DNA of 64,000 nucleotides from an uncultured Oceanospirillaceae bacterium (GTDB lineage: Bacteria > Pseudomonadota > Gammaproteobacteria > Pseudomonadales > Balneatricaceae): the NCBI GenBank assembly GCA_913057435.1, contig CAJXNY010000025.1, positions 17,387-81,386 on the forward strand, written 5' to 3'. Positions 1-64,000 of the stretch are shown in pieces (the stretch's first letter is position 1; each line of letters starts with the position of its first letter). The translations under genes were made by a program, and so were the position numbers. The notes under the pieces were generated by a model. The model was not told where the DNA came from. It was given only the letters and a program-made list of their open reading frames with translations, and did not search any database.

Positions 1-1408
1 CGGACAGATCGTAATCGACTTCCAGGTAATGGTCGTTGAACGTACTGTTCTGCTCCGGGTCCAGCACTTCCAGCAATGCGGAAGCTGGATCGCCACGGTT
101 GTCCATGCCCATTTTGTCAATTTCATCGAGCAGGAACAGTGGGTTTTTAACCCCCACCTTGGCCATTTTCTGGATCAGTTTGCCAGGCATGGAACCAATA
201 TAGGTACGACGGTGACCACGGATTTCGGCCTCATCACGCACCCCACCCAGCGCCATACGAACGTACTGACGATTGGTGGCACGGGCGATAGAGCGCCCCA
301 GAGAAGTCTTACCAACCCCTGGAGGGCCAACCAGACAGAGGATTGGGCCTTTACTCTTTTTAACCCGTTTCTGTACGGCCAGGTATTCAATAATACGGTC
401 TTTAACTTCTTCCAGGCCGTAATGATCTTCGTTCAGCACCTCTTCCGCACGCTTCATATCGTGGCGAGTTTTAGAACGTTTAGACCATGGAATCTGCAGC
501 ATCCAGTCGATGTAGCCACGCACCACAGAGGCTTCCGCTGACATCGGCGACATCATCTTCAGCTTGTTGTATTCGGCCATGGTTTTATCGAGCGCTTCTT
601 TCGGCATCTTCGCATCATCGATACGGCGCTTAAGCTCGTCCATATCGTTGACACCGGCATCATCAAGATCACCCAGTTCTTTCTGGATCGCCTTCATCTG
701 CTCGTTGAGATAGTACTCACGCTGGCTCTTTTCCATCTGCTTTTTAACGCGGCCACGGATGCGCTTCTCAACCTCAACCAGGTCGATTTCGCCTTCCATC
801 AACGCCATCAGATGTTCCAGACGGGCCTGACTGCCGAGGATTTCCAGAATTTTCTGTTTTTCGTCCAGCTTCAACGACATGTGGGCGGCGATAGTATCTG
901 CCAGACGCCCCACATCTTCGATGTTCTGCAATGAGGTAAGCACCTCAGACGGGATTTTCTTGTTGACCTGTACAAAACGCTCAAACTGTTCCAGTACCGT
1001 GCGTTTATATAGCTCGGCCTCGGAATCATCCAGTTCAGCAACCGCCAGAGTTTCAATTTCAGCGGTAAAAAATTCACCATCCTCATGCATCGCGCGAGTG
1101 CAGGCGCGGTAATCACCTTCGACCAGCACTTTAACCGTGCCATCTGGCAGTTTCAGCAACTGTAACACACTGGCGACGGTACCAATTTCAAACAGATCCG
1201 CAGCGACCGGTTCATCATCAGAAGCATTTTTCTGTGCGACCAGCAGGATTTCTTTATCCTGCTCCATTGCCGCTTCCAGCGCCTGAATGGATTTTTCCCG
1301 ACCCACAAACAGCGGTATTACCATGTGTGGATAAACAACCACATCACGTAACGGCAGTACCGGCAATGTCACGGTCATGTTTTCTTCCTGATCTTCAATA
1401 TGCGCCAT
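1..1408 (-). CDS. lon: ATP-dependent protease Lon (5' part, runs off the window)
   Basis: Lon is a cytoplasmic AAA+ serine protease that degrades misfolded and regulatory proteins. About 469 N-terminal codons are visible and the 3' part lies beyond base 1. The translation starts [20 protein letters not shown], which is the conserved Lon N-domain opening. The Walker A GPPGVGKT lies near residues 358-366 (about base 320), followed by the Lon-typical [13 protein letters not shown] and LLDEIDKM (Walker B). The catalytic Ser-Lys domain is outside the window. The ATG at 1408 has a GAGG ribosome site about 8 bases upstream; a second Met at 1378 is possible. A sigma-32-like promoter lies upstream. 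Confidence 0.97.
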
Positions 1409-1482
1409 GAGTACCCTCTTCGATCAGACCAGTGCTCTTGTGGGCAGTGGCCGACTATCTGTTTTTAACGCGCTAACAGCGT

Positions 1483-1511
1483 ACATGGGGCCCTGGTCTG
1501 CGTTATACAAG
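1483..1511 (-). promoter_or_regulatory. Sigma-32 (heat-shock) promoter of lon
   Basis: Read on the minus strand, CTTGTAT (1505-1511) is followed by a 14-base spacer and CCCCATGT (1483-1490). The sigma-32 consensus is CTTGAAA, 13-15 bases, CCCCATNT; the -10 matches fully and the -35 at five of seven positions. The -10 lies about 75 bases upstream of the lon start codon. lon is a known heat-shock gene in enterobacteria, so the assignment is consistent. The rest of 1409-1719 shows only this promoter region and the nfuA terminator. Confidence 0.8.
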
Positions 1512-1684
1512 GGCTGGGGATAAAACTTTTTACGGCAGGAATGGTTTTGACATCTTCGTTCAACTGCCTGTATCGGCTGCACTGCTCAGAATAAGCGTTT
1601 ACTGACGTGCAACAAACCGGTTCCCTTTCTGTATAGCAGCATCATCACGGGCCGACAATGCAAGATTTTATCTGGAGGTGACAA

Positions 1685-1708
1685 AACGGCAGTACAGAGA
1701 CTGCCGTT
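1685..1708 (-). terminator. Intrinsic terminator after nfuA
   Basis: A perfect 9-base inverted repeat (AACGGCAGT / ACTGCCGTT) with a 6-base loop lies 12 bases after the nfuA stop. On the minus strand it is followed by a short T-rich run (TTTTGT), as expected for an intrinsic terminator ahead of the lon promoter. Confidence 0.7.
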
Positions 1709-1719
1709 CAGAGTGTGAA

Positions 1720-2313
1720 TTACTTGTAGTAAGCGTTCTCGCGGACACTGTGGTCGGTAACATCACGCACACCCGCCAATGCAGGCAAACGCTCAACCAG
1801 AGTACGTTCAACACCGTCTTTGAGGGTCATATCTACGGCGCTACAGCCCTGACAGCCGCCACCAAACTGCAGGATCGCAATGTAGCCTTCATCCTCTTCC
1901 ACCAGCTCAATCAGCTTGACTTCACCACCGTGTGACGCCAGCCCCGGGTTCACATCGGAATACAGAATGTAGTTGATCTGGTCTGCCAGCGGGCTGTCGT
2001 CAGATACCTTGGGCACCTTGGAATTAGGGGCTTTGATGGTCAGCTGGCCACCCATACGATCCGTCGAGAAATCGATCAGTGCTTCTTCCAGAAACGGCAG
2101 GCTGTTGCGCTCCAGGTAGAAGCAAACCTTTTCCAGCTGCATCACCTCGTCGTCTTCAATCACCTCTTCCGGCCGACAGTATGCCAGGCAGGTTTCCGCG
2201 TAGGGCGTGCCCGGCTGAGTGATAAAGATGCGCACAGCAATGCCTTCAACATCCTGTTTTTCCAGCAACTCTGCCAGATAATTTTCGCCCGCTTCGGTAA
2301 CCGTAATGTTCAT
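1720..2313 (-). CDS. nfuA: Fe-S biogenesis protein NfuA
   Basis: NfuA is an iron-sulfur carrier that delivers [4Fe-4S] clusters to client apoproteins. The 197-residue product has the two expected parts: an N-terminal degenerate A-type carrier domain ([16 protein letters not shown]-type motifs) and a C-terminal Nfu domain with the CxxC cluster site FGGGCQGCS near residue 156. Its C terminus (GVRDVTDH...YYK) resembles E. coli NfuA. I chose the ATG at 2313: it has GGAG about 10 bases upstream and gives the family's usual N terminus. A GTG six codons earlier overlaps that ribosome site. It is divergent from the MATE gene. Confidence 0.95.
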
Positions 2314-2474
2314 GGATTGCGTCTCTCCCACCTGCTTGAGGTAACTTCTATATGTCGCTGAGGATACAACGATTCTAAACCCGAGTAAATTGATCAGCTA
2401 TTAATCAACGTAGGGTAGTGCAGCGATCTTTGCTAAGATATGCGGCCTTTTTTGCAGTCTTCAAGGTTCCCATC

Positions 2475-3800
2475 ATGTCCAATGCCGCCGTGCGTTACCG
2501 CACGATTGCTATGCTCGGCCTGCCGATCATTGGCGGTATGCTGTCGCAGAGCCTGCTCAATCTGGTGGATGCAGCATTGGTCGGCCAGCTGGGGCCACAG
2601 GCACTGGCAGCCACCGGAGCAGGAAGTTATGGCAGCTTTGTCGCTATCAGCCTGATTCTGGGGCTATCATCAGCGGTGCAGAGCATGGTTGCCCGTCGCC
2701 GAGGCCAGCGCCGCTACGATGAAATGTTGCAACCGGTTGTCGGTGGATTACTGCTGTCGGTGCTTATTGCCCTGCCCCTGAGCCTGTTATTTATTCACTT
2801 TTCACAGCCACTGCTAGCACCTCTGACCCAGCCAGACTCCGCAGGCCTGGCCCGGCAATATTTCGATTATCGCACCACGGCTATGGTTGCCGTGGCCATG
2901 AACCTGGCCTTTCGCGGCTGGTGGAACGGTACGGAGCGCCCTGGCTACTATCTGATTAGCCTGATCGCCACCCACCTGCTCAATATCGCCGTTAGTTATG
3001 GCCTTATCTTTGGTGCCTTCGGCCTTCCCACCATGGGTGCGCCCGGCGCCGGGCTGGGCACAGCGATCGCCCTGTTCGCAGGCGCAGGTATTAATGGCCT
3101 GATGTTGTGGCAGGACAGCCGACGTCAACAGATCGCTCTGTTCAGCCTGAAACCGGCACTGCTACGCCGACTTATTTCCCTTTCAATTCCCCCGTCATTA
3201 CAGCAGCTGCTGATAGCGCTGGCGGTGATCAGCCTGTTTTATATTGTTGGTATGCTGGGGATGGAACAACAGGCGATCGCCCATGTGCTGATCAACCTGA
3301 CGCTGTTTCTGATTCTGCCCGCGGTGGGTTTTGGGGTTGCTGCCATGTCGCTGGTCAGTCGAGCGCTGGGCGAACATAACGTTGAGCTGGCCCACAGCTG
3401 GGGCTGGGCGGTTGCCAAAACAGCCCTGGGGACGCTATGTCTGATCAGCCTGCCGATGTGGTTGCTGACCGATCAGGTGCTTGGGTTATTTCTCAGTGAA
3501 GCAGCGTTGATTGACCAGGCCCATGCACCACTGCAGCTGGCCGCACTGGCGATCTGTGTCGATGCGATAGCGATCGTACTGGGCCAGGCGCTGCTGGGGG
3601 CCGGAGCAAGCCGACTGGTGCTGACAATTTCAACACTGATGCAATGGGGCCTGTTCCTGCCACTAGCCTGGCTGGTTGGGCCAGTGCTGGGCTATGGGCT
3701 GCTGGGGATCTGGCTCTGTCAGGTGCTCTACCGGGGGCTGTCATCGTTGATCTACATCCGCATCTGGCAACGCCAGCAATGGCAGACCTGCGTACTCTGA
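2475..3800 (+). CDS. MATE-family multidrug efflux transporter
   Basis: The 441-residue product is a polytopic inner-membrane protein of the MATE (NorM/DinF) superfamily, which exports cationic drugs or metabolites using Na+ or H+ gradients. The N-terminal half opens with IAMLGLPIIGGMLSQSLLNLVDAALVGQLG, the typical MATE TM1-TM2 region, and a second homologous half begins near residue 230 with LISLSIPPSLQQLL. About 12 hydrophobic segments are seen. I chose ATG 2475 (AAGG about 10 bases upstream) over a GTG at 2418, which would add an atypical extension. The substrate cannot be read from sequence. Confidence 0.88.
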   Translation: MSNAAVRYRTIAMLGLPIIGGMLSQSLLNLVDAALVGQLGPQALAATGAGSYGSFVAISLILGLSSAVQSMVARRRGQRRYDEMLQPVVGGLLLSVLIALPLSLLFIHFSQPLLAPLTQPDSAGLARQYFDYRTTAMVAVAMNLAFRGWWNGTERPGYYLISLIATHLLNIAVSYGLIFGAFGLPTMGAPGAGLGTAIALFAGAGINGLMLWQDSRRQQIALFSLKPALLRRLISLSIPPSLQQLLIALAVISLFYIVGMLGMEQQAIAHVLINLTLFLILPAVGFGVAAMSLVSRALGEHNVELAHSWGWAVAKTALGTLCLISLPMWLLTDQVLGLFLSEAALIDQAHAPLQLAALAICVDAIAIVLGQALLGAGASRLVLTISTLMQWGLFLPLAWLVGPVLGYGLLGIWLCQVLYRGLSSLIYIRIWQRQQWQTCVL

Positions 3801-3846
3801 TCTCAGTCTGGTAAACTGTGCGCTCACGAGTACCGGGGTGTTGTAG

Positions 3847-5013
3847 ATGGACGCGCATAATCTGGTTTTTTCTTTTTTTATGATTTTCACCGGGGCTGCT
3901 GTACTGGCCTCTATCGCCCTGTATACCCGTCAGCCACTCCTGGTTGCCTACATCGTGCTGGGGGCTATTCTCGGCCCGTTTGGCCTGCAGTATGTTTCAG
4001 ATACAAAGCTGCTGTCAGAAATTTCCCATATCGGCATCATCTTTCTGCTGTTTTTGCTCGGCCTGGACATGCAACCCAGCCACCTGCTACACATGCTTAA
4101 AAAAGCCACCCTGGTTGCGCTGGGCAGTTCGGTTATCTTTCTCAGTGCCGGATACCTGGTCAGTCTGGCCTTCGGTTTCACCCAGACTGAAGCGCTGATT
4201 ATCGGTGTCGCCATGATGTTCTCCAGCACCATTATCGGTATCAAACTACTACCCACAACCGTGCTGCACCATAAACACATTGGCGAGCTGGTGGTGGGGC
4301 TGTTGCTGTTACAGGATGTGATTGCGATTCTGGTGTTGCTGTTTCTATATAGTGGCGAGGAGAGCAACGGTATCGGCAGCTTTCTGATGACACTGGCAGC
4401 GCTTCCCGTGCTGGTGGTGGTCGCTTTCGGCTTTGTGAAATATGTACTGCTCAAGCTGATCGCACGCTTTGACCGCTTTCACGAGTATATCTTTTTGCTG
4501 GCCATTGGCTGGTGTCTGGGACTGGCAGAAGTAGCTCAACGCTGTGGACTGTCTGCCGAGATCGGTGCGTTTATTGCGGGTATTGCCATCGCCACCAGCC
4601 CGATCTCACAATACATTGCCACCAGCCTGAAGCCCTTACGTGACTTTTTCCTGATCCTGTTTTTCTTCTCCATCGGTGCCAGCTTTAACCTCGGGCTGAT
4701 CAACGCGATTATACTGCCATCGCTGGTACTGGCAGCACTGGTCATGGTACTGAAACCGACAGTGTTTCGCTTTCTGCTTAGCCGGATCAGCGAAACACCA
4801 CAGATGGGATGGGAAGTTGGTTTCCGCCTTGGCCAGACCAGCGAATTTTCCCTGCTGATCGCCTATATGGCAGCCAGCGGCGCACTGATCGGCCAGGAGG
4901 CATCCCATGTGATTCAGGCCACCGCCATTCTGACGTTCCTGCTGTCTACCTATGTGGTGATCTTTAACTACCCTTCACCCATCGCGGTATCCGATCACCT
5001 GCGTAAGGATTAA
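3847..5013 (+). CDS. CPA2-family cation:proton antiporter (Kef/YbaL membrane domain only)
   Basis: The 388-residue membrane protein has the Na+/H+ exchanger domain of CPA2 antiporters (KefB/KefC/YbaL type). Diagnostic stretches are the early LGAILGPFGL, the FLLFLLGLDMQPSHL helix, the broken-helix region MMFSSTIIGIKLLP, and LGLAEVAQRCGLSAEIGAFIAGIAIA. About 12 helices are predicted by eye. It ends after the membrane domain and lacks the C-terminal KTN/TrkA-N nucleotide-binding domain of KefB and KefC, so glutathione or NAD gating is unlikely. It starts 46 bases after the MATE gene on the same strand and may be co-transcribed. The ion transported is unknown. Confidence 0.85.
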   Translation: MDAHNLVFSFFMIFTGAAVLASIALYTRQPLLVAYIVLGAILGPFGLQYVSDTKLLSEISHIGIIFLLFLLGLDMQPSHLLHMLKKATLVALGSSVIFLSAGYLVSLAFGFTQTEALIIGVAMMFSSTIIGIKLLPTTVLHHKHIGELVVGLLLLQDVIAILVLLFLYSGEESNGIGSFLMTLAALPVLVVVAFGFVKYVLLKLIARFDRFHEYIFLLAIGWCLGLAEVAQRCGLSAEIGAFIAGIAIATSPISQYIATSLKPLRDFFLILFFFSIGASFNLGLINAIILPSLVLAALVMVLKPTVFRFLLSRISETPQMGWEVGFRLGQTSEFSLLIAYMAASGALIGQEASHVIQATAILTFLLSTYVVIFNYPSPIAVSDHLRKD

Positions 5014-5023
5014 AAGGAATCAG

Positions 5024-5596
5024 CTAGCCCCAGCGCCGAACCGGGCCCACATCAAGATGGATAAAGTTGGAACGACCATAATAACCGACGCCGCCCCCTT
5101 TCAGGGACAGAGCGGCCCGGTGCAGATCTTTGAGAGACACACCCGGTATCCGGATATCGATCGCCTGGCCTTTCATATGGTAACTGCGTTTAGCCACCTG
5201 ATGGCCTGCCCGGCGCAGCATCTCATTCGTTTGCGGCGAACGGTATGCTGACAGCACCTGAATGGTTTCACGGGTATCGAGCCGATGGCTTAGCTCCGCC
5301 AGGGTCTCCAGTAACCGCACATCCATATCAATAGCCGCATCGGCGCGGTGATCACGCAGCGCCTGATTGATCAACTGCAACACATCCGGCTGATAACCAT
5401 CAGGGGTCCAGAACGCCGCATTAATGCGGTCGCCAGTATGCAGATTTTCCAGTTTAAGGCCCCGGTCCATGGGCAGTAAGCTGGCACTACGAACAGTAGC
5501 GGCCTGGGCGAGCTGCGGTAACGCAACCGCAGACCCCAGTACAGTGCCACCAAGGGCTTTCAAAAAACAACGACGTCTAAGTGGCGTATTCGACAT
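5024..5596 (-). CDS. Tat-exported DUF882 / YcbK (MepK)-like murein endopeptidase
   Basis: The 190-residue product belongs to the DUF882 (peptidase M15-like) family of E. coli MepK/YcbK, a periplasmic zinc endopeptidase that cleaves peptidoglycan cross-links. The N terminus carries a twin-arginine signal (RRRCFLKALGG, then AQAATV as a likely cleavage site). Zinc-site motifs are present: HMKGQAIDIR (HxxxxxxD) and FIHLDVG (HxD). I chose the ATG at 5596 because it places the Tat motif near the N terminus; an upstream start would precede it with 14 unlikely residues. It is convergent with the antiporter, with a 10-base gap. Confidence 0.88.
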   Translation of the reverse strand: MSNTPLRRRCFLKALGGTVLGSAVALPQLAQAATVRSASLLPMDRGLKLENLHTGDRINAAFWTPDGYQPDVLQLINQALRDHRADAAIDMDVRLLETLAELSHRLDTRETIQVLSAYRSPQTNEMLRRAGHQVAKRSYHMKGQAIDIRIPGVSLKDLHRAALSLKGGGVGYYGRSNFIHLDVGPVRRWG

Positions 5597-5679
5597 AACG
5601 GACCTACACTCTACAATTGCACAAATAACAGACAACAAAGCCGACTAGTTTGCCGGTCTTACTGTTGTTTGTATATTGA

Positions 5680-6666
5680 TCAACTGCTCAGAGAATGGTT
5701 CCGGGCCTGCCAGATTTTCTCTGCTTCTATAAACAATAGCGCCGGGTCATCGCCACGGCCCAGCAATTTCAGGCTAATAGCAATTGTTGAAATAACCGCT
5801 GCGGTGCCATATTCGTGCTCAATTTCTCCCCGCCAGAGCTGCACAACCGCCTCCAGCGTCATCTCTTCATCACGAACCAGCCGCCGTGGCACCAGCCGTG
5901 GCCACTGTTGTTCTGACAGCTCACCTTCAAGCATCCACAGCGCATGGCTCTCACTGTCCGGACGTGCTTCAGCTTCACCGCCATCGCCTTTGAGGGTCAG
6001 ATTACGTGGCGTGCCCAGCAACATCGCCGTCTGCTGATGCTTTGGGCCATAGGGTGGATGAAACACCCCATCAATGGCGCAGCGGGCATGGAGTGGATTC
6101 AACATCCGGCTCAGGGTATGCACGGGGGAGCGCAACCCCAGAATCGGCTTGAGGGTCATCAGACGCCCCAGCACCGGCGACATCGCCTCCAGTGGCATGT
6201 AAGCAAACGAGTGCTGATCCAGCTGATCACTGACATCATCCCAGCTTTCAGCAACAGGCAAACCCAACGCTTCAACGACCTGCTGAGCATAAAGACGCTC
6301 GGCGGTATGGCCCTGACTGCCATGCATAAACACTCGCTCGCCGCTACTGGCCAGCGCCAGCGCTGACAACACATACCAGGGGTGACGACGTCGCTTGCCC
6401 GCATACGTAGCCCAGTCCAGATCAACCGCCAAGGGCGGTGCCTGAATCGTCTCACGCACAGCATCAGCGAAACCGGTCAGTTCCCCGGCAGACTCTTCTT
6501 TCACGCGCATCAGCATCAGAAATGCGCCCAGCTGCTCCGGCTCAACCTTACCCTGCAGGATCATCTGCATAGCGTCTGCAGCTTCCTCACGAGTGAGATC
6601 ACGAGTGCCTTTTTTACCTTTACCAAGAATCCGGATAAAACCGGCGAACGGGTGTTCCTGTGTCAT
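5680..6666 (-). CDS. ybiB: TrpD2/YbiB-like glycosyl transferase-family protein
   Basis: The 328-residue product resembles E. coli YbiB (TrpD2), a nucleic-acid-binding relative of anthranilate phosphoribosyltransferase (TrpD). The N-terminal helical domain (IRILGKGKKGTRDLTREEA, LGAFLMLMRVKEES) matches the TrpD family, and the middle has the HTLSRMLNP-type segment. The phosphoribosyl-binding glycine motif of true TrpD (GTGGD) is replaced by MHGSQG, consistent with the non-enzymatic TrpD2 group. Start ATG 6666 has GGGAG upstream. Its biological role remains poorly defined even in E. coli. Confidence 0.82.
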   Translation of the reverse strand: MTQEHPFAGFIRILGKGKKGTRDLTREEAADAMQMILQGKVEPEQLGAFLMLMRVKEESAGELTGFADAVRETIQAPPLAVDLDWATYAGKRRRHPWYVLSALALASSGERVFMHGSQGHTAERLYAQQVVEALGLPVAESWDDVSDQLDQHSFAYMPLEAMSPVLGRLMTLKPILGLRSPVHTLSRMLNPLHARCAIDGVFHPPYGPKHQQTAMLLGTPRNLTLKGDGGEAEARPDSESHALWMLEGELSEQQWPRLVPRRLVRDEEMTLEAVVQLWRGEIEHEYGTAAVISTIAISLKLLGRGDDPALLFIEAEKIWQARNHSLSS

Positions 6667-6806
6667 ATGCTGCTCCCAGACTTCAATGCAGGGCCACACT
6701 ATACCGCCAGTTCGCTATTCGAGGACAGCCTGACACCGGTTGAGCTTACCAAGCCCGGGCGGCACTGGTAGAATGCGCGCTCCATTTTTCCTCAGGATAA
6801 ACCAGC

Positions 6807-8183
6807 ATGCGTCATCGCGGACGACTTTCACCTTCCAGCCCTGCACGCAAACAGGTCGCCAGCGCCCAAGCCCGTGCCCAGGCAAAAAAAACCGCCGGTG
6901 AGCAGCACAGTGTGGTGATTGAAAACCTCAGCAACGAAGGCCAGGGTGTTGCCCGCCTGAACGGCAAAACGCTGTTCGTCAAAGGTGCGCTACCGGGCGA
7001 AACCGTGCTGGCACGGATCGACCGTAATCACCGCCGGTACGACGAAGGCCATATGCTGGAACTGACTAAAGCTGCCGCCGAACGCGTAGAGCCCCAGTGC
7101 CCGCACTTTGCCCAGTGTGGCGGCTGCCAGCTACAGCACCTGAATCACGACACCCAGATCGACTACAAACAGCAGTGGGTGCTGGACCAGCTGGCGCGCC
7201 AGGCGCAACTGGTGCCTGAACAGCTGGATGCACCTTTACGCTCGGTACCGCAGCACTACCGCCGTGCCGCCCGCATCGGCATTAACCAGCGTAAAGACGG
7301 CAGCGCCATTGTTGGCTTCCGCCAGGAAGGCAGCAAATACCTGATAGATATCGACCAGTGCCTGGTGCTTGACCCGCGCGGTGACAATCTGTTTCGGGAT
7401 CTTGCCGCCCTGCTCAACGCGCACCCGGGCCAGATCAAGCGCATTACCCACGCCGAGCTGACCTTTGGCGACACCAACGGCACGCTGACTCTACGGGTAA
7501 TGAAAAATCTCGACGGCAGCCTGCAACAGCAGCTGGTGGCGCTGGCGACATCCCTGGGTTGCGGCCTCTATCTTAACCACGGCGATCATATCGAAACCGT
7601 GCATGAAGACAGTGCCCCGGCTTTCAACCTGCCCGCCTTTGCTCAGCAGCTCAATTTTGCACCCGGGGACTTTGTCCAGGTCAACGCGGCAATGAACCAG
7701 GCGATGATCGACCGTGCCATTGAATGGCTGGATCCACAGGCCGATGAACGTATTCTGGATCTGTTCTGTGGTCTGGGTAACTTCACCCTGCCACTGGCCA
7801 GCAAAGCCGCTGAAGTCGTTGGCATTGAGGCCAGTAAAGAGATGGTCGCCCGTGGCGAGCACAATGCCAGCCTGAACGGCCTGACCAACTGCCAGTTTGA
7901 GGCGGCTGACCTGACATATCCGATCAGCGCCCGCCGCTGGTTCAAGCAGGGCTTTGACAAGGTTCTGATCGACCCACCCCGCACCGGTGCACTGGAGATT
8001 ATCGAGCAACTGATCAAGACACCGGTCACTCAATTGCTGTATGTTTCCTGCAACCCCTCAGCGCTGGCACGTGATGCCATCACGCTGAAAGAGGCTGGTT
8101 TCAAGCTGCAGCGGTTCTGTGTGATGGATATGTTCCCGCATACTACTCATGTGGAATCACTGGCGCTGTTCGTCAAACATTAA
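6807..8183 (+). CDS. rlmD: 23S rRNA (uracil(1939)-C5)-methyltransferase RlmD
   Basis: RlmD (RumA) uses S-adenosylmethionine to methylate U1939 of 23S rRNA. The 458-residue product has an N-terminal TRAM RNA-binding domain (about residues 35-95), a [4Fe-4S] site with C98, C104 and C107 (CPHFAQCGGC) and a further Cys near 189, a SAM fold (ILDLFCGLGNFTLPL), and the catalytic nucleophile C415 in LLYVSCNP. The N-terminal 30 residues are basic and low-complexity. It overlaps no neighbour; a pseudouridine synthase-like gene follows after 27 bases, so two RNA-modification genes may form one operon. Confidence 0.96.
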   Translation: MRHRGRLSPSSPARKQVASAQARAQAKKTAGEQHSVVIENLSNEGQGVARLNGKTLFVKGALPGETVLARIDRNHRRYDEGHMLELTKAAAERVEPQCPHFAQCGGCQLQHLNHDTQIDYKQQWVLDQLARQAQLVPEQLDAPLRSVPQHYRRAARIGINQRKDGSAIVGFRQEGSKYLIDIDQCLVLDPRGDNLFRDLAALLNAHPGQIKRITHAELTFGDTNGTLTLRVMKNLDGSLQQQLVALATSLGCGLYLNHGDHIETVHEDSAPAFNLPAFAQQLNFAPGDFVQVNAAMNQAMIDRAIEWLDPQADERILDLFCGLGNFTLPLASKAAEVVGIEASKEMVARGEHNASLNGLTNCQFEAADLTYPISARRWFKQGFDKVLIDPPRTGALEIIEQLIKTPVTQLLYVSCNPSALARDAITLKEAGFKLQRFCVMDMFPHTTHVESLALFVKH

Positions 8184-8210
8184 GCTGAAGGATCAGCACA
8201 GGAGCTCAGC

Positions 8211-8786
8211 ATGGATATCAACCCGGCACTGCCCCAGTTACTGTATATGGACAACAGCCTGATCGTTGTCAGTAAACCGTATAATCTGAGTTCCGCTGCC
8301 GGGCTAACGGAGGATGAGCAGGACTGCCTGATCAGCCGACTGCAGGATGACTTCCCAACCGTTCAGCTGGTACAGGCAATGGACTTTGCCTGTTCCGGGG
8401 TCATGGTACTGGCACTGACAAATACCGGTCAGCAGGCGCTGGCAGCACAGTTTGCGCAACAGCAGATCGAGCATCGCTATCAGGCGTGGGTTAGTGGCAT
8501 CGTTGAACAGGACAGCGGAGTAATCGGCCAGCCGCCACAGACTCGCTGGCAGGTGCTTGAACGCGACGAAAGCAGCTCCCGACTGGCGCTGACACCTCTG
8601 TGCCAGCACTACTCGCTACGGGAGGGTCTTCGCACCCTGGGGCACCCGATTCTGGGTGAAGAAACCGCCGCCGACCCGCACATCAACACACCGGTCGAAC
8701 GGCTGCAATTACATGCCCAACGCCTCAGCTTCAAGCACCCTAATACCGGAATAACCCTCAGCTTCGAGTCGCCCTGCCCGTTCTGA
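8211..8786 (+). CDS. Degenerate RluA-family pseudouridine synthase-like protein
   Basis: The 191-residue product aligns with RluA-type synthases: LYMDNSLIVVSKP near the start, HRYQAWVSG in the middle, and TLGHPILGEETAAD plus LQLHAQRLSFKHP near the end. The family's catalytic motif HRLDxxTSG is changed to QAMDFACSG: the catalytic Asp is kept but the His, Arg, Leu and Thr are not. Some gammaproteobacterial RluA paralogues show similar drift, so it may be a real enzyme with other specificity or an inactive relative. It lies 27 bases after rlmD and is probably co-transcribed. Confidence 0.8.
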   Translation: MDINPALPQLLYMDNSLIVVSKPYNLSSAAGLTEDEQDCLISRLQDDFPTVQLVQAMDFACSGVMVLALTNTGQQALAAQFAQQQIEHRYQAWVSGIVEQDSGVIGQPPQTRWQVLERDESSSRLALTPLCQHYSLREGLRTLGHPILGEETAADPHINTPVERLQLHAQRLSFKHPNTGITLSFESPCPF

Positions 8787-8797
8787 GGCTGCGTGCC

Positions 8798-9745
8798 TCA
8801 GAGAACGGACCGTATGGCTTCACCGCGTTTAAAGCCCTGCACAGTTTCCACCGTCTGCGCGATGATGCGCTCACGGGCCTCACGGGTCGCCCAGGCGCTG
8901 TGCGGAGTAATAATCAGATTATCTGGCCGGGCACTGATCAGCGGGTTGCCATCACGGGGTGGCTCCTGAGTCAGTACATCGGTCGCGGCACCCGCCAGCT
9001 GGCCCGACGCTAACGCTGCCAGCAATGCGGGTTCATTAACGATGCCGCCACGGGCACAGTTAATCAGCATACTGCCGGGCTTCATCTGGGCCAGACTGTC
9101 TCGGTTAAGCAGGTCCGCCGTCGCCTCGGTTAACGGACAATGCAGGCTCAGCACATCAGACTGCGCCAGCAGATCAGCAAAGCTTACCCGGCCTTCCCGC
9201 ACCACCGCACCTGGCTGCTCACCCAGAATAACCGTCATGCCAAAGGCTGCCGCCACACTGGCCACTCCCTGGCCCAGATTGCCATACCCCAGAATACCCA
9301 GCGTACGGCCAGACAGCTCTCGAATCGGGAACGGTAACATACAGAACTGAGTCGCCTCGCCCCAGTCACCATTCTTGACCGCACGGTCATAGTTGAGCAC
9401 ATTGGTATGCAGTGCCAGAATCATCGACCAGACATGCTGCACCACCGAGTCCACCCCATAAGCGACACAGTTCGACACCGCGATACCCCGTATGCGGGCC
9501 GCATCCAGATCGATATTATTGGTACCGGTGGCCACCACACAGATCAGCTTCAAGGCAGGCGATACAGCCATAACAGCGGCATTAACCGGCACTTTATTGG
9601 TGATCACCACCTCAGCCCCGGTAATACGCTGTTCAACCTGTACAGCGGTTGTCGCCATATACACATCGACGGCACTGAACTCATTTTTCAGTACGCTAAG
9701 ATCCAGATCATCCAGGCTTTCCAGATCAAGAATAACTGCTTTCAT
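8798..9745 (-). CDS. hprA: D-2-hydroxyacid dehydrogenase (glycerate/hydroxypyruvate reductase-like)
   Basis: The 315-residue NAD(P)-dependent dehydrogenase has the two-domain fold of the D-isomer 2-hydroxyacid family. Seen are the Rossmann motif GILGYGNLGQGV (about residues 149-160), the substrate arginine in NCARGGIVNE, the glutamate in LTQEPP, and the catalytic histidine in ITPHSAW. TGTNNIDLDAAR and GVDSVVQHVW are typical of glycerate dehydrogenases (HprA), which interconvert hydroxypyruvate and D-glycerate. Substrate choice is inferred only. ATG 9745 is preceded by a GAGG ribosome site. It lies 114 bases after purC on the same strand. Confidence 0.85.
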   Translation of the reverse strand: MKAVILDLESLDDLDLSVLKNEFSAVDVYMATTAVQVEQRITGAEVVITNKVPVNAAVMAVSPALKLICVVATGTNNIDLDAARIRGIAVSNCVAYGVDSVVQHVWSMILALHTNVLNYDRAVKNGDWGEATQFCMLPFPIRELSGRTLGILGYGNLGQGVASVAAAFGMTVILGEQPGAVVREGRVSFADLLAQSDVLSLHCPLTEATADLLNRDSLAQMKPGSMLINCARGGIVNEPALLAALASGQLAGAATDVLTQEPPRDGNPLISARPDNLIITPHSAWATREARERIIAQTVETVQGFKRGEAIRSVL

Positions 9746-9859
9746 TACTACCTCAGACTGCCAGCCCTGGCCTGCAATGCAAACCACAGAGCCCGCTCAG
9801 TTTTTATTGTCATGTTTTCAGCCGCCAGTGTAACGGCCTGTCTGGCACGCGAAAAGGGC

Positions 9860-10606
9860 TCAGTCAGCCGTGTCTGCCGGCTCCGAATTTTCCGGGCCTA
9901 ACAGCTGCCGTAACCGTTCAGCCACCTGCCTATAAGCGACGACGACACCACTGTCACCCTGGCGAAACAGATCTTTGTCCAGTTTGGCCCCGCTTGCTTT
10001 GTCACGTAACCGGCAGCTGTCCGGGGTAAACTCGTCCCCCAGTAGCAAAGCGCCCTGATACACACCAAATTCAAGCTTGAAGTCCACCAGCTCGATCCCC
10101 GCCCGATCAAACAGCGCCGTCAGGGTCCGGTTCGCCAGATGGCAGTATTCGATCATCGCGTCGACCTGCTCCTGGCTGGCCCAGCCAAAAGTGGCGATAT
10201 GGTGCCGATTGATCAACGGATCGCCCAGCTCATCATTTTTCAGAAACATCTCAAACGTGGCCGGTTGTAACAGCTGATCACTGGGCACCCCCAGCCGTCG
10301 ACAAATCGAGCCGGTGGCTCGGTTACGGATCACACATTCGATAGGCAACATCGTCAGCGCCTTTACCACCGATGCCTGCTCACTCTGGTGCTGCTGGAAG
10401 TGTGTTGGCAATCCATAACGTTGCAGCTGCTCCATAATCAGTGCGTTAATCTGGTTATTTACCGCCCCCTTACCACTGAGTTGAGCGGTACGCCGTCCCT
10501 CAAACGCGGTTGCTTCGTCCCGAAATTCAAGGATTAGTCGATCCGGGTTATCCGTACGATAAAGCGTTTTCTCTTTACCCTGATAAAACACATCCGTTTT
10601 CAACAT
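9860..10606 (-). CDS. purC: Phosphoribosylaminoimidazole-succinocarboxamide synthase (short type)
   Basis: PurC joins aspartate to CAIR in purine synthesis. The 248-residue product matches the E. coli-type enzyme: YQGKEKTLYRTDNPD at the start (the nucleotide-binding loop), VVKALTMLPIECVIRNRATGS, GIELVDFKLEFG and LGDEFTPDSCRLRDK. Its place downstream of dapA and bamC is the conserved gammaproteobacterial arrangement. ATG 10606 has an excellent ribosome site (GGGGGAAAG). A second, longer purC paralogue lies at 30501-31604. Confidence 0.95.
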   Translation of the reverse strand: MLKTDVFYQGKEKTLYRTDNPDRLILEFRDEATAFEGRRTAQLSGKGAVNNQINALIMEQLQRYGLPTHFQQHQSEQASVVKALTMLPIECVIRNRATGSICRRLGVPSDQLLQPATFEMFLKNDELGDPLINRHHIATFGWASQEQVDAMIEYCHLANRTLTALFDRAGIELVDFKLEFGVYQGALLLGDEFTPDSCRLRDKASGAKLDKDLFRQGDSGVVVAYRQVAERLRQLLGPENSEPADTAD

Positions 10607-10634
10607 CTGCTTTCCCCCATGAGCAAGAAACAGC

Positions 10635-10656
10635 AACGCCGGGCAAGCCCGGCGTT
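10635..10656 (-). terminator. GC-rich hairpin between bamC and purC
   Basis: A perfect 10-base inverted repeat (AACGCCGGGC / GCCCGGCGTT) with almost no loop lies between bamC and purC, about 29 bases before the purC start. On the minus strand the following run is only weakly T-rich, so it may be a weak terminator or an RNA-processing hairpin that separates the two genes. Confidence 0.45.
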
Positions 10657-10690
10657 TGTGATCAGGAGGTCAGCTTGACGCTGTTACAGC

Positions 10691-12115
10691 TCAGCCTTTT
10701 TTCGGCAGCTGCTCCTTGACCTCCCACAACAGTTCTTCAGCGACAATGGCCGGTGCAATCAGCCCCTGATGCGTCAGTACAATCAGGTATACGCCGCTAC
10801 GGGTCCGGTTCAGTTTCAACTGATACTGACCCACATGTTCGAACTTGCCAGTATTCTCGTTATATACGCCATCGTCCTTGTTGTCACCGAAGACATAAAC
10901 AACTTCACCACCAAACCAGATTTTAAAGCCCTTACGCTCCGCCAGACCACCGTCCTCAGGTGGCAGCAAGTCAGTATCGGTAGAACCCGGTGCAGCCTTC
11001 AGAGCCGCCAGTTTCTGCTCAACTGTCTTCGAGCTGTAGCGGATGGCATTCGGGTCATCATTGGCAGAGGTTTCAGCTCCCATTGCGCGGTCCAGAAAGC
11101 TGGTGCTCAGCGTGATCTCACCACGATCGGAGTGAAGCCAGTCAAAGAAGCCCTGCTCCTGGGTCTCTTCAAACGGCGTTGAGGTGGTGTAAGTCATGTA
11201 GAAGATGCCCATCTTCTGATCACGGGTACCCACATCCATTGCGGCTTTATCCAGCGCGACAGACAGCTGCTGCCATACGGTATCGATAGAGCCGTCCAGT
11301 CGTAATACCGGGTTACCGCGCGAGTCACGACCGAGCTGACTGGAGACATTCACTTTGTCGCGCAGAGCCACCAGACTGGTAGCATCGCGATCACCACTGG
11401 CCTTGCTCAGGTAACGCAGCATCTCGAACATCATGTCCGTTTTATAGCTGACATCCTGGGACTGCTCATCCCAGTTCACCGCACTGACCTGCTGATCCGC
11501 CGGGAATTTCACGTGGCGCATTTTGATTGAAGTACGCGCAGTATCGTTCGGGTCAGGACGCAGATCAACGCGCAATTTATCCCGGCTTGGTCCCTTATCA
11601 TCGCTGAAGGTCAAACGTTTGATCCAGCTATCAATCATGCTCAGCTCAGCCCCGGAGCGCTCCATCCACTGGGTTTCCATCACCCCGGACTGCGGGTCAG
11701 ACTTGGCAACTTCGATGCCATTAAACGCCCAGAATTCCTGTAGTTTGACCCAGACATCGCCAATGGACTCATCCACGACAATCACTTTGTCATGACTATC
11801 AGTCGTATCACGTGCAAGGTTCACTTTCTCATTACCACTATCGGCATAGAAGAACTCAGGCCGCGGCACCACGAAACCACCGGTACGCTGCTCACTCGCA
11901 GTTTCGCCAATAGCCGGAATTTCCAGCTGATTCGGCACATTTTTAGCGCGTAAATGCGGCGGTATCACCAGCGATTCGTGCTGCTGGGCAGCCTGATAAT
12001 CCAGAGAGCGGTCATAAATCAGACCATCCGGTCCGTACACCGGGTTATCGGTCAACACGCCACAACCGGTCAGGGAAAGCGCAGCCAGCGCGGTACCATA
12101 AATTCGTTTAGTCAT
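10691..12115 (-). CDS. bamC: Outer membrane assembly lipoprotein BamC
   Basis: BamC is a lipoprotein of the BamABCDE outer-membrane protein insertion complex. The 474-residue product has a lipoprotein signal with lipobox LTGC (Cys18), then the BamC opening NPVYGPDGLIYDRSLDYQ that contacts BamD. Two helix-grip domains follow (VVDESIGDVWVKLQEFW near residue 115 and LRLDGSIDTVWQQLSVAL near 275). It is much longer than E. coli BamC (about 344), with extra acidic and low-complexity sequence between the domains and near the C terminus. It starts 16 bases after dapA, so the two form an operon. Confidence 0.92.
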   Translation of the reverse strand: MTKRIYGTALAALSLTGCGVLTDNPVYGPDGLIYDRSLDYQAAQQHESLVIPPHLRAKNVPNQLEIPAIGETASEQRTGGFVVPRPEFFYADSGNEKVNLARDTTDSHDKVIVVDESIGDVWVKLQEFWAFNGIEVAKSDPQSGVMETQWMERSGAELSMIDSWIKRLTFSDDKGPSRDKLRVDLRPDPNDTARTSIKMRHVKFPADQQVSAVNWDEQSQDVSYKTDMMFEMLRYLSKASGDRDATSLVALRDKVNVSSQLGRDSRGNPVLRLDGSIDTVWQQLSVALDKAAMDVGTRDQKMGIFYMTYTTSTPFEETQEQGFFDWLHSDRGEITLSTSFLDRAMGAETSANDDPNAIRYSSKTVEQKLAALKAAPGSTDTDLLPPEDGGLAERKGFKIWFGGEVVYVFGDNKDDGVYNENTGKFEHVGQYQLKLNRTRSGVYLIVLTHQGLIAPAIVAEELLWEVKEQLPKKG

Positions 12116-12131
12116 ATCAGTCTGTGGCCCT

Positions 12132-13007
12132 TCAGATTACGTCGGCCGCACGCAGTGCGTCGCGGACCACCTGGTGAAACGGTGCTGACAATGGTGTCAG
12201 CGGCAAGCGGATACCGGTATCCATCAGATTCATCTCGCTCAACGCCCACTTCACCGGAATCGGGTTGGCTTCAACAAACAGCTTTTCATGCACCGGCAAC
12301 AGCTTTTGATTCAGTGCTCGCGCCTCATCCACCTTTCCTGCCATCGCCAGCTGGCACAACTGTGCCATTTCAGCTGGCGCTACATTTGCCGTTACCGAAA
12401 CGTTGCCCTTACCACCCAGCAGCATAAGCTCTGTGGCCGTCGCATCATCACCGGAGTAGACTGCAAAATCCGCAGGTAGCCGCTGGATCAGTTCACGGGC
12501 GCGTTCCAGATCACCGGTCGCTTCTTTAATCGCCACGATATTTGAAATTTCGGCCAGACGAACAACGGTATCTGGCAGCATGTCACAGGCAGTCCGGCCT
12601 GGCACATTGTAAAGAATCTGATCAATATCAACGGCTTCGGCGATTGCCTTATGATGCAGAAACAGCCCTTCCTGAGTCGGCTTGTTATAATACGGCGTCA
12701 CCAGCAGGCAGGCGTCAGCTCCCGCCGCTTTTGCCTCACCGGTCAGCTCGATCGCTTCAGCAGTACTATTGGCGCCCGTACCGGCAATCACCTTCACACG
12801 CCCATTAACAACATCAACCACCCGCTTGATTACAGCGCAGTGCTCTTTGCAATCCAGTGTCGCGGACTCGCCTGTGGTGCCAACCGCCACAATCGCATCT
12901 GTGCCTTTAGCCACATGCATCTCGGTCAGTCGATCCAGCGCGACCCAGTCGATCTCACCACCAGCGTTCATTGGGGTGACAAGCGCAACTATGCTGCCAG
13001 TAATCAT
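12132..13007 (-). CDS. dapA: 4-hydroxy-tetrahydrodipicolinate synthase
   Basis: DapA condenses pyruvate with aspartate semialdehyde in lysine and diaminopimelate synthesis. The 291-residue (beta/alpha)8 protein opens with [13 protein letters not shown] and has GTTGESATL, the substrate tyrosine in [10 protein letters not shown] and the Schiff-base lysine in [13 protein letters not shown] 13007 is chosen because it matches the family N terminus and has GGAG 8 bases upstream; the 26 codons upstream do not look like DapA. It leads the dapA-bamC(-purC) cluster and is divergent from bcp. Confidence 0.97.
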
Positions 13008-13248
13008 CGTTTTCTCCGTCGAGGGTATGGTGAAGATCACGCCGCAAGGACAACCAGCTGTTGCAGTGGCAGTCGCGTCTTCCATTCCAGAAATCTGTTA
13101 TCGTACTGTCATCGTACTAAAGGGCTGATATTCTAAACGAAATCGCCTTGCGATGAGTAGCCACACAACCGGGTGAAGCAAATCAGATGAAATATGTACT
13201 GCATTAACCGCAGACTGACTGCCACCCGATACTGATCAGGATTATTGC

Positions 13249-13722
13249 ATGACCACTGTTGCGTTGAATGAAGCCGTTGCCGACTTTTCCGCCGCTGCCA
13301 CCAGCGACCAAACCATCACCCTGTCTGAACTCAAAGGCAAAAATGTGGTGATCTACTTTTACCCCAAAGACAGCACTCCAGGTTGTACGACCGAAGGGCA
13401 GAACTTCCGTGACCTTATCGATCAGTTTGAAGCGGCTGACACGGTGATTTTTGGTGTATCCCGCGATGGCCTGCGCGCCCATGAAAACTTTAAAGCCAAG
13501 CAGAGCTTTCCGTTCGAACTGATCAGCGACAAAGAAGAAGAGCTATGCAAGCAGTTTGATGTGATCAAGCTGAAGAAAAACTATGGCCGTGAGTACATGG
13601 GCATCGATCGCTCAACCTTCCTGATTGATCGCCAGGGTGTGCTGCGCCAGGAATGGCGTACCGTGAAAGTGAAAGGCCATGTCGATGAAGTACTCGCTGC
13701 AGTGCAGGCACTGAACGGCTGA
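13249..13722 (+). CDS. bcp: Peroxiredoxin of the BCP/PrxQ family
   Basis: The 157-residue cytoplasmic thiol peroxidase reduces hydrogen peroxide and organic peroxides using thioredoxin. The peroxidatic Cys46 is in DSTPGCTTEGQNFRDL. The resolving Cys found five residues later in E. coli BCP is Gln51 here, so this is a 1-Cys-like or atypical member; another Cys near residue 103 (EELCKQF) is the only visible alternative. It is divergent from dapA. A direct repeat ATCGTACT (13100-13107 and 13111-13118) sits in the shared upstream region. Confidence 0.92.
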   Translation: MTTVALNEAVADFSAAATSDQTITLSELKGKNVVIYFYPKDSTPGCTTEGQNFRDLIDQFEAADTVIFGVSRDGLRAHENFKAKQSFPFELISDKEEELCKQFDVIKLKKNYGREYMGIDRSTFLIDRQGVLRQEWRTVKVKGHVDEVLAAVQALNG

Positions 13723-13744
13723 GCAATACCGTACCTGAGATAAT

Positions 13745-13772
13745 AAAAATGGGGCCTGCGGGCCCCATTTTT
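13745..13772. terminator. Bidirectional terminator between bcp and nadA
   Basis: A perfect 11-base stem (AAAATGGGGCC / GGCCCCATTTT) with a TGCG loop lies between the convergent bcp and nadA genes. It has A and T runs on the two sides, so it can end transcription in both directions. Confidence 0.88.
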
Positions 13773-13792
13773 GTATCCGCTACCTGCAGTGT

Positions 13793-14839
13793 TTACTGCT
13801 GAGCATTAAAATCCAGCATCCGCTGTAGTGGCTTACGCGCATCTTCGATCAACGCGGCATCAACATGCACTTCCTGGTCGCCAGTTTCCAGCACGTGTAA
13901 CAGGTTTTCCAGTCCATTCATCGCCATCCATGGGCAGTGCGCACAACTCCGGCACGTGGCACCACTACCACCGGTTGGCGCTGCAATAAACTCTTTGCCC
14001 GGTGCCGCCTGGCGCATCTTGTAGAAAATTCCACGATCAGTCGCTACGATAAATTGCTTATTCGGCAGCTCCTGCGCCGCCTTAATCAGCTGGCTGGTCG
14101 AGCCCACCGCGTCCGCCAGCTCCACCATAGAGGCAGGTGATTCCGGGTGAACCAGCAACGCTGCATCCGGGTAGACCTTACGCATGTCGTGCACGCCTTT
14201 GGCCCGGAACTCGTCATGGACGATACACATACCGTCCCACATCAGCATCTCGACACCGCTTTCACGCTGTACATAAGAGCCCAGGTGCTTATCCGGCGCC
14301 CAGATGATCTTCTTGCCCTCATCAGCCAGATGCTCAGCAACCTTCAGGGCGATGCTGGACGTTACGACCCAGTCAGCACGCGCCTTAACAGCAGCAGATG
14401 TATTGGCATAAACCACCACCTCGTGGTCTGGATGGGCGTCACAAAAGGCGCTGAATTCCTCCACCGGACAACCAATATCCAGTGAACAGGTCGCCTCCAG
14501 AGTCGGCATCAGAATACGTTTTTCAGGACTGAGAATTTTCGCGGTTTCGCCCATAAAGCGGACGCCAGCCACAATCAGTGTGGATGCCGGGTGGTTAGCA
14601 CCAAAACGTGCCATCTCCAGCGAATCAGACACACAACCGCCGGTTTCATCCGCCAGCTCCTGCATCACGTCGTCGGTGTAGTAGTGCGCAACCAGACAGG
14701 CATCTTTCTCTTTAAGCAGCTGCTTGATGCGCGCTTTATAGTCAGCAATGACCTCTGCACTCATCTGCGACGGCAGATGCTCGTTAGCAAAATGCTCCTG
14801 TATCAGGACGCGATCCGAGATTTCTTTTTTATTGAGCAT
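13793..14839 (-). CDS. nadA: Quinolinate synthase
   Basis: NadA is a [4Fe-4S] enzyme that makes quinolinate from iminoaspartate and dihydroxyacetone phosphate in NAD synthesis. The 348-residue product has the three cluster cysteines in the expected contexts: [24 protein letters not shown] and [33 protein letters not shown] and APDKHLG are also typical. The ATG at 14839 is chosen over longer options because it gives [10 protein letters not shown], close to the normal length. Upstream lies tRNA-Lys, as in other gammaproteobacteria where nadA follows the pal-cpoB-tRNA block. Nothing further is seen in 14840-15101. Confidence 0.96.
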
Positions 14840-15101
14840 GGACCTGCACGATCTATCGAGGGAACACCTTATCCCATCCGGTGAGAGAGCCCGTAAGCTC
14901 GCTGTAGAGGCCACCGTGAAAAGGAGTCAGGATTCCAAAATTACAAGCACTTAACGCTGCACATAAACGCACAACTCAATAGAGGCACGCAAGGGCAGCG
15001 AAAAAACTGAGGGCAAAATTGTACCATACTTCAGCTATGCCACGATGGCTTGTGAGCTGCGCTGATAACCAGGTGAATGGATAACCGACAAAGCAGAAAC
15101 A

Positions 15102-15130
15102 GAAAAGGCGCATCAAAGATGCGCCTTTTC
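15102..15130 (-). terminator. Terminator after tRNA-Lys
   Basis: A perfect 13-base inverted repeat (GAAAAGGCGCATC / GATGCGCCTTTTC) with a 3-base loop starts 9 bases beyond the tRNA CCA end. On the minus strand the stem ends in a CCTTTTC run, consistent with an intrinsic terminator for the tRNA transcript. Confidence 0.8.
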
Positions 15131-15138
15131 CTAAAATC

Positions 15139-15214
15139 TGGTGGGTCGTATAGGATTCGAACCTATGACCAATTGGTTAAAAGCCAACTGCTCTACCAAC
15201 TGAGCTAACGACCC
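15139..15214 (-). tRNA. tRNA-Lys (anticodon TTT), CCA encoded
   Basis: The minus strand begins GGGTCGTTAGCTCAGTTGGT and ends ACGACCCACCA, giving a 76-base cloverleaf with a 7-bp acceptor stem, a T arm (TTCGAATCC) and an anticodon loop CTTTTAA with TTT at the centre. The 3' CCA is encoded. It lies between queC and nadA. Confidence 0.97.
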
Positions 15215-15233
15215 GCCCCGGCGAGGAGTGCGT

Positions 15234-15261
15234 ATATTACGGATTATTTACTGTAATGCAA
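15234..15261 (-). promoter_or_regulatory. Sigma-70-like promoter of tRNA-Lys
   Basis: On the minus strand TTGCAT (15256-15261) and TAATAT (15234-15239) are separated by 16 bases, and the -10 ends 20 bases before the mature tRNA 5' end. Spacing and sequence fit a sigma-70 promoter. Confidence 0.7.
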
Positions 15262-15277
15262 CAGTATTATTGAATAA

Positions 15278-15967
15278 TTATATGTAACGGGTTGGATCAG
15301 TCATAACAGCGTCATCAAAGCCCTGTTTTCGCAGACGACAACTGTCACACACCGCGCAAGCACGACCCTGGTCATCCGCCTGGTAACAGGAGACGGTCAT
15401 CGAGTAATCGACCCCCAGCTCAGTACCCCGCTGGATAATCTGTGCCTTGGTCAGATCGATCAACGGCGTTTCAATGGTAATCGGCCGACCCGTGACACCC
15501 GCCTTGGTTGCCAGGTTCGCCATTGTTTCAAAGGCTGCAATAAACTCAGGCCGGCAGTCCGGGTAACCGGAATAATCAACCGCATTGACGCCAATAAAGA
15601 TCGCACTGGCCTCCAACACTTCGGCCCAGCCCAGCGCCAACGATAAAAAGACGGTATTACGCGCAGGCACATAGGTCACCGGAATAGCACCATCGCTACT
15701 ATCTTCTTCCGGCATTGCCATACTATGGTCCGTCAGCGCGGAGCCACCAATATCTTCCAGATGATTGAGGCGGATAATCCGGTGTTCTGCCACACCCTGT
15801 TGATGTGCAATCGCGCGCGCAGCATTCAGTTCAGTGACTGAGCGCTGGCCATAATCAAAGCTGAGCACATAGCATTGGTAACCACGCGCAGCTGCATCAG
15901 CCAGCGCGGTAGCAGAATCGAGCCCACCGGAAAGCAACACCACAGCTTTAGGTGCTGTTTCACTCAT
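15278..15967 (-). CDS. queC: 7-cyano-7-deazaguanine synthase QueC
   Basis: QueC converts carboxydeazaguanine to preQ0 with ATP and ammonia, in the queuosine pathway for tRNA wobble modification. The 229-residue product has the PP-loop SGGLDSAT near the N terminus, SFDYGQRS, and a C-terminal zinc site built from [20 protein letters not shown]. It follows cpoB after 19 bases and probably belongs to the tol-pal operon transcript. In Pseudomonas, queE sits between cpoB and queC; no queE is present here. Confidence 0.97.
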
Positions 15968-15986
15968 TGTTAGCTCCAGTTGAGTA

Positions 15987-16895
15987 TTACTGAGGTTTGA
16001 AGTCTCGCGCCAGACGGGCAGCAGATGACTTCGGATAATTCTTCAGCACAAGATCCATATATTCGGCCGACTTTGCTTTGTCGCCCAGTTCATAATAAAC
16101 CTTGCCCAGTTTGTAGGCAGCATCAGCCGCTTTGCGGTGACCAGCAAATAACGCAACCACCTGACTGAAGGCATCACGAGACTTTTCCAGCTGCTGTTGC
16201 GCAAGATAGATCTCACCCAGCCAGTAATGCGCATTCGCGACCCGCTCACTGTCGGGGAAGTCTGTAGTAAATGCTGTAAATGCCACGACCGCTTCATCAT
16301 AGGCCCGCTTACGGACCAGAGAAAACGCCGCCTGATAGGCTTTCAGATCACCTCCGCTGGCAGACGCAGGCTTAGCCACAGATGGCTTAGAAGCCGTTGA
16401 GGCCGGTGCTGGTGGTATCGTCGACGCTGGGGAAGTTGCCGTTGCGGGTACCGATGCAGAAGACGCACCTGCATCGGCTGCAGGACGGCGACTGATTGGC
16501 CGGGCAGTACTCTTACCTGCCGAGTCACTCATCAAATAACTGATACGGCGATCAAGATCTCGGTAGCGGTCTCGCTGCTGCTCCTCCATCCGCTGTATTT
16601 TACGCGTCTGGGATTCGAGCTGGCCTCGCAAATTGCGGACTTCATCCTGCAACTGCTGCAGCAACACGATCATATCGGAGTTACTGTTACGACCATAACT
16701 AGACTGCGTACCTGAATCGGTCGCCTGAATAGTGAGTTCCGAAACCCCATCCACCACAGGTTGCGACGGTAAGGCACGGACCGTATTACGAGCTGGCGCT
16801 TCTCCCAGCTCAATCACAGGAACATCCTGTGCAACAACACCAGTGCTTGCAAGAAGCACCAGTGTTGTCAGCAGTGTGCGCGAGAAGTAGGCCAT
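15987..16895 (-). CDS. cpoB: Cell division coordinator CpoB (YbgF)
   Basis: CpoB is a periplasmic protein that links peptidoglycan synthesis by PBP1B with Tol-driven outer-membrane constriction. The 302-residue product has a Sec signal ([20 protein letters not shown], cut near VAQ), a trimerising coiled coil at about residues 78-120 ([19 protein letters not shown]), a Pro/Ala/Ser-rich linker, and C-terminal TPR repeats ([44 protein letters not shown]). It begins 4 bases after pal, as in other tol-pal operons. Confidence 0.95.
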
Positions 16896-16899
16896 AAAA

Positions 16900-17436
16900 T
16901 TAGCGTACGTAGCTCAGCTCCACACGACGATTCTCCGCCTGGGACTCAGCGTTATGACCCATAACAGCTGGTTTCTCTTCACCGTAGCTTACGGCTTCGA
17001 TCTGCGCTGGAGCAACACCGTTCACCTGCAGGAAACGCGCAACTGCCTGGGCACGACGTTCGCCCAGTGCCATGTTGTATTCACGTGTACCACGCTCATC
17101 TGTATGACCATCCAGACGAACATTTACGTTCGGATTGGATGACAGGTAACGTGCATGACCTTCCAGGTCAGCCATACCATCAGCCTGTACAGTGGATTTA
17201 TCAAAATCAAAGTAGAACACAGTACGCAGGTTAGCCAGGGCTTCCAGCTGCTGCTGTTCCAGAGATTTACCGCTCACACCGCTATCCACACCAACACTCT
17301 GCGTAGCAGCATTGTCAGTCGCGCCATCTGTTGCCGCACTGCCAGTGTCTGTTGTTGTGCCAGTCGTACTACAACCTGCTGCAAATGCAACACTCAGCGC
17401 CAGCGCTGCGGCTTTTGCCACGTTAAAAGCTCGCAT
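16900..17436 (-). CDS. pal: Peptidoglycan-associated lipoprotein Pal
   Basis: Pal anchors the outer membrane to peptidoglycan and is the outer partner of TolB. The 178-residue product has a lipoprotein signal with lipobox AAGC (Cys22), a Thr/Gly/Ala-rich tether, and a C-terminal OmpA-like domain (VFYFDFDKSTVQ, LDGHTDERGTREYNMALGERRAQAV, SYGEEKP) carrying the diaminopimelate-binding Asp and Arg. Upstream of it lies a 111-base gap to tolB, the longest in the operon, so it may also have its own promoter. Confidence 0.97.
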   Translation of the reverse strand: MRAFNVAKAAALALSVAFAAGCSTTGTTTDTGSAATDGATDNAATQSVGVDSGVSGKSLEQQQLEALANLRTVFYFDFDKSTVQADGMADLEGHARYLSSNPNVNVRLDGHTDERGTREYNMALGERRAQAVARFLQVNGVAPAQIEAVSYGEEKPAVMGHNAESQAENRRVELSYVR

Positions 17437-17547
17437 TGATCACTCCTGTCAATATTTTCAATTACATCTTAGCCGCTGAATGCAGCTAAATATGCACGTT
17501 CAGTGAATTTTCGTCATAAATTATAGGCTGCTGCCCTATATTGCAAG

Positions 17548-18852
17548 TTATTGCAGATAAGGCGACCAGGCTGGCTCACGTACATCACCTTCAGATGCTG
17601 GCAGACGGAATTTCACCCGCCCATCCAGACTGACACCGCCGAGCACCCCGCGGGTACCTTCCTGTGTTGCATACAGGATAATACTGCCATTAGGTGCAAT
17701 GGTTGGTGATTCATCCAGGCTGGTTTCTGTCAAAATTTCTACCCGGTCTTTACGCAAGTCCTGCACCGCAATGTGGAAGGTTCCACCAGACTGATGCACC
17801 ATCGCCAGAAAACGGCCATCCTGCGTCAATCTGCCACGGGCATTATAGCGCCCTTCAAATGTCAGTCGGGTTATCTCTCGGCTGGCCAGGTGCACACGGT
17901 AAATCTGCGGTTGCCCACCACGATCTGAGGTAAAGATTAGAGACTGACCATCCGGTGACCAGGAAGGTTCGGTATCGATACCATAGTGGTGTGTTACGCG
18001 TGTTAACTGACGGCGCTGCAGATCCAGCACATACACTTCCGGGTTACCGTCCTTGGAGAGAACAATCGCAAGTTTTTGTCCATCCGGAGACCAGGACGGC
18101 GCTCCATTAAGACCCTTGAACGATTGCACACGCTGCCGCTGACCAGTGGCCAGATCCTGGACATAGATAGAAGGACGGCTGGTTTCAAACGAAACATACG
18201 CCAGCTTCTTACCATCCTTTGACCAGGCCGGTGACATGATCGGTTCACGTGATTCCAGAATAGTACGCGGACGCGCGCCATCGGAGTCAGCCAGCTGCAG
18301 TTTATACCGGTAGCGTTTGTTCCCTAACTGTTTTGCCGTAACATAAACAATTCGGGTGGAGAACGCACCACGCAAACCGGTGAGTTTTTCATACACCATG
18401 TCAGCAATGTAATGGCTAATATCGCGCAAGTTGGCTGAACCTGCGCTGACCTGCTCTGCCAGTAAACGCTGCTCTTTCAGAATATCGTACAGTTCGAATT
18501 CAACGACCACCTGGTCGCCCTTACCTGGTTTGATACGACCAATCAGCACATAGTCTGTGGCAGACACCCGCCAGTCACGGAAGTACATCTGCGCCTGACT
18601 GGAAGGGAAGCTGAGCATGTTCTCACGCTTGACCATTTTAAACAGGCCAGTGCGGGAAAGGTCGTCATTAACAACCTTGGCGACATCTTCCGATAAAGCA
18701 TAACCTCCCTCCCACTTGAACGGCACGATGGCCACCGGGGTTGGCTGGTCGACACCCTGAGTTATCTCAATTGTCAGCTCAGCATGAGCAGACAGCGTTG
18801 TTATCAGACAGGCCGCCATTACAGCCAGCCAGAGCTTGAATATCCTTACCAC
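17548..18852 (-). CDS. tolB: Tol-Pal system translocation protein TolB
   Basis: TolB is a periplasmic six-bladed beta-propeller that links TolA and Pal. The 434-residue product has a signal peptide ending near SAHA, an N-terminal domain ([11 protein letters not shown]) and repeated propeller motifs such as [29 protein letters not shown] and [20 protein letters not shown] chose the GTG at 18852: GGAGG lies 7 bases upstream, and it overlaps the tolA stop by 7 bases, which suggests coupled translation. Confidence 0.96.
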
Positions 18853-19880
18853 CTCAAATCCTCCGGTCGGAAAGTAATATTGAACGTACGATAAAATCGC
18901 TCAAATGCGATCGGGTCAAGTTGCTGAAGCTCAGAGAAACGCTCAGCCCGACGCACCGCATTCTCAGCATCGGCATCAAAACGACTATCTCCACTGGAGC
19001 GGGCAACATACACATTATCGACCTCACCGGTCGATAACAGTTGCACGGTAATTGTTACCTGCATCCCATTGCGCGCTGTCGCAGAGCGACGCCAGTTACG
19101 GGTAATCAGATCACGTATGTAACCTTCAAAGCTGGCAGCGGCCTGCTCACGATCAGCATCACGAGCAGCGGCTTCTTCAGCAGCGGCAGCCTCTGCAGCA
19201 GCAACCAGTGCGCTTTCACGCGCTTGCCGGGCCTTCTCTGCTTTCTGACGAGCAAGCTCTGCCTGACGCTTACGCTCAGCCTCAGATTTTTTCCGTTCCG
19301 CTTCCTTTCTGGCCAGCGCCTGCTGCTGCTTTTTATCCGTTTCAGCCTTACGCTTCTTCGCCAGCTCTGCATCCTGCTTGCGTTTACGCTCATCAGCTAC
19401 TTTACGCTGTTTGTCAGCCTCGGCTTTTTTCTTCGCAACAATAGCCTGCTGCCGCTTTTTCTCCGCTGCCTTTTTCTTCGCTACTTCCTGCTTACGCTTT
19501 TTCTCGGCGACCGCTTTCTTCTTCGCTATCGCCTGCTTACGCCTAGCCTCGTCGGCCGATTTTTTCTTTGCCGCCAGCGCCTTTTTCTCAGCCTGTTTGC
19601 GTTTGTACGCATCCGATTTTTTCTGTTTTGCCAGCGCATCCTGACGCTTTTTCTCAGCTTTGCGCTGGGCATCATTTTTCTTACGCGCTTCATCGGCTTT
19701 ACGCACGTTGTCTTTTTTAGCGTTATACGCTTTAAGGTCAACCATTTGCGCCTGTACATGGCGCGGCACACTCTTATGCTCTTTTTCCTGTTCGAACCAG
19801 GTATGAGACATCAAAAAGAGCACACCGCCATGGAGCACCAGAGCCAGTAAAGCGGGGACGATATAACTGCGCCACTGCAT
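18846..19880 (-). CDS. tolA: Cell envelope integrity inner membrane protein TolA
   Basis: TolA is the energy-transmitting rod of the Tol system. The 344-residue product has one N-terminal membrane helix ([17 protein letters not shown]), a very long Lys/Ala/Arg/Glu-rich helical stalk (about residues 50-245), and the TolA C-terminal domain that binds TolB and colicins ([41 protein letters not shown]). The stalk is compositionally biased, and its antisense strand therefore contains a long Phe/Leu-rich open frame that is not a gene. Confidence 0.96.
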
Positions 19881-19887
19881 AATCGCC

Positions 19888-20313
19888 CTATTCCGTTACC
19901 AGACCAACGCTCGGTGCGCCGGCCCCCTGCAGCACAACCATCAGCTGCACCACACTGTTATAGTCAACGCCCTTATCACCCCGCACCAACAACATCTTAC
20001 GTGGGTTACTGGCGAGTACTTTACGGACACGCTCAGCCACCTCGACACCCGCAATTGCTGTGCGAGCGTCACCACCAATATCGATATAGTACTGACCCTC
20101 TTTATCGACAGTGATGATCACCGGCTCTTCATCTTTACTATCAACGGGCTCGGCTGCCGCTTGTGGCAGATCCACATTGACGCCCTGAGTAAGCATGGGC
20201 GCGGTTACCATGAAAATAACCAGCAGCACCATCATCACATCAATATACGGCACCACGTTGATCTCTGCGTTGAGCTTACGCTCTTTACGCTTGCGTCTGA
20301 TCATTTGTGCCAC
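19888..20313 (-). CDS. tolR: Tol-Pal protein TolR
   Basis: TolR is an ExbD-family inner-membrane protein that forms the proton channel with TolQ. The 141-residue product has a basic N terminus, the single membrane helix with the essential Asp (VVPYIDVMMVLLVIFMVTAP), and a periplasmic domain (VNVDLPQA, KMLLVRGDKGVDYNSVVQLM). It starts 3 bases after the tolQ stop and ends 7 bases before tolA. Confidence 0.97.
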   Translation of the reverse strand: MAQMIRRKRKERKLNAEINVVPYIDVMMVLLVIFMVTAPMLTQGVNVDLPQAAAEPVDSKDEEPVIITVDKEGQYYIDIGGDARTAIAGVEVAERVRKVLASNPRKMLLVRGDKGVDYNSVVQLMVVLQGAGAPSVGLVTE

Positions 20314-20316
20314 TAC

Positions 20317-20997
20317 TCAGCCCGCCGCATGCACACGACGGTGCAGGATAGAGGAAAATTCATCGGCGAATGTTTCATAGTTCGACATCATCCATTCGGT
20401 CCGGGCAGAGTATCGGTTGTAGGCAATCACCGCTGGAATGGCGGCGAACAGGCCGATGGCCGTTGCTACCAGCGCTTCAGATATCCCTGGTGCAACAGAA
20501 GCAAGCGTTGCCTGGTGGACATTTGCCAAGCCACGGAATGAGTTCATAATCCCCCAAACCGTACCGAACAGGCCGATATAAGGACTGGTAGAACCAACAG
20601 TCGCCAGAAATGGCAGATGCTGCTCAAGCTTTTCCTCTTCACGGGCCAGTGCAACGCGCATACTGCGCTGCACCCCATCCATGACCGCATCCGGATCAAC
20701 ACCTGGCTGCTGATTAAGTCGGGTAAATTCTTTAATACCGGCGCGAAAAATATTCTCTGCACCTGATTCGGAATTGGGTGACTGACTGATATCACGGAAC
20801 AGCTGCCCCAGATCAACCCCTGACCAGAACAGTTCTTCGAAGTCAGTAAGGGCACGACGTGCTTTGCGCAAAACTGCCTGGCGTTGAAAAATCATCACCC
20901 ACGAAGTGACGGATGCAGCTAACAGAATCAGCATCACAATCTGCACCACAACACTGGCATTGACTACCAGACTCCAGATCGACATTTTTTCGACCAC
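20317..20997 (-). CDS. tolQ: Tol-Pal protein TolQ
   Basis: TolQ is an ExbB/MotA-family stator protein with three membrane helices. The 226-residue product has helix 1 (VVQIVMLILLAASVTSWVMIFQ) and the conserved helices 2-3 (LPFLATVGSTSPYIGLFGTVWGIMNSF, SEALVATAIGLFAAIPAVIAYN). The start is taken as GTG 20997 because AGGAG lies 6 bases upstream; an ATG four codons later is an alternative. It follows ybgC by 9 bases. Confidence 0.97.
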   Translation of the reverse strand: MVEKMSIWSLVVNASVVVQIVMLILLAASVTSWVMIFQRQAVLRKARRALTDFEELFWSGVDLGQLFRDISQSPNSESGAENIFRAGIKEFTRLNQQPGVDPDAVMDGVQRSMRVALAREEEKLEQHLPFLATVGSTSPYIGLFGTVWGIMNSFRGLANVHQATLASVAPGISEALVATAIGLFAAIPAVIAYNRYSARTEWMMSNYETFADEFSSILHRRVHAAG

Positions 20998-21006
20998 AAC
21001 AGTCTC

Positions 21007-21447
21007 CTATACACACTCGGCATCAGCGATACCGACCGGATTATTGATGAAATTATTAAATGCGGTATGAATATCGGATGGAATCCGACAGGGGCGTTTA
21101 TGGCCATAATCTACACAAGCGACCCGCACCTTAGCTGAACATAACAGTACGCCATCAGTGCAGCGAATAGCCCGCTGTTCAAAGGTAAGACTGGTTCTCG
21201 ACAACGCGGTGATTGTTACCTGAATATCAAGTTCGTCATCCAGCTGTGCTGGTTTCGCGTACTGGCATTCAAGGCTGTGCACCACAAACAGAAAACCGGA
21301 GGCTTGCAAATGACGCTGTTCAAAGCCAAGTGAGCGAAGTAATTCGGTTCGGCCACGTTCGAAAAACTTGAGGTAATTGACGTAATAGACAATACCCCCT
21401 ATATCAGTGTCTTCGATATAGCATCTGACCCTGTGTGTAAAACCCAT
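21007..21447 (-). CDS. ybgC: Tol-Pal-associated acyl-CoA thioesterase YbgC
   Basis: YbgC is a hot-dog-fold thioesterase, first gene of the tol-pal operon. The 146-residue product has the 4-hydroxybenzoyl-CoA thioesterase signature YIEDTDIGGIVYYVNYLKFFERGRTE with the catalytic Asp. ATG 21447 gives the family start MGFTHRVRCYIEDTD; the longer frame from 21495 adds 16 residues that do not match. A terminator separates it from the upstream gene, so the tol operon likely starts here. Confidence 0.95.
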   Translation of the reverse strand: MGFTHRVRCYIEDTDIGGIVYYVNYLKFFERGRTELLRSLGFEQRHLQASGFLFVVHSLECQYAKPAQLDDELDIQVTITALSRTSLTFEQRAIRCTDGVLLCSAKVRVACVDYGHKRPCRIPSDIHTAFNNFINNPVGIADAECV

Positions 21448-21509
21448 ACAGCCCGTGCTCCGGCACTTTGCGACGAGCTTCACAATAACAGTCATCCTGA
21501 TTTATACAA

Positions 21510-21532
21510 GAAAAAACCGGCACTTGGCCGGT
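21510..21532 (-). terminator. Terminator between the DksA-like gene and ybgC
   Basis: On the minus strand ACCGGC-CAAGT-GCCGGT is followed directly by TTTTTTC. It lies about 25 bases after the DksA-like stop and separates it from the tol-pal operon. Confidence 0.85.
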
Positions 21533-21556
21533 CTTAAAGGGAATATTGAACGCCGC

Positions 21557-21901
21557 TTACATCACCGCGGCCAGCACTCGACTATCTGCTCTTCGACAAC
21601 GAACACAGCTACAGATTGCCGGATCCGCCATCAGGTGATTCAATTCGATCACCTCTCCACAGGTATCACAGTAGCCATATTCCCCTGATGTAATTCGTGC
21701 TAATGCTGCACGGCACGCTGACATCTGCATCGCCAGATTACCTGCCAGTCCGTCCTTGACCTCTCCTACTTCACAGAACACCGGTTGCATCTGTATCACA
21801 CCGGCCAGCAGCTCCCGCTCTTCCTGCTGCAGCTGTACCAACAGCTCAGTAATCTGCCGCTCAAATGCCAGCAGTTGCGTATGAGTAAGCGCTTCCGACA
21901 T
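21557..21901 (-). CDS. TraR/DksA-family zinc-finger protein
   Basis: The 114-residue product has an N-terminal helical hairpin (about residues 1-70) and a C-terminal four-Cys zinc finger, YGYCDTCGEVIELNHLMADPAICSCVRC, typical of the DksA/TraR family. True DksA is about 150 residues with a DxxDxA coiled-coil tip that acts in the RNA polymerase secondary channel. That tip motif is not evident here, so this is a short relative of unknown target. ATG 21901 has AGAGG 9 bases upstream. It sits between ruvB and the tol operon and ends in its own terminator. Confidence 0.8.
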   Translation of the reverse strand: MSEALTHTQLLAFERQITELLVQLQQEERELLAGVIQMQPVFCEVGEVKDGLAGNLAMQMSACRAALARITSGEYGYCDTCGEVIELNHLMADPAICSCVRCRRADSRVLAAVM

Positions 21902-22008
21902 GGCATACATCCTCTGAATCATGTTTTCAGAGGGGATCTTATGACAACCACCCAAAGTAGGTCTTGACCTCGGTCAGGATGTTCTGATTCACCCCAAATA
22001 TACCAGGG

Positions 22009-23019
22009 TTATATCTTATCAGGCACCTCTATTCCAAAGTGCAGGTAGGCGTGATCGGTTACTACACGACCGCGAGGTGTGCGCATCAGGTAACCCTGCT
22101 GAATCAGGTAGGGCTCCAGCACATCTTCAATGGTATCACGCTCTTCACTGATCGCCGCCGCCAGGCTATCAACACCGACCGGACCACCGCCAAATTTTTC
22201 AATCATCGCCAGTAACATCCGGCGATCCATATGATCGAAGCCACGCTCATCAACATTGAGCATATTTAACGCCAGATCCGCAATTTCGAGGGTGATTTCG
22301 CCATCACCTTTAACTTCAGCGTAATCCCGTGCCCGGCGCAACAGGCGGTTGGCAATACGCGGAGTGCCGCGAGAGCGCTTAGCCACCTCAACCGCCCCCT
22401 CCTCAACGATACGCGTACCTGACAATTGCGCAGAGCGGGCCACAATACTGGCCAGGTCCGTCACATTATAAAATTCAAGCCGTTGCACAATACCGAAGCG
22501 GTCACGCAGTGGCGAGGTCAGCAGGCCGGCTCGCGTTGTTGCGCCCACCAGGGTAAACGGCGGCAGGTCAATTTTAATCGACCGAGCCGCAGGCCCCTCG
22601 CCAATCATAATATCCAGCTGATAATCCTCCATCGCCGGATAGAGTACCTCTTCAACATTAGGGCTCAGACGATGGATTTCATCGATAAACAGCACATCCC
22701 CCTCTTCGAGGTTAGTCAGCAGTGCTGCCAGATCACCTGCCTTCTCTAGCACCGGCCCGGAGGTGGTCTTTATTTCGGAGCCCATCTCATTGGCGATGAT
22801 ATTTGCCAGCGTGGTTTTACCCAGCCCTGGCGGGCCAAAAATCAGGGTGTGATCCAGCGCCTCACTACGCGCTCGGGCAGCATGGATAAAAATTTCCATT
22901 TGCTCGCGCACGGTTGGCTGGCCCACATAATCCACCAGTGTTTTAGGGCGGATTGCTCGATCCTGCACCTCTTCCACCGGCGAGCGCACCGGCGCGATAA
23001 AGCGATCTGTTTCGATCAT
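22009..23019 (-). CDS. ruvB: Holliday junction branch migration ATPase RuvB
   Basis: RuvB is the AAA+ hexameric motor that, with RuvA, drives Holliday junction migration during recombinational repair. The 336-residue product has Walker [13 protein letters not shown], Walker [11 protein letters not shown], sensor 1 [11 protein letters not shown], the arginine finger region SPLRDRFGI, and the C-terminal winged helix ending in [15 protein letters not shown]. It begins 42 bases after ruvA. Confidence 0.98.
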
Positions 23020-23061
23020 TTGATAACGTTACCTGAACCCTGAGCGTAAAAAGAAAGCAGC

Positions 23062-23691
23062 TTACCCGACCATCGACTTAAGCGCATGGCGGATTAACTC
23101 CTCACTTGGCGCGCCGGTAGCCAGCGATTTTTCTGCCGCTGCAACCGCCTTCGTTGCCTGAACCGGCTTGTAACCCAATGCCAGCAATGCACTTTCAGCC
23201 TCAGCTACCGCCTGCTCATTGACTGCCTGTTCCATTTCCAGCGGCATGCCACCGTCCAGTACAAATTCAGCCGGGTCGGCCAGCATGATGTCTTTGACTT
23301 TATCTTTCATCTCGACAATCAGCCGTTCAGCGGTTTTCTTACCCACGCCAGGCACTTTAACCAGCGCCGTGGCATCACCCTCATGCACCGAGCGGACAAA
23401 AGCTTCAGGGTTAATGCCCGACAGAATCGACAGCGCCATTTTCGGCCCTACCCCATTCACCTTGATCAAAGCACGGAATAGCGTGCGCTCTTCCCGATCG
23501 ATGAAGCCATACAGCAGCTGAGCATCCTCCCGTACCACAAAGTGAATATGCAGTGACAGCCGGGTACCGGCCTGAGGCAGCTTATAGAAGGTATTCATTG
23601 AGGCTTCGACTTCATAGCCAACGCCGTTCACATCCAGCAGTAACTGGGGGGGCTGCTTTTCCAGCAACTCACCGGTTAAACGTCCTATCAC
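23062..23691 (-). CDS. ruvA: Holliday junction branch migration protein RuvA
   Basis: RuvA is the tetrameric DNA-binding partner of RuvB. The 209-residue product has the N-terminal OB fold (MIGRLTGELLEKQPPQLLLDVNGVGYEV), two helix-hairpin-helix motifs (LIKVNGVGPKMALSILSG, LVKVPGVGKKTAERLIVEM) and the C-terminal RuvB-contact domain (SALLALGYKPVQA). It starts with GTG at 23691, which overlaps the stop of the upstream membrane-protein gene by 4 bases (GTGA), so the two are probably translationally coupled. Confidence 0.97.
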   Translation of the reverse strand: MIGRLTGELLEKQPPQLLLDVNGVGYEVEASMNTFYKLPQAGTRLSLHIHFVVREDAQLLYGFIDREERTLFRALIKVNGVGPKMALSILSGINPEAFVRSVHEGDATALVKVPGVGKKTAERLIVEMKDKVKDIMLADPAEFVLDGGMPLEMEQAVNEQAVAEAESALLALGYKPVQATKAVAAAEKSLATGAPSEELIRHALKSMVG

Positions 23692-24359
23692 GAGGGGTCG
23701 TTCTCCTGATCTTTTTTCGGGTGCGGCTCCAGGCGATGGCCCGCCACCACAAATTCGGGCAGGCGCAGGTTGCCAAAAATAGCCGCCATACGCAGAATAA
23801 AAATAAACAGCATGGTTCCCAGCGCCAGATTGCGCGGGTCAACATAGCCATGCAAGCTGACATAGAGCAGCGAGCCCAGCAACGCACAAGTCACATACAA
23901 TTCGCCATCACGTTGCAGCATCAGCGGCACCTGGCGGGTGATAATGTCGCGGATCATGCCGCCGGCACAACCCGTCATTACCCCCATCATCACCACGATG
24001 ACGGGCGGCATGTTATAAAACATTGCTTTCTGTGCGCCCATAATGGCAAACAACGCCAGCCCCATGCCATCCAGCACCAGTAAAATCCGTCGCGGATAGC
24101 GCCAGTAACGGCACAGAATAAATGCGGTAATGGCCGACAAAATCGCCGTCCACAGATAACTTGTATCGCGCACCCAGCCGATGGGATGGGCATCCATCAC
24201 AATATCACGCAGCGTACCGCCGCCGAGCGCTGTCACGATCCCAACGACAACCACCCCCAGAATATCCAGCCGCTTACCCTGGGCGGCCAGCGCCCCCGTA
24301 ATGGAAAACACCGCCGTACCCACCAGTTCGGCGATATAAATAAACTCGCTGTAAACCAT
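23688..24359 (-). CDS. TRIC/UPF0126-family membrane channel (YadS/YicG-like) inside the ruv operon
   Basis: The 223-residue membrane protein has about seven helices and the two internal repeats of the UPF0126/TRIC family, each with a Gly-rich kinked helix: VVVGIVTALGGGTLRDIVMD and GVMTGCAGGMIRDIITRQ. Prokaryotic members form trimeric cation channels, and E. coli YicG and YadS were linked to glycine uptake. ATG 24359 has GGAGAG upstream. It starts 11 bases after ruvC and its stop overlaps the ruvA start (GTGA), so it is embedded in the ruvC-ruvA-ruvB operon. Confidence 0.85.
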   Translation of the reverse strand: MVYSEFIYIAELVGTAVFSITGALAAQGKRLDILGVVVVGIVTALGGGTLRDIVMDAHPIGWVRDTSYLWTAILSAITAFILCRYWRYPRRILLVLDGMGLALFAIMGAQKAMFYNMPPVIVVMMGVMTGCAGGMIRDIITRQVPLMLQRDGELYVTCALLGSLLYVSLHGYVDPRNLALGTMLFIFILRMAAIFGNLRLPEFVVAGHRLEPHPKKDQENDPS

Positions 24360-24370
24360 ACATCTCTCCG

Positions 24371-24895
24371 TTACAGTCGCCAACGCCCGCTACTGGTACG
24401 AGCTTTACGCGCACCCGCCACCTTTATTAGCCCTCCGCGGGTGTGAGCATGACAAAGTGCAATCGCCAGCGCATCGGCCGCATCGGCCTGAGGCAAACCT
24501 GGCAGCTTGAGGATGGTCATCACCATATGCTGCACCTGACTTTTATCTGCACCGCCATTACCCACTACCGCCTGCTTCACTTTACGGGCAGCATACTCAT
24601 GTACCGGCAGATCATGGTTCGCGCCAACAACAACAGCCACCCCACGGGCCTGACCAAGCTTGAGCGCCGAATCAGCATTCTTGGCCATAAAAACCTGCTC
24701 AATCGCCATTTCCTGCGGACAGTAACGTTCGATAATCTCATCAACTCCGGCATAGACCTGCTTCAGCCGCTCAGGCAGTGCGTCGCCTTTAATGCGTATA
24801 CAACCACTGGTCACATACTCATTGCGCCCACCCACACTGTTGATAATCCCGAACCCGGTAATGCGTGAACCTGGGTCTATTCCTAAAATCAGCAT
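24371..24895 (-). CDS. ruvC: Crossover junction endodeoxyribonuclease RuvC
   Basis: RuvC resolves Holliday junctions. The 174-residue RNase H-like nuclease starts [18 protein letters not shown] with the catalytic Asp7, has [23 protein letters not shown] (catalytic Glu), and [12 protein letters not shown] with the final acidic pair. The ATG at 24895 gives the normal length; upstream in-frame sequence does not resemble RuvC. It is the first gene after the yebC terminator. Confidence 0.97.
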
Positions 24896-24974
24896 TGGCC
24901 TGATCAACTTCCTGTATATATAAACAGTATTTATGCGCGATTCTAGCAGCCTTGAGGCCCACGCTGCAAAAACA

Positions 24975-25003
24975 AAAAAGCCGAGGACAGGCCTCGGCTT
25001 TTT
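24975..25003 (-). terminator. Terminator after yebC
   Basis: A perfect 12-base stem (AAAAAGCCGAGG / CCTCGGCTTTTT) with a 5-base loop starts 16 bases after the yebC stop. It separates yebC from the ruvC leader. Confidence 0.88.
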
Positions 25004-25019
25004 AAACGACAGGGAAAGC

Positions 25020-25760
25020 TTAGTCTTCCATCGATTCTGCCGGGATGTCTGCGTTGTGATACACCTCCTGGACGTCATCCAGGTCTTCCAGCGCATCAAT
25101 CAGCTTCATCACCTTACGGCCGGTTTCAACATCAAGTTCAACCGTGGTAGAAGGGATCATCGACACTTCGGCATGGACGGGCTCAAAACCCGCATCCAGT
25201 AACCCCTGCTTTACATCCATGAATTCCTGCTGAGTGGTAAACACATCCACCGAGCCATCATCATTGGTGACGATATCCTCCGCCCCAGCTTCCAGGGCAG
25301 CCTCCATCAACGCATCTTCATCGACGCCTTCTTCGTAAGAGATCTGGCCTTTTTTATCGAAAAGATACGCCACAGAACCGCTGGTTCCCAGGTTACCACC
25401 AAACTTGTTAAAACCTGAGCGCACCGCAGCGACAGTACGATTGACGTTATCGGTCATAGTTTCTACCAAAACCGCAACGCCATTCGAGCCATACCCTTCG
25501 TAGGTCAGCTCATCGTAATTATCACCTTCGCCACCCCCGGCACCGCGCGCAATCGCTTTGTCGATGGTGTCTCTTTTCATGTTGGCACCCAGCGCCTTAT
25601 CAACCGCTGCGCGCAGGCGCGGGTTGTCGTCCGGGTTACCACCACCTTCTTTTGCTGCAACCACCAGCTCGCGGATTACCTTGGTAAAGATTTTTCCGCG
25701 TTTGGCATCCTGTGCCGCCTTGCGGTGTTTAATGTTGGCCCACTTGGAATGACCTGCCAT
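25020..25760 (-). CDS. yebC: YebC/PmpR-family transcriptional/translational regulator
   Basis: The 246-residue product is a YebC-family protein: [60 protein letters not shown] and [18 protein letters not shown] are diagnostic. Members have been described as DNA-binding regulators (PmpR) and as factors that relieve ribosome stalling at proline runs. The acidic C terminus is usual. It lies between aspS and ruvC, the conserved gammaproteobacterial position. Confidence 0.96.
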
Positions 25761-25817
25761 CTATATCACCTCAATTCCAGTGACGGCAGCCGAAAAGGCC
25801 ACCGTCCGGTTGCATTC

Positions 25818-27599
25818 TTAGCTTGCTGTTTCAGCTGTTTCTTTCTTACGCAAACGGATGTTCAGTTCACGCAGCTGTGCTGCACTCACCTGCCCCGGCG
25901 CTTCTGTCAACGGACAGGATGCACTCTGCGTTTTCGGGAAAGCAATAACTTCACGGATAGAGTCAGTACCGGTCATCAGCATGATCAGACGATCCAGACC
26001 AAACGCCAGGCCACCGTGTGGAGGCGCACCGTATTTCAGGGCCTGCAGCAGGAAGCCAAATTTATCTTCAGCTTCTTCGTCGGAGATACCCAGCGTTTCC
26101 AGTACGGTTGCCTGCATCTGCTGGTCATGGATACGGATAGAACCACCCCCCAGCTCACAACCGTTCAGTACCATATCGTAGGCACGGGACAGCGCAGTCA
26201 GCGGGCTCGCTTTCAGCTCTTCAGGCGAGCAGCTTGGCGCAGTGAACGGGTGATGCAGCGCAGTCAGGCCACCATCAGATGTTTCTTCGAACATTGGGAA
26301 GTCAACCACCCACAGCGGTGCCCATTCACACTGCGCCATGTCCAGATCTTCACCCACTTTGATACGCAGTGCGCCCAGTGCTTCAGAAACGACTTTCTCT
26401 TTATCAGCGCCGAAGAATACGATATCGCCGCTCTGTGCACCCAGACGCTCCATGATAGCCATGGTGACATCTTCGCCCAGGAACTTGATGATTGGCGACT
26501 GCAGGCCTTCAACGCCTTTCTCAATCTCGTTGACCTTGATCCACGCCAGGCCTTTAGCACCGTAGATGCTAACAAACTTGGTGTATTCGTCGATGTTCTT
26601 ACGGGTCAGCTTAGCGCCGCCCGGTACTTTCAGTGCTGCCACACGACCTTTAGGGTCTTTGGCAGGACCAGCAAACACCTTGAACTCGATCTCAGCCATC
26701 AGATCAGCAACGTCAACCAGTTCCATCGGAAAGCGCAGGTCCGGTTTATCAGAGCCGTATTTCTGCATCGCTTCGGAGAATGGCATGCGTGGGAAATCAC
26801 CCAGATCAACGCCTTTTAATTCCAGGAACAGCTTGCGTATCATGGTTTCAGTCATACCCATGATACCTTCCTCATCCATGAAGGATGTCTCGATATCAAT
26901 CTGAGTAAATTCTGGCTGACGATCAGCACGCAGATCTTCATCGCGGAAACAACGGGCGATCTGGTAGTAGCGGTCGAAGCCGGACACCATCAACAGCTGT
27001 TTGAACAGCTGTGGTGACTGTGGCAGCGCGAAGAACTGACCTTCGTGAACGCGGCTTGGTACCAGGTAATCACGGGCACCTTCAGGCGTCGCACGGTTCA
27101 GGATTGGTGTTTCGATATCCAGGAAGCCGTGGTCATCCAGGTAGCTACGGATTTCATTGGTCACCTTGGAGCGGAAACGCAGTTTTTCCTGCATTTCAGG
27201 GCGACGCAGATCAATGTAGCGGTGACGCAGACGTACGTCTTCGCCCACCTGCTGATGTTCATCCAGCTGGAATGGAGGGGTTTCTGATTTATTCAGAATC
27301 ACCAGCTCTTTGCCCAGCACTTCGATCTCACCTGTTGGCATCTCAGCGTTGATCGTCCCTTCAGGACGGTCACGCACCAGGCCTTTGATCTCGATTACGT
27401 ACTCATTACGTACGCTATCAGCCAGCGCGAAACTTTCTTCACGATCAGGATCAAATACCACCTGAGTGATACCTTCACGGTCACGTACGTCCAGGAAGAT
27501 AACACCACCGTGGTCACGGCGACGGTGTACCCAACCGTTCAGGACAATCTCTTCACCGATATGTTCTTTTCTCAGGTCGCCGCAATAATGGCTGCGCAT
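25818..27599 (-). CDS. aspS: Aspartyl-tRNA synthetase
   Basis: The 593-residue class II synthetase charges tRNA-Asp. It has the N-terminal OB anticodon-binding fold ([29 protein letters not shown]), class II motif 2 ([27 protein letters not shown]), the bacterial insertion (GAD) domain in the middle, and motif 3 ([13 protein letters not shown]). ATG 27599 gives the standard start; the longer frame from 27653 does not match. It is followed 57 bases later by yebC. Confidence 0.98.
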
Positions 27600-27710
27600 A
27601 GTTCTAAATTCCCGTTGCTCACAGGACCCGCCGATCAACGGGTCGCTAATCAATATTCAAAAAGTCGTTGGGCTTACGCCATGGGTGTTGCTGCTATGTA
27701 GCCTGGCCTG

Positions 27711-27944
27711 TTATCCGCCAGTACTGGAGCCACCCGATTCACCAGCCAGATTTTTCTTCTGACCGGTTTTAAAGTCTGTTTCATACCAGCCACCACCCGA
27801 CAGTCGAAACCCCGGGGCAGAGACCTGTTTGGTCACATCTTCTGCATTGCAGGCCTTACAGGCAGGTGCAGGCGCATCACTGCGCATCACCAGCTTTTCA
27901 AACGTATGGCCGCAGCTGTTGCACTGAAAATCAAAAATAGGCAT
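27711..27944 (-). CDS. FmdB-family zinc-ribbon protein
   Basis: The 77-residue product begins MPIFDFQCNSCGHTFEKL and has a second pair CKACNA near residue 29, the CxxC...CxxC ribbon of the FmdB putative regulatory family. It ends in a flexible Gly/Ser tail. A small FmdB protein upstream of aspS is common in Pseudomonas relatives, but its role is unknown. Confidence 0.88.
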   Translation of the reverse strand: MPIFDFQCNSCGHTFEKLVMRSDAPAPACKACNAEDVTKQVSAPGFRLSGGGWYETDFKTGQKKNLAGESGGSSTGG

Positions 27945-28091
27945 GGACTACCGGTTCCTGAATACTACGATACACGCTGTCACAGACAGAAAGCGGCGAA
28001 TTATAACTGATTTCACACCAACTGACAGGTGTCAGCCATCACAGGACACGGGGCTACGCCCTGTGATGGGCAGAAGAAAGGGGTTACCGGC

Positions 28092-28535
28092 TTATTCTGG
28101 AACAAATTCGATTTCAGCATCCATCAGAAACGCCAGCTTATGGCGCAGATCATGAATCGCACTATCACTATACGGCAGCGCAGGCAGCACCCCCCAGACA
28201 GGCCCAGGCCAGGCCGGGTCAGACTCAAAGCGCACCACATGATGCAAATGCAGCTGCGGCACCATATTGCCCAGCGTTGCTACATTCATCTTGCGCGCAG
28301 CAAAGATATCGGCCAGATTTTCAGCCAGAAATACTGACTCATGCATCAGCTGACGCTGATCGCTTTCCGACAGGTGATAAAGCTCGCTAACCTCAGCCCG
28401 CCGCGGTACCAGAATAAACCACGGATAGTTACTGTCATTGGCCAATAACAGGCTACACAGTGGAAAGTTCCCCAATACAACACAGTCGGCTGCTAATTGA
28501 GGATGCAGCTCATATTCCAGTTCTAACTCATCCAT
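28092..28535 (-). CDS. HIT-family nucleotide-binding protein
   Basis: The 147-residue product resembles the histidine-triad superfamily: YPWFILVPRRAEVSELYHLSESDQ near residues 38-60 and the active-site stretch NMVPQLHLHHVVRFESDPAWPGPVWG near 90-115. The triad reads HLHH rather than the canonical HxHxH. I believe the HIT proteins with the DPAWPGPVWG tail often do this. Substrates are likely nucleotide phosphoramidates or dinucleotides. ATG 28535 has AGGAG 9 bases upstream. Confidence 0.88.
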   Translation of the reverse strand: MDELELEYELHPQLAADCVVLGNFPLCSLLLANDSNYPWFILVPRRAEVSELYHLSESDQRQLMHESVFLAENLADIFAARKMNVATLGNMVPQLHLHHVVRFESDPAWPGPVWGVLPALPYSDSAIHDLRHKLAFLMDAEIEFVPE

Positions 28536-28665
28536 AGGTATGCACTCCTGGCAGGTTAACCCTCAGCAATCGGTGATCAAAAATACCTGACACGGATACT
28601 GGGTAATCAATACAGATCAGGTTACCATCGATCTTTCTATTTCATGACACTATTTATATAAGACT

Positions 28666-29796
28666 ATGCTGTCGCTAAAGATTCACCACCAGATAAACGA
28701 AATAAATCAGGCCGACTGGAATCGACTGTGCGGCACAGACTATCCCTTTCTGCGTTACGAGTTTTTGCAGGCATTGGAAACCACCGGCTGTGTCGGGCCC
28801 GAGCAGGGCTGGCAACCACTGCACCTGACCGTCGAACAGGCCGGAGAGATTGTTGCTGTCATGCCGCTGTACATGAAACGCCACTCCTGGGGCGAATATG
28901 TCTTCGACTGGGCCTGGGCGGATGCTTATCAGCAGCATGGAATAGACTACTACCCAAAACTGGTCACCTCCATCCCGTTTACACCCGCACAAGGCCCTCG
29001 GTTAGGCCATAGCATAGATCTGAGTATACTAATCCCGGTGATAACCCAGGGTATAAAAGAGCTCTGCGAAACCACGGGTGCCTCCGGCTGGCATACCCTG
29101 TTCCCAGGTCATGAACTTAAAGACGCCTTCACAGATCAACAGCTACTATCCCGGCTGGGAAGTCAGTATCACTGGTTTAACCACAATTTCAGCAGCTTTG
29201 ATGATTTTCTCGCAACCTTTAACTCACGCAAACGTAAAAACCTGCGCAAAGAGCGTACCAAAGTACAGCAACAGGGCGTGCAGCTGACGACTCTCAGCGG
29301 CCATGAGATTACTGATTGCGAGCTACAGCACTTCTACCGTTTTTATCAGCTTACCTACCTGAAGCGAGGCCGCCAGGGCTATCTGACACCGGAATTTTTC
29401 CAGCAGCTAAGAGATCAAATGCCGGAACAACTGGTTATGGTCATGGCCAGTGTTGATCAGCGCCCCGTGGCTGCTGCCCTGTCATTACGCTCCAGCGATA
29501 CGTTATATGGCCGCTACTGGGGATGCCTGGAAGAATACGATAGTCTGCATTTCGAAACCTGTTATTACCAGGGGATCGAATACTGCATCAGAGAAGGTTT
29601 AACACGGTTTGACCCTGGCGCTCAGGGAGAGCATAAAATCCAGCGCGGCTTCCAGCCGGTGGAAACCTGGTCCTGCCACTGGATTAAAGATGCTGGATTT
29701 CGCCCGGCTGTCGCCCGCTTTCTTAACGAAGAGGAGCAGGCAATGCGGGCGCAAATCAAAGAGCTGACCGGCTGGCTGCCATTCAGGCAGGACTGA
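28666..29796 (+). CDS. FemAB-like / GNAT-fold protein (DUF482, COG3146 type)
   Basis: The 376-residue product matches the proteobacterial FemAB-like (DUF482) family: NPFLRYEFLQALE-like opening (YPFLRYEFLQALETTGCVG), PLYMKRHSWGEYVFDWAWADAY, FNSRKRKNLRKERTKVQQQG, GRYWGCLEEYDSLHFETCYYQGIEYCI and FDPGAQGEHKIQRGFQPV. The fold is that of GNAT acyltransferases that move amino acids or acyl groups; the substrate is unknown. It is convergent with the next gene (10-base gap). Confidence 0.83.
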   Translation: MLSLKIHHQINEINQADWNRLCGTDYPFLRYEFLQALETTGCVGPEQGWQPLHLTVEQAGEIVAVMPLYMKRHSWGEYVFDWAWADAYQQHGIDYYPKLVTSIPFTPAQGPRLGHSIDLSILIPVITQGIKELCETTGASGWHTLFPGHELKDAFTDQQLLSRLGSQYHWFNHNFSSFDDFLATFNSRKRKNLRKERTKVQQQGVQLTTLSGHEITDCELQHFYRFYQLTYLKRGRQGYLTPEFFQQLRDQMPEQLVMVMASVDQRPVAAALSLRSSDTLYGRYWGCLEEYDSLHFETCYYQGIEYCIREGLTRFDPGAQGEHKIQRGFQPVETWSCHWIKDAGFRPAVARFLNEEEQAMRAQIKELTGWLPFRQD

Positions 29797-29806
29797 GCCG
29801 TCCTGT

Positions 29807-30151
29807 TCAGCTATAACGCGACATATACTGTTCGATCACATCACACACCCGGTCATTCAGGCTCTGCTCAAAGTCCGCCAGTGAGCTGCCCAGCATTTCC
29901 AGATACATATCCGTTTTGTCATCGCTGAGGCGTTTTTTCTGGATCTGATACTCAAATTCCGGCTCAGCGCTGTCTTTACGTGGAATAATAAACCAGTCGA
30001 CAAAATGCTGATCAAAAGCTGAAAATGACTTATTAGCAAACCGGCAAAATGGTTCTACGTGAGTGTCACCTTCAGGGCCAAGACAACCCGCTTCAATACG
30101 TGCAATCACGCTGAGCCGCATATTTGCAGGGATCTGAGCTGTTTCGTTCAT
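29807..30151 (-). CDS. Conserved hypothetical protein (114 aa)
   Basis: I do not recognise a named family. The 114-residue product is soluble, starts MNETAQIPANMRLSVIARIE, has two cysteines near residues 23 and 36 (GCLGPEGD, PFCRFANKSF) and an acidic C-terminal helix. No signal or membrane segment is seen. The ATG at 30151 has AAGGAAGG upstream and is preferred to a TTG two codons earlier. It looks like a real gene by codon use and ribosome site. Confidence 0.6.
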   Translation of the reverse strand: MNETAQIPANMRLSVIARIEAGCLGPEGDTHVEPFCRFANKSFSAFDQHFVDWFIIPRKDSAEPEFEYQIQKKRLSDDKTDMYLEMLGSSLADFEQSLNDRVCDVIEQYMSRYS

Positions 30152-30157
30152 TATCAA

Positions 30158-30500
30158 CCTTCCTTTTTAGGTGACTACCAGCCAGTACAATACCTGCCAA
30201 TATTCACAAAAACACCGAATATTGCCCACCTCAGGGGCTAATACTGAATACTAAGTGCTGACTTCGCAGGAGGGAACATTTTTTATTAAAAATACGATTA
30301 AAGTATTGAAGTTAAAGAACTTCCACGACCGACCGCTCAGTAGGTTTTAGTAATAAATGCCTGTGACCCCCGCTCTCAAACCAGCCAGTGCCGGACATTG
30401 CTGGCCCCCGCTGGCAGATCTGCTAAAATGCCGCTCCTGAAAACTGCCCCGCGCAGCTTCTCAGCCCCTACTATTTCCCTAGATACAGGACAGTTTCGCA
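30158..30500. other. Intergenic region upstream of the long purC
   Basis: These 343 bases contain AT-rich sequence near 30270-30320 and a candidate extended -10 for the purC paralogue (see 30421). I see no open frame with coding character, no clear PurR operator and no riboswitch. Confidence 0.6.
30421..30429 (+). promoter_or_regulatory. Candidate extended -10 promoter of the long purC
   Basis: TGCTAAAAT matches the extended -10 form TGnTATAAT at all but one position and lies 72 bases before the start codon. No good -35 is found at the right spacing, which is compatible with an extended -10 promoter. This is inference. Confidence 0.4.
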
Positions 30501-31604
30501 ATGAGTCTTGCTGATAAAGTACTGGCAGTAAACAACGACCTGCCGATCCGTACCGATGCCCCGGTTCACAGCGGCAAAGTACGCTCCGTTTACTGGCTGA
30601 CCGACGCTGACAGTCGCCGTCTGATCGAAGAGAAAGGCTACGACGTCGCTGCCGATGCACCACTGGCTATCATGGTGATCAGTGATCGCATCTCTGCATT
30701 CGACTGCATCTGGCACGGCGAAGGCGACATGAACGGCGTACCAGGTAAAGGTGCCGCACTGAACGCCATCTCCAATCACTGGTTCAAACTGTTCCGCGAG
30801 CAGGGCCTGGCCGACAGCCACATCCTGGACATCCCGCACCCGTTTGTATGGATCGTACAGAAAGCCCGTCCAGTGATGATCGAAGCGATCTGCCGCCAGT
30901 ATATTACCGGCTCAATGTGGCGCTCATACGCCAAAGGCGAACGTGAATTTTGTGGCATTCAGATTGCTGACGATCTGAACAAAGATCAGAAACTGCCAGA
31001 ATTGCTGATCACCCCCTCAACCAAAGGCATTCTGGAAGGCATCCCAGGCGTGCCCGCCGTCGATGATGTGAACATCACCCGTAGCGATATCGAGAATAAC
31101 TTTGCCGCTTTCAACTTTACCCGCAAAGACGATATCAACCGCTACGAGACGCTGCTCAAAGAAGGCTTCGACGTAATCAGCAACGAGCTGGCCAAACTGG
31201 ACCAGGTGTTTGTTGATACCAAATTCGAGTTCGGCTATGTCAATGATGCTGCGGGTAACGAGAAGCTGATCTACATGGATGAAGTCGGCACCCCGGACAG
31301 CTCCCGTATCTGGGACGGCCCAGCGTACCGTGAAGGTAAGGTTGTAGAGAATTCGAAAGAAGATTTCCGCCAGCTGCTGCTCAACCACTTCCCTGATCCA
31401 GATATCCTGCTCAATAAAGACCGTATGGATGAACGTCAGGCTCTGGCCCGCGACAACGCACTGCCAGAAGAAGTACTGATGAAAGTGTCTGCAACCTATG
31501 TTGGCATTGCCGAGAAAATCACCGGCCAGACGCTGACACTGTCAGACAACCCGAAAGCAGAGATCATTGATATTCTGCGTGATCAATATGGTCTGATCGA
31601 CTGA
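30501..31604 (+). CDS. purC: Phosphoribosylaminoimidazole-succinocarboxamide synthase, long type (second purC)
   Basis: The 367-residue product belongs to the long SAICAR synthetases known from Vibrio and Shewanella-like bacteria. It has the N-terminal loop [14 protein letters not shown], the substrate segment [12 protein letters not shown], a central [26 protein letters not shown], and [10 protein letters not shown] with the catalytic acidic region followed by [12 protein letters not shown]. Its catalytic segments look intact. It is a distant paralogue of the short PurC at 9860-10606. A strong terminator follows. Confidence 0.93.
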
Positions 31605-31626
31605 TCAGCTATCCTGTTGATACCTG

Positions 31627-31652
31627 AACCGCAGCCTGAGCTGCGGTTTTTT
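31627..31652 (+). terminator. Terminator after the long purC
   Basis: A perfect 8-base stem AACCGCAG / CTGCGGTT with a 6-base loop is followed by TTTT, 22 bases after the stop codon. Confidence 0.88.
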
Positions 31653-31698
31653 GTATCAGGCCCACGTCACAGGGCCTCAGCGATCAGAGGGCTATGCC

Positions 31699-32205
31699 AT
31701 GTACCGCACGTTTATTCGCCGGATAGCCATTGTCCTTGTGCTGTTTCTGATCGTGGCGTATGCCGTTATCGGTTACCAGAACAGCACGCCCCCACCACTG
31801 GGCCATACCAACGGCCAGCTGCCACCTGTTCCCAGCACACCCAATGCTGTTTCCAGCCAGAGCCAAGACCCTCGCTACCAGGTAAGTCCTTTACCTTTTC
31901 ATCAGAGCCCGGAGCAAACCATGACGGCACTGCTACACGCGGTGCAGCGCTATGGCAACGCAACGGTAGAACTACAACAGGCTGATTATCTGTATGTAGT
32001 ATTCACCACGGCGGTGCTGGGCTTTCACGATGATGCAGAGTTCTACCTCGACGCCAGCCAACAGCAAGTGCATTTCAGATCAGCCAGCCGCGCAGGCTAT
32101 TCAGATGGCGGCCTGAACCGTAAACGCTACAATACACTGCGCCAGTATTATCTTACGGCAATCAAACCTGAAAATGATCCCGACGCCCTTCCCGTTCCTG
32201 ACTGA
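31699..32205 (+). CDS. DUF1499 family protein
   Basis: The 168-residue product has one N-terminal membrane helix (IAIVLVLFLIVAYAVIGY) and a C-terminal DUF1499 domain recognised by YLYVVFTTAVLGFHDDAEFYLD and VHFRSASRAGYSDGGLNRKRYNTLR. The middle is Pro/Ser-rich linker. The function of DUF1499 is unknown; the topology suggests a periplasmic, membrane-anchored domain. ATG 31699 has AGAGGG upstream. Confidence 0.85.
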   Translation: MYRTFIRRIAIVLVLFLIVAYAVIGYQNSTPPPLGHTNGQLPPVPSTPNAVSSQSQDPRYQVSPLPFHQSPEQTMTALLHAVQRYGNATVELQQADYLYVVFTTAVLGFHDDAEFYLDASQQQVHFRSASRAGYSDGGLNRKRYNTLRQYYLTAIKPENDPDALPVPD

Positions 32206-32291
32206 TTCAAGCCAGTCGTCAGCGCTGATTCAGCTATCATCGCTCACACTGCCTGAAAGACAGATATATCAGGACTGAATTCGGAACTTTC

Positions 32292-32903
32292 ATGGACTAC
32301 AAATACCTGCTGTTACTGCTGCTCAGCCCGCTGCTATTAACAGGCTGCGCCACAATCAACCCCCTGAGCATCCCTGATGAAGAATGGGCCCAGATGTCAT
32401 CCGAGCAGCGCCTCAGCGCTCGACAATCTCAAGCAGCGCTGACCGAAGCCTGGCTAGAAAGCAACCGCCAGCAACGCCTCATTCAGGCGCAGCGGGCCGC
32501 TCAGCAAGCCGCACTGAAGCAGCAAGCAATAGAGCAGCGTTATCAGCAAGCGCGCTATGGTGATATCGTGCAGTGCGTACTGGACTCAACCCGGGTGCGG
32601 AACAGCAAGAAGTGGCGTAATGTGCAGACCAAGGAGTTTGAAATATTTCGCGGAGAAATCAGTACCTTCCATTTACGCGACAATAAAGGCCGCACTCGCA
32701 AAACCCTTAATGCCGCACTCAGCAATCGCGGAAGACTGGAGCTTTGCATCCAGCCAGGCACTCGACATTGTGCCAACTTTACCTACAGCCGACATCAGCT
32801 GGCACATGGTATCCAGACGCCTGTCCATATGGGCGAGAAGCTACACGGCCAGCTACATTGCGAACTGGAACCGATTCGCCACAGGCGCCACTCACATGAG
32901 TAG
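32292..32903 (+). CDS. Hypothetical lipoprotein (203 aa)
   Basis: The N terminus is a lipoprotein signal (YLLLLLLSPLLLTGC, lipobox LTGC, Cys18). Residues 45-90 are a Gln/Ala-rich helix likely to form a coiled coil (QRLIQAQRAAQQAALKQQ). The C-terminal half has four cysteines (near residues 95, 155, 161 and 191) that could form disulfides in the periplasm. I recognise no family. It may be co-transcribed with the DUF1499 gene 86 bases upstream. Confidence 0.65.
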   Translation: MDYKYLLLLLLSPLLLTGCATINPLSIPDEEWAQMSSEQRLSARQSQAALTEAWLESNRQQRLIQAQRAAQQAALKQQAIEQRYQQARYGDIVQCVLDSTRVRNSKKWRNVQTKEFEIFRGEISTFHLRDNKGRTRKTLNAALSNRGRLELCIQPGTRHCANFTYSRHQLAHGIQTPVHMGEKLHGQLHCELEPIRHRRHSHE

Positions 32904-32916
32904 ACGTACGTCAGAG

Positions 32917-32943
32917 ATAAAAAAGGCAGCCAATGGCTGCCTT
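32917..32943 (-). terminator. Terminator after the DUF1338 gene
   Basis: A perfect 9-base stem (AAGGCAGCC / GGCTGCCTT, loop AAT) has its T run on the minus strand (TTTTTT), so it serves mainly the DUF1338 gene; it may also stop transcripts of the convergent lipoprotein gene. Confidence 0.82.
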
Positions 32944-32979
32944 CCGTATGTCCGTTACTGAAGCCTGCAAAACAGGCGA

Positions 32980-33777
32980 TCAGCTAGCGTTTGTCGATTC
33001 GAAAATCTTATCGGCATTGGCTTCAATAAAGCCCTGATAGACCACCCCTTCAGCATCCGGGTGGCGCAGGGCAAACTCATAGAAACAGGTCGGAATTTCC
33101 TGCACGTCATCCCCGGCAAACGTGTAAGCCTGACGGTCAGCCAGGGTAGAACCCTGCTCCAGCAATGATGCTGGCGTGCCTTTTACTTCACCACCCACGG
33201 TATTCACTGCAAAACCGGCATCCTTAACGCGCTGCAGCGTTTCTCGAATGCAGTTTGTGGTTTTCAAGTGATTAATGCTGACGGTGAAGTGATTCACCCG
33301 CACCCCAATCGCCAACAGCCAGGCGCCGTATTCACTCTCTGCCATCACCGCCTGATACTCGGTAAATGACGGCATATCCCAATGACGGGCAGACCAGAAC
33401 ACAGCCTGGTCCAGCGCCTGGGGGGTAATCTGCGCGGTGTATTTGGCAATAATACTCTGAGTGGCCGTGCTCAGCTGATCGGTCAGCAATTCAGAAATGA
33501 ACACCTTCGGCACATTCGGATTGGGGTGAATGAAGCTGTGCGCACGCAGTTTTTTCGCCTTGAAATCATAGCTTCCCTGGCGTTCGTAACCCATCGCCAA
33601 AATCAGCGGCTCCAAATTGTCCAGCTGTAACGGCGTATTGGCAAAGGTCCGAAATGCCACATGATCATTAATCACCTGGCCATCGGTCGCAGCAAACAGC
33701 TGCTTGATCTGCTCAGCCTGAGGGGTGATCTGAATGTAGTCCTGCCACAGCTGATCGAAAAAGTGTTCGGCGTTCAT
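32980..33777 (-). CDS. DUF1338 protein (2-oxoadipate dioxygenase/decarboxylase-like)
   Basis: The 265-residue product is a short DUF1338 protein of the VOC-like fold: DHVAFRTFANTPL carries the first metal His, and GVRVNHFTVSINHL the second, with a late glutamate in CFYEFALRHPD. The family includes HglS/YdcJ, Fe(II) enzymes converting 2-oxoadipate to 2-hydroxyglutarate in lysine catabolism; the short forms are less studied, so substrate is inferred. ATG 33777 has GGAG upstream. A LysR gene lies 155 bases upstream on the same strand. Confidence 0.82.
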   Translation of the reverse strand: MNAEHFFDQLWQDYIQITPQAEQIKQLFAATDGQVINDHVAFRTFANTPLQLDNLEPLILAMGYERQGSYDFKAKKLRAHSFIHPNPNVPKVFISELLTDQLSTATQSIIAKYTAQITPQALDQAVFWSARHWDMPSFTEYQAVMAESEYGAWLLAIGVRVNHFTVSINHLKTTNCIRETLQRVKDAGFAVNTVGGEVKGTPASLLEQGSTLADRQAYTFAGDDVQEIPTCFYEFALRHPDAEGVVYQGFIEANADKIFESTNAS

Positions 33778-33932
33778 ATATGACTCCAGTACAAAGCGGG
33801 TGTTGTATGTCTTGTTATCTCTCAAGTCTGGCCTGCCGACACCCCAACCACAAACAAGTTAACTTACCGTCGAGCACAAGTCAGACTTGCCCTGATCGAC
33901 ACTCGCCGAAAGATTTACATCAAAGCATCAGA

Positions 33933-34862
33933 TCAGGCCCTCGACGCACGCGGGTGTGACCGCAACCAGCTATCCATCCAGTCACAAAACTGCTGAACCG
34001 TTGCATCAGCCTCCGCTCCGTCTCGCAATACCCGCCAGTAACCCGGCATCAATGCCGGGTTCAGACGGCTGATCGGCTGATCTCCTAGCGGGGCCACTAA
34101 CTGCCCTTGCGCACAGAGCTGGCGTGCCTCATCAACTGAAATCAATGCCACCCCCAACCCTTTCAATGCAGCTTCCACCAGGCCCGCATGACTGTCCAGA
34201 GGCAGCACCTGACGCTCCACCAGCACATCCACTCCCAGGGTATTGAGCAACTGACGCCACAACTCAACCGATAACTCGGTACAGAGCAGCCGGTGCCGAA
34301 TCAGATCCTCCGGCTGCCCCAGCGGCCGTTGTGCACTGATCAACCCAGGCGCACATACCAGCAATTTGTCATCGGTCAGCAGCAGCTGCTTGTCACCAAA
34401 CAGCCACTGGCCAAAGCCCCATTGCACAGCTACATCCAGCCGCTGCTGGCGAAAGTCGGGAAATCGTACCGAGGTACTGACCACCACATCCAGTTCGGGG
34501 TGCATGGTTTCAAACTCAGGCAGCCGAGGCAGCAGACAGTGCACCGCAAACCAGGGTGAAGCACTGAGGCGTAGCTGTGGGCGCCGATGACGCTGAGCGA
34601 CCTCATGCACCCCCCGCTCGATCAGGCCAATACCCCGCTCAACCCAGGCCAGCAACTGCTCACCCGCGGAACTAAGCACAATGCCTGCAGGCAACCGTTC
34701 GAACAGATCAAAGCCCAGCTGCTGCTCAAGGTTCTTGATCTGCAGACTGACCGCCTGGGGTGTCAGATGCAGCCGCTCGGCCGCTTTTTTAAAGCCACCT
34801 TCATTCGCCACTACGGCAAAGGTCTGCAGGTTTTTCAGTGATGGTATACGTGGCTTCAACAC
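33933..34862 (-). CDS. LysR-family transcriptional regulator (GcvA-like)
   Basis: The 309-residue product has the N-terminal winged HTH of LysR proteins (LKNLQTFAVVANEGGFKKAAERLHLTPQAVSLQIKNLEQQLGFDLFERL) and a periplasmic-binding-like effector domain. GcvA-type features are the LSASPWFAVHCLLPRL start of the effector domain. The start is a GTG at 34862 with GGGAG 5 bases upstream. Its target may be the DUF1338 gene downstream; this is inference. Confidence 0.9.
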   Translation of the reverse strand: MLKPRIPSLKNLQTFAVVANEGGFKKAAERLHLTPQAVSLQIKNLEQQLGFDLFERLPAGIVLSSAGEQLLAWVERGIGLIERGVHEVAQRHRRPQLRLSASPWFAVHCLLPRLPEFETMHPELDVVVSTSVRFPDFRQQRLDVAVQWGFGQWLFGDKQLLLTDDKLLVCAPGLISAQRPLGQPEDLIRHRLLCTELSVELWRQLLNTLGVDVLVERQVLPLDSHAGLVEAALKGLGVALISVDEARQLCAQGQLVAPLGDQPISRLNPALMPGYWRVLRDGAEADATVQQFCDWMDSWLRSHPRASRA

Positions 34863-34896
34863 AGGGCTCCCAACCAGGCACCTGGCCCAGATAGCA

Positions 34897-34929
34897 AAAA
34901 CCCGGCCTTCTGGCAGAAGGCCGGGTTTT
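34897..34929 (-). terminator. Terminator after the aroG-yqcC unit
   Basis: A perfect 15-base stem AAAACCCGGCCTTCT / AGAAGGCCGGGTTTT with a GGC loop lies 24 bases after the yqcC-like stop. It ends the DAHP synthase-yqcC transcript before the LysR gene. Confidence 0.92.
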
Positions 34930-34952
34930 CAAGGCAAAAAAAGGTCGAGCAC

Positions 34953-35291
34953 TCAGTGGTGCGAAACCGTTAATGTTCGATCAATCTCACCCATCAGCGC
35001 GACCAGCTCACCGACATCCGTGGCCAGGCCTTTCAGCCCCTCCTCAGCCATCGGCTGAATCTCGCAACGCTGCGGCAACGCCGCCCCCGCAGCAATCACC
35101 TGCTCAAAACGCGGGATCATAATCCACTGCAGCCACTGGCTAAAGCTCAGAGTATCGACACAGAACGGCTCTGTACTGGCCAGCGCCCGGGCAGAGGGCG
35201 ATTGCCCCTGCCAGAGCTGCTGGCGCTGCAGCTCAGCAGTCAGTTGAGCCAGTAACTGACTCAACTGCTGATGAGTATCACTGCTAACCAC
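34953..35291 (-). CDS. yqcC: YqcC-family protein
   Basis: The 112-residue product matches E. coli YqcC: LTAELQRQQLWQ, ASTEPFCVDTLSFSQWLQWIMIPRF and a helical C terminus. YqcC is a small all-helical protein of unknown role, usually beside truC/rlu genes in enterobacteria. Here it starts 2 bases after the class II DAHP synthase stop, so it is cotranscribed with it. Confidence 0.87.
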   Translation of the reverse strand: MVSSDTHQQLSQLLAQLTAELQRQQLWQGQSPSARALASTEPFCVDTLSFSQWLQWIMIPRFEQVIAAGAALPQRCEIQPMAEEGLKGLATDVGELVALMGEIDRTLTVSHH

Positions 35292-35293
35292 GC

Positions 35294-36643
35294 TTAGCCC
35301 CGCGCGCCTTTCAGGGTATCAGCGATCATGAACGCCAACTCCAGCGCCTGCTCGCCATTGAGGCGTGGATCACAATGAGTATGGTAACGATCCGCCAGAC
35401 CTTCTTCGGTGATCTGGAACGCACCGCCGATACACTCGGTCACATTCTGACCAGTCATCTCGAAATGCACACCACCCGCATGAGTACCTTCAGCACGGTG
35501 CACATCGAAGAAGCCACGGACTTCACGCAGGATAGAATCAACGCTACGGGTTTTATAACCACTGGAGGCTTTAATAGTGTTGCCGTGCATCGGGTCAGAA
35601 CTCCAGACCACACTGCGACCTTCCGCTTTCACTGCCTGTACCAGTTTTGGCAGGTGCTCAGTGATGCCATCGGCCCCCATACGGGCGATCAGCGTCATCC
35701 GGCCAGGGATGTTGTCCGGGTTCAGCGTATCCAGCAGACGGATCAGATCTTCCACTTTAGTAGTCGGACCCACCTTACAACCGATCGGGTTTTTCACCCC
35801 GCGCAGGAATTCAACATGGGCATGATCCGGCTGACGGGTACGGTCGCCAATCCACAGCATGTGCGCAGAACAGTCGTACCAGTCACCGGTCAGGCTATCC
35901 TGACGCGTCAGGGCCTGCTCGTAACCCAGCAACAACGCTTCATGGGAAGTGTAAACCGAGGTCTGGTGCAGCTGAGGCGTGGTGCTGGCATCAATACCAC
36001 AGGCCGCCATAAAGGCCAGCGTCTGGTCAATCTGACCTGCCAGATGCTGATACTTTTCGCCCAACGGGCTCTGCTCAACAAAGCCCAGGTTCCACTTGTG
36101 TACCTGATTCAGGTCAGCCATACCGCCCTGGGCAAACGCCCGCATCAGGTTCAGCGTAGAAGACGCCTGGTGGTAGGCACGCAACAGACGCTCAGGGTCT
36201 GCAGCGCGGGATTCGCCAGTGAACTCGATATCGTTAACGATATCACCACGGTAGCTTGGCAGCTCAACACCACCAATGGTTTCCATATCGGTAGAACGCG
36301 GCTTGGCAAACTGGCCCGCCATACGGCCCACTTTCACCACCGGGCTGGAACCGGCGAAGGTCATCACCACGGCCATCTGCAACATCACTTTAAAGGTGTC
36401 GCGGATCTTATCAGCACTGAACTCGCTAAAGCTTTCGGCGCAATCGCCCCCCTGTAACAAAAATGCACGGCCTTCTGCTACGTCCGCCAGCTGCTGCTGC
36501 AGTGAGCGAATTTCGCCAGCAAAAACCAATGGTGGCTGTGCGCTCAGTTGCTGTTCTACACGGGTTAACGCGGCAGCATCCTGGTAATCAGGTTGCTGTA
36601 CGATAGGTTTGCTTCTCCAGCTATCAGGTGTCCAGATTTGCAT
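35294..36643 (-). CDS. Class II 3-deoxy-7-phosphoheptulonate (DAHP) synthase
   Basis: The 449-residue product is a plant-type (class II) DAHP synthase, first enzyme of the shikimate pathway. Diagnostic stretches: [67 protein letters not shown] and [22 protein letters not shown], then [22 protein letters not shown] with metal and substrate residues. It is unrelated in sequence to E. coli AroFGH. ATG 36643 has AGGAAA upstream. No trp- or tyr-type regulatory site is apparent in 36644-36891. Confidence 0.95.
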
Positions 36644-36891
36644 GGGATTTCCTGCGAGTTCGTGCCGCGCTTATCGGTGCGGTCATTGTCTTTGGATGCC
36701 GTTTGGACGGCTGTTATGTCATCTGCCACAACACAGATGATCATTCCGTTAAGTGGTCTTCACCACCTGGGTTGCATAGCCGAAAGTGTACGGCATACAG
36801 CGCTAGAGACAACCCCGCACCGGTGGAAATCCTCGCCATATCAGGGAGTTCGCGGTAAGTTGTTCGTTCTTCACCAGCCAGGGAACACAGC

Positions 36892-37287
36892 ATGTCACAA
36901 CAGGATAAAGAAAACGGCCTCAGGGTTCGCACCGAAGTGATGGGCGACGCTTTTGTGCAGCGCGCCATTGATAACACAACTGAACTGACGGCACCGCTGC
37001 AGGAATGGATCAACGAACATGCCTGGGGGTCTACATGGCAGCGAGAAGGCGTTCTGCCACGCAGCACCCGCAGCCTGGTAACCCTGGGTATGCTGGCCGC
37101 ACTCAAAGCGCCCAATGAAATAAAGGGGCATGTCCGTGGCGCACTGAACAATGGCTGTTCGGTCGAGGAGATTCAGGAAGTGCTGCTGCACTCGGTGGTT
37201 TATTGCGGCGCCCCTGCAGCTCAGGAGGCGTTCCGGGCGGCACAGGAAGCAATTGAACTGTGGCAGGCAGATCAGCAAAACACCTAA
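36892..37287 (+). CDS. Carboxymuconolactone decarboxylase family protein (PcaC-like)
   Basis: The 131-residue helical protein resembles 4-carboxymuconolactone decarboxylase (PcaC) of the protocatechuate branch: RVRTEVMGDAFVQRA, FTAPLQEWINEHAWGSTW-like (LTAPLQEWINEHAWGSTW), RSLVTLGMLAAL, EIKGHVRGALNNGCSVEEIQEVLLHSVVYCGAPAAQEAF. No other pca genes are nearby, so its role in aromatic catabolism is uncertain; AhpD-like relatives share the fold. Confidence 0.85.
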   Translation: MSQQDKENGLRVRTEVMGDAFVQRAIDNTTELTAPLQEWINEHAWGSTWQREGVLPRSTRSLVTLGMLAALKAPNEIKGHVRGALNNGCSVEEIQEVLLHSVVYCGAPAAQEAFRAAQEAIELWQADQQNT

Positions 37288-37308
37288 AGCATCCTGCTGG
37301 ACCGACAC

Positions 37309-37342
37309 AACAGCGAGGTCAGCCTTACCCGACCTCGCTGTT
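37309..37342. terminator. Hairpin between pcaC-like gene and metR
   Basis: A perfect 12-base stem AACAGCGAGGTC / GACCTCGCTGTT with a 10-base loop lies between two convergent genes. T runs are weak on both sides, so it is a likely but not ideal terminator. Confidence 0.6.
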
Positions 37343-37363
37343 CTACCGTCATTATCAAACAAG

Positions 37364-38275
37364 TCAGGCCGGGCGGATGCCCATCAGCCTGGAGGCAGTA
37401 ATATCTTTCGCCGTGCTCAGAAAATCGACCATAAACTCCGAGTTTTTCTGATCTTCACGGATGGCTGCATAGAGGGTGCACCAGAGCCCCTTCTCACCCA
37501 TTGAGCGCGCCGTGATGTAGTCTCGCTCTACATACTCGTGCATCGCCCAGTTCGGCAGCGCCGATACACCACGTCCGCTGGCAATCAGCTGTATCATCAT
37601 CACCGTCAGCTCTGCGGTGCGAGTATCGGGCGCCACATCGGCCGGATCAAGGAAACGGGTAAAGACATCCAGTCGACTGTGATCAATCGGATAGGTGATC
37701 AGCGTCTCAGTGGCGAGGTCTTCAGGCTGGATAAATTTGCGCGCCACCAGTCGATGCTGCTTGCTCAGCGCCAGCATGGACTCATAGCTGAACAGCGGAA
37801 TATAGGTAATGCCATTACGCGGTTCGGGATCGGAAGTGATCACCAGATCCAGATCGCCACGGGCCAGTGCAGGCAACGGCAAGAAACTGAAACCGGTCGA
37901 CAGGTCCATTTCGATCTCCGGCCAGTTCTGGCGAAAATGATCAATGGTGGGCATCAGCCAGTCAAAACAGCTGTGACATTCAATACAGATATTTAACCGC
38001 CCGGCTTCCCCCCCGGCCAGCCTGGCAATATCGCGCTCAGCATTGCGGATCATTGGCAGCACATCATCCGCCAGTGCTAATAGCCGTTGTCCGGCACTGG
38101 TAAACGTGATTGGTTTGGTTTTACGGATAAAAAGCGAGCAGTTAAGTCGGTCTTCCAGATCTTTGATCTGGTGGGACAATGCAGATTGAGTCAGATGAAC
38201 CCGCTCGGCGGCCTCAACCAGACTGCCTGCATCACGCAGTGCAGAGAGCGTTTTGAGGTGACGCAGCTCGACCAT
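37364..38275 (-). CDS. metR: LysR-family methionine regulator MetR
   Basis: The 303-residue product is close to E. coli MetR, the homocysteine-responsive activator of metE and related genes. Shared features are the N-terminal HTH VELRHLKTLSALRDAGSL...LTQSALSHQIKDLEDRL, the ICIECHSCFDWLMP stretch at the start of the effector domain, ARGDLDLVITSD, and SRLDVFTRFLDPA. No met biosynthetic gene lies next to it in this window. Confidence 0.92.
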   Translation of the reverse strand: MVELRHLKTLSALRDAGSLVEAAERVHLTQSALSHQIKDLEDRLNCSLFIRKTKPITFTSAGQRLLALADDVLPMIRNAERDIARLAGGEAGRLNICIECHSCFDWLMPTIDHFRQNWPEIEMDLSTGFSFLPLPALARGDLDLVITSDPEPRNGITYIPLFSYESMLALSKQHRLVARKFIQPEDLATETLITYPIDHSRLDVFTRFLDPADVAPDTRTAELTVMMIQLIASGRGVSALPNWAMHEYVERDYITARSMGEKGLWCTLYAAIREDQKNSEFMVDFLSTAKDITASRLMGIRPA

Positions 38276-38338
38276 TAAGATATCCCCGATGTGTCAGACA
38301 AAAGTTACAGACATATGGGAAGAGTATAGACACAAGGG

Positions 38339-38374
38339 ACCAGGCTGCGACACTGTTTTATGTCACAACCTGGT
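38339..38374 (-). other. Imperfect hairpin downstream of argF
   Basis: ACCAGG ... CCTGGT flank an inner near-match (TGCGACA / TGTCACA), giving a long imperfect stem 18 bases after the argF stop. It lacks a T run, so it may be an RNA end-processing or stability hairpin rather than an intrinsic terminator. Confidence 0.4.
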
Positions 38375-38391
38375 AACAGGGATTTGCTGAT

Positions 38392-39297
38392 TTATTGCGT
38401 CAGCAGGAATTCGACCAGCGCTTTCTGGGCGTGCAGGCGATTTTCAGCTTCATCAAAGGCAACGCTGCGTGGATCATCCAGCAAGGTTTCGCTAATTTCT
38501 TCACCACGGTGCGCAGGCAGGCAGTGCATAAAGATGACATCTTCAGCCGCCTTGTCCAGCAAGGTTTCATTCACCTGGTAACTGGCAAAGGCTGCCTCGC
38601 GCTGTTTTTGCTCCTCTTCCTGGCCCATAGAGGCCCAGACATCGGTGACCACCAGCGATGAGTTTTTCACTGCGGCAACAGGATCACGCATCACCGTTAC
38701 CCGATCAGCATTGGCTTCCACCAGCGCGGCATCGGGTTCAAAACCCTCCGGACAGGCAATATTCAGTTTAAAGCCAAACTGACGGGCAGCATTGATGTAG
38801 GAGTTGCACATATTGTTACCGTCACCTATCCAGGTAACCGTACAACCGGTGATATCACCACGATGCTCAGCAAAGGCCTGCATATCAGCCAGCAACTGAC
38901 AGGGATGGTAATCGTCGGTCAGTGCATTGATCACCGGCACCGAGGAGTTTGCCGCAAACTCTTGCACCAGTTCATGGCTAAACGTACGGATCATCACAAT
39001 ATCAACCATACTGGAGATCACACGAGCAGAGTCAGCAACCGGCTCACCACGCCCCAGCTGGGTGTCACGCGGCGACAGAAACATCGCATGGCCACCAAAC
39101 TGCGCCATACCCGCTTCAAATGATACCCGGGTACGGGTGGACGATTTTTCAAAAATCATCGACATCACGCGATTTTTGAACGGCTCGTAAATCTCACCCG
39201 CCCGTTGCATTCGTTTCAGTTCAATCGCCCGTTGTACCAGTGTTTTGAGTTCTTGTGGCGACAGGTCAAGCAGTGTCAAAAAGTGTCTTGTAGTCAT
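38392..39297 (-). CDS. argF: Ornithine carbamoyltransferase (anabolic)
   Basis: ArgF makes citrulline from ornithine and carbamoyl phosphate. The 301-residue product has the carbamoyl-phosphate site [10 protein letters not shown] (residues 52-61), the HPCQLLADM motif near 131, the ornithine-side DVWASMGQE and the catalytic [10 protein letters not shown] near 262. The size and motifs match the single anabolic enzyme of Pseudomonas-type bacteria. It follows argD after 18 bases in one operon. Confidence 0.96.
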
Positions 39298-39315
39298 AAC
39301 CAGAATCCAGCGTAC

Positions 39316-40515
39316 TCAGGTGTTATCAACGCCTTCGTCCGCGGCGTAGATTTTAATTAGGCTGGCAACAGTATTTACCAGCAGATCAGCGTCAGCATCG
39401 GTCAGAATTAGTGGTGGCAACAGACGAATCACTTTTCCGCCACCCGTCACATTCAACAGAACGCCCTTCACCTTGGCCAGCACCGCCAGCTCAGCACCGG
39501 CCTCCGCCAGCTCGATGGCGATCATCAGACCTTTGTTTCGTACATCCTTAATATAGGGCGCATCAGCCAGCTGCTGACGGAAGCCATCAGCGATGCGGTC
39601 TCCCAGCTCAGCGGCCCGCTGGCACAAACCTTCTTTTTCAATGGTATCGACTACCGCCAGTGCTGCTGCACAGCAGATCGGGTTACCACCGTAGGTTGAA
39701 CCGTGAGCGCCCGGAATCAGGACTTCAGCAGCGACACCGCGGGCCAGACAGGCACCGATCGGCATCCCATTCCCCAGCCCTTTCGCCGTAGTGACAACGT
39801 CGGGCAGAATCTTGTTGTGCTGATAACAGAAATACTCACCTGTGCGCCCATTGCCGGTTTGCACTTCATCCAGCATCAGCAGCCATTCATTAGCATCGCA
39901 GATCTCACGCAACTGATTCAGGTAATCCGGGGCAGGAATATGCACACCGCCCTCACCCTGAATCGGCTCAACCAGTATCGCCACGACATTGCTGTTATTG
40001 GCGGCAATCTGGCGTACCGATTCAATATCATCAAACGGCGCGCGCACAAAGCCACTGACCAGCGGCTCAAAGCCAGCCTGCACCGCTCGGTTCCCGGTGG
40101 CACTCAAGGTTGCCATGGTACGGCCATGGAATGAGTTATCCATCACGACAATGGCAGGGCTATCAATACCACGGGTGTGGCCATAACGACGGGCCAGCTT
40201 AATAGCGGCCTCATTCGACTCCGCACCGGAGTTGGCAAAAAACACAGACTCCATACCGGACACTGCCGTCAGCCGTTCAGCCAGTTGCTGCTGCAGCGGG
40301 ATGGTGTACAGATTGGAAGTGTGCGTCAGGCGCGCCGCCTGCTGCTGAATTGCGTGGGTAACCGCCGGGTGCGCATGGCCGAGGCCGCAGACAGCAATGC
40401 CTGTCAGCGCATCCAGGTAACGATTGCCGTCTGTGTCATATAACCAGGCACCTTCGCCATGATCGAATGCGACTGACAGACGGTTATAGGTATTCATGAT
40501 CGGCTCTACGGCCAT
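39316..40515 (-). CDS. argD: Acetylornithine aminotransferase (class III PLP)
   Basis: The 399-residue class III aminotransferase has TDGNRYLDALTGIAVCGLGHAHP, FFANSGAESNEAAIKLAR, VVMDNSFHGRTMATLSATG, LLMLDEVQTGNGRTG and the PLP lysine in TTAKGLGNGMPIGA. ArgD-type enzymes act on N-acetylornithine in arginine synthesis (and often succinyl-diaminopimelate). The ATG at 40515 has GGGG 7 bases upstream; an in-frame Arg-rich extension of 28 residues to 40599 lacks a good start. A terminator-like hairpin lies in its 5' leader. Confidence 0.93.
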   Translation of the reverse strand: MAVEPIMNTYNRLSVAFDHGEGAWLYDTDGNRYLDALTGIAVCGLGHAHPAVTHAIQQQAARLTHTSNLYTIPLQQQLAERLTAVSGMESVFFANSGAESNEAAIKLARRYGHTRGIDSPAIVVMDNSFHGRTMATLSATGNRAVQAGFEPLVSGFVRAPFDDIESVRQIAANNSNVVAILVEPIQGEGGVHIPAPDYLNQLREICDANEWLLMLDEVQTGNGRTGEYFCYQHNKILPDVVTTAKGLGNGMPIGACLARGVAAEVLIPGAHGSTYGGNPICCAAALAVVDTIEKEGLCQRAAELGDRIADGFRQQLADAPYIKDVRNKGLMIAIELAEAGAELAVLAKVKGVLLNVTGGGKVIRLLPPLILTDADADLLVNTVASLIKIYAADEGVDNT

Positions 40516-40905
40516 GTCCATATCCCCATAACGCAAAAAGCAGCGAGATCGCTGCTGGAAAAAACAATCGAGTCTATGGAGTTGACTGGACTTTGGCAAC
40601 TCCGCAAAGACGCATTAGCTAAAACTTTAGTCGCGAATTTTAAATTTTTTACCATTTGTAAAAACAAAAACATTCAAGCGGTCAAAAATCCACCAGACAG
40701 ATAGCCAATCTACTGCAGCAACAGAGATTATCTAACCGAATCAACACGATAGCCTGCGCCTATAACAACGATTAAGAAATCCTACTATACATTACCCCAG
40801 TAAAATGTTCGGATATGTGGTATGTTTCACGCCGCAGCGGGTGCCGGACTACACTGGTAGTACACAGGCACCAGACAGGCTAATACAGAAAGCTAAGGTA
40901 CGGTA
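40516..40905. other. Divergent regulatory region between argD and grxD
   Basis: These 390 bases hold the argD leader hairpins (40535-40603), an AT-rich stretch at 40625-40680 likely to carry the argD promoter, and the grxD upstream region. I could not find a convincing ArgR box. No further gene is visible. Confidence 0.6.
40535..40556 (-). promoter_or_regulatory. Terminator-like hairpin in the argD leader (possible attenuator)
   Basis: On the minus strand AGCAGCG-ATCT-CGCTGCT is followed by TTTTTGCG and, about 20 bases on, by the argD start. The next gene upstream is divergent, so the hairpin can only act on the argD leader. Another hairpin, GGAGTTG / CAACTCC, lies just upstream at about 40578-40603. 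A short leader frame (13 codons) runs across that upstream hairpin. Attenuation is inferred. Confidence 0.5.
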
Positions 40906-41244
40906 ATGAGCGTAATCGAAACGATTAAAGAGCAGATTGAGAAAAACCCGGTACTGCTCTACATGAAAGGCACGCCTCGCTTCCCACAGTGTGGTTTTTC
41001 CTCCCGCACCGTTGAAGCACTGATGAACTGCGGCGAGCGTTTCGCCTTTGTTAACATTCTGGAAAACCCAGAGATTCGTGCTGAACTGCCTAAATACGCT
41101 GACTGGCCAACATTCCCACAGCTGTGGGTGAATGGCGAGCTGGTAGGTGGTTGCGACATCGTCTGCGAAATGGCCACCACCGGTGAGCTGGCAGAACTGG
41201 TTAAGCAGCACGCTATCAACCCGGACGACGAAGCGTCCGCGTAA
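40906..41244 (+). CDS. grxD: Monothiol glutaredoxin GrxD (Grx4)
   Basis: The 112-residue monothiol glutaredoxin carries and delivers [2Fe-2S] clusters with glutathione and BolA partners. It has the CGFS active site (Cys29) in KGTPRFPQCGFSSRT, then WPTFPQLWVNGELVGGCDIV. The next gene on the same strand is a 2-Cys peroxiredoxin, 86 bases downstream. A hairpin follows it. Confidence 0.97.
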   Translation: MSVIETIKEQIEKNPVLLYMKGTPRFPQCGFSSRTVEALMNCGERFAFVNILENPEIRAELPKYADWPTFPQLWVNGELVGGCDIVCEMATTGELAELVKQHAINPDDEASA

Positions 41245-41260
41245 TTCATACCGATTTCTA

Positions 41261-41283
41261 GCAGGAAGGTGCCACCTTCCTGC
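41261..41283 (+). terminator. Hairpin after grxD
   Basis: A perfect 10-base stem GCAGGAAGGT / ACCTTCCTGC with a 3-base loop lies 16 bases after the grxD stop. The following GTTGT is only weakly T-rich, so termination may be partial before the peroxiredoxin gene. Confidence 0.6.
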
Positions 41284-41330
41284 GTTGTATCCAACAAGCG
41301 ACTCACACCAAACATGGAGATTTCATAATC

Positions 41331-41933
41331 ATGGGCGTACTCGTAGGTAAGCAAGCTCCTGACTTCACCGTTCCTGCTGTTAAAGGTGACGGTTCTATCG
41401 TTGATAACTTCAACCTGAAAGAAGCCATCAATGGTAAATACGGTCTGGTATTCTTCTACCCGCTGGACTTCACTTTCGTTTGCCCGTCTGAGCTGATCGC
41501 TCTGGATCACCGTATGGACGCATTCAACGAACGTGGCGTTGAAGTAATCGGTGTTTCCATCGATTCTCACTTCACCCATAACGCATGGCGCAACACGCCA
41601 GTTGAGCAGGGCGGCATTGGCCAGGTTAAATACACCCTGGCAGCTGACATGACGCACGAAATCTGCAAAGCCTACGACGTTGAGTCTGAAGGCGGCGTTG
41701 CTTTCCGTGGCGCATTCCTGATCGACAAGAACGGTAACGTTCGCTCTCAGATTGTTAACGACCTGCCACTGGGCCGTAACATGGACGAACTGATCCGTCT
41801 GGTTGACGCTCTGCAGTTCCACGAAGAGCACGGTGAAGTTTGCCCTGCTGGCTGGAACAAAGGCGACAAAGGTATGGACGCATCGCCAAAAGGCGTTGCT
41901 GCATACCTGACTGAAGAAGCTGACAGCCTGTAA
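41331..41933 (+). CDS. 2-Cys peroxiredoxin (AhpC/TSA family)
   Basis: The 200-residue typical 2-Cys peroxiredoxin reduces peroxides with a thioredoxin- or AhpF-type partner. Peroxidatic Cys51 is in DFTFVCPSELIAL and the resolving Cys in HGEVCPAGWNKG near 172. GGIGQVKYTL corresponds to the GGLG motif of over-oxidation-sensitive peroxiredoxins. Strongly biased codon use suggests high expression. ATG 41331 has GGAG about 11 bases upstream. Confidence 0.95.
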   Translation: MGVLVGKQAPDFTVPAVKGDGSIVDNFNLKEAINGKYGLVFFYPLDFTFVCPSELIALDHRMDAFNERGVEVIGVSIDSHFTHNAWRNTPVEQGGIGQVKYTLAADMTHEICKAYDVESEGGVAFRGAFLIDKNGNVRSQIVNDLPLGRNMDELIRLVDALQFHEEHGEVCPAGWNKGDKGMDASPKGVAAYLTEEADSL

Positions 41934-41959
41934 TCAGACTCTGATTACCACAGCTTCAG

Positions 41960-41985
41960 AGCCCCGCCATGTGCGGGGCTTTTTC
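41960..41985 (+). terminator. Terminator after the peroxiredoxin gene
   Basis: A perfect 8-base stem AGCCCCGC / GCGGGGCT with a 5-base loop is followed by TTTT, 26 bases after the stop. Confidence 0.9.
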
Positions 41986-42013
41986 GTTTTTGGCCAGACG
42001 GAAAAACCTGCTT

Positions 42014-42490
42014 TTATGCCCGACCAATCGACGCCACCACCGCACCAGTAACCTGGCACAGGTCAGCCGCCGCCAGCTCGATCTCCAGACCACGCTTACC
42101 GGCACTCATAAAGATTGACGCAAACTGTGCCGCACTGGCATCCAGCACCGTTGGCAGCCGCTTTTTCTGCCCCAGCGGACTGATCCCACCGACGACATAG
42201 CCTGTCGCACGCTCAGCATCTACCGGATTTGCCATAACAACCTTTTTAGCCTTCAGCGCTGCCGCCATCGCTTTGAGGTCGAGCTGACCCGCCACTGGCA
42301 CGACGGCAACCGCCAGTTTGCGGTTATCGCCATTGATTTCAACTAGCAGAGTCTTAAACACCTGCGCTAAAGGCTGGCCCAGCGCTTCGGCGGCTTCCTC
42401 ACCATAGGACTCTGCTGCTGGATCATGCCTATATTCATGCACCTGATATGGGACGCGGGCTTTTTTCACCGCATTAATTGCAGGGGTCAT
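42014..42490 (-). CDS. ybaK: Cys-tRNA(Pro)/Cys-tRNA(Cys) deacylase YbaK
   Basis: YbaK is a trans-editing deacylase that clears mischarged Cys-tRNA-Pro. The 158-residue product has the YbaK/ProX fold: VPYQVHEYRHDP, QVFKTLLVEING (catalytic-pocket Lys near residue 46), and GYVVGGISPLGQKKRLPTVLD with the Gly-Gly loop. It is convergent with the peroxiredoxin gene. Confidence 0.93.
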   Translation of the reverse strand: MTPAINAVKKARVPYQVHEYRHDPAAESYGEEAAEALGQPLAQVFKTLLVEINGDNRKLAVAVVPVAGQLDLKAMAAALKAKKVVMANPVDAERATGYVVGGISPLGQKKRLPTVLDASAAQFASIFMSAGKRGLEIELAAADLCQVTGAVVASIGRA

Positions 42491-42552
42491 CGATCGTTTT
42501 CCTTTTCACTCAAAGGCCGCTGGCTTGCATAATAACCAAGTTTTGCCCGTTG

Positions 42553-42774
42553 TTAGCGTTGCGACTGGCGCAACGGAACCAATAGTTCTTCAAGTCCATT
42601 AATCTGAATCTCAAGCATCAATGCCAGCAACTGCCCCAGCGCTCCCTCTGGGAACCCCTTATTCTGAAACCAGAGCAAATAGTCTTCCGGTAAATCCATC
42701 AATACTCGACCCTGATATTTCCCGAATGGCATTTTCATAGTGGCCAGTTGCACCAGCATCTGTGGATCAAACAT
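42553..42774 (-). CDS. DUF3820 family protein (73 aa)
   Basis: The 73-residue product has the DUF3820 core MPFGKYQGRVLMDLPEDYLLWFQNKGFPEGALGQLLALM. This family is related to putative quorum-sensing-regulated virulence factors and to sequences found next to DNA-repair exonuclease domains; its function is unknown. The ATG at 42774 has GGGAA at a normal distance; an upstream TTG is too close to that site. Confidence 0.82.
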   Translation of the reverse strand: MFDPQMLVQLATMKMPFGKYQGRVLMDLPEDYLLWFQNKGFPEGALGQLLALMLEIQINGLEELLVPLRQSQR

Positions 42775-43015
42775 CAGCGTCAAATTCCCGATTTAGCAAT
42801 GTAGCCCGCTATAGTAACGAGCCACACGGAGCTGTCACGTTCATTTAACCGGTTATTGCCTATATCGGCCAGTACTAGCAGCCTGCCAGGCGATTGTGTC
42901 AGCACCTCGACTATCTGTGATAACTATGCGATAACCACAATGACATCGAGCGAACATCCTTTTGCGACCGCATCGCACAACGTAAACCACCCTCCCACCT
43001 ACCAGGAGTCCAGGG

Positions 43016-43327
43016 ATGAGTACAGACGTAGTATCCAAGCAGCAACGGGCCTTCTTTCGTAAGCTCTACCTGAGTTATCTGATCAGCCAGGAACAACACA
43101 ACCTTACCAGCCTGCAGAAACTCACCGGCATGCCACGGCGTACCATTCAGGACAGCATCAAAGACCTTTCAGATATCGGAATCGATTGCATATTCAGTCA
43201 GCATGAAGGCGGCAGGCATAACGATGGCCACTACCATATAAGCGACTGGGGCCCTATTCATTGGAGCTGGATCGAGACACAGCTGGCCAGAATTGAACAG
43301 GCACTGGATATTGCAAAAAAAGATTAA
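43016..43327 (+). CDS. Small winged-helix DNA-binding protein (103 aa)
   Basis: The 103-residue product reads as a winged helix-turn-helix: FFRKLYLSYLISQEQHNLTSLQKLTGMPRRTIQDSIKDLSDIGI gives an HTH with recognition helix PRRTIQDSIKDL, followed by a wing (EGGRHNDGHYHI) and a C-terminal helix. It fits small winged-helix families such as Pfam HTH_43, but the exact family is uncertain. GGAG precedes the ATG. It lies 60 bases before the DUF5610 gene on the same strand and could regulate it. Confidence 0.75.
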   Translation: MSTDVVSKQQRAFFRKLYLSYLISQEQHNLTSLQKLTGMPRRTIQDSIKDLSDIGIDCIFSQHEGGRHNDGHYHISDWGPIHWSWIETQLARIEQALDIAKKD

Positions 43328-43387
43328 AGTTTGCACATTTACTGCCGCTACAACGCAGGTGATTCAATTTTAACCAACGGTGCTCCT

Positions 43388-44608
43388 ATGAACGTTATTT
43401 CGTCATACTCTCAACCTAATCAGAGCAGTCAGATGCGTTCAGACACGCAGCGTTTGTCGACAGCCCCTACTTCCGAAGAAGGGCAAAAAGCCCAGGAAGA
43501 TCGCAATGTCGCCAAATCCCAGGACACCCTGCTGAACCGCCTGGCTGAACATGTCCCCGGCGTCTCCGCTGAAGATATGCGTAAACAGAAAGCCGAAGAC
43601 TTTACTCCGGAGAAAGTAGCCAGTCGCATCTCCGGCTTTGTCGGTATGGGCCTTGACCGCGCCCGCTCTGAAGGTCGCTCCGAAGCTGATATTGAAAAGA
43701 TGCATGCTGCAGCCATGCGCGGGATTGAAAAAGGCTTTAACGAAGCAAAAGAGATTCTCGATGGACTGAGCATTCTTGGCCAGGGCAACATCGAGAAAAA
43801 TATCGATGACACCTTCGACAAAACCATGAGCGCGGTTAAAGCACTGTTGCCAACACAACAGAGCGACCTGCCCAGCGGCCCGCAGCGTGCCTCCGAAGCC
43901 TTTTATGCCAACGAGCGCTACGCTAAATCAGAAACGTTTTCCCTGAGCCTTAAGACTCAGGAAGGCGATGACGTTGTCATTGAGTTTGGCCGCGCCCAGC
44001 AACAGAGTGCCTCAGTTGCCGCCGCACGTTCGGGTGGTAATTCTGCAGCCGTCGCCAGCCTGGAGCGTAGTAGCGCCAGCAGTATGTACTTCAGCGTTCA
44101 GGGCGACCTCAATGATGAAGAGCTGTCTGCCATCAACGATCTGCTTCGCGACGTGAACGACATCGCCGATGAGTTTTTCGGTGGCGACATTCAGGCCGCT
44201 TTCGACAAAGCTAGCGAGTTTGAAATGGACGGTAGCCAGCTGGCCTCCATGAACCTGCGCCTGACACGGAGCGAAAGCCATTCTGCCACATCGGCCTATA
44301 GCTCTGTTGGCAATATGATGCCGGGGATGGATGAACTGGCACCATTGAACGATATGAGCAGTAAGCTCAATGCACTGTCTGAAGACCCTCGTAATGCCTT
44401 TATGGAAGAAGCCGACAAGCTGATCGCCAGCATTATTGATAGCCTGGTACCGCAAGACAGCCGCTACAAAGATGCCAATGAAAAAGACCGCGAGCGACTG
44501 GACAACAACCTGCAGCAAATGAACAGCATGATGAGTGCGCTGTTCGATCGTGGTAATGCCAACGCTGAGCCCGCTGCTATTGAAGCACCGGTTTCCGCTG
44601 CTATCTGA
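43388..44608 (+). CDS. DUF5610-like protein (406 aa)
   Basis: The 406-residue hydrophilic protein has an N-terminal Ser/Gln-rich stretch, a DUF5610-like segment (about residues 70-130: AEDFTPEKVASRISGFVGMGLDRARSEGRS, GIEKGFNEAKEILDGL), a beta-rich centre (ETFSLSLKTQEGDDVVIEFG) and a helical C-terminal half that ends in Ala/Pro-rich sequence. No signal peptide or membrane helix is seen. Such proteins are found in Shewanella, Vibrio and Pseudomonas and are of unknown function. The ATG at 43388 has a weak ribosome site. Confidence 0.72.
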   Translation: MNVISSYSQPNQSSQMRSDTQRLSTAPTSEEGQKAQEDRNVAKSQDTLLNRLAEHVPGVSAEDMRKQKAEDFTPEKVASRISGFVGMGLDRARSEGRSEADIEKMHAAAMRGIEKGFNEAKEILDGLSILGQGNIEKNIDDTFDKTMSAVKALLPTQQSDLPSGPQRASEAFYANERYAKSETFSLSLKTQEGDDVVIEFGRAQQQSASVAAARSGGNSAAVASLERSSASSMYFSVQGDLNDEELSAINDLLRDVNDIADEFFGGDIQAAFDKASEFEMDGSQLASMNLRLTRSESHSATSAYSSVGNMMPGMDELAPLNDMSSKLNALSEDPRNAFMEEADKLIASIIDSLVPQDSRYKDANEKDRERLDNNLQQMNSMMSALFDRGNANAEPAAIEAPVSAAI

Positions 44609-44631
44609 TCTGACATCACCCACGCTACCTC

Positions 44632-44660
44632 ACAGGCCTGCTTATGCAGGCCTGTTTTGT
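44632..44660 (+). terminator. Terminator after the DUF5610-like gene
   Basis: A perfect 10-base stem ACAGGCCTGC / GCAGGCCTGT with a TTAT loop is followed by TTTGTTT, about 24 bases after the stop. Confidence 0.88.
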
Positions 44661-44716
44661 TTCCCCACCCGACCAAAGCCGTTAGACTGCTCCGTTTACA
44701 TTGAACGGACGCTCAC

Positions 44717-45631
44717 ATGCCTCAATCTGCAGCCCTGAGCCGCGCCATCCTGTGGATGGTCGGTGCCCTGTTCTCCTTCATCAGTATGGCCATCGCCGGG
44801 CGCGAGCTGGCAGGCGAACTGAGCGTCACCCAGTTACTGGTAATCCGCAGCGCGATCGGCGTACTGGTGATCGCCAGCCTGATCCGGCGTCAGCCACTAC
44901 GCTGGCAGCTGTTAAAAACTCCCACACCAGGCCTGCACCTGATCCGTAATACAGCCCACTTTATCGGCCAGTACGGCTGGTTTGTCGCCATCGCTAGTAT
45001 TCCACTGGCCGAGGTGTTCGCACTGGAATTCACCACCCCGATCTGGTGCCTGTTACTGGCCCCATTGCTGGTCGGCGAAAAGATCACCCGAGTGCGTGCC
45101 GTTGCCGTGTTGCTGGGCTTCATCGGTATCCTGATTATTCTGCGTCCCGGTATCGCCATTATTCACCCCGCTGCACTGGGCGTACTCGGCGCTGCGGTCT
45201 GCTTTGCCATCGCCTATTTGATGACCAAGAAAATAACCGGCCAAAAAACAGCCCATGGTAGCCAGTCACCGCTGACCCTGTTGTTCTATATGTGCCTGGT
45301 GCAAATGCTGCTCAGCAGCGTACCCGCCCTGCTGGACTGGACCCCCGTAGAACCACAGCACCTGCCTTGGCTATTACTGGTCAGCCTGACCGCCCTGAGC
45401 GCCCATTACTGCATCACCCGCGCCCTGAAACTGGCTGACGCTGCCGTGGTAGTACCAATCGACTTCCTGCGCCTGCCCCTGATCGCCCTGCTGGGTTACC
45501 TGGTGTATGACGAAAGTCTGGATTTCTGGGTGCTGGTGGGTGCTGGTGTAATGCTGAGCGGCAACTACCTGAACCTGTGGAGTGAACAGAAGCGTCTAAA
45601 ACGACTGCAACAAGAAACACAGGCCTCCTGA
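44717..45631 (+). CDS. EamA/DMT-family permease
   Basis: The 304-residue protein has about ten membrane helices in two EamA repeats, opening with [26 protein letters not shown] and with the typical [27 protein letters not shown] and [15 protein letters not shown] exporters move metabolites or drugs; the substrate is unknown. Its stop codon overlaps the radD start by one base (TGATG), so the two genes are coupled. Confidence 0.87.
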
Positions 45632-47370
45632 TGGCGTTCAAGTTACGTGATTACCAACAGGAGGCTGTCGACGCCACCCTGGTCCACTTTCGTAAAACAG
45701 ACGATTCTGCGGTCATTGTGCTGCCCACCGGGGCGGGTAAAAGCCTGGTGATCGCCGAGCTGGCACGGCTCGCCCGGCGGCGGATTCTGGTGCTGGCCCA
45801 CGTCAAGGAACTGGTTGAACAGAACCATAGCAAATACCAGAGTTACGACCTGACCGCCGGGATTTTTGCCGCCGGCCTGAAGCAGAAAAACAATCAGCAT
45901 CAGGTCACCTTTGCCAGCGTACAGTCGGTGCGTCCCAATCTGGATCAGTTTCAGGGCGAGTACTCGTTGCTGATTATCGACGAGTGCCACCGGGTCAGCG
46001 AGAGTGAAGACAGCCAGTATCAGCAGATCATCAGCCGCCTGAAACAACAGAATCCCGGCCTAAAAGTACTGGGGCTGACCGCGACCCCCTATCGGCTCGG
46101 CAGCGGCTGGATCTACCGTTACCACTATCGCGGCTATACTCGCAGCGATGAGCCCCAACCGTTTGAGCACTGCATCTACGAGCTGCCACTGCGCTATATG
46201 ATCAGCCGCCAGTTTCTGACGCCACCTGAGATGGTCGATGCCACGGTTGCCCAGTACGACTTCTCCAGCCTGACGCCCAACAGCAACGGCAATTACCCGG
46301 AGCCTGCCGTCAACCAGCTGCTGATTAAACACAAGCGTGTCACCCGCGCGATCTGTGAGCAGATAGAACAACTGGCAGCCGACCGACTGGGGGTGATGAT
46401 CTTCGCCGCCACGGTCGACCATGCACAGGAGATCAGCGGCTACCTGCCCGCCGAGCAGACGGCCCTGATCACTGGCGATACCGCTGGCCCACAGCGCGAT
46501 GCGCTGATCGAAGCCTTCAAGGCCCGCCAGCTGAAATATCTGGTCAACGTATCGGTACTCACCACCGGCTTCGACGCCCCCCATGTGGATCTGATCGCCA
46601 TTTTACGGCCCACTCAGTCCGTCAGCCTTTATCAGCAGATAGTGGGCCGAGGCCTGCGACTGTTTGAAGGGAAAGAAAACTGCCTGGTGATCGACTACAC
46701 CGGCAACGGCTTCGATCTGTTCCAGCCCGAAGTCGGCGCACCTAAACCCGACGCCGACTCCGACCCGGTCCAGGTATTCTGCCCCCAGTGTGAATTTCCC
46801 AATATTTTCTGGGGCAAGACCGACGGCCAGGGCAATATTCTTGAACACTTCGGCCGTCGCTGTCAGGGCTTTGAAGAAGATGCGGCAGGCCGTCGCCAGC
46901 GCTGTGAGTTTCGTTTCCGTTTTAAAGAATGCCCCCACTGCGGCGCAGAAAACGACATCGCCGCCCGCCGTTGTGGCCAGTGTGAACAGGCACTGGTCGA
47001 CCCGGATGATCAGCTCAAAGCCGCCTTGCAGCTTAAAGACGCGCTGGTGATCCGCTGCGCCGGACTCAGCTTCAGCCGCAAGCAGGACAAACTGCGCATC
47101 ACCTACCACGACGAAGAAGGGGAAGAGCTACACGAGAGCTTCAACCTGAGCCACAGCGGCCAGCGCAAAATATTCAACCGCGAATTTGGCCGTCGCTTTG
47201 ATGGCGGCAGCCAGCCCCGCGAGTTCAAAACGCTGGATGAAGTACTGCCACTGGCCGAACGCTTTAGCCCACCGGATTTTGTCGTAGCGCGTAAAAAAGG
47301 CCACTACTGGCGGGTGTCTGCACGGATATTTGATTACCAGGGCCGCTATCGCAAAGCCAACGCACTGTAA
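45631..47370 (+). CDS. radD: DNA repair helicase-like protein RadD (YejH)
   Basis: RadD is an SF2-type ATPase that works with SSB and RecA in double-strand break repair and limits recombination intermediates. The 579-residue product closely follows E. coli Rad[14 protein letters not shown], Walker [16 protein letters not shown] (motif II), [46 protein letters not shown] (motif VI), then Cys pairs CPQC, CPHC and CGQC that make a zinc-binding C-terminal region. It is convergent with the ABC importer. Confidence 0.96.
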
Positions 47371-47375
47371 CCCGT

Positions 47376-48149
47376 TTACATCGGCACCAGTGTCGGCGTA
47401 TCCGATACCGGGTCAGGATAGATCTTCGCATCCAGATCGAACACCTGCCGCACCAGCTCGGCGGTAAACACCTCGGCCGGGCTGCCTTGCTGCTGCAGCT
47501 GGCCCTGTTTAAGCACCACCAGCTCATCGCAATAACGGCAGGCCTGGTTCAGGTCATGCAACACCACCACAATGGTTTTACCGGCCAGATTCAGCGAGCG
47601 CATCAGTTTAAGCAGCTCAATCTGGTGAGCGATATCCAGCCAGGTGGTGGGCTCATCCAGCAACACCAGATCAGTCTGCTGAGCCAGAATCATGGCGATC
47701 CAGGCGCGCTGGCGCTGTCCGCCCGACAGCGCCGCCGCCGGCTGATCAGCAAATTCCGTCAGCCCGACCTGGGCCAGTGATTGCTGCACAATGGTGCTGT
47801 CTTCGCGACTCAATCGCCCCCAGCGGGAACGCCAGGGCGCACGGCCATAGCCCACCAGTTCGGCAACACTGACCCCATCGGGCGTAATGGATGCCTGGGG
47901 CAACAGCGCCAGCTGTCGGGCTAGCTGGCGGCTGTCCATGCGGTGCACATCTTCGCCCTGCAACCGCACCTTGCCTCGCTGTGGCGTCAGAATCCGGGCC
48001 ATGGCTTTAAGCAGAGTCGATTTACCACAACCATTAGGGCCAATCAGCGCGGTGATTTTTCCCTGTGGAATGCCCAGCGTCAGGTCCGGTACGATTACCT
48101 TTTCGCCATAGCCCACCTGGAGCCCTTCAATAGATAGATACGACATCAC
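47376..48149 (-). CDS. Ferric-siderophore ABC transporter ATP-binding protein (FecE-like)
   Basis: The 257-residue ATPase has Walker [14 protein letters not shown], the FepC/FecE signature ALSGGQRQRAWIAMILAQ, Walker B LVLLDEPTTWLDIAHQIELL and the switch His in VVLHDLNQACRY. It is the last gene of a four-gene importer operon and overlaps the permease gene by 4 bases (ATGA-type), which supports coupled translation. Confidence 0.94.
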   Translation of the reverse strand: MMSYLSIEGLQVGYGEKVIVPDLTLGIPQGKITALIGPNGCGKSTLLKAMARILTPQRGKVRLQGEDVHRMDSRQLARQLALLPQASITPDGVSVAELVGYGRAPWRSRWGRLSREDSTIVQQSLAQVGLTEFADQPAAALSGGQRQRAWIAMILAQQTDLVLLDEPTTWLDIAHQIELLKLMRSLNLAGKTIVVVLHDLNQACRYCDELVVLKQGQLQQQGSPAEVFTAELVRQVFDLDAKIYPDPVSDTPTLVPM

Positions 48150-49093
48150 CAGCCTCGGTAGCGGGTTAACAGAAACAGAAAGTAAGGCGCACCGATCAGC
48201 GCGGTGAGCACGCCAGCGGGCAGTTCAATCGGCGCCAGCAATGTGCGGGCCGCGATATCCGACACCAGCACCAGTAACGCGCCGACCATCGCCGTGACAG
48301 GCAGCAAACGGTGATGAGCGCCCCCCACCAGCAAACGCGCCAGGTGCGGTGCCACCAGGCCAACGAAACTGATCGCCCCGCACACCGCCACACTGACCGC
48401 CGCCATCGCTACCGCCAACAGCAAAGCCAACAAGCGGCTGCGACGCACATTTGCCCCCAGCCCTTCGGCGGCTTCATCGCCCAGCGCCAGCAGATCAAGC
48501 CGTAGCGACAGCATCAGCGCCAGTGGCACCAACACCAGCAGCCAGGGCAACAAAATCCAGACATGATCCCAGCCCCGCCCCCACAAGCTACCCGTCAACC
48601 AGACCAGCGCCATATTCACCTTCTGCGGATGACTGACCAGCAGCCAGTCGGTCAACGCTGCCAGCCAGCTGCTCAACGCGATTCCCACCAGCACCAGCCG
48701 GGAGGGGTTCAATGTGCCCCGCCCCACCAGTGCCAGCATCACCAGTACCGCCAGCAAGGCTCCAATAATCGCCGCCGGGATCAGCCAGCCAAACGCCAGA
48801 TCCGGCCATAGCAACATCAGGGTCGTGGCGGCCAGCCCGGCACCGGCCGTCACCCCGATCAGATCCGGTGAAGCCAGTGGATTACGCACCACCGCCTGGG
48901 TGAGTGCACCGGACAGGCCCAGCCCGGCCCCGGCCAGAATTGCCAACAGCACCCGTGACAGCCGTAAATCAGTAACAATATCCGCGCTACTGGCCTGTAC
49001 CGTGCGCCAGTCCAGCGAGCCAAGCAACAGCCCGCTAAGCGCCGCCACCAGTAATAGCGCGGGCAGTAGCCAGAAAGTCAAACGTGGGTACAT
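48146..49093 (-). CDS. Ferric-siderophore ABC transporter permease (FecD-like)
   Basis: The 315-residue FecCD-family permease has about ten helices; LRLSRVLLAILAGAGLGLSGALTQAVVRNPLASPDLIGVTAGAG and SFVGLVAPHLARLLVG (the ATPase-coupling loop) are diagnostic. ATG 49093 shares one base with the stop of the partner permease (TGATG). It pairs with the permease at 49093-50130 to form the membrane channel. Confidence 0.93.
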   Translation of the reverse strand: MYPRLTFWLLPALLLVAALSGLLLGSLDWRTVQASSADIVTDLRLSRVLLAILAGAGLGLSGALTQAVVRNPLASPDLIGVTAGAGLAATTLMLLWPDLAFGWLIPAAIIGALLAVLVMLALVGRGTLNPSRLVLVGIALSSWLAALTDWLLVSHPQKVNMALVWLTGSLWGRGWDHVWILLPWLLVLVPLALMLSLRLDLLALGDEAAEGLGANVRRSRLLALLLAVAMAAVSVAVCGAISFVGLVAPHLARLLVGGAHHRLLPVTAMVGALLVLVSDIAARTLLAPIELPAGVLTALIGAPYFLFLLTRYRGW

Positions 49094-50130
49094 CAGCTCG
49101 CTCCCCGCTGGCGTGCTGCCAGCCACAGAAAACAGGGCGCACCGATCAGTGCCGTTACCAGCCCAACCGGCGTTTCTGCCGGAAATACCAGTAATCGGGA
49201 CAGCAGATCAGCCCAGACCATCAGCGCTGCGCCCAGCACCGCCACCAGCGGCAATAACACCCGATGATCCGATCCCACCAGCGCCCGTCCCAGATGGGGT
49301 ACCAGTAAACCGACAAACGCAATCGGCCCGGTTACCGCCACCGAGGTCGCCGCCAGGATCACCACCAGCAGGGACGCCTGCAACCGGAGCCGACGGGGGG
49401 ATACACCCAGGCCCGCAGCCATCTCCTCACCCAGCGCCAGCAGGTTTAACGGTTGTGCCAGCCACAGCGTCGCCAGGCCCGCGGGCAGCACCCAGGGCCA
49501 CAATTGCTGCCAGTGATGCCAGTCGGCATCCACCAGCGAGCCACTCAGCCAGTCCACCACCGCCTGGGCCTGTTCATCCAGAATCAGCAGACTGCGGGTC
49601 ATGGCAGTCAGCAATGCGGTAACCGCAACCCCGGCCAGCACCACCCGCACCGGATGAATACGGCCCTGCAAACCGCCACCAAGCATCAAGACCAGCCCAC
49701 CCGCCAGGGCCGCTCCCAGCGCTGTCGCCAGCATCAATGGCAACGGAACCGGCAACAGCCCGGTTTGCACCAGCACCAGCAGGCAACCGGCCCCGGCGTT
49801 CAAACCAAACAGCGCGGGCGAGGCCAGAGGATTACGGGTAATGCCCTGCATCAGCGTGCCCGCCAGCGCCAGCGCCGCGCCGACGGTCGCCGCAATTAAC
49901 ACACGGGGTAAGCGAATGGTCAGCACCAGCTGTGCCGCCAGGTTCTGGGCATCACCCAGCACCAGCTGTGCCGCCAGGTTCTGGGCATCACCCAGCACAG
50001 CGTTGAACAGATCAGTCAGCGTGAGGGCAAACGTCGAGCCACCGATGGCCGCACTGGCAATGCCCGCCAGCAACACAAGTAACAAACAGGGGGTCACAAT
50101 CAACGGAGATAAAGGCTGAGATAAGCGCAC
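49093..50130 (-). CDS. Ferric-siderophore ABC transporter permease (FecC-like) with internal 12-residue duplication
   Basis: The 345-residue FecCD permease carries LTIRLPRVLIAATVGAALALAGTLMQGITRNPLASPALFGLNAGAG and FVGLLVPHLGRALVGSDHR. Residues 46-57 and 58-69 are an exact repeat of LGDAQNLAAQLV, encoded by an exact 36-base tandem repeat, just before the RLPR motif. The copy lengthens the periplasmic loop ahead of TM2. The start is GTG 50130, which overlaps the substrate-binding protein's stop by one base (TAGTG). Confidence 0.9.
   Translation of the reverse strand: MRLSQPLSPLIVTPCLLLVLLAGIASAAIGGSTFALTLTDLFNAVLGDAQNLAAQLVLGDAQNLAAQLVLTIRLPRVLIAATVGAALALAGTLMQGITRNPLASPALFGLNAGAGCLLVLVQTGLLPVPLPLMLATALGAALAGGLVLMLGGGLQGRIHPVRVVLAGVAVTALLTAMTRSLLILDEQAQAVVDWLSGSLVDADWHHWQQLWPWVLPAGLATLWLAQPLNLLALGEEMAAGLGVSPRRLRLQASLLVVILAATSVAVTGPIAFVGLLVPHLGRALVGSDHRVLLPLVAVLGAALMVWADLLSRLLVFPAETPVGLVTALIGAPCFLWLAARQRGAS
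49921..49992 (-). repeat. 36-bp exact tandem duplication in the FecC-like gene
   Basis: Two identical 36-base units lie head to tail (49921-49956 and 49957-49992), followed by the first 6 bases of a third. The unit is a multiple of three, so the reading frame is kept. Perfect identity suggests a recent or unstable event. Confidence 0.98.
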
Positions 50131-51035
50131 TAGTTCGACCTCGCCAGCGAGGTGGCCAGCAGATCCTGGGCAATCTGTTCTGCACCATAGATACCGCGCG
50201 CCAGCGACCAGCTGTTAGGGTCAACATTAAGCAGTTGCTGCTTACGGGACAGCTTCAAGAATGGCCAGAGCGGATGCTGCTGCCAGCGGCGCAGAATATC
50301 GGCTCCGCCTTGCGCGGCATTGTAATCACCAACAAACAGCCAGTCAGGGTTCATCGCCGCCAGCTGTTCAAGGCTCACCCGAACATAAGGCTGCTGGCTC
50401 CCGGCGGGCAGTGCAATGTTCAATCCCAGCCGGTGCAGCACCCCACTGGCAAACGCGGGACGCCCATGCACCGCCATTCCCCGTGCGCTGACCACCGCAA
50501 ACAGCAACTGCTCATCACTGCGCAACCGGGTCGCAAACTGCGACATACGTTGCTGATGCGCCACCAGCTGTGCGTCCATCTGCGCCGCGCGGCCCAGCGC
50601 CTTGCCAATCACCCGCGCATCATCCAGCAGCGCCTGATACTCGGCACCGTAGCTGAGCAGTAACAGTGTGGGGGCGATATCCTGCAGCGCAGTGTAAATA
50701 CCCTGATGTCGACGGGTATCAGCAATAATCAGGTCTGGCTTCAGGCTGGCTATGGTTTCAAGATCCGGCTGGCCGCGTAACCCCACCGACTGGTAGTCAC
50801 CCAGCTGGCGGCGAATGGCAGGCAGAATCCGGCCGGGCTTTTTATCATCAGCAATCCCTACCGGACTCACACCCGCCGCAACCACCGCATCCAGAAACGA
50901 GTATTCCAGTACCACCACCCGCTGCGGGGGCGTCACTGGCCCGGCAACCCCTATGTTGGCCCCGACCACCCACAGCAGTAACAAACCAGCCACTACCCTG
51001 CTAACCTGCAGCCCCTGTTTTAAACCACCCTGCAC
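50130..51035 (-). CDS. Ferric-siderophore ABC transporter periplasmic binding protein (FecB-like)
   Basis: The 301-residue product is a class III (metal/siderophore) binding protein: VVVLEYSFLDAVVAAGVSPVGIADDKKP, LRGQPDLETIASLKPDLIIAD and QHPLWPFLKLSRKQQLLNVDPNSWSLARG. A GTG start at 51035, with GGAG 9 bases upstream, gives a hydrophobic signal (VVAGLLLLWVVGANIGVAG). The longer frame to 51122 adds 29 residues without a signal. It is the first gene of the importer operon. A possible Fur box lies upstream. Confidence 0.9.
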   Translation of the reverse strand: MQGGLKQGLQVSRVVAGLLLLWVVGANIGVAGPVTPPQRVVVLEYSFLDAVVAAGVSPVGIADDKKPGRILPAIRRQLGDYQSVGLRGQPDLETIASLKPDLIIADTRRHQGIYTALQDIAPTLLLLSYGAEYQALLDDARVIGKALGRAAQMDAQLVAHQQRMSQFATRLRSDEQLLFAVVSARGMAVHGRPAFASGVLHRLGLNIALPAGSQQPYVRVSLEQLAAMNPDWLFVGDYNAAQGGADILRRWQQHPLWPFLKLSRKQQLLNVDPNSWSLARGIYGAEQIAQDLLATSLARSN

Positions 51036-51068
51036 TGTACAACGCTCCGGCTCGCACAAAAGAACGCC

Positions 51069-51087
51069 AATGCTAATTGTTTTTATT
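51069..51087. promoter_or_regulatory. Possible Fur box upstream of the siderophore importer
   Basis: AATGCTAATTGTTTTTATT matches the 19-base Fur consensus GATAATGATAATCATTATC at about 10 of 19 positions. It sits 34 bases before the fecB-like start and just before the small ORF at 51098. The match is modest and the functional link is inferred from the iron-uptake genes. Confidence 0.4.
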
Positions 51088-51097
51088 CGCACCCTCA

Positions 51098-51205
51098 ATG
51101 TATTTAACTGAAACCCGCTCAACCCAGATCCTGCCGCCGACCAATACCGGTGACGATGTCATGTACGGTGCGCCGACCTATAAACCACAGACGCCCGAGC
51201 ACTGA
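51098..51205 (+). CDS. Candidate small ORF (35 aa) between fecB-like gene and ybiT
   Basis: A 35-codon frame starts ATG at 51098 and ends TGA at 51205: MYLTETRSTQILPPTNTGDD, then VMYGAPTYKPQTPEH. Codon choice looks coding and a strong terminator follows 22 bases later, although no other gene points into it. No ribosome site is seen, so it may be a gene remnant rather than a small protein. I recognise no family. Confidence 0.35.
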   Translation: MYLTETRSTQILPPTNTGDDVMYGAPTYKPQTPEH

Positions 51206-51226
51206 ACTGATACAATGCCGCATCGC

Positions 51227-51254
51227 AAAAGGGCCGACCGAGTCGGCCTTTTTT
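51227..51254 (+). terminator. Terminator downstream of the small ORF, upstream of ybiT
   Basis: GGCCGAC / GTCGGCC with a 3-base loop is followed by TTTTTT on the plus strand, 29 bases before the ybiT start. The only plus-strand candidate it could terminate is the 51098 ORF or an unannotated small RNA; otherwise it would act in the ybiT leader. Confidence 0.75.
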
Positions 51255-51282
51255 CACATTAATACAATCTCGGACCACAGCC

Positions 51283-52878
51283 TTGCTCACTACCGCCAAT
51301 ATCACCATGCAGTTCGGGGCCAAGCCCCTGTTTGAAAATATCTCAGTCAAGTTTGGCGATGGGAATCGCTACGGCCTGATCGGCGCGAATGGCTGCGGTA
51401 AATCCACCCTGATGAAAATTCTGGGCAGCGATCTGGAGGCCTCTGCGGGTAACATCTCCATCGGCCCGAATGAGCGTATCGGTAAGCTGCGCCAGGATCA
51501 GTTCGCCTTTGAAGAATTCTCCGTGATCGACACCGTGATCATGGGCCACGCCGAGCTGTGGGATATCAAAGCCGAGCGTGACCGCATCTACAGCCTGCCA
51601 GAGATGACCGAAGAAGACGGCATGCAAGTCGCCGAACTGGAAGTCACTTTTGCCGAGATGGACGGCTACTCCGCCGAGTCCCGCGCCGGTGAACTGCTGA
51701 TGGGTCTGGATATTCCAGAAGACCAGCACTTCGGCCCGATGAGCGAAGTTGCACCCGGCTGGAAACTGCGTGTATTGCTGGCCCAGGCATTGTTCTCTGA
51801 TCCCGATATCCTGTTGCTCGATGAGCCTACCAACAACCTGGATATCAACACCATCCGCTGGCTGGAAGGCGTGCTGAACGAACGTAACAGCACCATGATC
51901 ATCATCTCCCATGACCGTCACTTCCTGAACGCCGTCTGCACCCACATGGCCGACCTGGACTACGGTGAGCTGCGTGTGTATCCGGGTAACTACGACGAAT
52001 ACATGATCGCCTCTACCCAGGCGCGTGATCGCGTGGTATCTGAAAACGCCAAGAAGAAAGCCCAGGTAGCTGAGCTGAAATCCTTCGTCAGCCGCTTCTC
52101 TGCCAACGCCTCCAAAGCCCGTCAGGCCACCTCCCGTGCCCGCCGGATCGAGAAAATCGAACTGGTTGAAGTAAAGCCATCCAGCCGGGTGAACCCGTTC
52201 ATCCGTTTTGAGCAGGCGAAAAAACTGCACCGCCAGGCACTGGAAGTTGAAAACGCCAGCAACGGCTACGACGGCGACACCCTGTTCAAAAACCTGAACA
52301 TGATGGTCAACGTGGGCGAGAAAATTGCCATCATCGGCCCTAACGGTATCGGTAAATCCACCCTGCTGAAAACCCTGGTGGGCGACAAGCCATCACTGAG
52401 CGGTGAAGTGAAGTGGTCTGAAAACGCCACTCTGGGCTACTACGCCCAGGACCACGCCTCTGATTTCGAAGAGGACAAAAACCTCATCGACTGGATGAGC
52501 AACTGGATGCAGGAAGGCGACGACGAGCAGGTGATTCGTGGCACCCTGGGCCGGATGCTGTTCTCCCAGAAAGAGATCACCAAGTCGGTAAAAGTGATCT
52601 CCGGTGGTGAACAGGGCCGGATGCTGTTCGGCAAACTGATGCTGACCAAGCCCAACATCATGCTGATGGATGAGCCAACCAACCACCTGGACATGGAATC
52701 AATCGAATCCCTGAACCAGGCGCTGGAAGACTACGAAGGCACCCTGGTCTTCGTCAGCCATGACCGTGAGTTTGTATCGTCACTGGCCACCCGTATCCTG
52801 GAAGTTACCCCGGACGGCATCGTCGATTTCCACGGCAACTACGACGAATACCTGAAGAAACAGGGCCTGGAAGGCTAA
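51283..52878 (+). CDS. ybiT: ABC-F family ribosome-associated ATPase YbiT
   Basis: YbiT is an ABC-F protein that binds the ribosome E site and helps translation of difficult sequences. The 531-residue product has two ABC domains: Walker [10 protein letters not shown] (near residue 36) and GPNGIGKST (near 345), signatures [15 protein letters not shown] and SGGEQGRML, and DEPTNNLD / DEPTNHLD. The long linker and the C terminus match E. coli YbiT. The start is TTG at 51283, which gives exactly the family N terminus; an ATG at 51307 is less likely. Confidence 0.95.
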
Positions 52879-52901
52879 GCCAGCCAGTGTGACTGTTAAC
52901 T

Positions 52902-52930
52902 AAAAATGGCCCATCTAATGGGCCATTTTT
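52902..52930 (+). terminator. Terminator after ybiT
   Basis: A perfect 13-base stem AAAAATGGCCCAT / ATGGGCCATTTTT with a CTA loop lies 23 bases after the stop. Confidence 0.92.
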
Positions 52931-53117
52931 ATATCTATCCAACGTGATTACCTTAGCGCTATTTTGATCAAAGAAATGCCCAACCCGTTTCCGGGGTAAC
53001 CAAACCACCTCACAGCACATTTAAGCCCGCGCCAGGCTATGCATCTGCTCACTTCCCTATTAAAGAGTAGCAATGGGCAAACTGATTAAATTCAATGCAA
53101 GCCACATAAGCTGTGGC
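52931..53117. other. Intergenic stretch after the ybiT terminator
   Basis: No gene is seen from 52931 to the candidate small ORF at 53118. The right edge holds the first of two adjacent hairpins (53100-53118) described separately. Confidence 0.6.
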
Positions 53118-53150
53118 TCAAGCTGGCCCGGTGGCTGTAGCGGGCCAGCT
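53100..53150 (-). terminator. Two adjacent hairpins at the end of the 783-aa operon
   Basis: AGCCACA / TGTGGCT (53100-53118) and AGCTGGCCCG / CGGGCCAGCT (53121-53150) form two perfect stems in a row. On the minus strand they are followed by TTGCATTGAATTT, a weak U-tract. They could end the transcript of the 783-residue gene. The larger stem overlaps the last codons of the 52-residue ORF, which argues against that ORF. Confidence 0.45.
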
Positions 53151-53276
53151 ACCAGGCAGCGCAGGTGAACATACAGGATAGTCACTGCCCCGAGGGGCCC
53201 AGTATTCGCAGGATAGATCACAGCTACGTTCAGGCCCACTCCTGTACAGCAACTGATACTGTTGTTGATACACCAC
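53118..53276 (-). CDS. Candidate 52-aa ORF coupled to the 783-aa gene (TAGTG)
   Basis: A GTG at 53276 shares its first base with the upstream gene's TAG stop (TAGTG) and opens a 52-codon frame containing YRSGPERSCDLSCEYWAPRG and three cysteines in CDLSC...YPVC spacing. It may be a coupled small gene, or a former C-terminal extension of the 783-residue protein: the sequence GTGGTGT occurs twice 20 bases apart at the junction, so a 20-base duplication could have created the stop and shifted the frame. No family is recognised. It is too short for strong confidence. Confidence 0.35.
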   Translation of the reverse strand: MVYQQQYQLLYRSGPERSCDLSCEYWAPRGSDYPVCSPALPGSWPATATGPA

Positions 53277-55627
53277 TACTGATGCAATAACACCACCGCT
53301 GGCACACTGTCTTCAGGATAGGGCACAATCTGACGACCATGACTATCCACGCTGCCAGGGCCAAACCAGAAGGCACCTAAATCTACAAGCCCGCTGGCTC
53401 CAGCACGGGACACAGCAGTCAGCTCGACTCCCAGCGTGAACGGGGGTAGCGGAATCCCCAGCGTAAAGGTGGTGCCATTATCCATACTGTCAGCGATACG
53501 GTAACGCAGACGAATTGACTGCAGGCAAGTTTTTTCCGTTGCTTCGCGTTGCAGATCAGCCTCCATATCCTTCTGCCCCACCACCTGCAGGCCGCTGCGT
53601 ATATCCGCACCCAGCTCGGGTGAGCCATCAGCACACCACGTAAGCGGAATATTTCTTCCAACCCCTACTGCGAAGATACTCTCCACCAGTAGTACCTCTA
53701 CGGGTAGATCTGAGTCCAGCAAATACGCACTGGCCTCAACGGCTGCCAGTAAATCCGGGCTGGAAACCCGCAGATTGTCCGCCAGAGAGGCCAATACACC
53801 TTCATGGCCAGGGTCTTTCTCAAGAATAGCCGCGAATGCATCCAGCGTGATGGAATGGCCAAAACTGAGCCCGGTGCCGGGCTTCAAAGTCACTTTGTTA
53901 TGGCCGATAACTGGTTGCCACGTCAGCTGAGACGACTCATAACTAAGCGTATTCACCAGAGCTTTATCAGTACTGATTTGCGCTTTTGTACCCGTTTTCT
54001 GTTCAATCAGATCCTCATCATCCTTGAGAATCTGCCCGGCAATCGCACCCTTAACCACAGTCTGGGTATAACTGACCGCCGTATCCTGGGTGTAGATACA
54101 TTGACTGATCTGATTATCAATACACTCAGCGGCCCGGTTGAAATGCTGTAGCCGGTAGAGCGTCCATTTCTGTTCAGCGCTGATACTGGCCCCAGCCTTT
54201 AAAGCCAGCCCAAGACCCAGTACCGGGGTTTTCACATCTGCGCTCAGTTCAGCTTTGGCACCTGCACCAGCCTTCACTCCGTGCCCCCACATATTCAGGA
54301 AACACAGACGACTGGTCAGGCTGTCTGGATTGCCCGGCTCCAATGGTTGTTCCGGGCTACTCCCCAGCCAGGCCACCACTTTCTGGTGATATGAAATTTC
54401 ATTCAGCAACTGGCGACGCTTACGCGGTTCCATCTTCAACGCTTCACGGAGCCAGCCCAGCGCATCATGCCAACCCGACAGACTGGCATAGCCACTGCGA
54501 CCCTGCTCAGGCAGCAACAGCTCCAGACCAAGCTGATCAAACAGGTCACTGGCACGACGCTTAAGCTGACGTTTTTCATTTTTATTAAACCGCCGCTCCA
54601 GCCAGTTGCGGCGTTTTTCTTCATCCAGCGACTTGTTCAGCTGCTCCAGCTCCGCCAGCACCTCTTCCGGGCCTTCCCGACTGGCCAGAGTATCCACGAC
54701 TTCCAGCCAGTGCTGAGCATCCACCAGGCTTTGCTGCAACTGGGCAGTCGGTATACCGCCTTTGGTAATCGCTTTCTGCAGAGTCTGCCAAAAACTCAGA
54801 CCATGAAAAAGCGGCTGCAATAGTGCTTTTTCTTTGCCAAAAAAGACCCCAACCCGCTCTTTTACCCCCGCTTTAGTGCCATAACCAATAAACTCGGCAA
54901 ACAGCGCCTGCAGTGCCGGGTCTCGAGGGCGACCAAACCAGAGAGGGTCGGGGTCACGTAACATCATATACTCGCCACCATAGCTAGCATCAACGGACGC
55001 ACTGAGCTGCGCCGCTGCATCTGCACCAACTTTTTCCAGCGCCAGGGTACCATACTCACGAAAACGGGCCTTACTGGCGACGTCAGATTCAGACTCAGGC
55101 TCACCTGGCTTGTCCAGCAGAGCAGCGGCGTTGACCTGAAACTTGTGCCCCAGACTTATACCCGCAGAGAACTGACATTCCCCCTGCCATAACTGACCTC
55201 GACCAGTCATAAACATCAGAGGCTGTTGTATACATTCACAAGGCTGGCGTAACAGCAGCAGCAATGTTTCGCTGGCACCGCTAGCCACCAGCCCACCACT
55301 AACATCCGCTTTAACAAAACCAGGTAATATCGCGGTTCCGATATCCACACCAATTTTCACCCCCGCACCCACGCCGATAGCACCGTAACCATGAGAGCCC
55401 TGCCCAACAAAATCAAAGCCAGACACAGCAAATGTATCAAACAGCTGCAACGGAGTAATATGAGTTGGGTCGTCCAGATCGTAGGCTTCGGCATAGCGTA
55501 GAATTAGCTGTTCGGCCAATAATTGCCCGGCTGTATCGCTTGCATGTAATTTGCGAATAACCTCTACCGGGTTTTTACTGCGTTTATGAAGGCGTCGACG
55601 GGCTACTTTTCTACGGCGTACTGACAT
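53276..55627 (-). CDS. Unrecognised 783-aa protein with repeated Gly/Ala-rich beta-like segments
   Basis: I do not recognise this protein. It begins with a strongly basic segment (MSVRRRKVARRRLHKRSKNP) and no signal peptide. Five stretches alternate small and hydrophobic residues (about 81-118, 149-168, 199-218, 448-485 and 720-757), for example GVGAGVKIGVDIGTAILPGF and AGAGAKAELSADVKTPVLGL. Between them lies a charged helical region (about 300-365, EEVLAELEQLNKSLDEEKRR) likely to form a coiled coil. Cysteines cluster at 130-151 and 501-510. GGGGA precedes the ATG. The organisation might suit an oligomeric or membrane-inserting protein, but that is inference. Confidence 0.7.
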   Translation of the reverse strand: MSVRRRKVARRRLHKRSKNPVEVIRKLHASDTAGQLLAEQLILRYAEAYDLDDPTHITPLQLFDTFAVSGFDFVGQGSHGYGAIGVGAGVKIGVDIGTAILPGFVKADVSGGLVASGASETLLLLLRQPCECIQQPLMFMTGRGQLWQGECQFSAGISLGHKFQVNAAALLDKPGEPESESDVASKARFREYGTLALEKVGADAAAQLSASVDASYGGEYMMLRDPDPLWFGRPRDPALQALFAEFIGYGTKAGVKERVGVFFGKEKALLQPLFHGLSFWQTLQKAITKGGIPTAQLQQSLVDAQHWLEVVDTLASREGPEEVLAELEQLNKSLDEEKRRNWLERRFNKNEKRQLKRRASDLFDQLGLELLLPEQGRSGYASLSGWHDALGWLREALKMEPRKRRQLLNEISYHQKVVAWLGSSPEQPLEPGNPDSLTSRLCFLNMWGHGVKAGAGAKAELSADVKTPVLGLGLALKAGASISAEQKWTLYRLQHFNRAAECIDNQISQCIYTQDTAVSYTQTVVKGAIAGQILKDDEDLIEQKTGTKAQISTDKALVNTLSYESSQLTWQPVIGHNKVTLKPGTGLSFGHSITLDAFAAILEKDPGHEGVLASLADNLRVSSPDLLAAVEASAYLLDSDLPVEVLLVESIFAVGVGRNIPLTWCADGSPELGADIRSGLQVVGQKDMEADLQREATEKTCLQSIRLRYRIADSMDNGTTFTLGIPLPPFTLGVELTAVSRAGASGLVDLGAFWFGPGSVDSHGRQIVPYPEDSVPAVVLLHQ

Positions 55628-55858
55628 GGAAATTCCCCTGGCTGAGAAATAGCGACATTCTAGTAGAGCACTCGATTCAGCACTCGTGCAGAACGACGAG
55701 CAAGGCTAATGAATGTGAGTAGAGGACATCCAGTAAAAGAAGCAACACGGCCTCCCCCACTCAGCGCCAAAAATTTTCAGTTTCCGTTAAAAGCACTCGC
55801 CAAGACAGAACCGCCCCATTACCATGCACACCAAATTCATTTAAAGAAGTCATACACT

Positions 55859-56197
55859 ATGTCCCTTCCTCCTTGCCCTAAATGCACGTCTGAATTTGTT
55901 TACCAGGATCAGGAACTGCTGATCTGCCCAGAATGCACACATGAATGGAACCCGTCGGAAGCACCTGCCGACGAAGACACCCCGACGGCTAAAGATGCCA
56001 ACGGCACCCAGCTGCAAGACGGCGACAAGATCACATTCATTAAAGACCTCAAGGTAAAAGGCAGCTCCCTGGTCCTTAAGATCGGCACAAAAGCCGTGAT
56101 CCGCCGCATCGTTGAAGGAAAGGATCATCAGCTTGACTGCAAAGTGGATGGCGCCGGTGAAATGATGATCACCGCAGCCTTCGTTAAGAGAGCTTAA
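55859..56197 (+). CDS. PhnA/YjdM-family zinc-ribbon protein
   Basis: The 112-residue product has the PhnA (YjdM) layout: an N-terminal zinc ribbon with CPKCTSEFVYQDQELLICPECTHEW, then an SH3-like C-terminal domain with LQDGDKITFIKDLKVKGSSLVLKIGTKAVI. Despite its name, it is not needed for phosphonate use in E. coli. ATG 55859 gives the family start MSLPPCPKC; upstream in-frame codons do not match. It is divergent from the 783-residue gene. Confidence 0.88.
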   Translation: MSLPPCPKCTSEFVYQDQELLICPECTHEWNPSEAPADEDTPTAKDANGTQLQDGDKITFIKDLKVKGSSLVLKIGTKAVIRRIVEGKDHQLDCKVDGAGEMMITAAFVKRA

Positions 56198-56307
56198 GCG
56201 GGTACGGCAGCGCTCACCTGAGCCCAGGTGGGCGTTTCGATATCTGAGCCACTTTTCAGGATAAGTAACGACCTCTCGCACTGTGGCCCTTTCAACTCAC
56301 TCAGTTC

Positions 56308-56390
56308 TGCAGCGGGCTTACCTGATCCCGATGGGCACGGGCCATCATCGTCTCCTGCAAAATGACGCCAATACGGCTGGCAAGGGCCGT
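56308..56390 (-). mobile_element. RAYT 5'-end relic (left flank of the AT-rich block)
   Basis: On the plus strand, GCTTACCTG...GGGCCATCATCGTCTCCTG followed by a TGACGCC palindrome is clearly alignable with the 5' end of the full RAYT (63705-63785). The minus-strand frame reads MMARAHRDQVSPLQN and then stops, against MTRARREQVSLLD in the intact gene. Sequence left of it weakly resembles the internally deleted copy at 59491-59642. Confidence 0.75.
56363..56385. repeat. RAYT-associated palindromic repeat, copy A
   Basis: TGACGCCAATACGGCTGGCAAGG contains the core repeat TGACGCCgATACGGCTGGC of this region with a changed base in the first half. It sits at the outer end of the left RAYT relic. Confidence 0.8.
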
Positions 56391-56495
56391 ACAGGGCGTG
56401 ATTCAGATAGGGACTTATTTTCTTTTCTGTTTTTTGTTCCACCCTGTATTATCAATTCCCTGATTGTTATCTAAAAACATAAGCGAGTCGTTTCA

Positions 56496-57191
56496 ATGTG
56501 GCTGAATGATGAGAAAATAAGCGATTCTGCGATACGCGCCTATCGAAAGTCTTTATTAAGTTCTTGTCCCAATCACATCGTGATTGATGACTTATTCGAT
56601 GACGCCAAACTCGATAACGTAATAAACGTGTTGCAGCAACAGCATGACTGGAAGACTCAACAGCACACCTACTCTGCTTTATATGTCGATAACAACCAGT
56701 GGCAACAAGCCAGCCACGATGAACGCTTTGTACAGCGCGATGCCTGGCAACCTGAAACCGTTAGTTCCAATACCGCTAATCCCGATTTAGCCCAGGAGTT
56801 TTTATCCTTTCTACGCGGGGATGCATTCATGTCTGTGCTGTCACGTATATTTAATGTGCGACTCACTGATATTAATGTGACTGATCCCGGCATCAATACG
56901 AACTACTTTCGCTTAGGCCCTGCTGACTTTGTTGAACAACATGCGGATGACTCACCTGGAAGAGAGCTATGTATGCTGGTGTATTTAAACAAAGAATGGA
57001 GCAATAACGCAGGTGGTGAACTGGTTTTTATAGGAGCCGATGACGGGCCTGTTAGTATTTCGCCTTTATACAACCGTTGTGTTTTATTTGACCCTTCATC
57101 AGAGGGCTCTGAACACTGGGTAGAGAGGCTGAACGCTGAACATGCAGGTTTATATCGATATAATGTGACCAGCTGGTATTGGTCTGAGTAA
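56496..57191 (+). CDS. 2-oxoglutarate/Fe(II)-dependent oxygenase family protein
   Basis: The 231-residue product has the double-stranded beta-helix of 2OG-Fe(II) oxygenases (prolyl hydroxylase-like): the metal site begins HADDSPGRELCMLVYLNKEW (HxD), continues through GGELVFIGAD, and ends with EHWVERLNAEH (second His) and a YRYNVTSWYW region. The substrate is unknown. Base composition is AT-richer than in the flanking genes and the codon use differs, which suggests transfer. It starts the AT-rich block between two RAYT relics. Confidence 0.82.
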   Translation: MWLNDEKISDSAIRAYRKSLLSSCPNHIVIDDLFDDAKLDNVINVLQQQHDWKTQQHTYSALYVDNNQWQQASHDERFVQRDAWQPETVSSNTANPDLAQEFLSFLRGDAFMSVLSRIFNVRLTDINVTDPGINTNYFRLGPADFVEQHADDSPGRELCMLVYLNKEWSNNAGGELVFIGADDGPVSISPLYNRCVLFDPSSEGSEHWVERLNAEHAGLYRYNVTSWYWSE

Positions 57192-57302
57192 ATGTATTGT
57201 CAAAAAAGCGCCTGATTTCCCCTGTTCAGGATAGTTGCCGCTGACACAGCTGGCGGGATGGTATACCGTGCAGCCAGCAACTCTTCAGGTTACTAATGTC
57301 CT

Positions 57303-58202
57303 CTAAACGTCAAAACCAATCACATTCTCAGCTAAAAAATCCAGGAAAACGCGAGTCTTTGGTGAAATTAGATCCCGTTTTAAATAAATGGCGTAGGTGG
57401 CACTAAGTTCTTCGTAAGGGCTAAAAATATGCTCAGGCATGACCTGGATTATCGAGCCATTTTCCAGTTCGTTCTTAATCGCCCAAAAAGGCATCAATGC
57501 CAGACCGGTGTCATTTATTACCAGTTGCTTTTGACCATTTACCGAGTTAACTGAAATAGATTTTTTAATAATCAGCTTTACTCTTTCTTCACCCATTAAA
57601 AACCAATCTTTCCAACGGGAATAACCATACCGAATACATTGATGGTCTATTAACTCTTCTGGGCTATGAGGTGTGCCTTTGCTAGCTAAATATTGTGAAC
57701 TAGCACACAATAAAAAATTATTAAACGCTAATCGTTTTGCAATCATTGTTGAATCAGGTAATCGGCCACTGCGAATAGCCACATCAATATTTTCTTCGAC
57801 AAGATCAACAACACGCTCGGTTAACTCGAGTTCTACATCAATATCGGGATACAACGACATAAACTTTGAAACAAGTGGCAGCACAACACTTTCGCCAAAC
57901 CCTACTGTCATACTTACTTTAAGCTTACCCCTTGGTTTCTCTTGTAAGTCATTAACGGCTCTTTTGGCTTCATCAAATTCAGACACTATACGCTGAGAAA
58001 ACTCATAGTACTTGTGCCCAGCTTCCGTTAGCCCTGTACTTCTGGTGGTTTTATTTAGAAGACGAACGCCGAGTTCTTGTTCAAGAACAGCTAACTGCCT
58101 GGAAATAGAAGAGGGCTGCACATCAAATATTCTACTGGCTTCAGAGATGCTACCTGTCTCTACCACGCAGTTAAAATACAGTAACCGATTCAGTGAGCTC
58201 AT
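57303..58202 (-). CDS. LysR-family regulator, divergent from the MDR oxidoreductase
   Basis: The 299-residue product has the LysR HTH (LYFNCVVETGSISEASRIFDVQPSSISRQLAVLEQELGVRLLNKTTRS) and a full effector domain (LPLVSKFMSLYPDIDVELELTERVVDLVEENIDVAIRSGRLPDSTM). It is AT-rich. It is divergent from the 325-residue oxidoreductase with a 179-base shared promoter region, the standard arrangement for a LysR activator and its target. Confidence 0.92.
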   Translation of the reverse strand: MSSLNRLLYFNCVVETGSISEASRIFDVQPSSISRQLAVLEQELGVRLLNKTTRSTGLTEAGHKYYEFSQRIVSEFDEAKRAVNDLQEKPRGKLKVSMTVGFGESVVLPLVSKFMSLYPDIDVELELTERVVDLVEENIDVAIRSGRLPDSTMIAKRLAFNNFLLCASSQYLASKGTPHSPEELIDHQCIRYGYSRWKDWFLMGEERVKLIIKKSISVNSVNGQKQLVINDTGLALMPFWAIKNELENGSIIQVMPEHIFSPYEELSATYAIYLKRDLISPKTRVFLDFLAENVIGFDV

Positions 58203-58381
58203 GATTTCTCCTATATAGCCTTGTTATTATCTGCACCTATACTTTCATGACTCTAACCTGGCGTTGCCAAAAAGACAAAAGTAATTTGCTGGCTGGGTAG
58301 TTGGTTGCTCTATTGGCATAAAATAGAATAGCCACACTTAAACGAACGATCAAATCAACAGACAGATAAAGAGTAAACACC

Positions 58382-59359
58382 ATGAAAGCAATGATCATTA
58401 AAGAAATTGGCAGCACTGACGTTTTCCAGTTATCAGAAAAACCAAAACCTGTCGCCAGGCCAGGCCACATGGTTGTCGAAGTTAAAGCAACCAGTGTAAA
58501 CCCGATTGATATGATGCTTCGTTCAATTGAACTACCCTGGTCAAAGAATCTACCCGAAGTACTGCATGGTGATGTTGCAGGCATTATTACTGAAGTCGGT
58601 GCAGGCGTTACCAACTTTAACGTTGGCGATGAAGTGTACGGCATGGCAGGTGGTATTAATGGTGTTGATGGTGCTTTGGCTGAATTCATGCTGGTTGACG
58701 CACGATTAATGGCTCAAAAGCCAAAAACCCTCACGATGAAACAGGCTGCAGCTCTGCCGTTAGTTGCAATCACCTCATATGAAGCGCTTGTTGATAAAAT
58801 GAATGTTAAACCCGGTGATAATGTTCTGATCCATGGCACGACAGGCGGCGTTGGTCACATCGCCGTTCAGTTAGCCAAGGTGCTGGGTGCAAACGTAACC
58901 TCAACTTACTCTCCAGCGCATGAAGCATTAGCTAAAACAGTCGGTGCAGATAATTTAGTTGATTACACCACAGAATCTGTTTCAGACTACGTACAGAAAT
59001 ATACCAACGGTGCTGGCTTCGACAAAGTTTTTGATCCAGTTGCAGGTGATAACATAGAAAAGTCATTTGAAGCAGCCAGGTTCAATGGCCATGTAACAAC
59101 AACACTACCCATTGCAGACCCACTACAGGTAGCACTTAAGAGCTTGTCGTTCCATAGCGTTCTAATGCTGATTCCGTTATATCACGGCATTAATCATGCT
59201 TCACATGGCCGCATTCTTACTGAGATCGCAGAGCTTGTTGATGCTGGTAAAATCACACCTATTATCGACGAAAGTGATTTCTCAATATGGGACGTTGCTA
59301 AAGCACATGATTTACTGGCATCGGGCAAAGCGGTAGGCAAAATCACCTTAACTGTTTAA
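58382..59359 (+). CDS. Zinc-independent MDR oxidoreductase (quinone reductase-like)
   Basis: The 325-residue product is an NADPH-type medium-chain dehydrogenase/reductase: MKAMIIKEIGSTDVFQLSE, VKATSVNPIDMMLR, LHGDVAGIITEVGAGV and the Rossmann LIHGTTGGVGHIAVQLAKVLGANVT. Zinc-ligand cysteines are absent, so it is a quinone-oxidoreductase-like (zinc-independent) member. It is the last gene of the AT-rich block and ends 4 bases before the RAYT-relic reading frame. Confidence 0.9.
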   Translation: MKAMIIKEIGSTDVFQLSEKPKPVARPGHMVVEVKATSVNPIDMMLRSIELPWSKNLPEVLHGDVAGIITEVGAGVTNFNVGDEVYGMAGGINGVDGALAEFMLVDARLMAQKPKTLTMKQAAALPLVAITSYEALVDKMNVKPGDNVLIHGTTGGVGHIAVQLAKVLGANVTSTYSPAHEALAKTVGADNLVDYTTESVSDYVQKYTNGAGFDKVFDPVAGDNIEKSFEAARFNGHVTTTLPIADPLQVALKSLSFHSVLMLIPLYHGINHASHGRILTEIAELVDAGKITPIIDESDFSIWDVAKAHDLLASGKAVGKITLTV

Positions 59360-59363
59360 TTCT

Positions 59364-59642
59364 TCAGTTATTACTGGCAATGCTTTGAACGGCAACAACC
59401 CTGCAGACAGCGCGCCCATCACTGAAGCCATGCTTCCAGATCAGGTGATGGGCACACCACTTCGCGGTATTCTCATCCAGCATGTTCACATGCAATACAA
59501 CCGCTGCGCCATACCCCTGTACCCAGCACCGTCCCCGGCTCAACGCATACTGCTTTAACCAGCACTCAATCACTTCATCATCAAGCAGGCTTACCTGCTC
59601 TCGACGGGCGCGGGTCATCACACTCTCCTGAAACGTGACGCC
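59364..59642 (-). pseudogene. Internally deleted RAYT relic (right flank of the AT-rich block)
   Basis: A minus-strand frame keeps three pieces of the RAYT at 62754-63743: the N terminus MTRARREQVSLLD, a middle fragment DEVIECWL and the C-terminal LKQYALSRGRCWVQG. Two internal deletions join them. The first lies exactly between two TTAACC hexamers of the intact gene (62828-62833 and 63455-63460); the second joins short ATC-like matches near 63483 and 63705. The catalytic HxH motif is lost, so it cannot transpose itself. Only 59491-59642 shows homology; 59364-59490 does not align. Confidence 0.85.
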
Positions 59643-59657
59643 ATCACCGCTCTGCGT

Positions 59658-60575
59658 TCAGGGGCGTTCATTTACCCCTGCCAGGTACTGTTCGATAAAG
59701 TCGGCAAAGACCAGGCTGCGCCGGGTCTGGCGTTCTTTTTTCGGCAGTACCAGGTAGCTGTCGACGCCCATGGAGATGTCCTGGCCGTACAGCAGCACCA
59801 GTTTTCCGGCGGCGATATCGGCGGCGATTTCGTAGTATTCCGCCAGTGCCACGCCCTGGCCCAGCCGGGCGGCCATCAGCGCCTGGTAGTTGTCGGTGTA
59901 GTGGATATTGGCGGCGTGGCCTCGGTCCTGGCCGCTGGCGAAGCGGTTGAACCAGCTGGTCCAGCCACGGGAGCGGTCGTGCAGCAGGGGGAAGTCCAGC
60001 AGTTGATCGCCGCGCTCGACTATGGGGCGGTTGATCATAAAGGCGGGTGAGGCCACCGGATAGAAGCGGCTGGTGATCAGTTTACGGGTTTCCATATGGG
60101 TGGTGTCGTCGGGCAGGCCGAAGCAGACGCAGATATCGTAGTTATCCGGCAGTTTGGCGGCGTTCGGTGCGATCTGGATCATTTTCAGCGTGACTTCGGG
60201 GTATACCCGGCTGTACCGGCCGATCACTGACATCAGCATATTGTTGGTGATTGAGGGGGTCGAACAGAGCACCAGTTCACCGGCCATGCGCTGGCAGTCG
60301 CTGCCCAGCTGGCTGATACCCCGGGTGAGAGTGTCTAGCCCCTCCCCCACCGCCACCAGCAGTTGCTGCCCGGCAGCACTCAGGTAGAGCCGTTTGTGTT
60401 TGCGGAGAAACAGAGGCTGGCCCAGCTGGTTTTCCAGCGCCCGTACCTGCTGGCTCACCGCCCCCTGGGTGACGCCCAGCTGTTCGGCGGCTTTGCCCAG
60501 GTGGCAGTGTCGGGCTGCGGCTTCAAAAGCGCGCAGGGCGTTCAGTGGCAGTTGGCGTCGGTGCAGTGGTTTCAT
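59658..60575 (-). CDS. LysR-family regulator (GcvA-like), divergent from a DMT permease
   Basis: The 305-residue product begins RRQLPLNALRAFEAAARHCHLGKAAEQLGVTQGAVSQQVRALENQLGQPLFLRKHKRLYLS, the GcvA/AmpR-type opening. The effector domain includes LVLCSTPSITNNMLMSVIGRYSRVYPEV. A 141-base promoter region separates it from the divergent permease, so it likely controls that gene. Base composition returns to the window's normal level. Confidence 0.92.
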   Translation of the reverse strand: MKPLHRRQLPLNALRAFEAAARHCHLGKAAEQLGVTQGAVSQQVRALENQLGQPLFLRKHKRLYLSAAGQQLLVAVGEGLDTLTRGISQLGSDCQRMAGELVLCSTPSITNNMLMSVIGRYSRVYPEVTLKMIQIAPNAAKLPDNYDICVCFGLPDDTTHMETRKLITSRFYPVASPAFMINRPIVERGDQLLDFPLLHDRSRGWTSWFNRFASGQDRGHAANIHYTDNYQALMAARLGQGVALAEYYEIAADIAAGKLVLLYGQDISMGVDSYLVLPKKERQTRRSLVFADFIEQYLAGVNERP

Positions 60576-60716
60576 GGCTGGGCCTTCGTTTAGTTTTTCT
60601 ATACAACTCGCGCAATATTAATAACTTTTCCTTAGTAAAACTACTTGATAGCATCCTCCCGTCTCTGAAACGCCTGCGGTGCGCGGGCGTGTGTCTCTGT
60701 CAGTAAGGATTGGTTT

Positions 60717-61697
60717 ATGCGGGTTATGCGGTTAATGCGCTCAAGCGGTCATCCGGGTCGTACCGGTGCGAGCGCGACTGAGGATGTCCAGCGCGGTATC
60801 GGGCTTATGATGCTGGGTATGTTGTTAATACCGGGGGTGGATGTGCTGGCCAAGCTGCTGTCCGACGCGCTGTCACCAGTGCAAATCACCTTTCTGCGGG
60901 TGGTGTTTCAGGCGCTGTTTATGCTAATCGCCATTCGCGGGCTACCCCGGCTGCGGCATGACCGGGCGCTTACCGGCAAGCTGTGGCTCTGCTGTCTGTT
61001 CGTCAATCTGGCGGTGATTCTGATGGTGTGGGGGCTGGCCTATCTGCCGGTGGCCAATGCCCTCGCGCTGTTTTTTATCGAGCCGCTGCTGGTGATGATG
61101 CTGTCAGCGTTGCTATTGAATGAGCGGGCCTCGCCGATCCGGTACCTGCTGGCGGTGGTTGGGCTCGGTGGCGCGCTGGTGGTGATTCGGCCCAACTGGC
61201 AGCTCTATGGCTGGCCGTCGCTGCTGCCGATGGCGTCGGCGCTGTTCTATGCCCTTTATCTGATCAGTATCCGCACCACCCGCAGCCGCCTGCCCAGCGC
61301 GGAGGCTCAGGCCTGGATCAGCCTGGCCGGGACACTGCTGCTGACGGCGGTGTTGCTGGTCGGCACGGTGCTGACGGATCGGGGTTGGTCGCTGCCGCTG
61401 CTAAACTGGGGCACCATTGAGCCCCATCACTACGGTCTGATTGTGCTGCTGGGATTTGTCTCTGCCCTGACCCACGGACTGATCAGCACCGCCTATACCC
61501 TGAGCCCGGCCAGTCTGCTGGCGCCGTTTCGTTATCTTGAAATTCTGGGGGCGGCGGCACTGGGGTATCTGGTGTTCCATGAACTGCCCGATGCCCTCAC
61601 CTGGCTGGGGATGGCGATTATCCTGGGCTCGGGGCTGGCGATTGTGTACATGGAACGTCGGGAAGCCCGCAGCCTGTCGCGTCAGCTTCAGCTGTAG
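60717..61697 (+). CDS. EamA/DMT-family permease
   Basis: The 326-residue membrane protein has two EamA repeats (about ten helices): LMMLGMLLIPGVDVLAKLLSDALSPVQITFLRVVFQALFM and LAYLPVANALALFFIEPLLVMMLSALLLNE identify the first, and VSALTHGLISTAYTLSPASLLAPFRYLEILGAAALGYLVF the second. It is probably controlled by the divergent LysR gene. A RAYT-type repeat follows 40 bases after it. Confidence 0.88.
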   Translation: MRVMRLMRSSGHPGRTGASATEDVQRGIGLMMLGMLLIPGVDVLAKLLSDALSPVQITFLRVVFQALFMLIAIRGLPRLRHDRALTGKLWLCCLFVNLAVILMVWGLAYLPVANALALFFIEPLLVMMLSALLLNERASPIRYLLAVVGLGGALVVIRPNWQLYGWPSLLPMASALFYALYLISIRTTRSRLPSAEAQAWISLAGTLLLTAVLLVGTVLTDRGWSLPLLNWGTIEPHHYGLIVLLGFVSALTHGLISTAYTLSPASLLAPFRYLEILGAAALGYLVFHELPDALTWLGMAIILGSGLAIVYMERREARSLSRQLQL

Positions 61698-61737
61698 TGC
61701 CTTACGAGCCGAGGGAATCAGTGCGGGGGCTGAAATG

Positions 61738-61762
61738 TGACGCCGATACGGCTGGCGGGGTG
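61738..61762. repeat. RAYT-associated palindromic repeat, copy C
   Basis: TGACGCCGATACGGCTGGCGGGGTG is identical to copy D (63761-63785). GCCG-ATA-CGGC forms the core palindrome, nested in CGCC/GGCG. It sits one base beyond the stop codon of the yafO pseudogene. Confidence 0.9.
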
Positions 61763-61763
61763 C

Positions 61764-62161
61764 TCAAAACTGGCCGCGAAACTTCTCCGCCGTCACCCCA
61801 AGCTTATACATAATATCGTTGCGCCTTGCCTGCTCGTGAGCGTCTGGCGATAAGATCGCAATCAACAAATAGACCCCCCTCAATCAGAGCGCCTTCACAG
61901 TAAACGAGGTGTACATCGCTGGTTCTGCGGTACTGAGCAGTCCCGCTGCTCCCAAAGCTTATCCGCAGAGGCCAGATGTATGTGCTTTATCGCTTCGGTC
62001 CTGACAATGGGTAACGTGTGCGGGTGATCGTAAAGCACATCCCTGCCAAAGGTGTCTGGCAGTACGCCTGTTGATTTGTACTGCCTGAAATCATTTTCCA
62101 GCGCCGCTAGCTCTGTCTGGCTCAGTTGCTCACGAATAACAGGGCTTTTGAACACTCTCAT
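61764..62161 (-). pseudogene. yafO: yafO-type toxin gene broken by two frameshifts
   Basis: The frame from 62161 encodes a YafO-like start (MRVFKSPVIREQLSQTELAA, then VLPDTFGRDVLYDHPHT, HIHLAS). After DKLWE the homology moves to a second frame (RTSDVHLVYCEGAL) and then, at a run of six C (61874-61879, G6 on the coding strand), to a third frame (LLIAILSPDAHEQARRND, then KLGVTAEKFRGQF). Each step is consistent with one extra base. The full span, 398 bases, equals the E. coli YafO length (132 residues). The toxin is therefore inactive as read. Confidence 0.85.
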
Positions 62162-62457
62162 TATTCAGTGAAGTCCCCAAGGTCGTGCTCTGACGTACTA
62201 AGAATGACATCAGCACCCATGCGTGTAACCGCCTGAAGTCGCGCCGCCGATGGACGAAATTCAGCGTTGAAGCTTGCCCCGCTCTGCTGCTCATAGGCAT
62301 CAAGTAAGCGTTTAAAAAGTTCCGCATTCAGCAAATAGCCTGCGGGTTTATTTTTCGACAGAATAGCCACCGGCTCGTCCAGGATGTACTTCGCCGGGTT
62401 CTTGCGCAGCTCAGTAATGCTGACGGCCTGTTCAGCCAGAATTGCCTGTATCGCCAT
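62161..62457 (-). CDS. yafN: YafN-type antitoxin (Phd/YefM family)
   Basis: The 98-residue product aligns with E. coli YafN: ILAEQAVSITELRKNPAKYILDEPVAILSKNKPAGYLLNAELF is the Phd/YefM N-terminal DNA-binding fold, and RPSAARLQAVTRMGADVI the toxin-contact C terminus. It neutralises the YafO mRNA interferase and autoregulates its operon. The stop codon shares a base with the toxin start (TAATG). It appears intact, while its toxin partner is broken, so it may persist as an orphan antitoxin or repressor. Confidence 0.9.
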   Translation of the reverse strand: MAIQAILAEQAVSITELRKNPAKYILDEPVAILSKNKPAGYLLNAELFKRLLDAYEQQSGASFNAEFRPSAARLQAVTRMGADVILSTSEHDLGDFTE

Positions 62458-62532
62458 GATTGAAACCTCTGAAATGGAAGCAATGAACACGGTGTAGCAT
62501 GGCACAAATGCATAGTTAAAAACTTTTTATAC

Positions 62533-62548
62533 GTACACTTAAATGTAC
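62533..62548. promoter_or_regulatory. Palindrome upstream of yafN (candidate operator)
   Basis: GTACACTTAAATGTAC is a near-perfect palindrome (14 of 16 bases) in an AT-rich stretch 76-91 bases upstream of the antitoxin start. An autoregulatory operator is inferred from position and from the behaviour of Phd/YefM antitoxins. No LexA box is seen. Confidence 0.45.
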
Positions 62549-62561
62549 TTAAAGTTTTCAG

Positions 62562-62753
62562 CTAACTAGGCTGCAGCTCCACTCTCCCACAGCACAGGTC
62601 ATCCACGCTGAAAGTATTGAGGAAAACGTTGCCCAGGTTCACCTTACGCAGACGGCCCACGGGCACGTTCAGAGGACCGTCGATTGACGCTGGCATCAGT
62701 TCATGATCGTTCGGGATACGCTTTACAGGACAGATATAGACACCTCGCCTATA
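62562..62753 (-). pseudogene. Unidentified C-terminal gene fragment abutting the RAYT
   Basis: A 63-codon minus-strand frame follows the RAYT stop codon in the same frame, with strongly coding-like codons (CTG, CGT, GTG, AAC) and no start of its own. It contains PVGRLRKVNLGNVFLN, FSVDDLCCGRVELQPS and three cysteines. It looks like the 3' end of a gene cut by the RAYT insertion. I do not recognise the parent family. Confidence 0.5.
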
Positions 62754-63743
62754 TCAGCTGCAATACAACCGCTGCGCCTGGCCCATGCCCTGCACCCAGC
62801 GCCGCCCCTGATTCAGCGCATACTGCTTTAACCGGGCTACAGAGCCCACCGCCTGCTGAAACCGCAGCCCTGCCGGTAACATCGTTCGCTGCCACTGCTG
62901 CGGGTCAATAAACAGACGCTGTAAAATCGGCGGCGTACGTTCAGAGATATAACCCCGTTTATCCTCACGCTGGCAGCGCCCGGTCCAGTCCACCAGCTCC
63001 AGATAATCGGCCAGTGCAAACGGCACAGCATGATTATCAATATCCTGCTGTGCCGCCGAGAGTGATTGCAGTACCGGTTTAACAGCATCAGACTCAACTG
63101 ACGCTGCCGTCTCCTCCACCCGCTGCTGAACCGAGGTGTAATCCGACGCTTCAGGCGTTGCCGCCAGCCCTGCCCGTAACGGGTTCAGATCCACATAGGC
63201 CATACAGGTCAGCAAAGCCTGCTCATCCAGCAGGGCCTGGCACTTAAACCGCCCTTCCCAGAACCGCCCTGTACAGCCATCCTCCTGATTGGCCTGACGA
63301 GCAATGTGCTCATTCAGGCAACGCATAAACCAGCTCAGATCACTCAACCGCTCGCGCCAGTCAGCAACAATCTCAACCATCTTCGCCCGTTCGGATTCAG
63401 TTAGTTCCTCTTCGAGCTGGTGACGACGAATCAGCGGCGGGCCACTGAACAGGGTTAACCAGCGCTTGATCACTTCATCATCCGTCCAGCCATCCGCCCG
63501 AGTTTCATGCACATGCAGCACCAGATGGTAATGGTTCGACATAATCGCGTAGGCCGCAATATCAATGGCGAACACATCCGCCAACAGCGCCAGCCGCTCG
63601 ACAATCCACTGGCGACGATGCTCAAAGCAATGCCCGCTCTGGGCATCCTGACCGCATAGAAAAGCACGGCGAACACAACGGGAAATACAGTGGTAATACG
63701 GGGTATCCAGCAGGCTCACCTGCTCTCGACGGGCGCGGGTCAT
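62754..63743 (-). CDS. REP-associated tyrosine transposase (RAYT, Y1 HUH nuclease)
   Basis: The 329-residue protein is a RAYT of the Y1 HUH superfamily, single-strand transposases that mobilise REP sequences. It opens MTRARREQVSLLDTPYYHCISR, has the HUH signature MSNHYHLVLHV (HYH) near residue 81, NEHIARQANQEDGCTGRFWEGRFKCQALLDE, and AYVDLNPLRAGL with the likely catalytic tyrosine. ATG 63743 has AGGAG 6 bases upstream. Repeat copy D flanks its upstream end. It is the likely source of the relics at 56308 and 59364. Confidence 0.92.
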   Translation of the reverse strand: MTRARREQVSLLDTPYYHCISRCVRRAFLCGQDAQSGHCFEHRRQWIVERLALLADVFAIDIAAYAIMSNHYHLVLHVHETRADGWTDDEVIKRWLTLFSGPPLIRRHQLEEELTESERAKMVEIVADWRERLSDLSWFMRCLNEHIARQANQEDGCTGRFWEGRFKCQALLDEQALLTCMAYVDLNPLRAGLAATPEASDYTSVQQRVEETAASVESDAVKPVLQSLSAAQQDIDNHAVPFALADYLELVDWTGRCQREDKRGYISERTPPILQRLFIDPQQWQRTMLPAGLRFQQAVGSVARLKQYALNQGRRWVQGMGQAQRLYCS

Positions 63744-63760
63744 CACACTCTCCTGAAACG

Positions 63761-63785
63761 TGACGCCGATACGGCTGGCGGGGTG
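63761..63785. repeat. RAYT-associated palindromic repeat, copy D
   Basis: TGACGCCGATACGGCTGGCGGGGTG lies just upstream of the intact RAYT gene, identical to copy C. Its core GCCG-ATA-CGGC can fold into a small hairpin of the REP type. Copies A and B lie in the two relics; copy B (59636-59642) is cut after TGACGCC. Confidence 0.9.
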
Positions 63786-63834
63786 CAAGCAGTGTAGAAG
63801 TCAGTTCAGGAAGATGCCAATTGTGTGGATGTCC

Positions 63835-63925
63835 TTTTCTTTATTTCTATTTTCTTTATTTCTTTATTTCTTTATTTCTTTATTTCTTTATTTCCTTATT
63901 TCCTTTCTGCCTTTCTTTCTGCTTA
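63835..63925. repeat. Low-complexity CTTTATTT octamer repeat
   Basis: Five perfect CTTTATTT units (63854-63893) flanked by degenerate T/C-rich units fill this stretch. It follows the RAYT end and precedes the adapter sequence. It could be real simple-sequence DNA or an assembly artefact at the contig end. 63786-63834 shows nothing else. Confidence 0.9.
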
Positions 63926-63950
63926 GGTAGCAATTCAGGGAGAGCTATTT

Positions 63951-64000
63951 CTGTCTCTTATACACATCTGACGCTGCCGACGAAGAGGATAGTGTAGATC
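63951..64000 (+). other. Nextera library adapter, not genomic DNA
   Basis: 63951-63969 is the Tn5 mosaic end CTGTCTCTTATACACATCT, 63970-63983 is the Nextera read-2 adapter GACGCTGCCGACGA, 63984-63991 is AGAGGATA (the complement of index S503, TATCCTCT) and 63992-64000 begins the P5 primer GTGTAGATC. This is read-through into the library adapter at the contig edge. Confidence 0.98.

What the first reader, a model, noticed from the sequence alone, without database searches (positions are those of the whole stretch)
63951..64000. Contig ends in Nextera adapter plus an i5 index
The last 50 bases match the Tn5 mosaic end, the read-2 adapter, an 8-base index equal to the complement of S503, and the start of P5. 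The database sequence therefore contains library contamination, and neighbouring low-complexity DNA should be treated with care.
Basis: partly seen in the sequence, partly recalled or inferred. Interest (0 to 1): 0.75.

Follow-up and report, generated by a model that had tools for sequence, protein, structure and literature searches.

The report
Sequencing adapter at a contig end
The last 50 bases of this bacterial contig match a laboratory sequencing adapter (Nextera, index S503) letter for letter rather than genome; they likely came in through untrimmed reads, as at 41 other contig ends of the same assembly, and should be cut off before the sequence is used.

Summary
Confirmed artefact. Window 63951-64000 equals, base for base, Tn5 mosaic end + complement of the Nextera i5 arm + complement of index S503 + first 9 bases of P5's complement. 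The window's end is the end of contig C25. Of the assembly's 154 contig ends, 42 carry such a tail, pointing outward, and no copy is internal: 17 i5 and 25 i7, fitting one index pair (S503 + N710). The bases before the 42 junctions follow the Tn5 target consensus as a group (0 of 2000 controls reach it), so DNA up to 63950 is likely the end of a real tagmented fragment. Two corrections: the arm is the i5/read-1 one (the i7/read-2 arm matches 3 of 15 bases), and the neighbouring octamer array is likely genuine, the upstream region of a multicopy transposase-like gene. Side result: translated adapter gives a false protein tail, VSYTHLTLPTKRIV, which ends 11 of 12 protein hits found with the frame crossing this junction.

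The parts
63951..63969 (+). Tn5 mosaic end, reverse complement
   Evidence: exact single match in the window, 0.01 expected
63970..63983 (+). reverse complement of the Nextera i5-side (read-1) adapter arm
   Evidence: exact match to the expected chain; i7/read-2 arm matches 3 of 15
63984..63991 (+). AGAGGATA, reverse complement of i5 index S503 (TATCCTCT)
   Evidence: exact; index table in PMC7589761
63992..64000 (+). GTGTAGATC, reverse complement of the 3' end of P5
   Evidence: exact
63942..63950 (+). last 9 genomic bases before the junction, the place of the Tn5 target site
   Evidence: Tn5 target bias shown for the 42 junctions as a group, 0 of 2000 controls; not testable for one junction
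63836..63902 (+). TTTCTTTA octamer array on the genomic side, upstream of the transposase-like gene; neighbour, likely genuine
   Evidence: array; related upstream sequence at several relatives; array found only here in the genome
62754..63743 (-). RAYT-like transposase gene, multicopy in this genome; neighbour, not part of the artefact
   Evidence: NCBIfam REP_Tyr_transpos 45.1 bits, below its cut-off of 80; near full-length relatives at 74-81% DNA identity
63821..63997 (+). spurious 58-codon reading frame that runs from the array into the adapter and ends VSYTHLTLPTKRIV

Best explanation
Window 63951-64000 is the reverse complement of the Nextera read-1 (i5) adapter with index S503, and it was likely carried into the assembly by untrimmed read-2 sequences that ran off the end of short tagmented fragments. 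Shown: the letters, the contig end, tails fitting one index pair on 42 of 154 ends, and the Tn5 target bias of the junctions as a group. Inferred: a k=55 de Bruijn assembler (exact 55-base overlaps among contig ends) followed these reads where no longer genomic path existed, so the tail could not be removed as a side branch. It stopped when the adapter k-mers merged with those of other fragments, which fits the longest tail of 52 bases, just under 55.
For: Exact 50-base identity with the expected chain. Contig end. 42 mosaic ends in the assembly, searched at up to 1 mismatch and all exact, control pattern 0; they are the 42 tailed ends of the 154-end census, so none is internal. 17 i5 and 25 i7 tails fit one index pair, at most 1 mismatch per 15 bases allowed. 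Indices seen directly in the 30 of 42 loci that fetched: AGAGGATA in 10 of 12 i5 loci (2 end before the index), CGAGGCTG in 17 of 18 i7 loci (1 ends inside it). Tn5 consensus GNTYWRANC at the 42 junctions: mean score 3.88 of 7 against 2.45 (sd 0.19), 0 of 2000 controls as high; consensus as quoted in PMC8224930 (passages). Exact 55-base shared suffixes in 27 pairs of non-adapter ends. C18_L and C40_L share a terminal 55-mer made of 6 genomic and 49 adapter bases. Nextera XT inserts shorter than a read: PMC3906532 (abstract and section list). Adapter at contig ends of public assemblies: PMC11536531 (parts 1-2 of 3).
Against: No raw reads were available, so read-through is inferred. 16 of 42 tails, among them 7 i5 tails of 41-44 bases, are shorter than the k-mer merging account predicts. 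The consensus base at position -7 is not enriched (9 of 42), though PMC8224930 gives a slightly different motif, GTNYWRNAC, for the kit enzyme. Only 7 of 42 adapter ends share 21 bases or more with another contig end, and two of those matches are not dovetails, so a coverage gap is not shown for most ends, this one included. Assembler and k are inferred from overlaps only.
Confidence: 0.98

Rival explanations
1. The tail is a genuine Tn5/IS50 end inserted in the bacterial chromosome.
For: The 19-base mosaic end is a Tn5 transposase substrate (recalled; present exactly).
Against: It is followed by synthetic arm, index and P5; 42 of 42 copies lie within 52 bases of a contig end; two different arms with kit indices occur.
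Confidence: 0.003
2. The tail is a chimeric join made later, for example in scaffolding or by a foreign contaminant, rather than read-through.
For: Raw reads were not seen.
Against: Junctions sit at Tn5-type cut sites as a group, the tails point outward and none lies between two genomic pieces, and both arms occur in the form expected at the far end of an insert.
Confidence: 0.01
3. The genome is a bin from metagenome run SRR3933179, whose bins carry the same index pair.
For: SRR3933179 contig ends held here show i7 CGAGGCTG (7 ends) and i5 AGAGGATA (64 ends); the four other SRR3933 runs with a full i7 index visible, one end each, have different ones.
Against: 0 of 78 SRR3933179 ends share a terminal 55-mer with the 42 ends of this genome, and the commonest tail lengths differ. 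An index pair is reused by many laboratories (recalled).
Confidence: 0.2

Closest known systems
Adapter contamination at contig ends of public microbial assemblies (Moeller et al. 2024, PMC11536531)
   Same: Adapter concentrated at contig ends and oriented outward, in isolates and metagenome bins (parts 1-2 of 3 read)
   Different: That survey counted the TruSeq universal adapter AGATCGGAAGAG; this is the Nextera/Tn5 adapter, and the 13-base pattern AGATCGGAAGAGC occurs 0 times in this assembly
Nextera XT short-insert read-through (Turner 2014, PMC3906532)
   Same: Insert shorter than the read leaves adapter at the read end (abstract)
   Different: There in reads; here persisted into an assembly

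Membership tests
Nextera adapter read-through contamination | 19-base mosaic end followed by i5 or i7 arm | tested here: met
Nextera adapter read-through contamination | kit index followed by P5/P7 complement | tested here: met
   S503 and P5 here; index table
Nextera adapter read-through contamination | at contig ends, outward, one index pair across the assembly | tested here: met
   42 of 154 ends; indices read directly in 27 of 30 fetched loci
Nextera adapter read-through contamination | junction at a Tn5 target site | tested here: met
   group test over 42 junctions; one consensus position (-7) not enriched
Nextera adapter read-through contamination | raw reads carry the junction | not testable with these tools
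   no raw reads held
REP-associated tyrosine transposase (neighbour gene) | score above the curated cut-off of the family model | tested here: not met
   NCBIfam NF047646 45.1 bits against 80; Pfam Y1_Tnp 16.9 against 23. Hence RAYT-like only

The most novel reading that the evidence does not exclude
Untrimmed Nextera adapters leave a false, barcode-bearing protein tail in protein databases: VSYTHLTLPT followed by residues that spell the i5 index (KRIV for S503 and KLEV for S515 seen; NREV for S502 and others predicted). Unrelated proteins thus seem to share a conserved C-terminal motif, and the library index can be read back from the protein alone, so that contaminated entries could be found and traced without any DNA.
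Probability: 0.6. Interest if true: 0.35.

Novelty: not a real feature. Interest (0 to 1): 0.15.

Why it matters
The 50 bases, and the tails on 41 other contig ends, should be trimmed before annotation or comparison. Parts of the same adapter match 28 of 50,697 phage records (6 over at least 80% of the 50 bases), some under annotated features (15 of 28 listed). The translated adapter ends all 12 proteins that the frame crossing this junction found in the protein collection, 11 with the S503 residues. Such tails can pose as conserved motifs and as false similarity between unrelated records.

Tried and rejected
Genuine transposon end: rejected (no internal copy, index and P5 present). Assignment to run SRR3933179: index pair fits, terminal 55-mers do not; left open. 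The octamer array as artefact: judged likely genuine. TruSeq adapter in the assembly: 0 matches to a 13-base pattern. Complete E. coli genomes: no megablast match to the 50 bases in 20,395 records. A paper naming SRR3933179: none in the library. Papers with translated adapter peptides: of 5 papers found, none holds sythltlpt or ytsdaade; all hold 'mcird' only, and by titles and abstract starts look unrelated. One search, with Nextera as a fourth term, listed 5 of 27,369 papers, each with 0 peptide occurrences. Two searches for adapter papers gave listings that I did not open. Pfam for the neighbour gene read from its TTG: no hit at 0.001; from its ATG: sub-threshold. Solved structures for it: nothing convincing (best E 0.51).

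In the end census, 60 of 112 non-adapter ends had neither a shared suffix nor a dovetail of 15 bases or more; by eye many are tRNA, rRNA-flank or tandem-repeat ends, not tested.

Full report
OBSERVATION. The last 50 bases of the window are identical to mosaic end + complement of the i5-side arm + complement of S503 + complement of P5, cut at 50. The mosaic end occurs once in the window at up to 3 mismatches, with 0.01 expected and 1 of 100 shuffles holding a match. The window is C25:17387-81386 of an assembly with 77 contigs and 4,760,818 bases, and C25 is 81,386 bases long, so the window ends at a contig end. The two arms appear as forward and reverse primer tails in PMC12502524 (passages); which read each serves is recalled. 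The index table in PMC7589761 (passages) lists S503 as TATCCTCT and N710 as CGAGGCTG; only the index sequences of that table were used.

WHOLE ASSEMBLY. The mosaic end, sought at up to 1 mismatch, occurs 42 times, all exact (20 forward, 22 reverse; control 0). I took 300 bases from each of the 154 contig ends. 42 ends carry a tail, 17 i5 and 25 i7, 19 to 52 bases long; none of the other 112 ends shows a tail of even 5 bases by the same test, and the equal counts leave no internal copy. One search fetched loci for 30 of the 42: 12 are i5 and 18 are i7. Where the index is fully included it is AGAGGATA (10 of 12) or CGAGGCTG (17 of 18); the remaining three end before or inside it. The other 12 ends were matched to the same two chains with at most one mismatch per 15 bases. 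One dual-indexed library explains them.

JUNCTIONS. The 9 bases before the 42 junctions fit the Tn5 target consensus GNTYWRANC (quoted in PMC8224930, passages) with mean score 3.88 of 7, against 2.45 (sd 0.19) for random places in the same ends, 0 of 2000 controls reaching it. Position -7 alone shows no enrichment (9 of 42); the same paper gives GTNYWRNAC for the kit enzymes. So the genomic sides are, as a group, ends of real tagmented fragments. A single junction such as this one proves nothing alone.

WHY THE TAIL SURVIVED (inferred). Non-adapter ends share suffixes of exactly 55 bases in 27 pairs, and 8 of 10 dovetail entries are exactly 55, which points to a de Bruijn graph with k=55. Tails do not exceed 52 bases. 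C18_L and C40_L share a terminal 55-mer of 6 genomic and 49 adapter bases, and no terminal match of 56 bases exists among these 42 ends or with the 158 adapter ends of the 120 metagenome-bin loci. This is expected if a contig stops where its adapter k-mer is shared with another fragment. 26 of 42 tails leave 3 to 7 genomic bases in the last 55; the other 16, with an i5 cluster at 41-44 bases, are not explained by this and may be simple read ends. Of the 42 adapter ends, 7 share at least 21 bases with another contig end: C32_L/C62_L and C56_L/C76_R dovetail over about 46 and 45 bases, C46_R dovetails with the untailed C19_R over about 33, and two others (C29_L, C33_R) match away from the end, like repeats. 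In the dovetails the overlap is below k, which suggests lack of coverage. The end of C25 has no such partner, so for it a coverage gap is inference.

NEIGHBOURING LOW-COMPLEXITY DNA. The TTTCTTTA array (63836-63902) lies on the genomic side, upstream of a transposase-like gene (62754-63743, minus) with near full-length relatives at C53, C1, C28 and C59 (74-81% identity). Upstream of the C53 copy, and at the end of C51, the sequence reads GAAATACAGGGACACCCAC where this copy has repeated GAAATAAA and then GGACATCCAC; C1 and C28 have related versions (ATACGGGGACACCCAT, GAACGGGGACATCCAT) and a relic in C19 has AAAATAAAGGCCACCCAC; the C59 and C2 copies lack it (read by eye). The array is thus likely a slipped version of an upstream region common in this family. 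A 24-base unit of it at up to 3 mismatches occurs only here in the genome (5 overlapping hits; the backwards control hit 4 times). Its longest exact period-8 run is 44 bases and no 41-mer repeats in the last 500 bases, so a k of 55 should not have collapsed it.

HOW COMMON. In a phylum sample, 6 of 398 genomes, this one included, hold an exact mosaic end; the other five hold one or two each, and whether those lie at contig ends was not checked. A scan of genome contigs for mosaic end + i5 + S503 gave 120 stretches and stopped at its limit; 110 of 120 are bins of SRR3933 runs. SRR3933179 bins show the same index pair, but 0 of 78 of their ends share a terminal 55-mer with this genome; the one end from SRR9109403 does, by only 4 genomic bases, which chance can give. 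The source run stays unknown. Phage records: 28 of 50,697 match, 6 over at least 80% of the query. Complete E. coli assemblies: none in 20,395 records. The kind of artefact is in print: Moeller et al. 2024 (PMC11536531, parts 1 and 2 of 3) report adapter at contig ends in MGnify genomes, counting the TruSeq adapter, of which a 13-base form is absent here.

PROTEIN CONSEQUENCE. A 58-codon frame crosses the junction and ends VSYTHLTLPTKRIV. A protein search with it gave 12 proteins at E up to 10 among 115 candidates, all weak (best 0.028). The query carries the tail, so hits were bound to favour it; still, 11 of 12 end in exactly those 14 residues and the twelfth in VSYTHLTLPTKLEV. Their other parts look unrelated: of 10 scanned, one passes a Pfam cut-off (PgpA), three have only sub-threshold matches to different families and six have none. 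Translating the adapter with each of ten indices shows that the residues after LPT depend on the i5 index: KRIV is S503, KLEV is S515 (index recalled). No paper in the held library contains sythltlpt or ytsdaade; this does not show that it is unreported elsewhere.

VERDICT. The finding is right and the feature is an artefact. Trim 63951-64000, and treat the other 41 ends the same way.

Noticed in passing
63821-63997 (+): Spurious frame into the adapter; its tail VSYTHLTLPTKRIV ends 11 of 12 database proteins found, and the last residues encode the i5 index.
   Followed up: partly
62754-63743 (-): RAYT-like transposase gene with four near full-length relatives in the genome, two of them within 1 kb of a contig end; below family cut-offs.
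   Followed up: partly
59491-59642: Looks like an internally deleted copy of the same gene: 3' end (59491-59560, 80%) next to 5' end (59580-59642, 97%), as in a MITE-like derivative.
   Followed up: partly
63836-63902: Octamer array found only at this copy; several relatives have a short, unexpanded version such as GAAATACAGGGACACCCAC upstream, two lack it.
   Followed up: partly
G000 contig ends C32_L/C62_L, C56_L/C76_R, C46_R/C19_R: Contig ends that dovetail over about 33-46 genomic bases at the adapter junction, shorter than the inferred k.
   Followed up: partly
49921-49998: Perfect 36-base tandem repeat, 2.2 copies.
   Followed up: no
19444-19568: 45-base imperfect tandem repeat inside a long reading frame.
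   Followed up: no
phage records LR597643.1 and MK373775.1: Adapter matches of 90-92% identity lie under features annotated as hypothetical protein or tail fibre in the listing.
   Followed up: no
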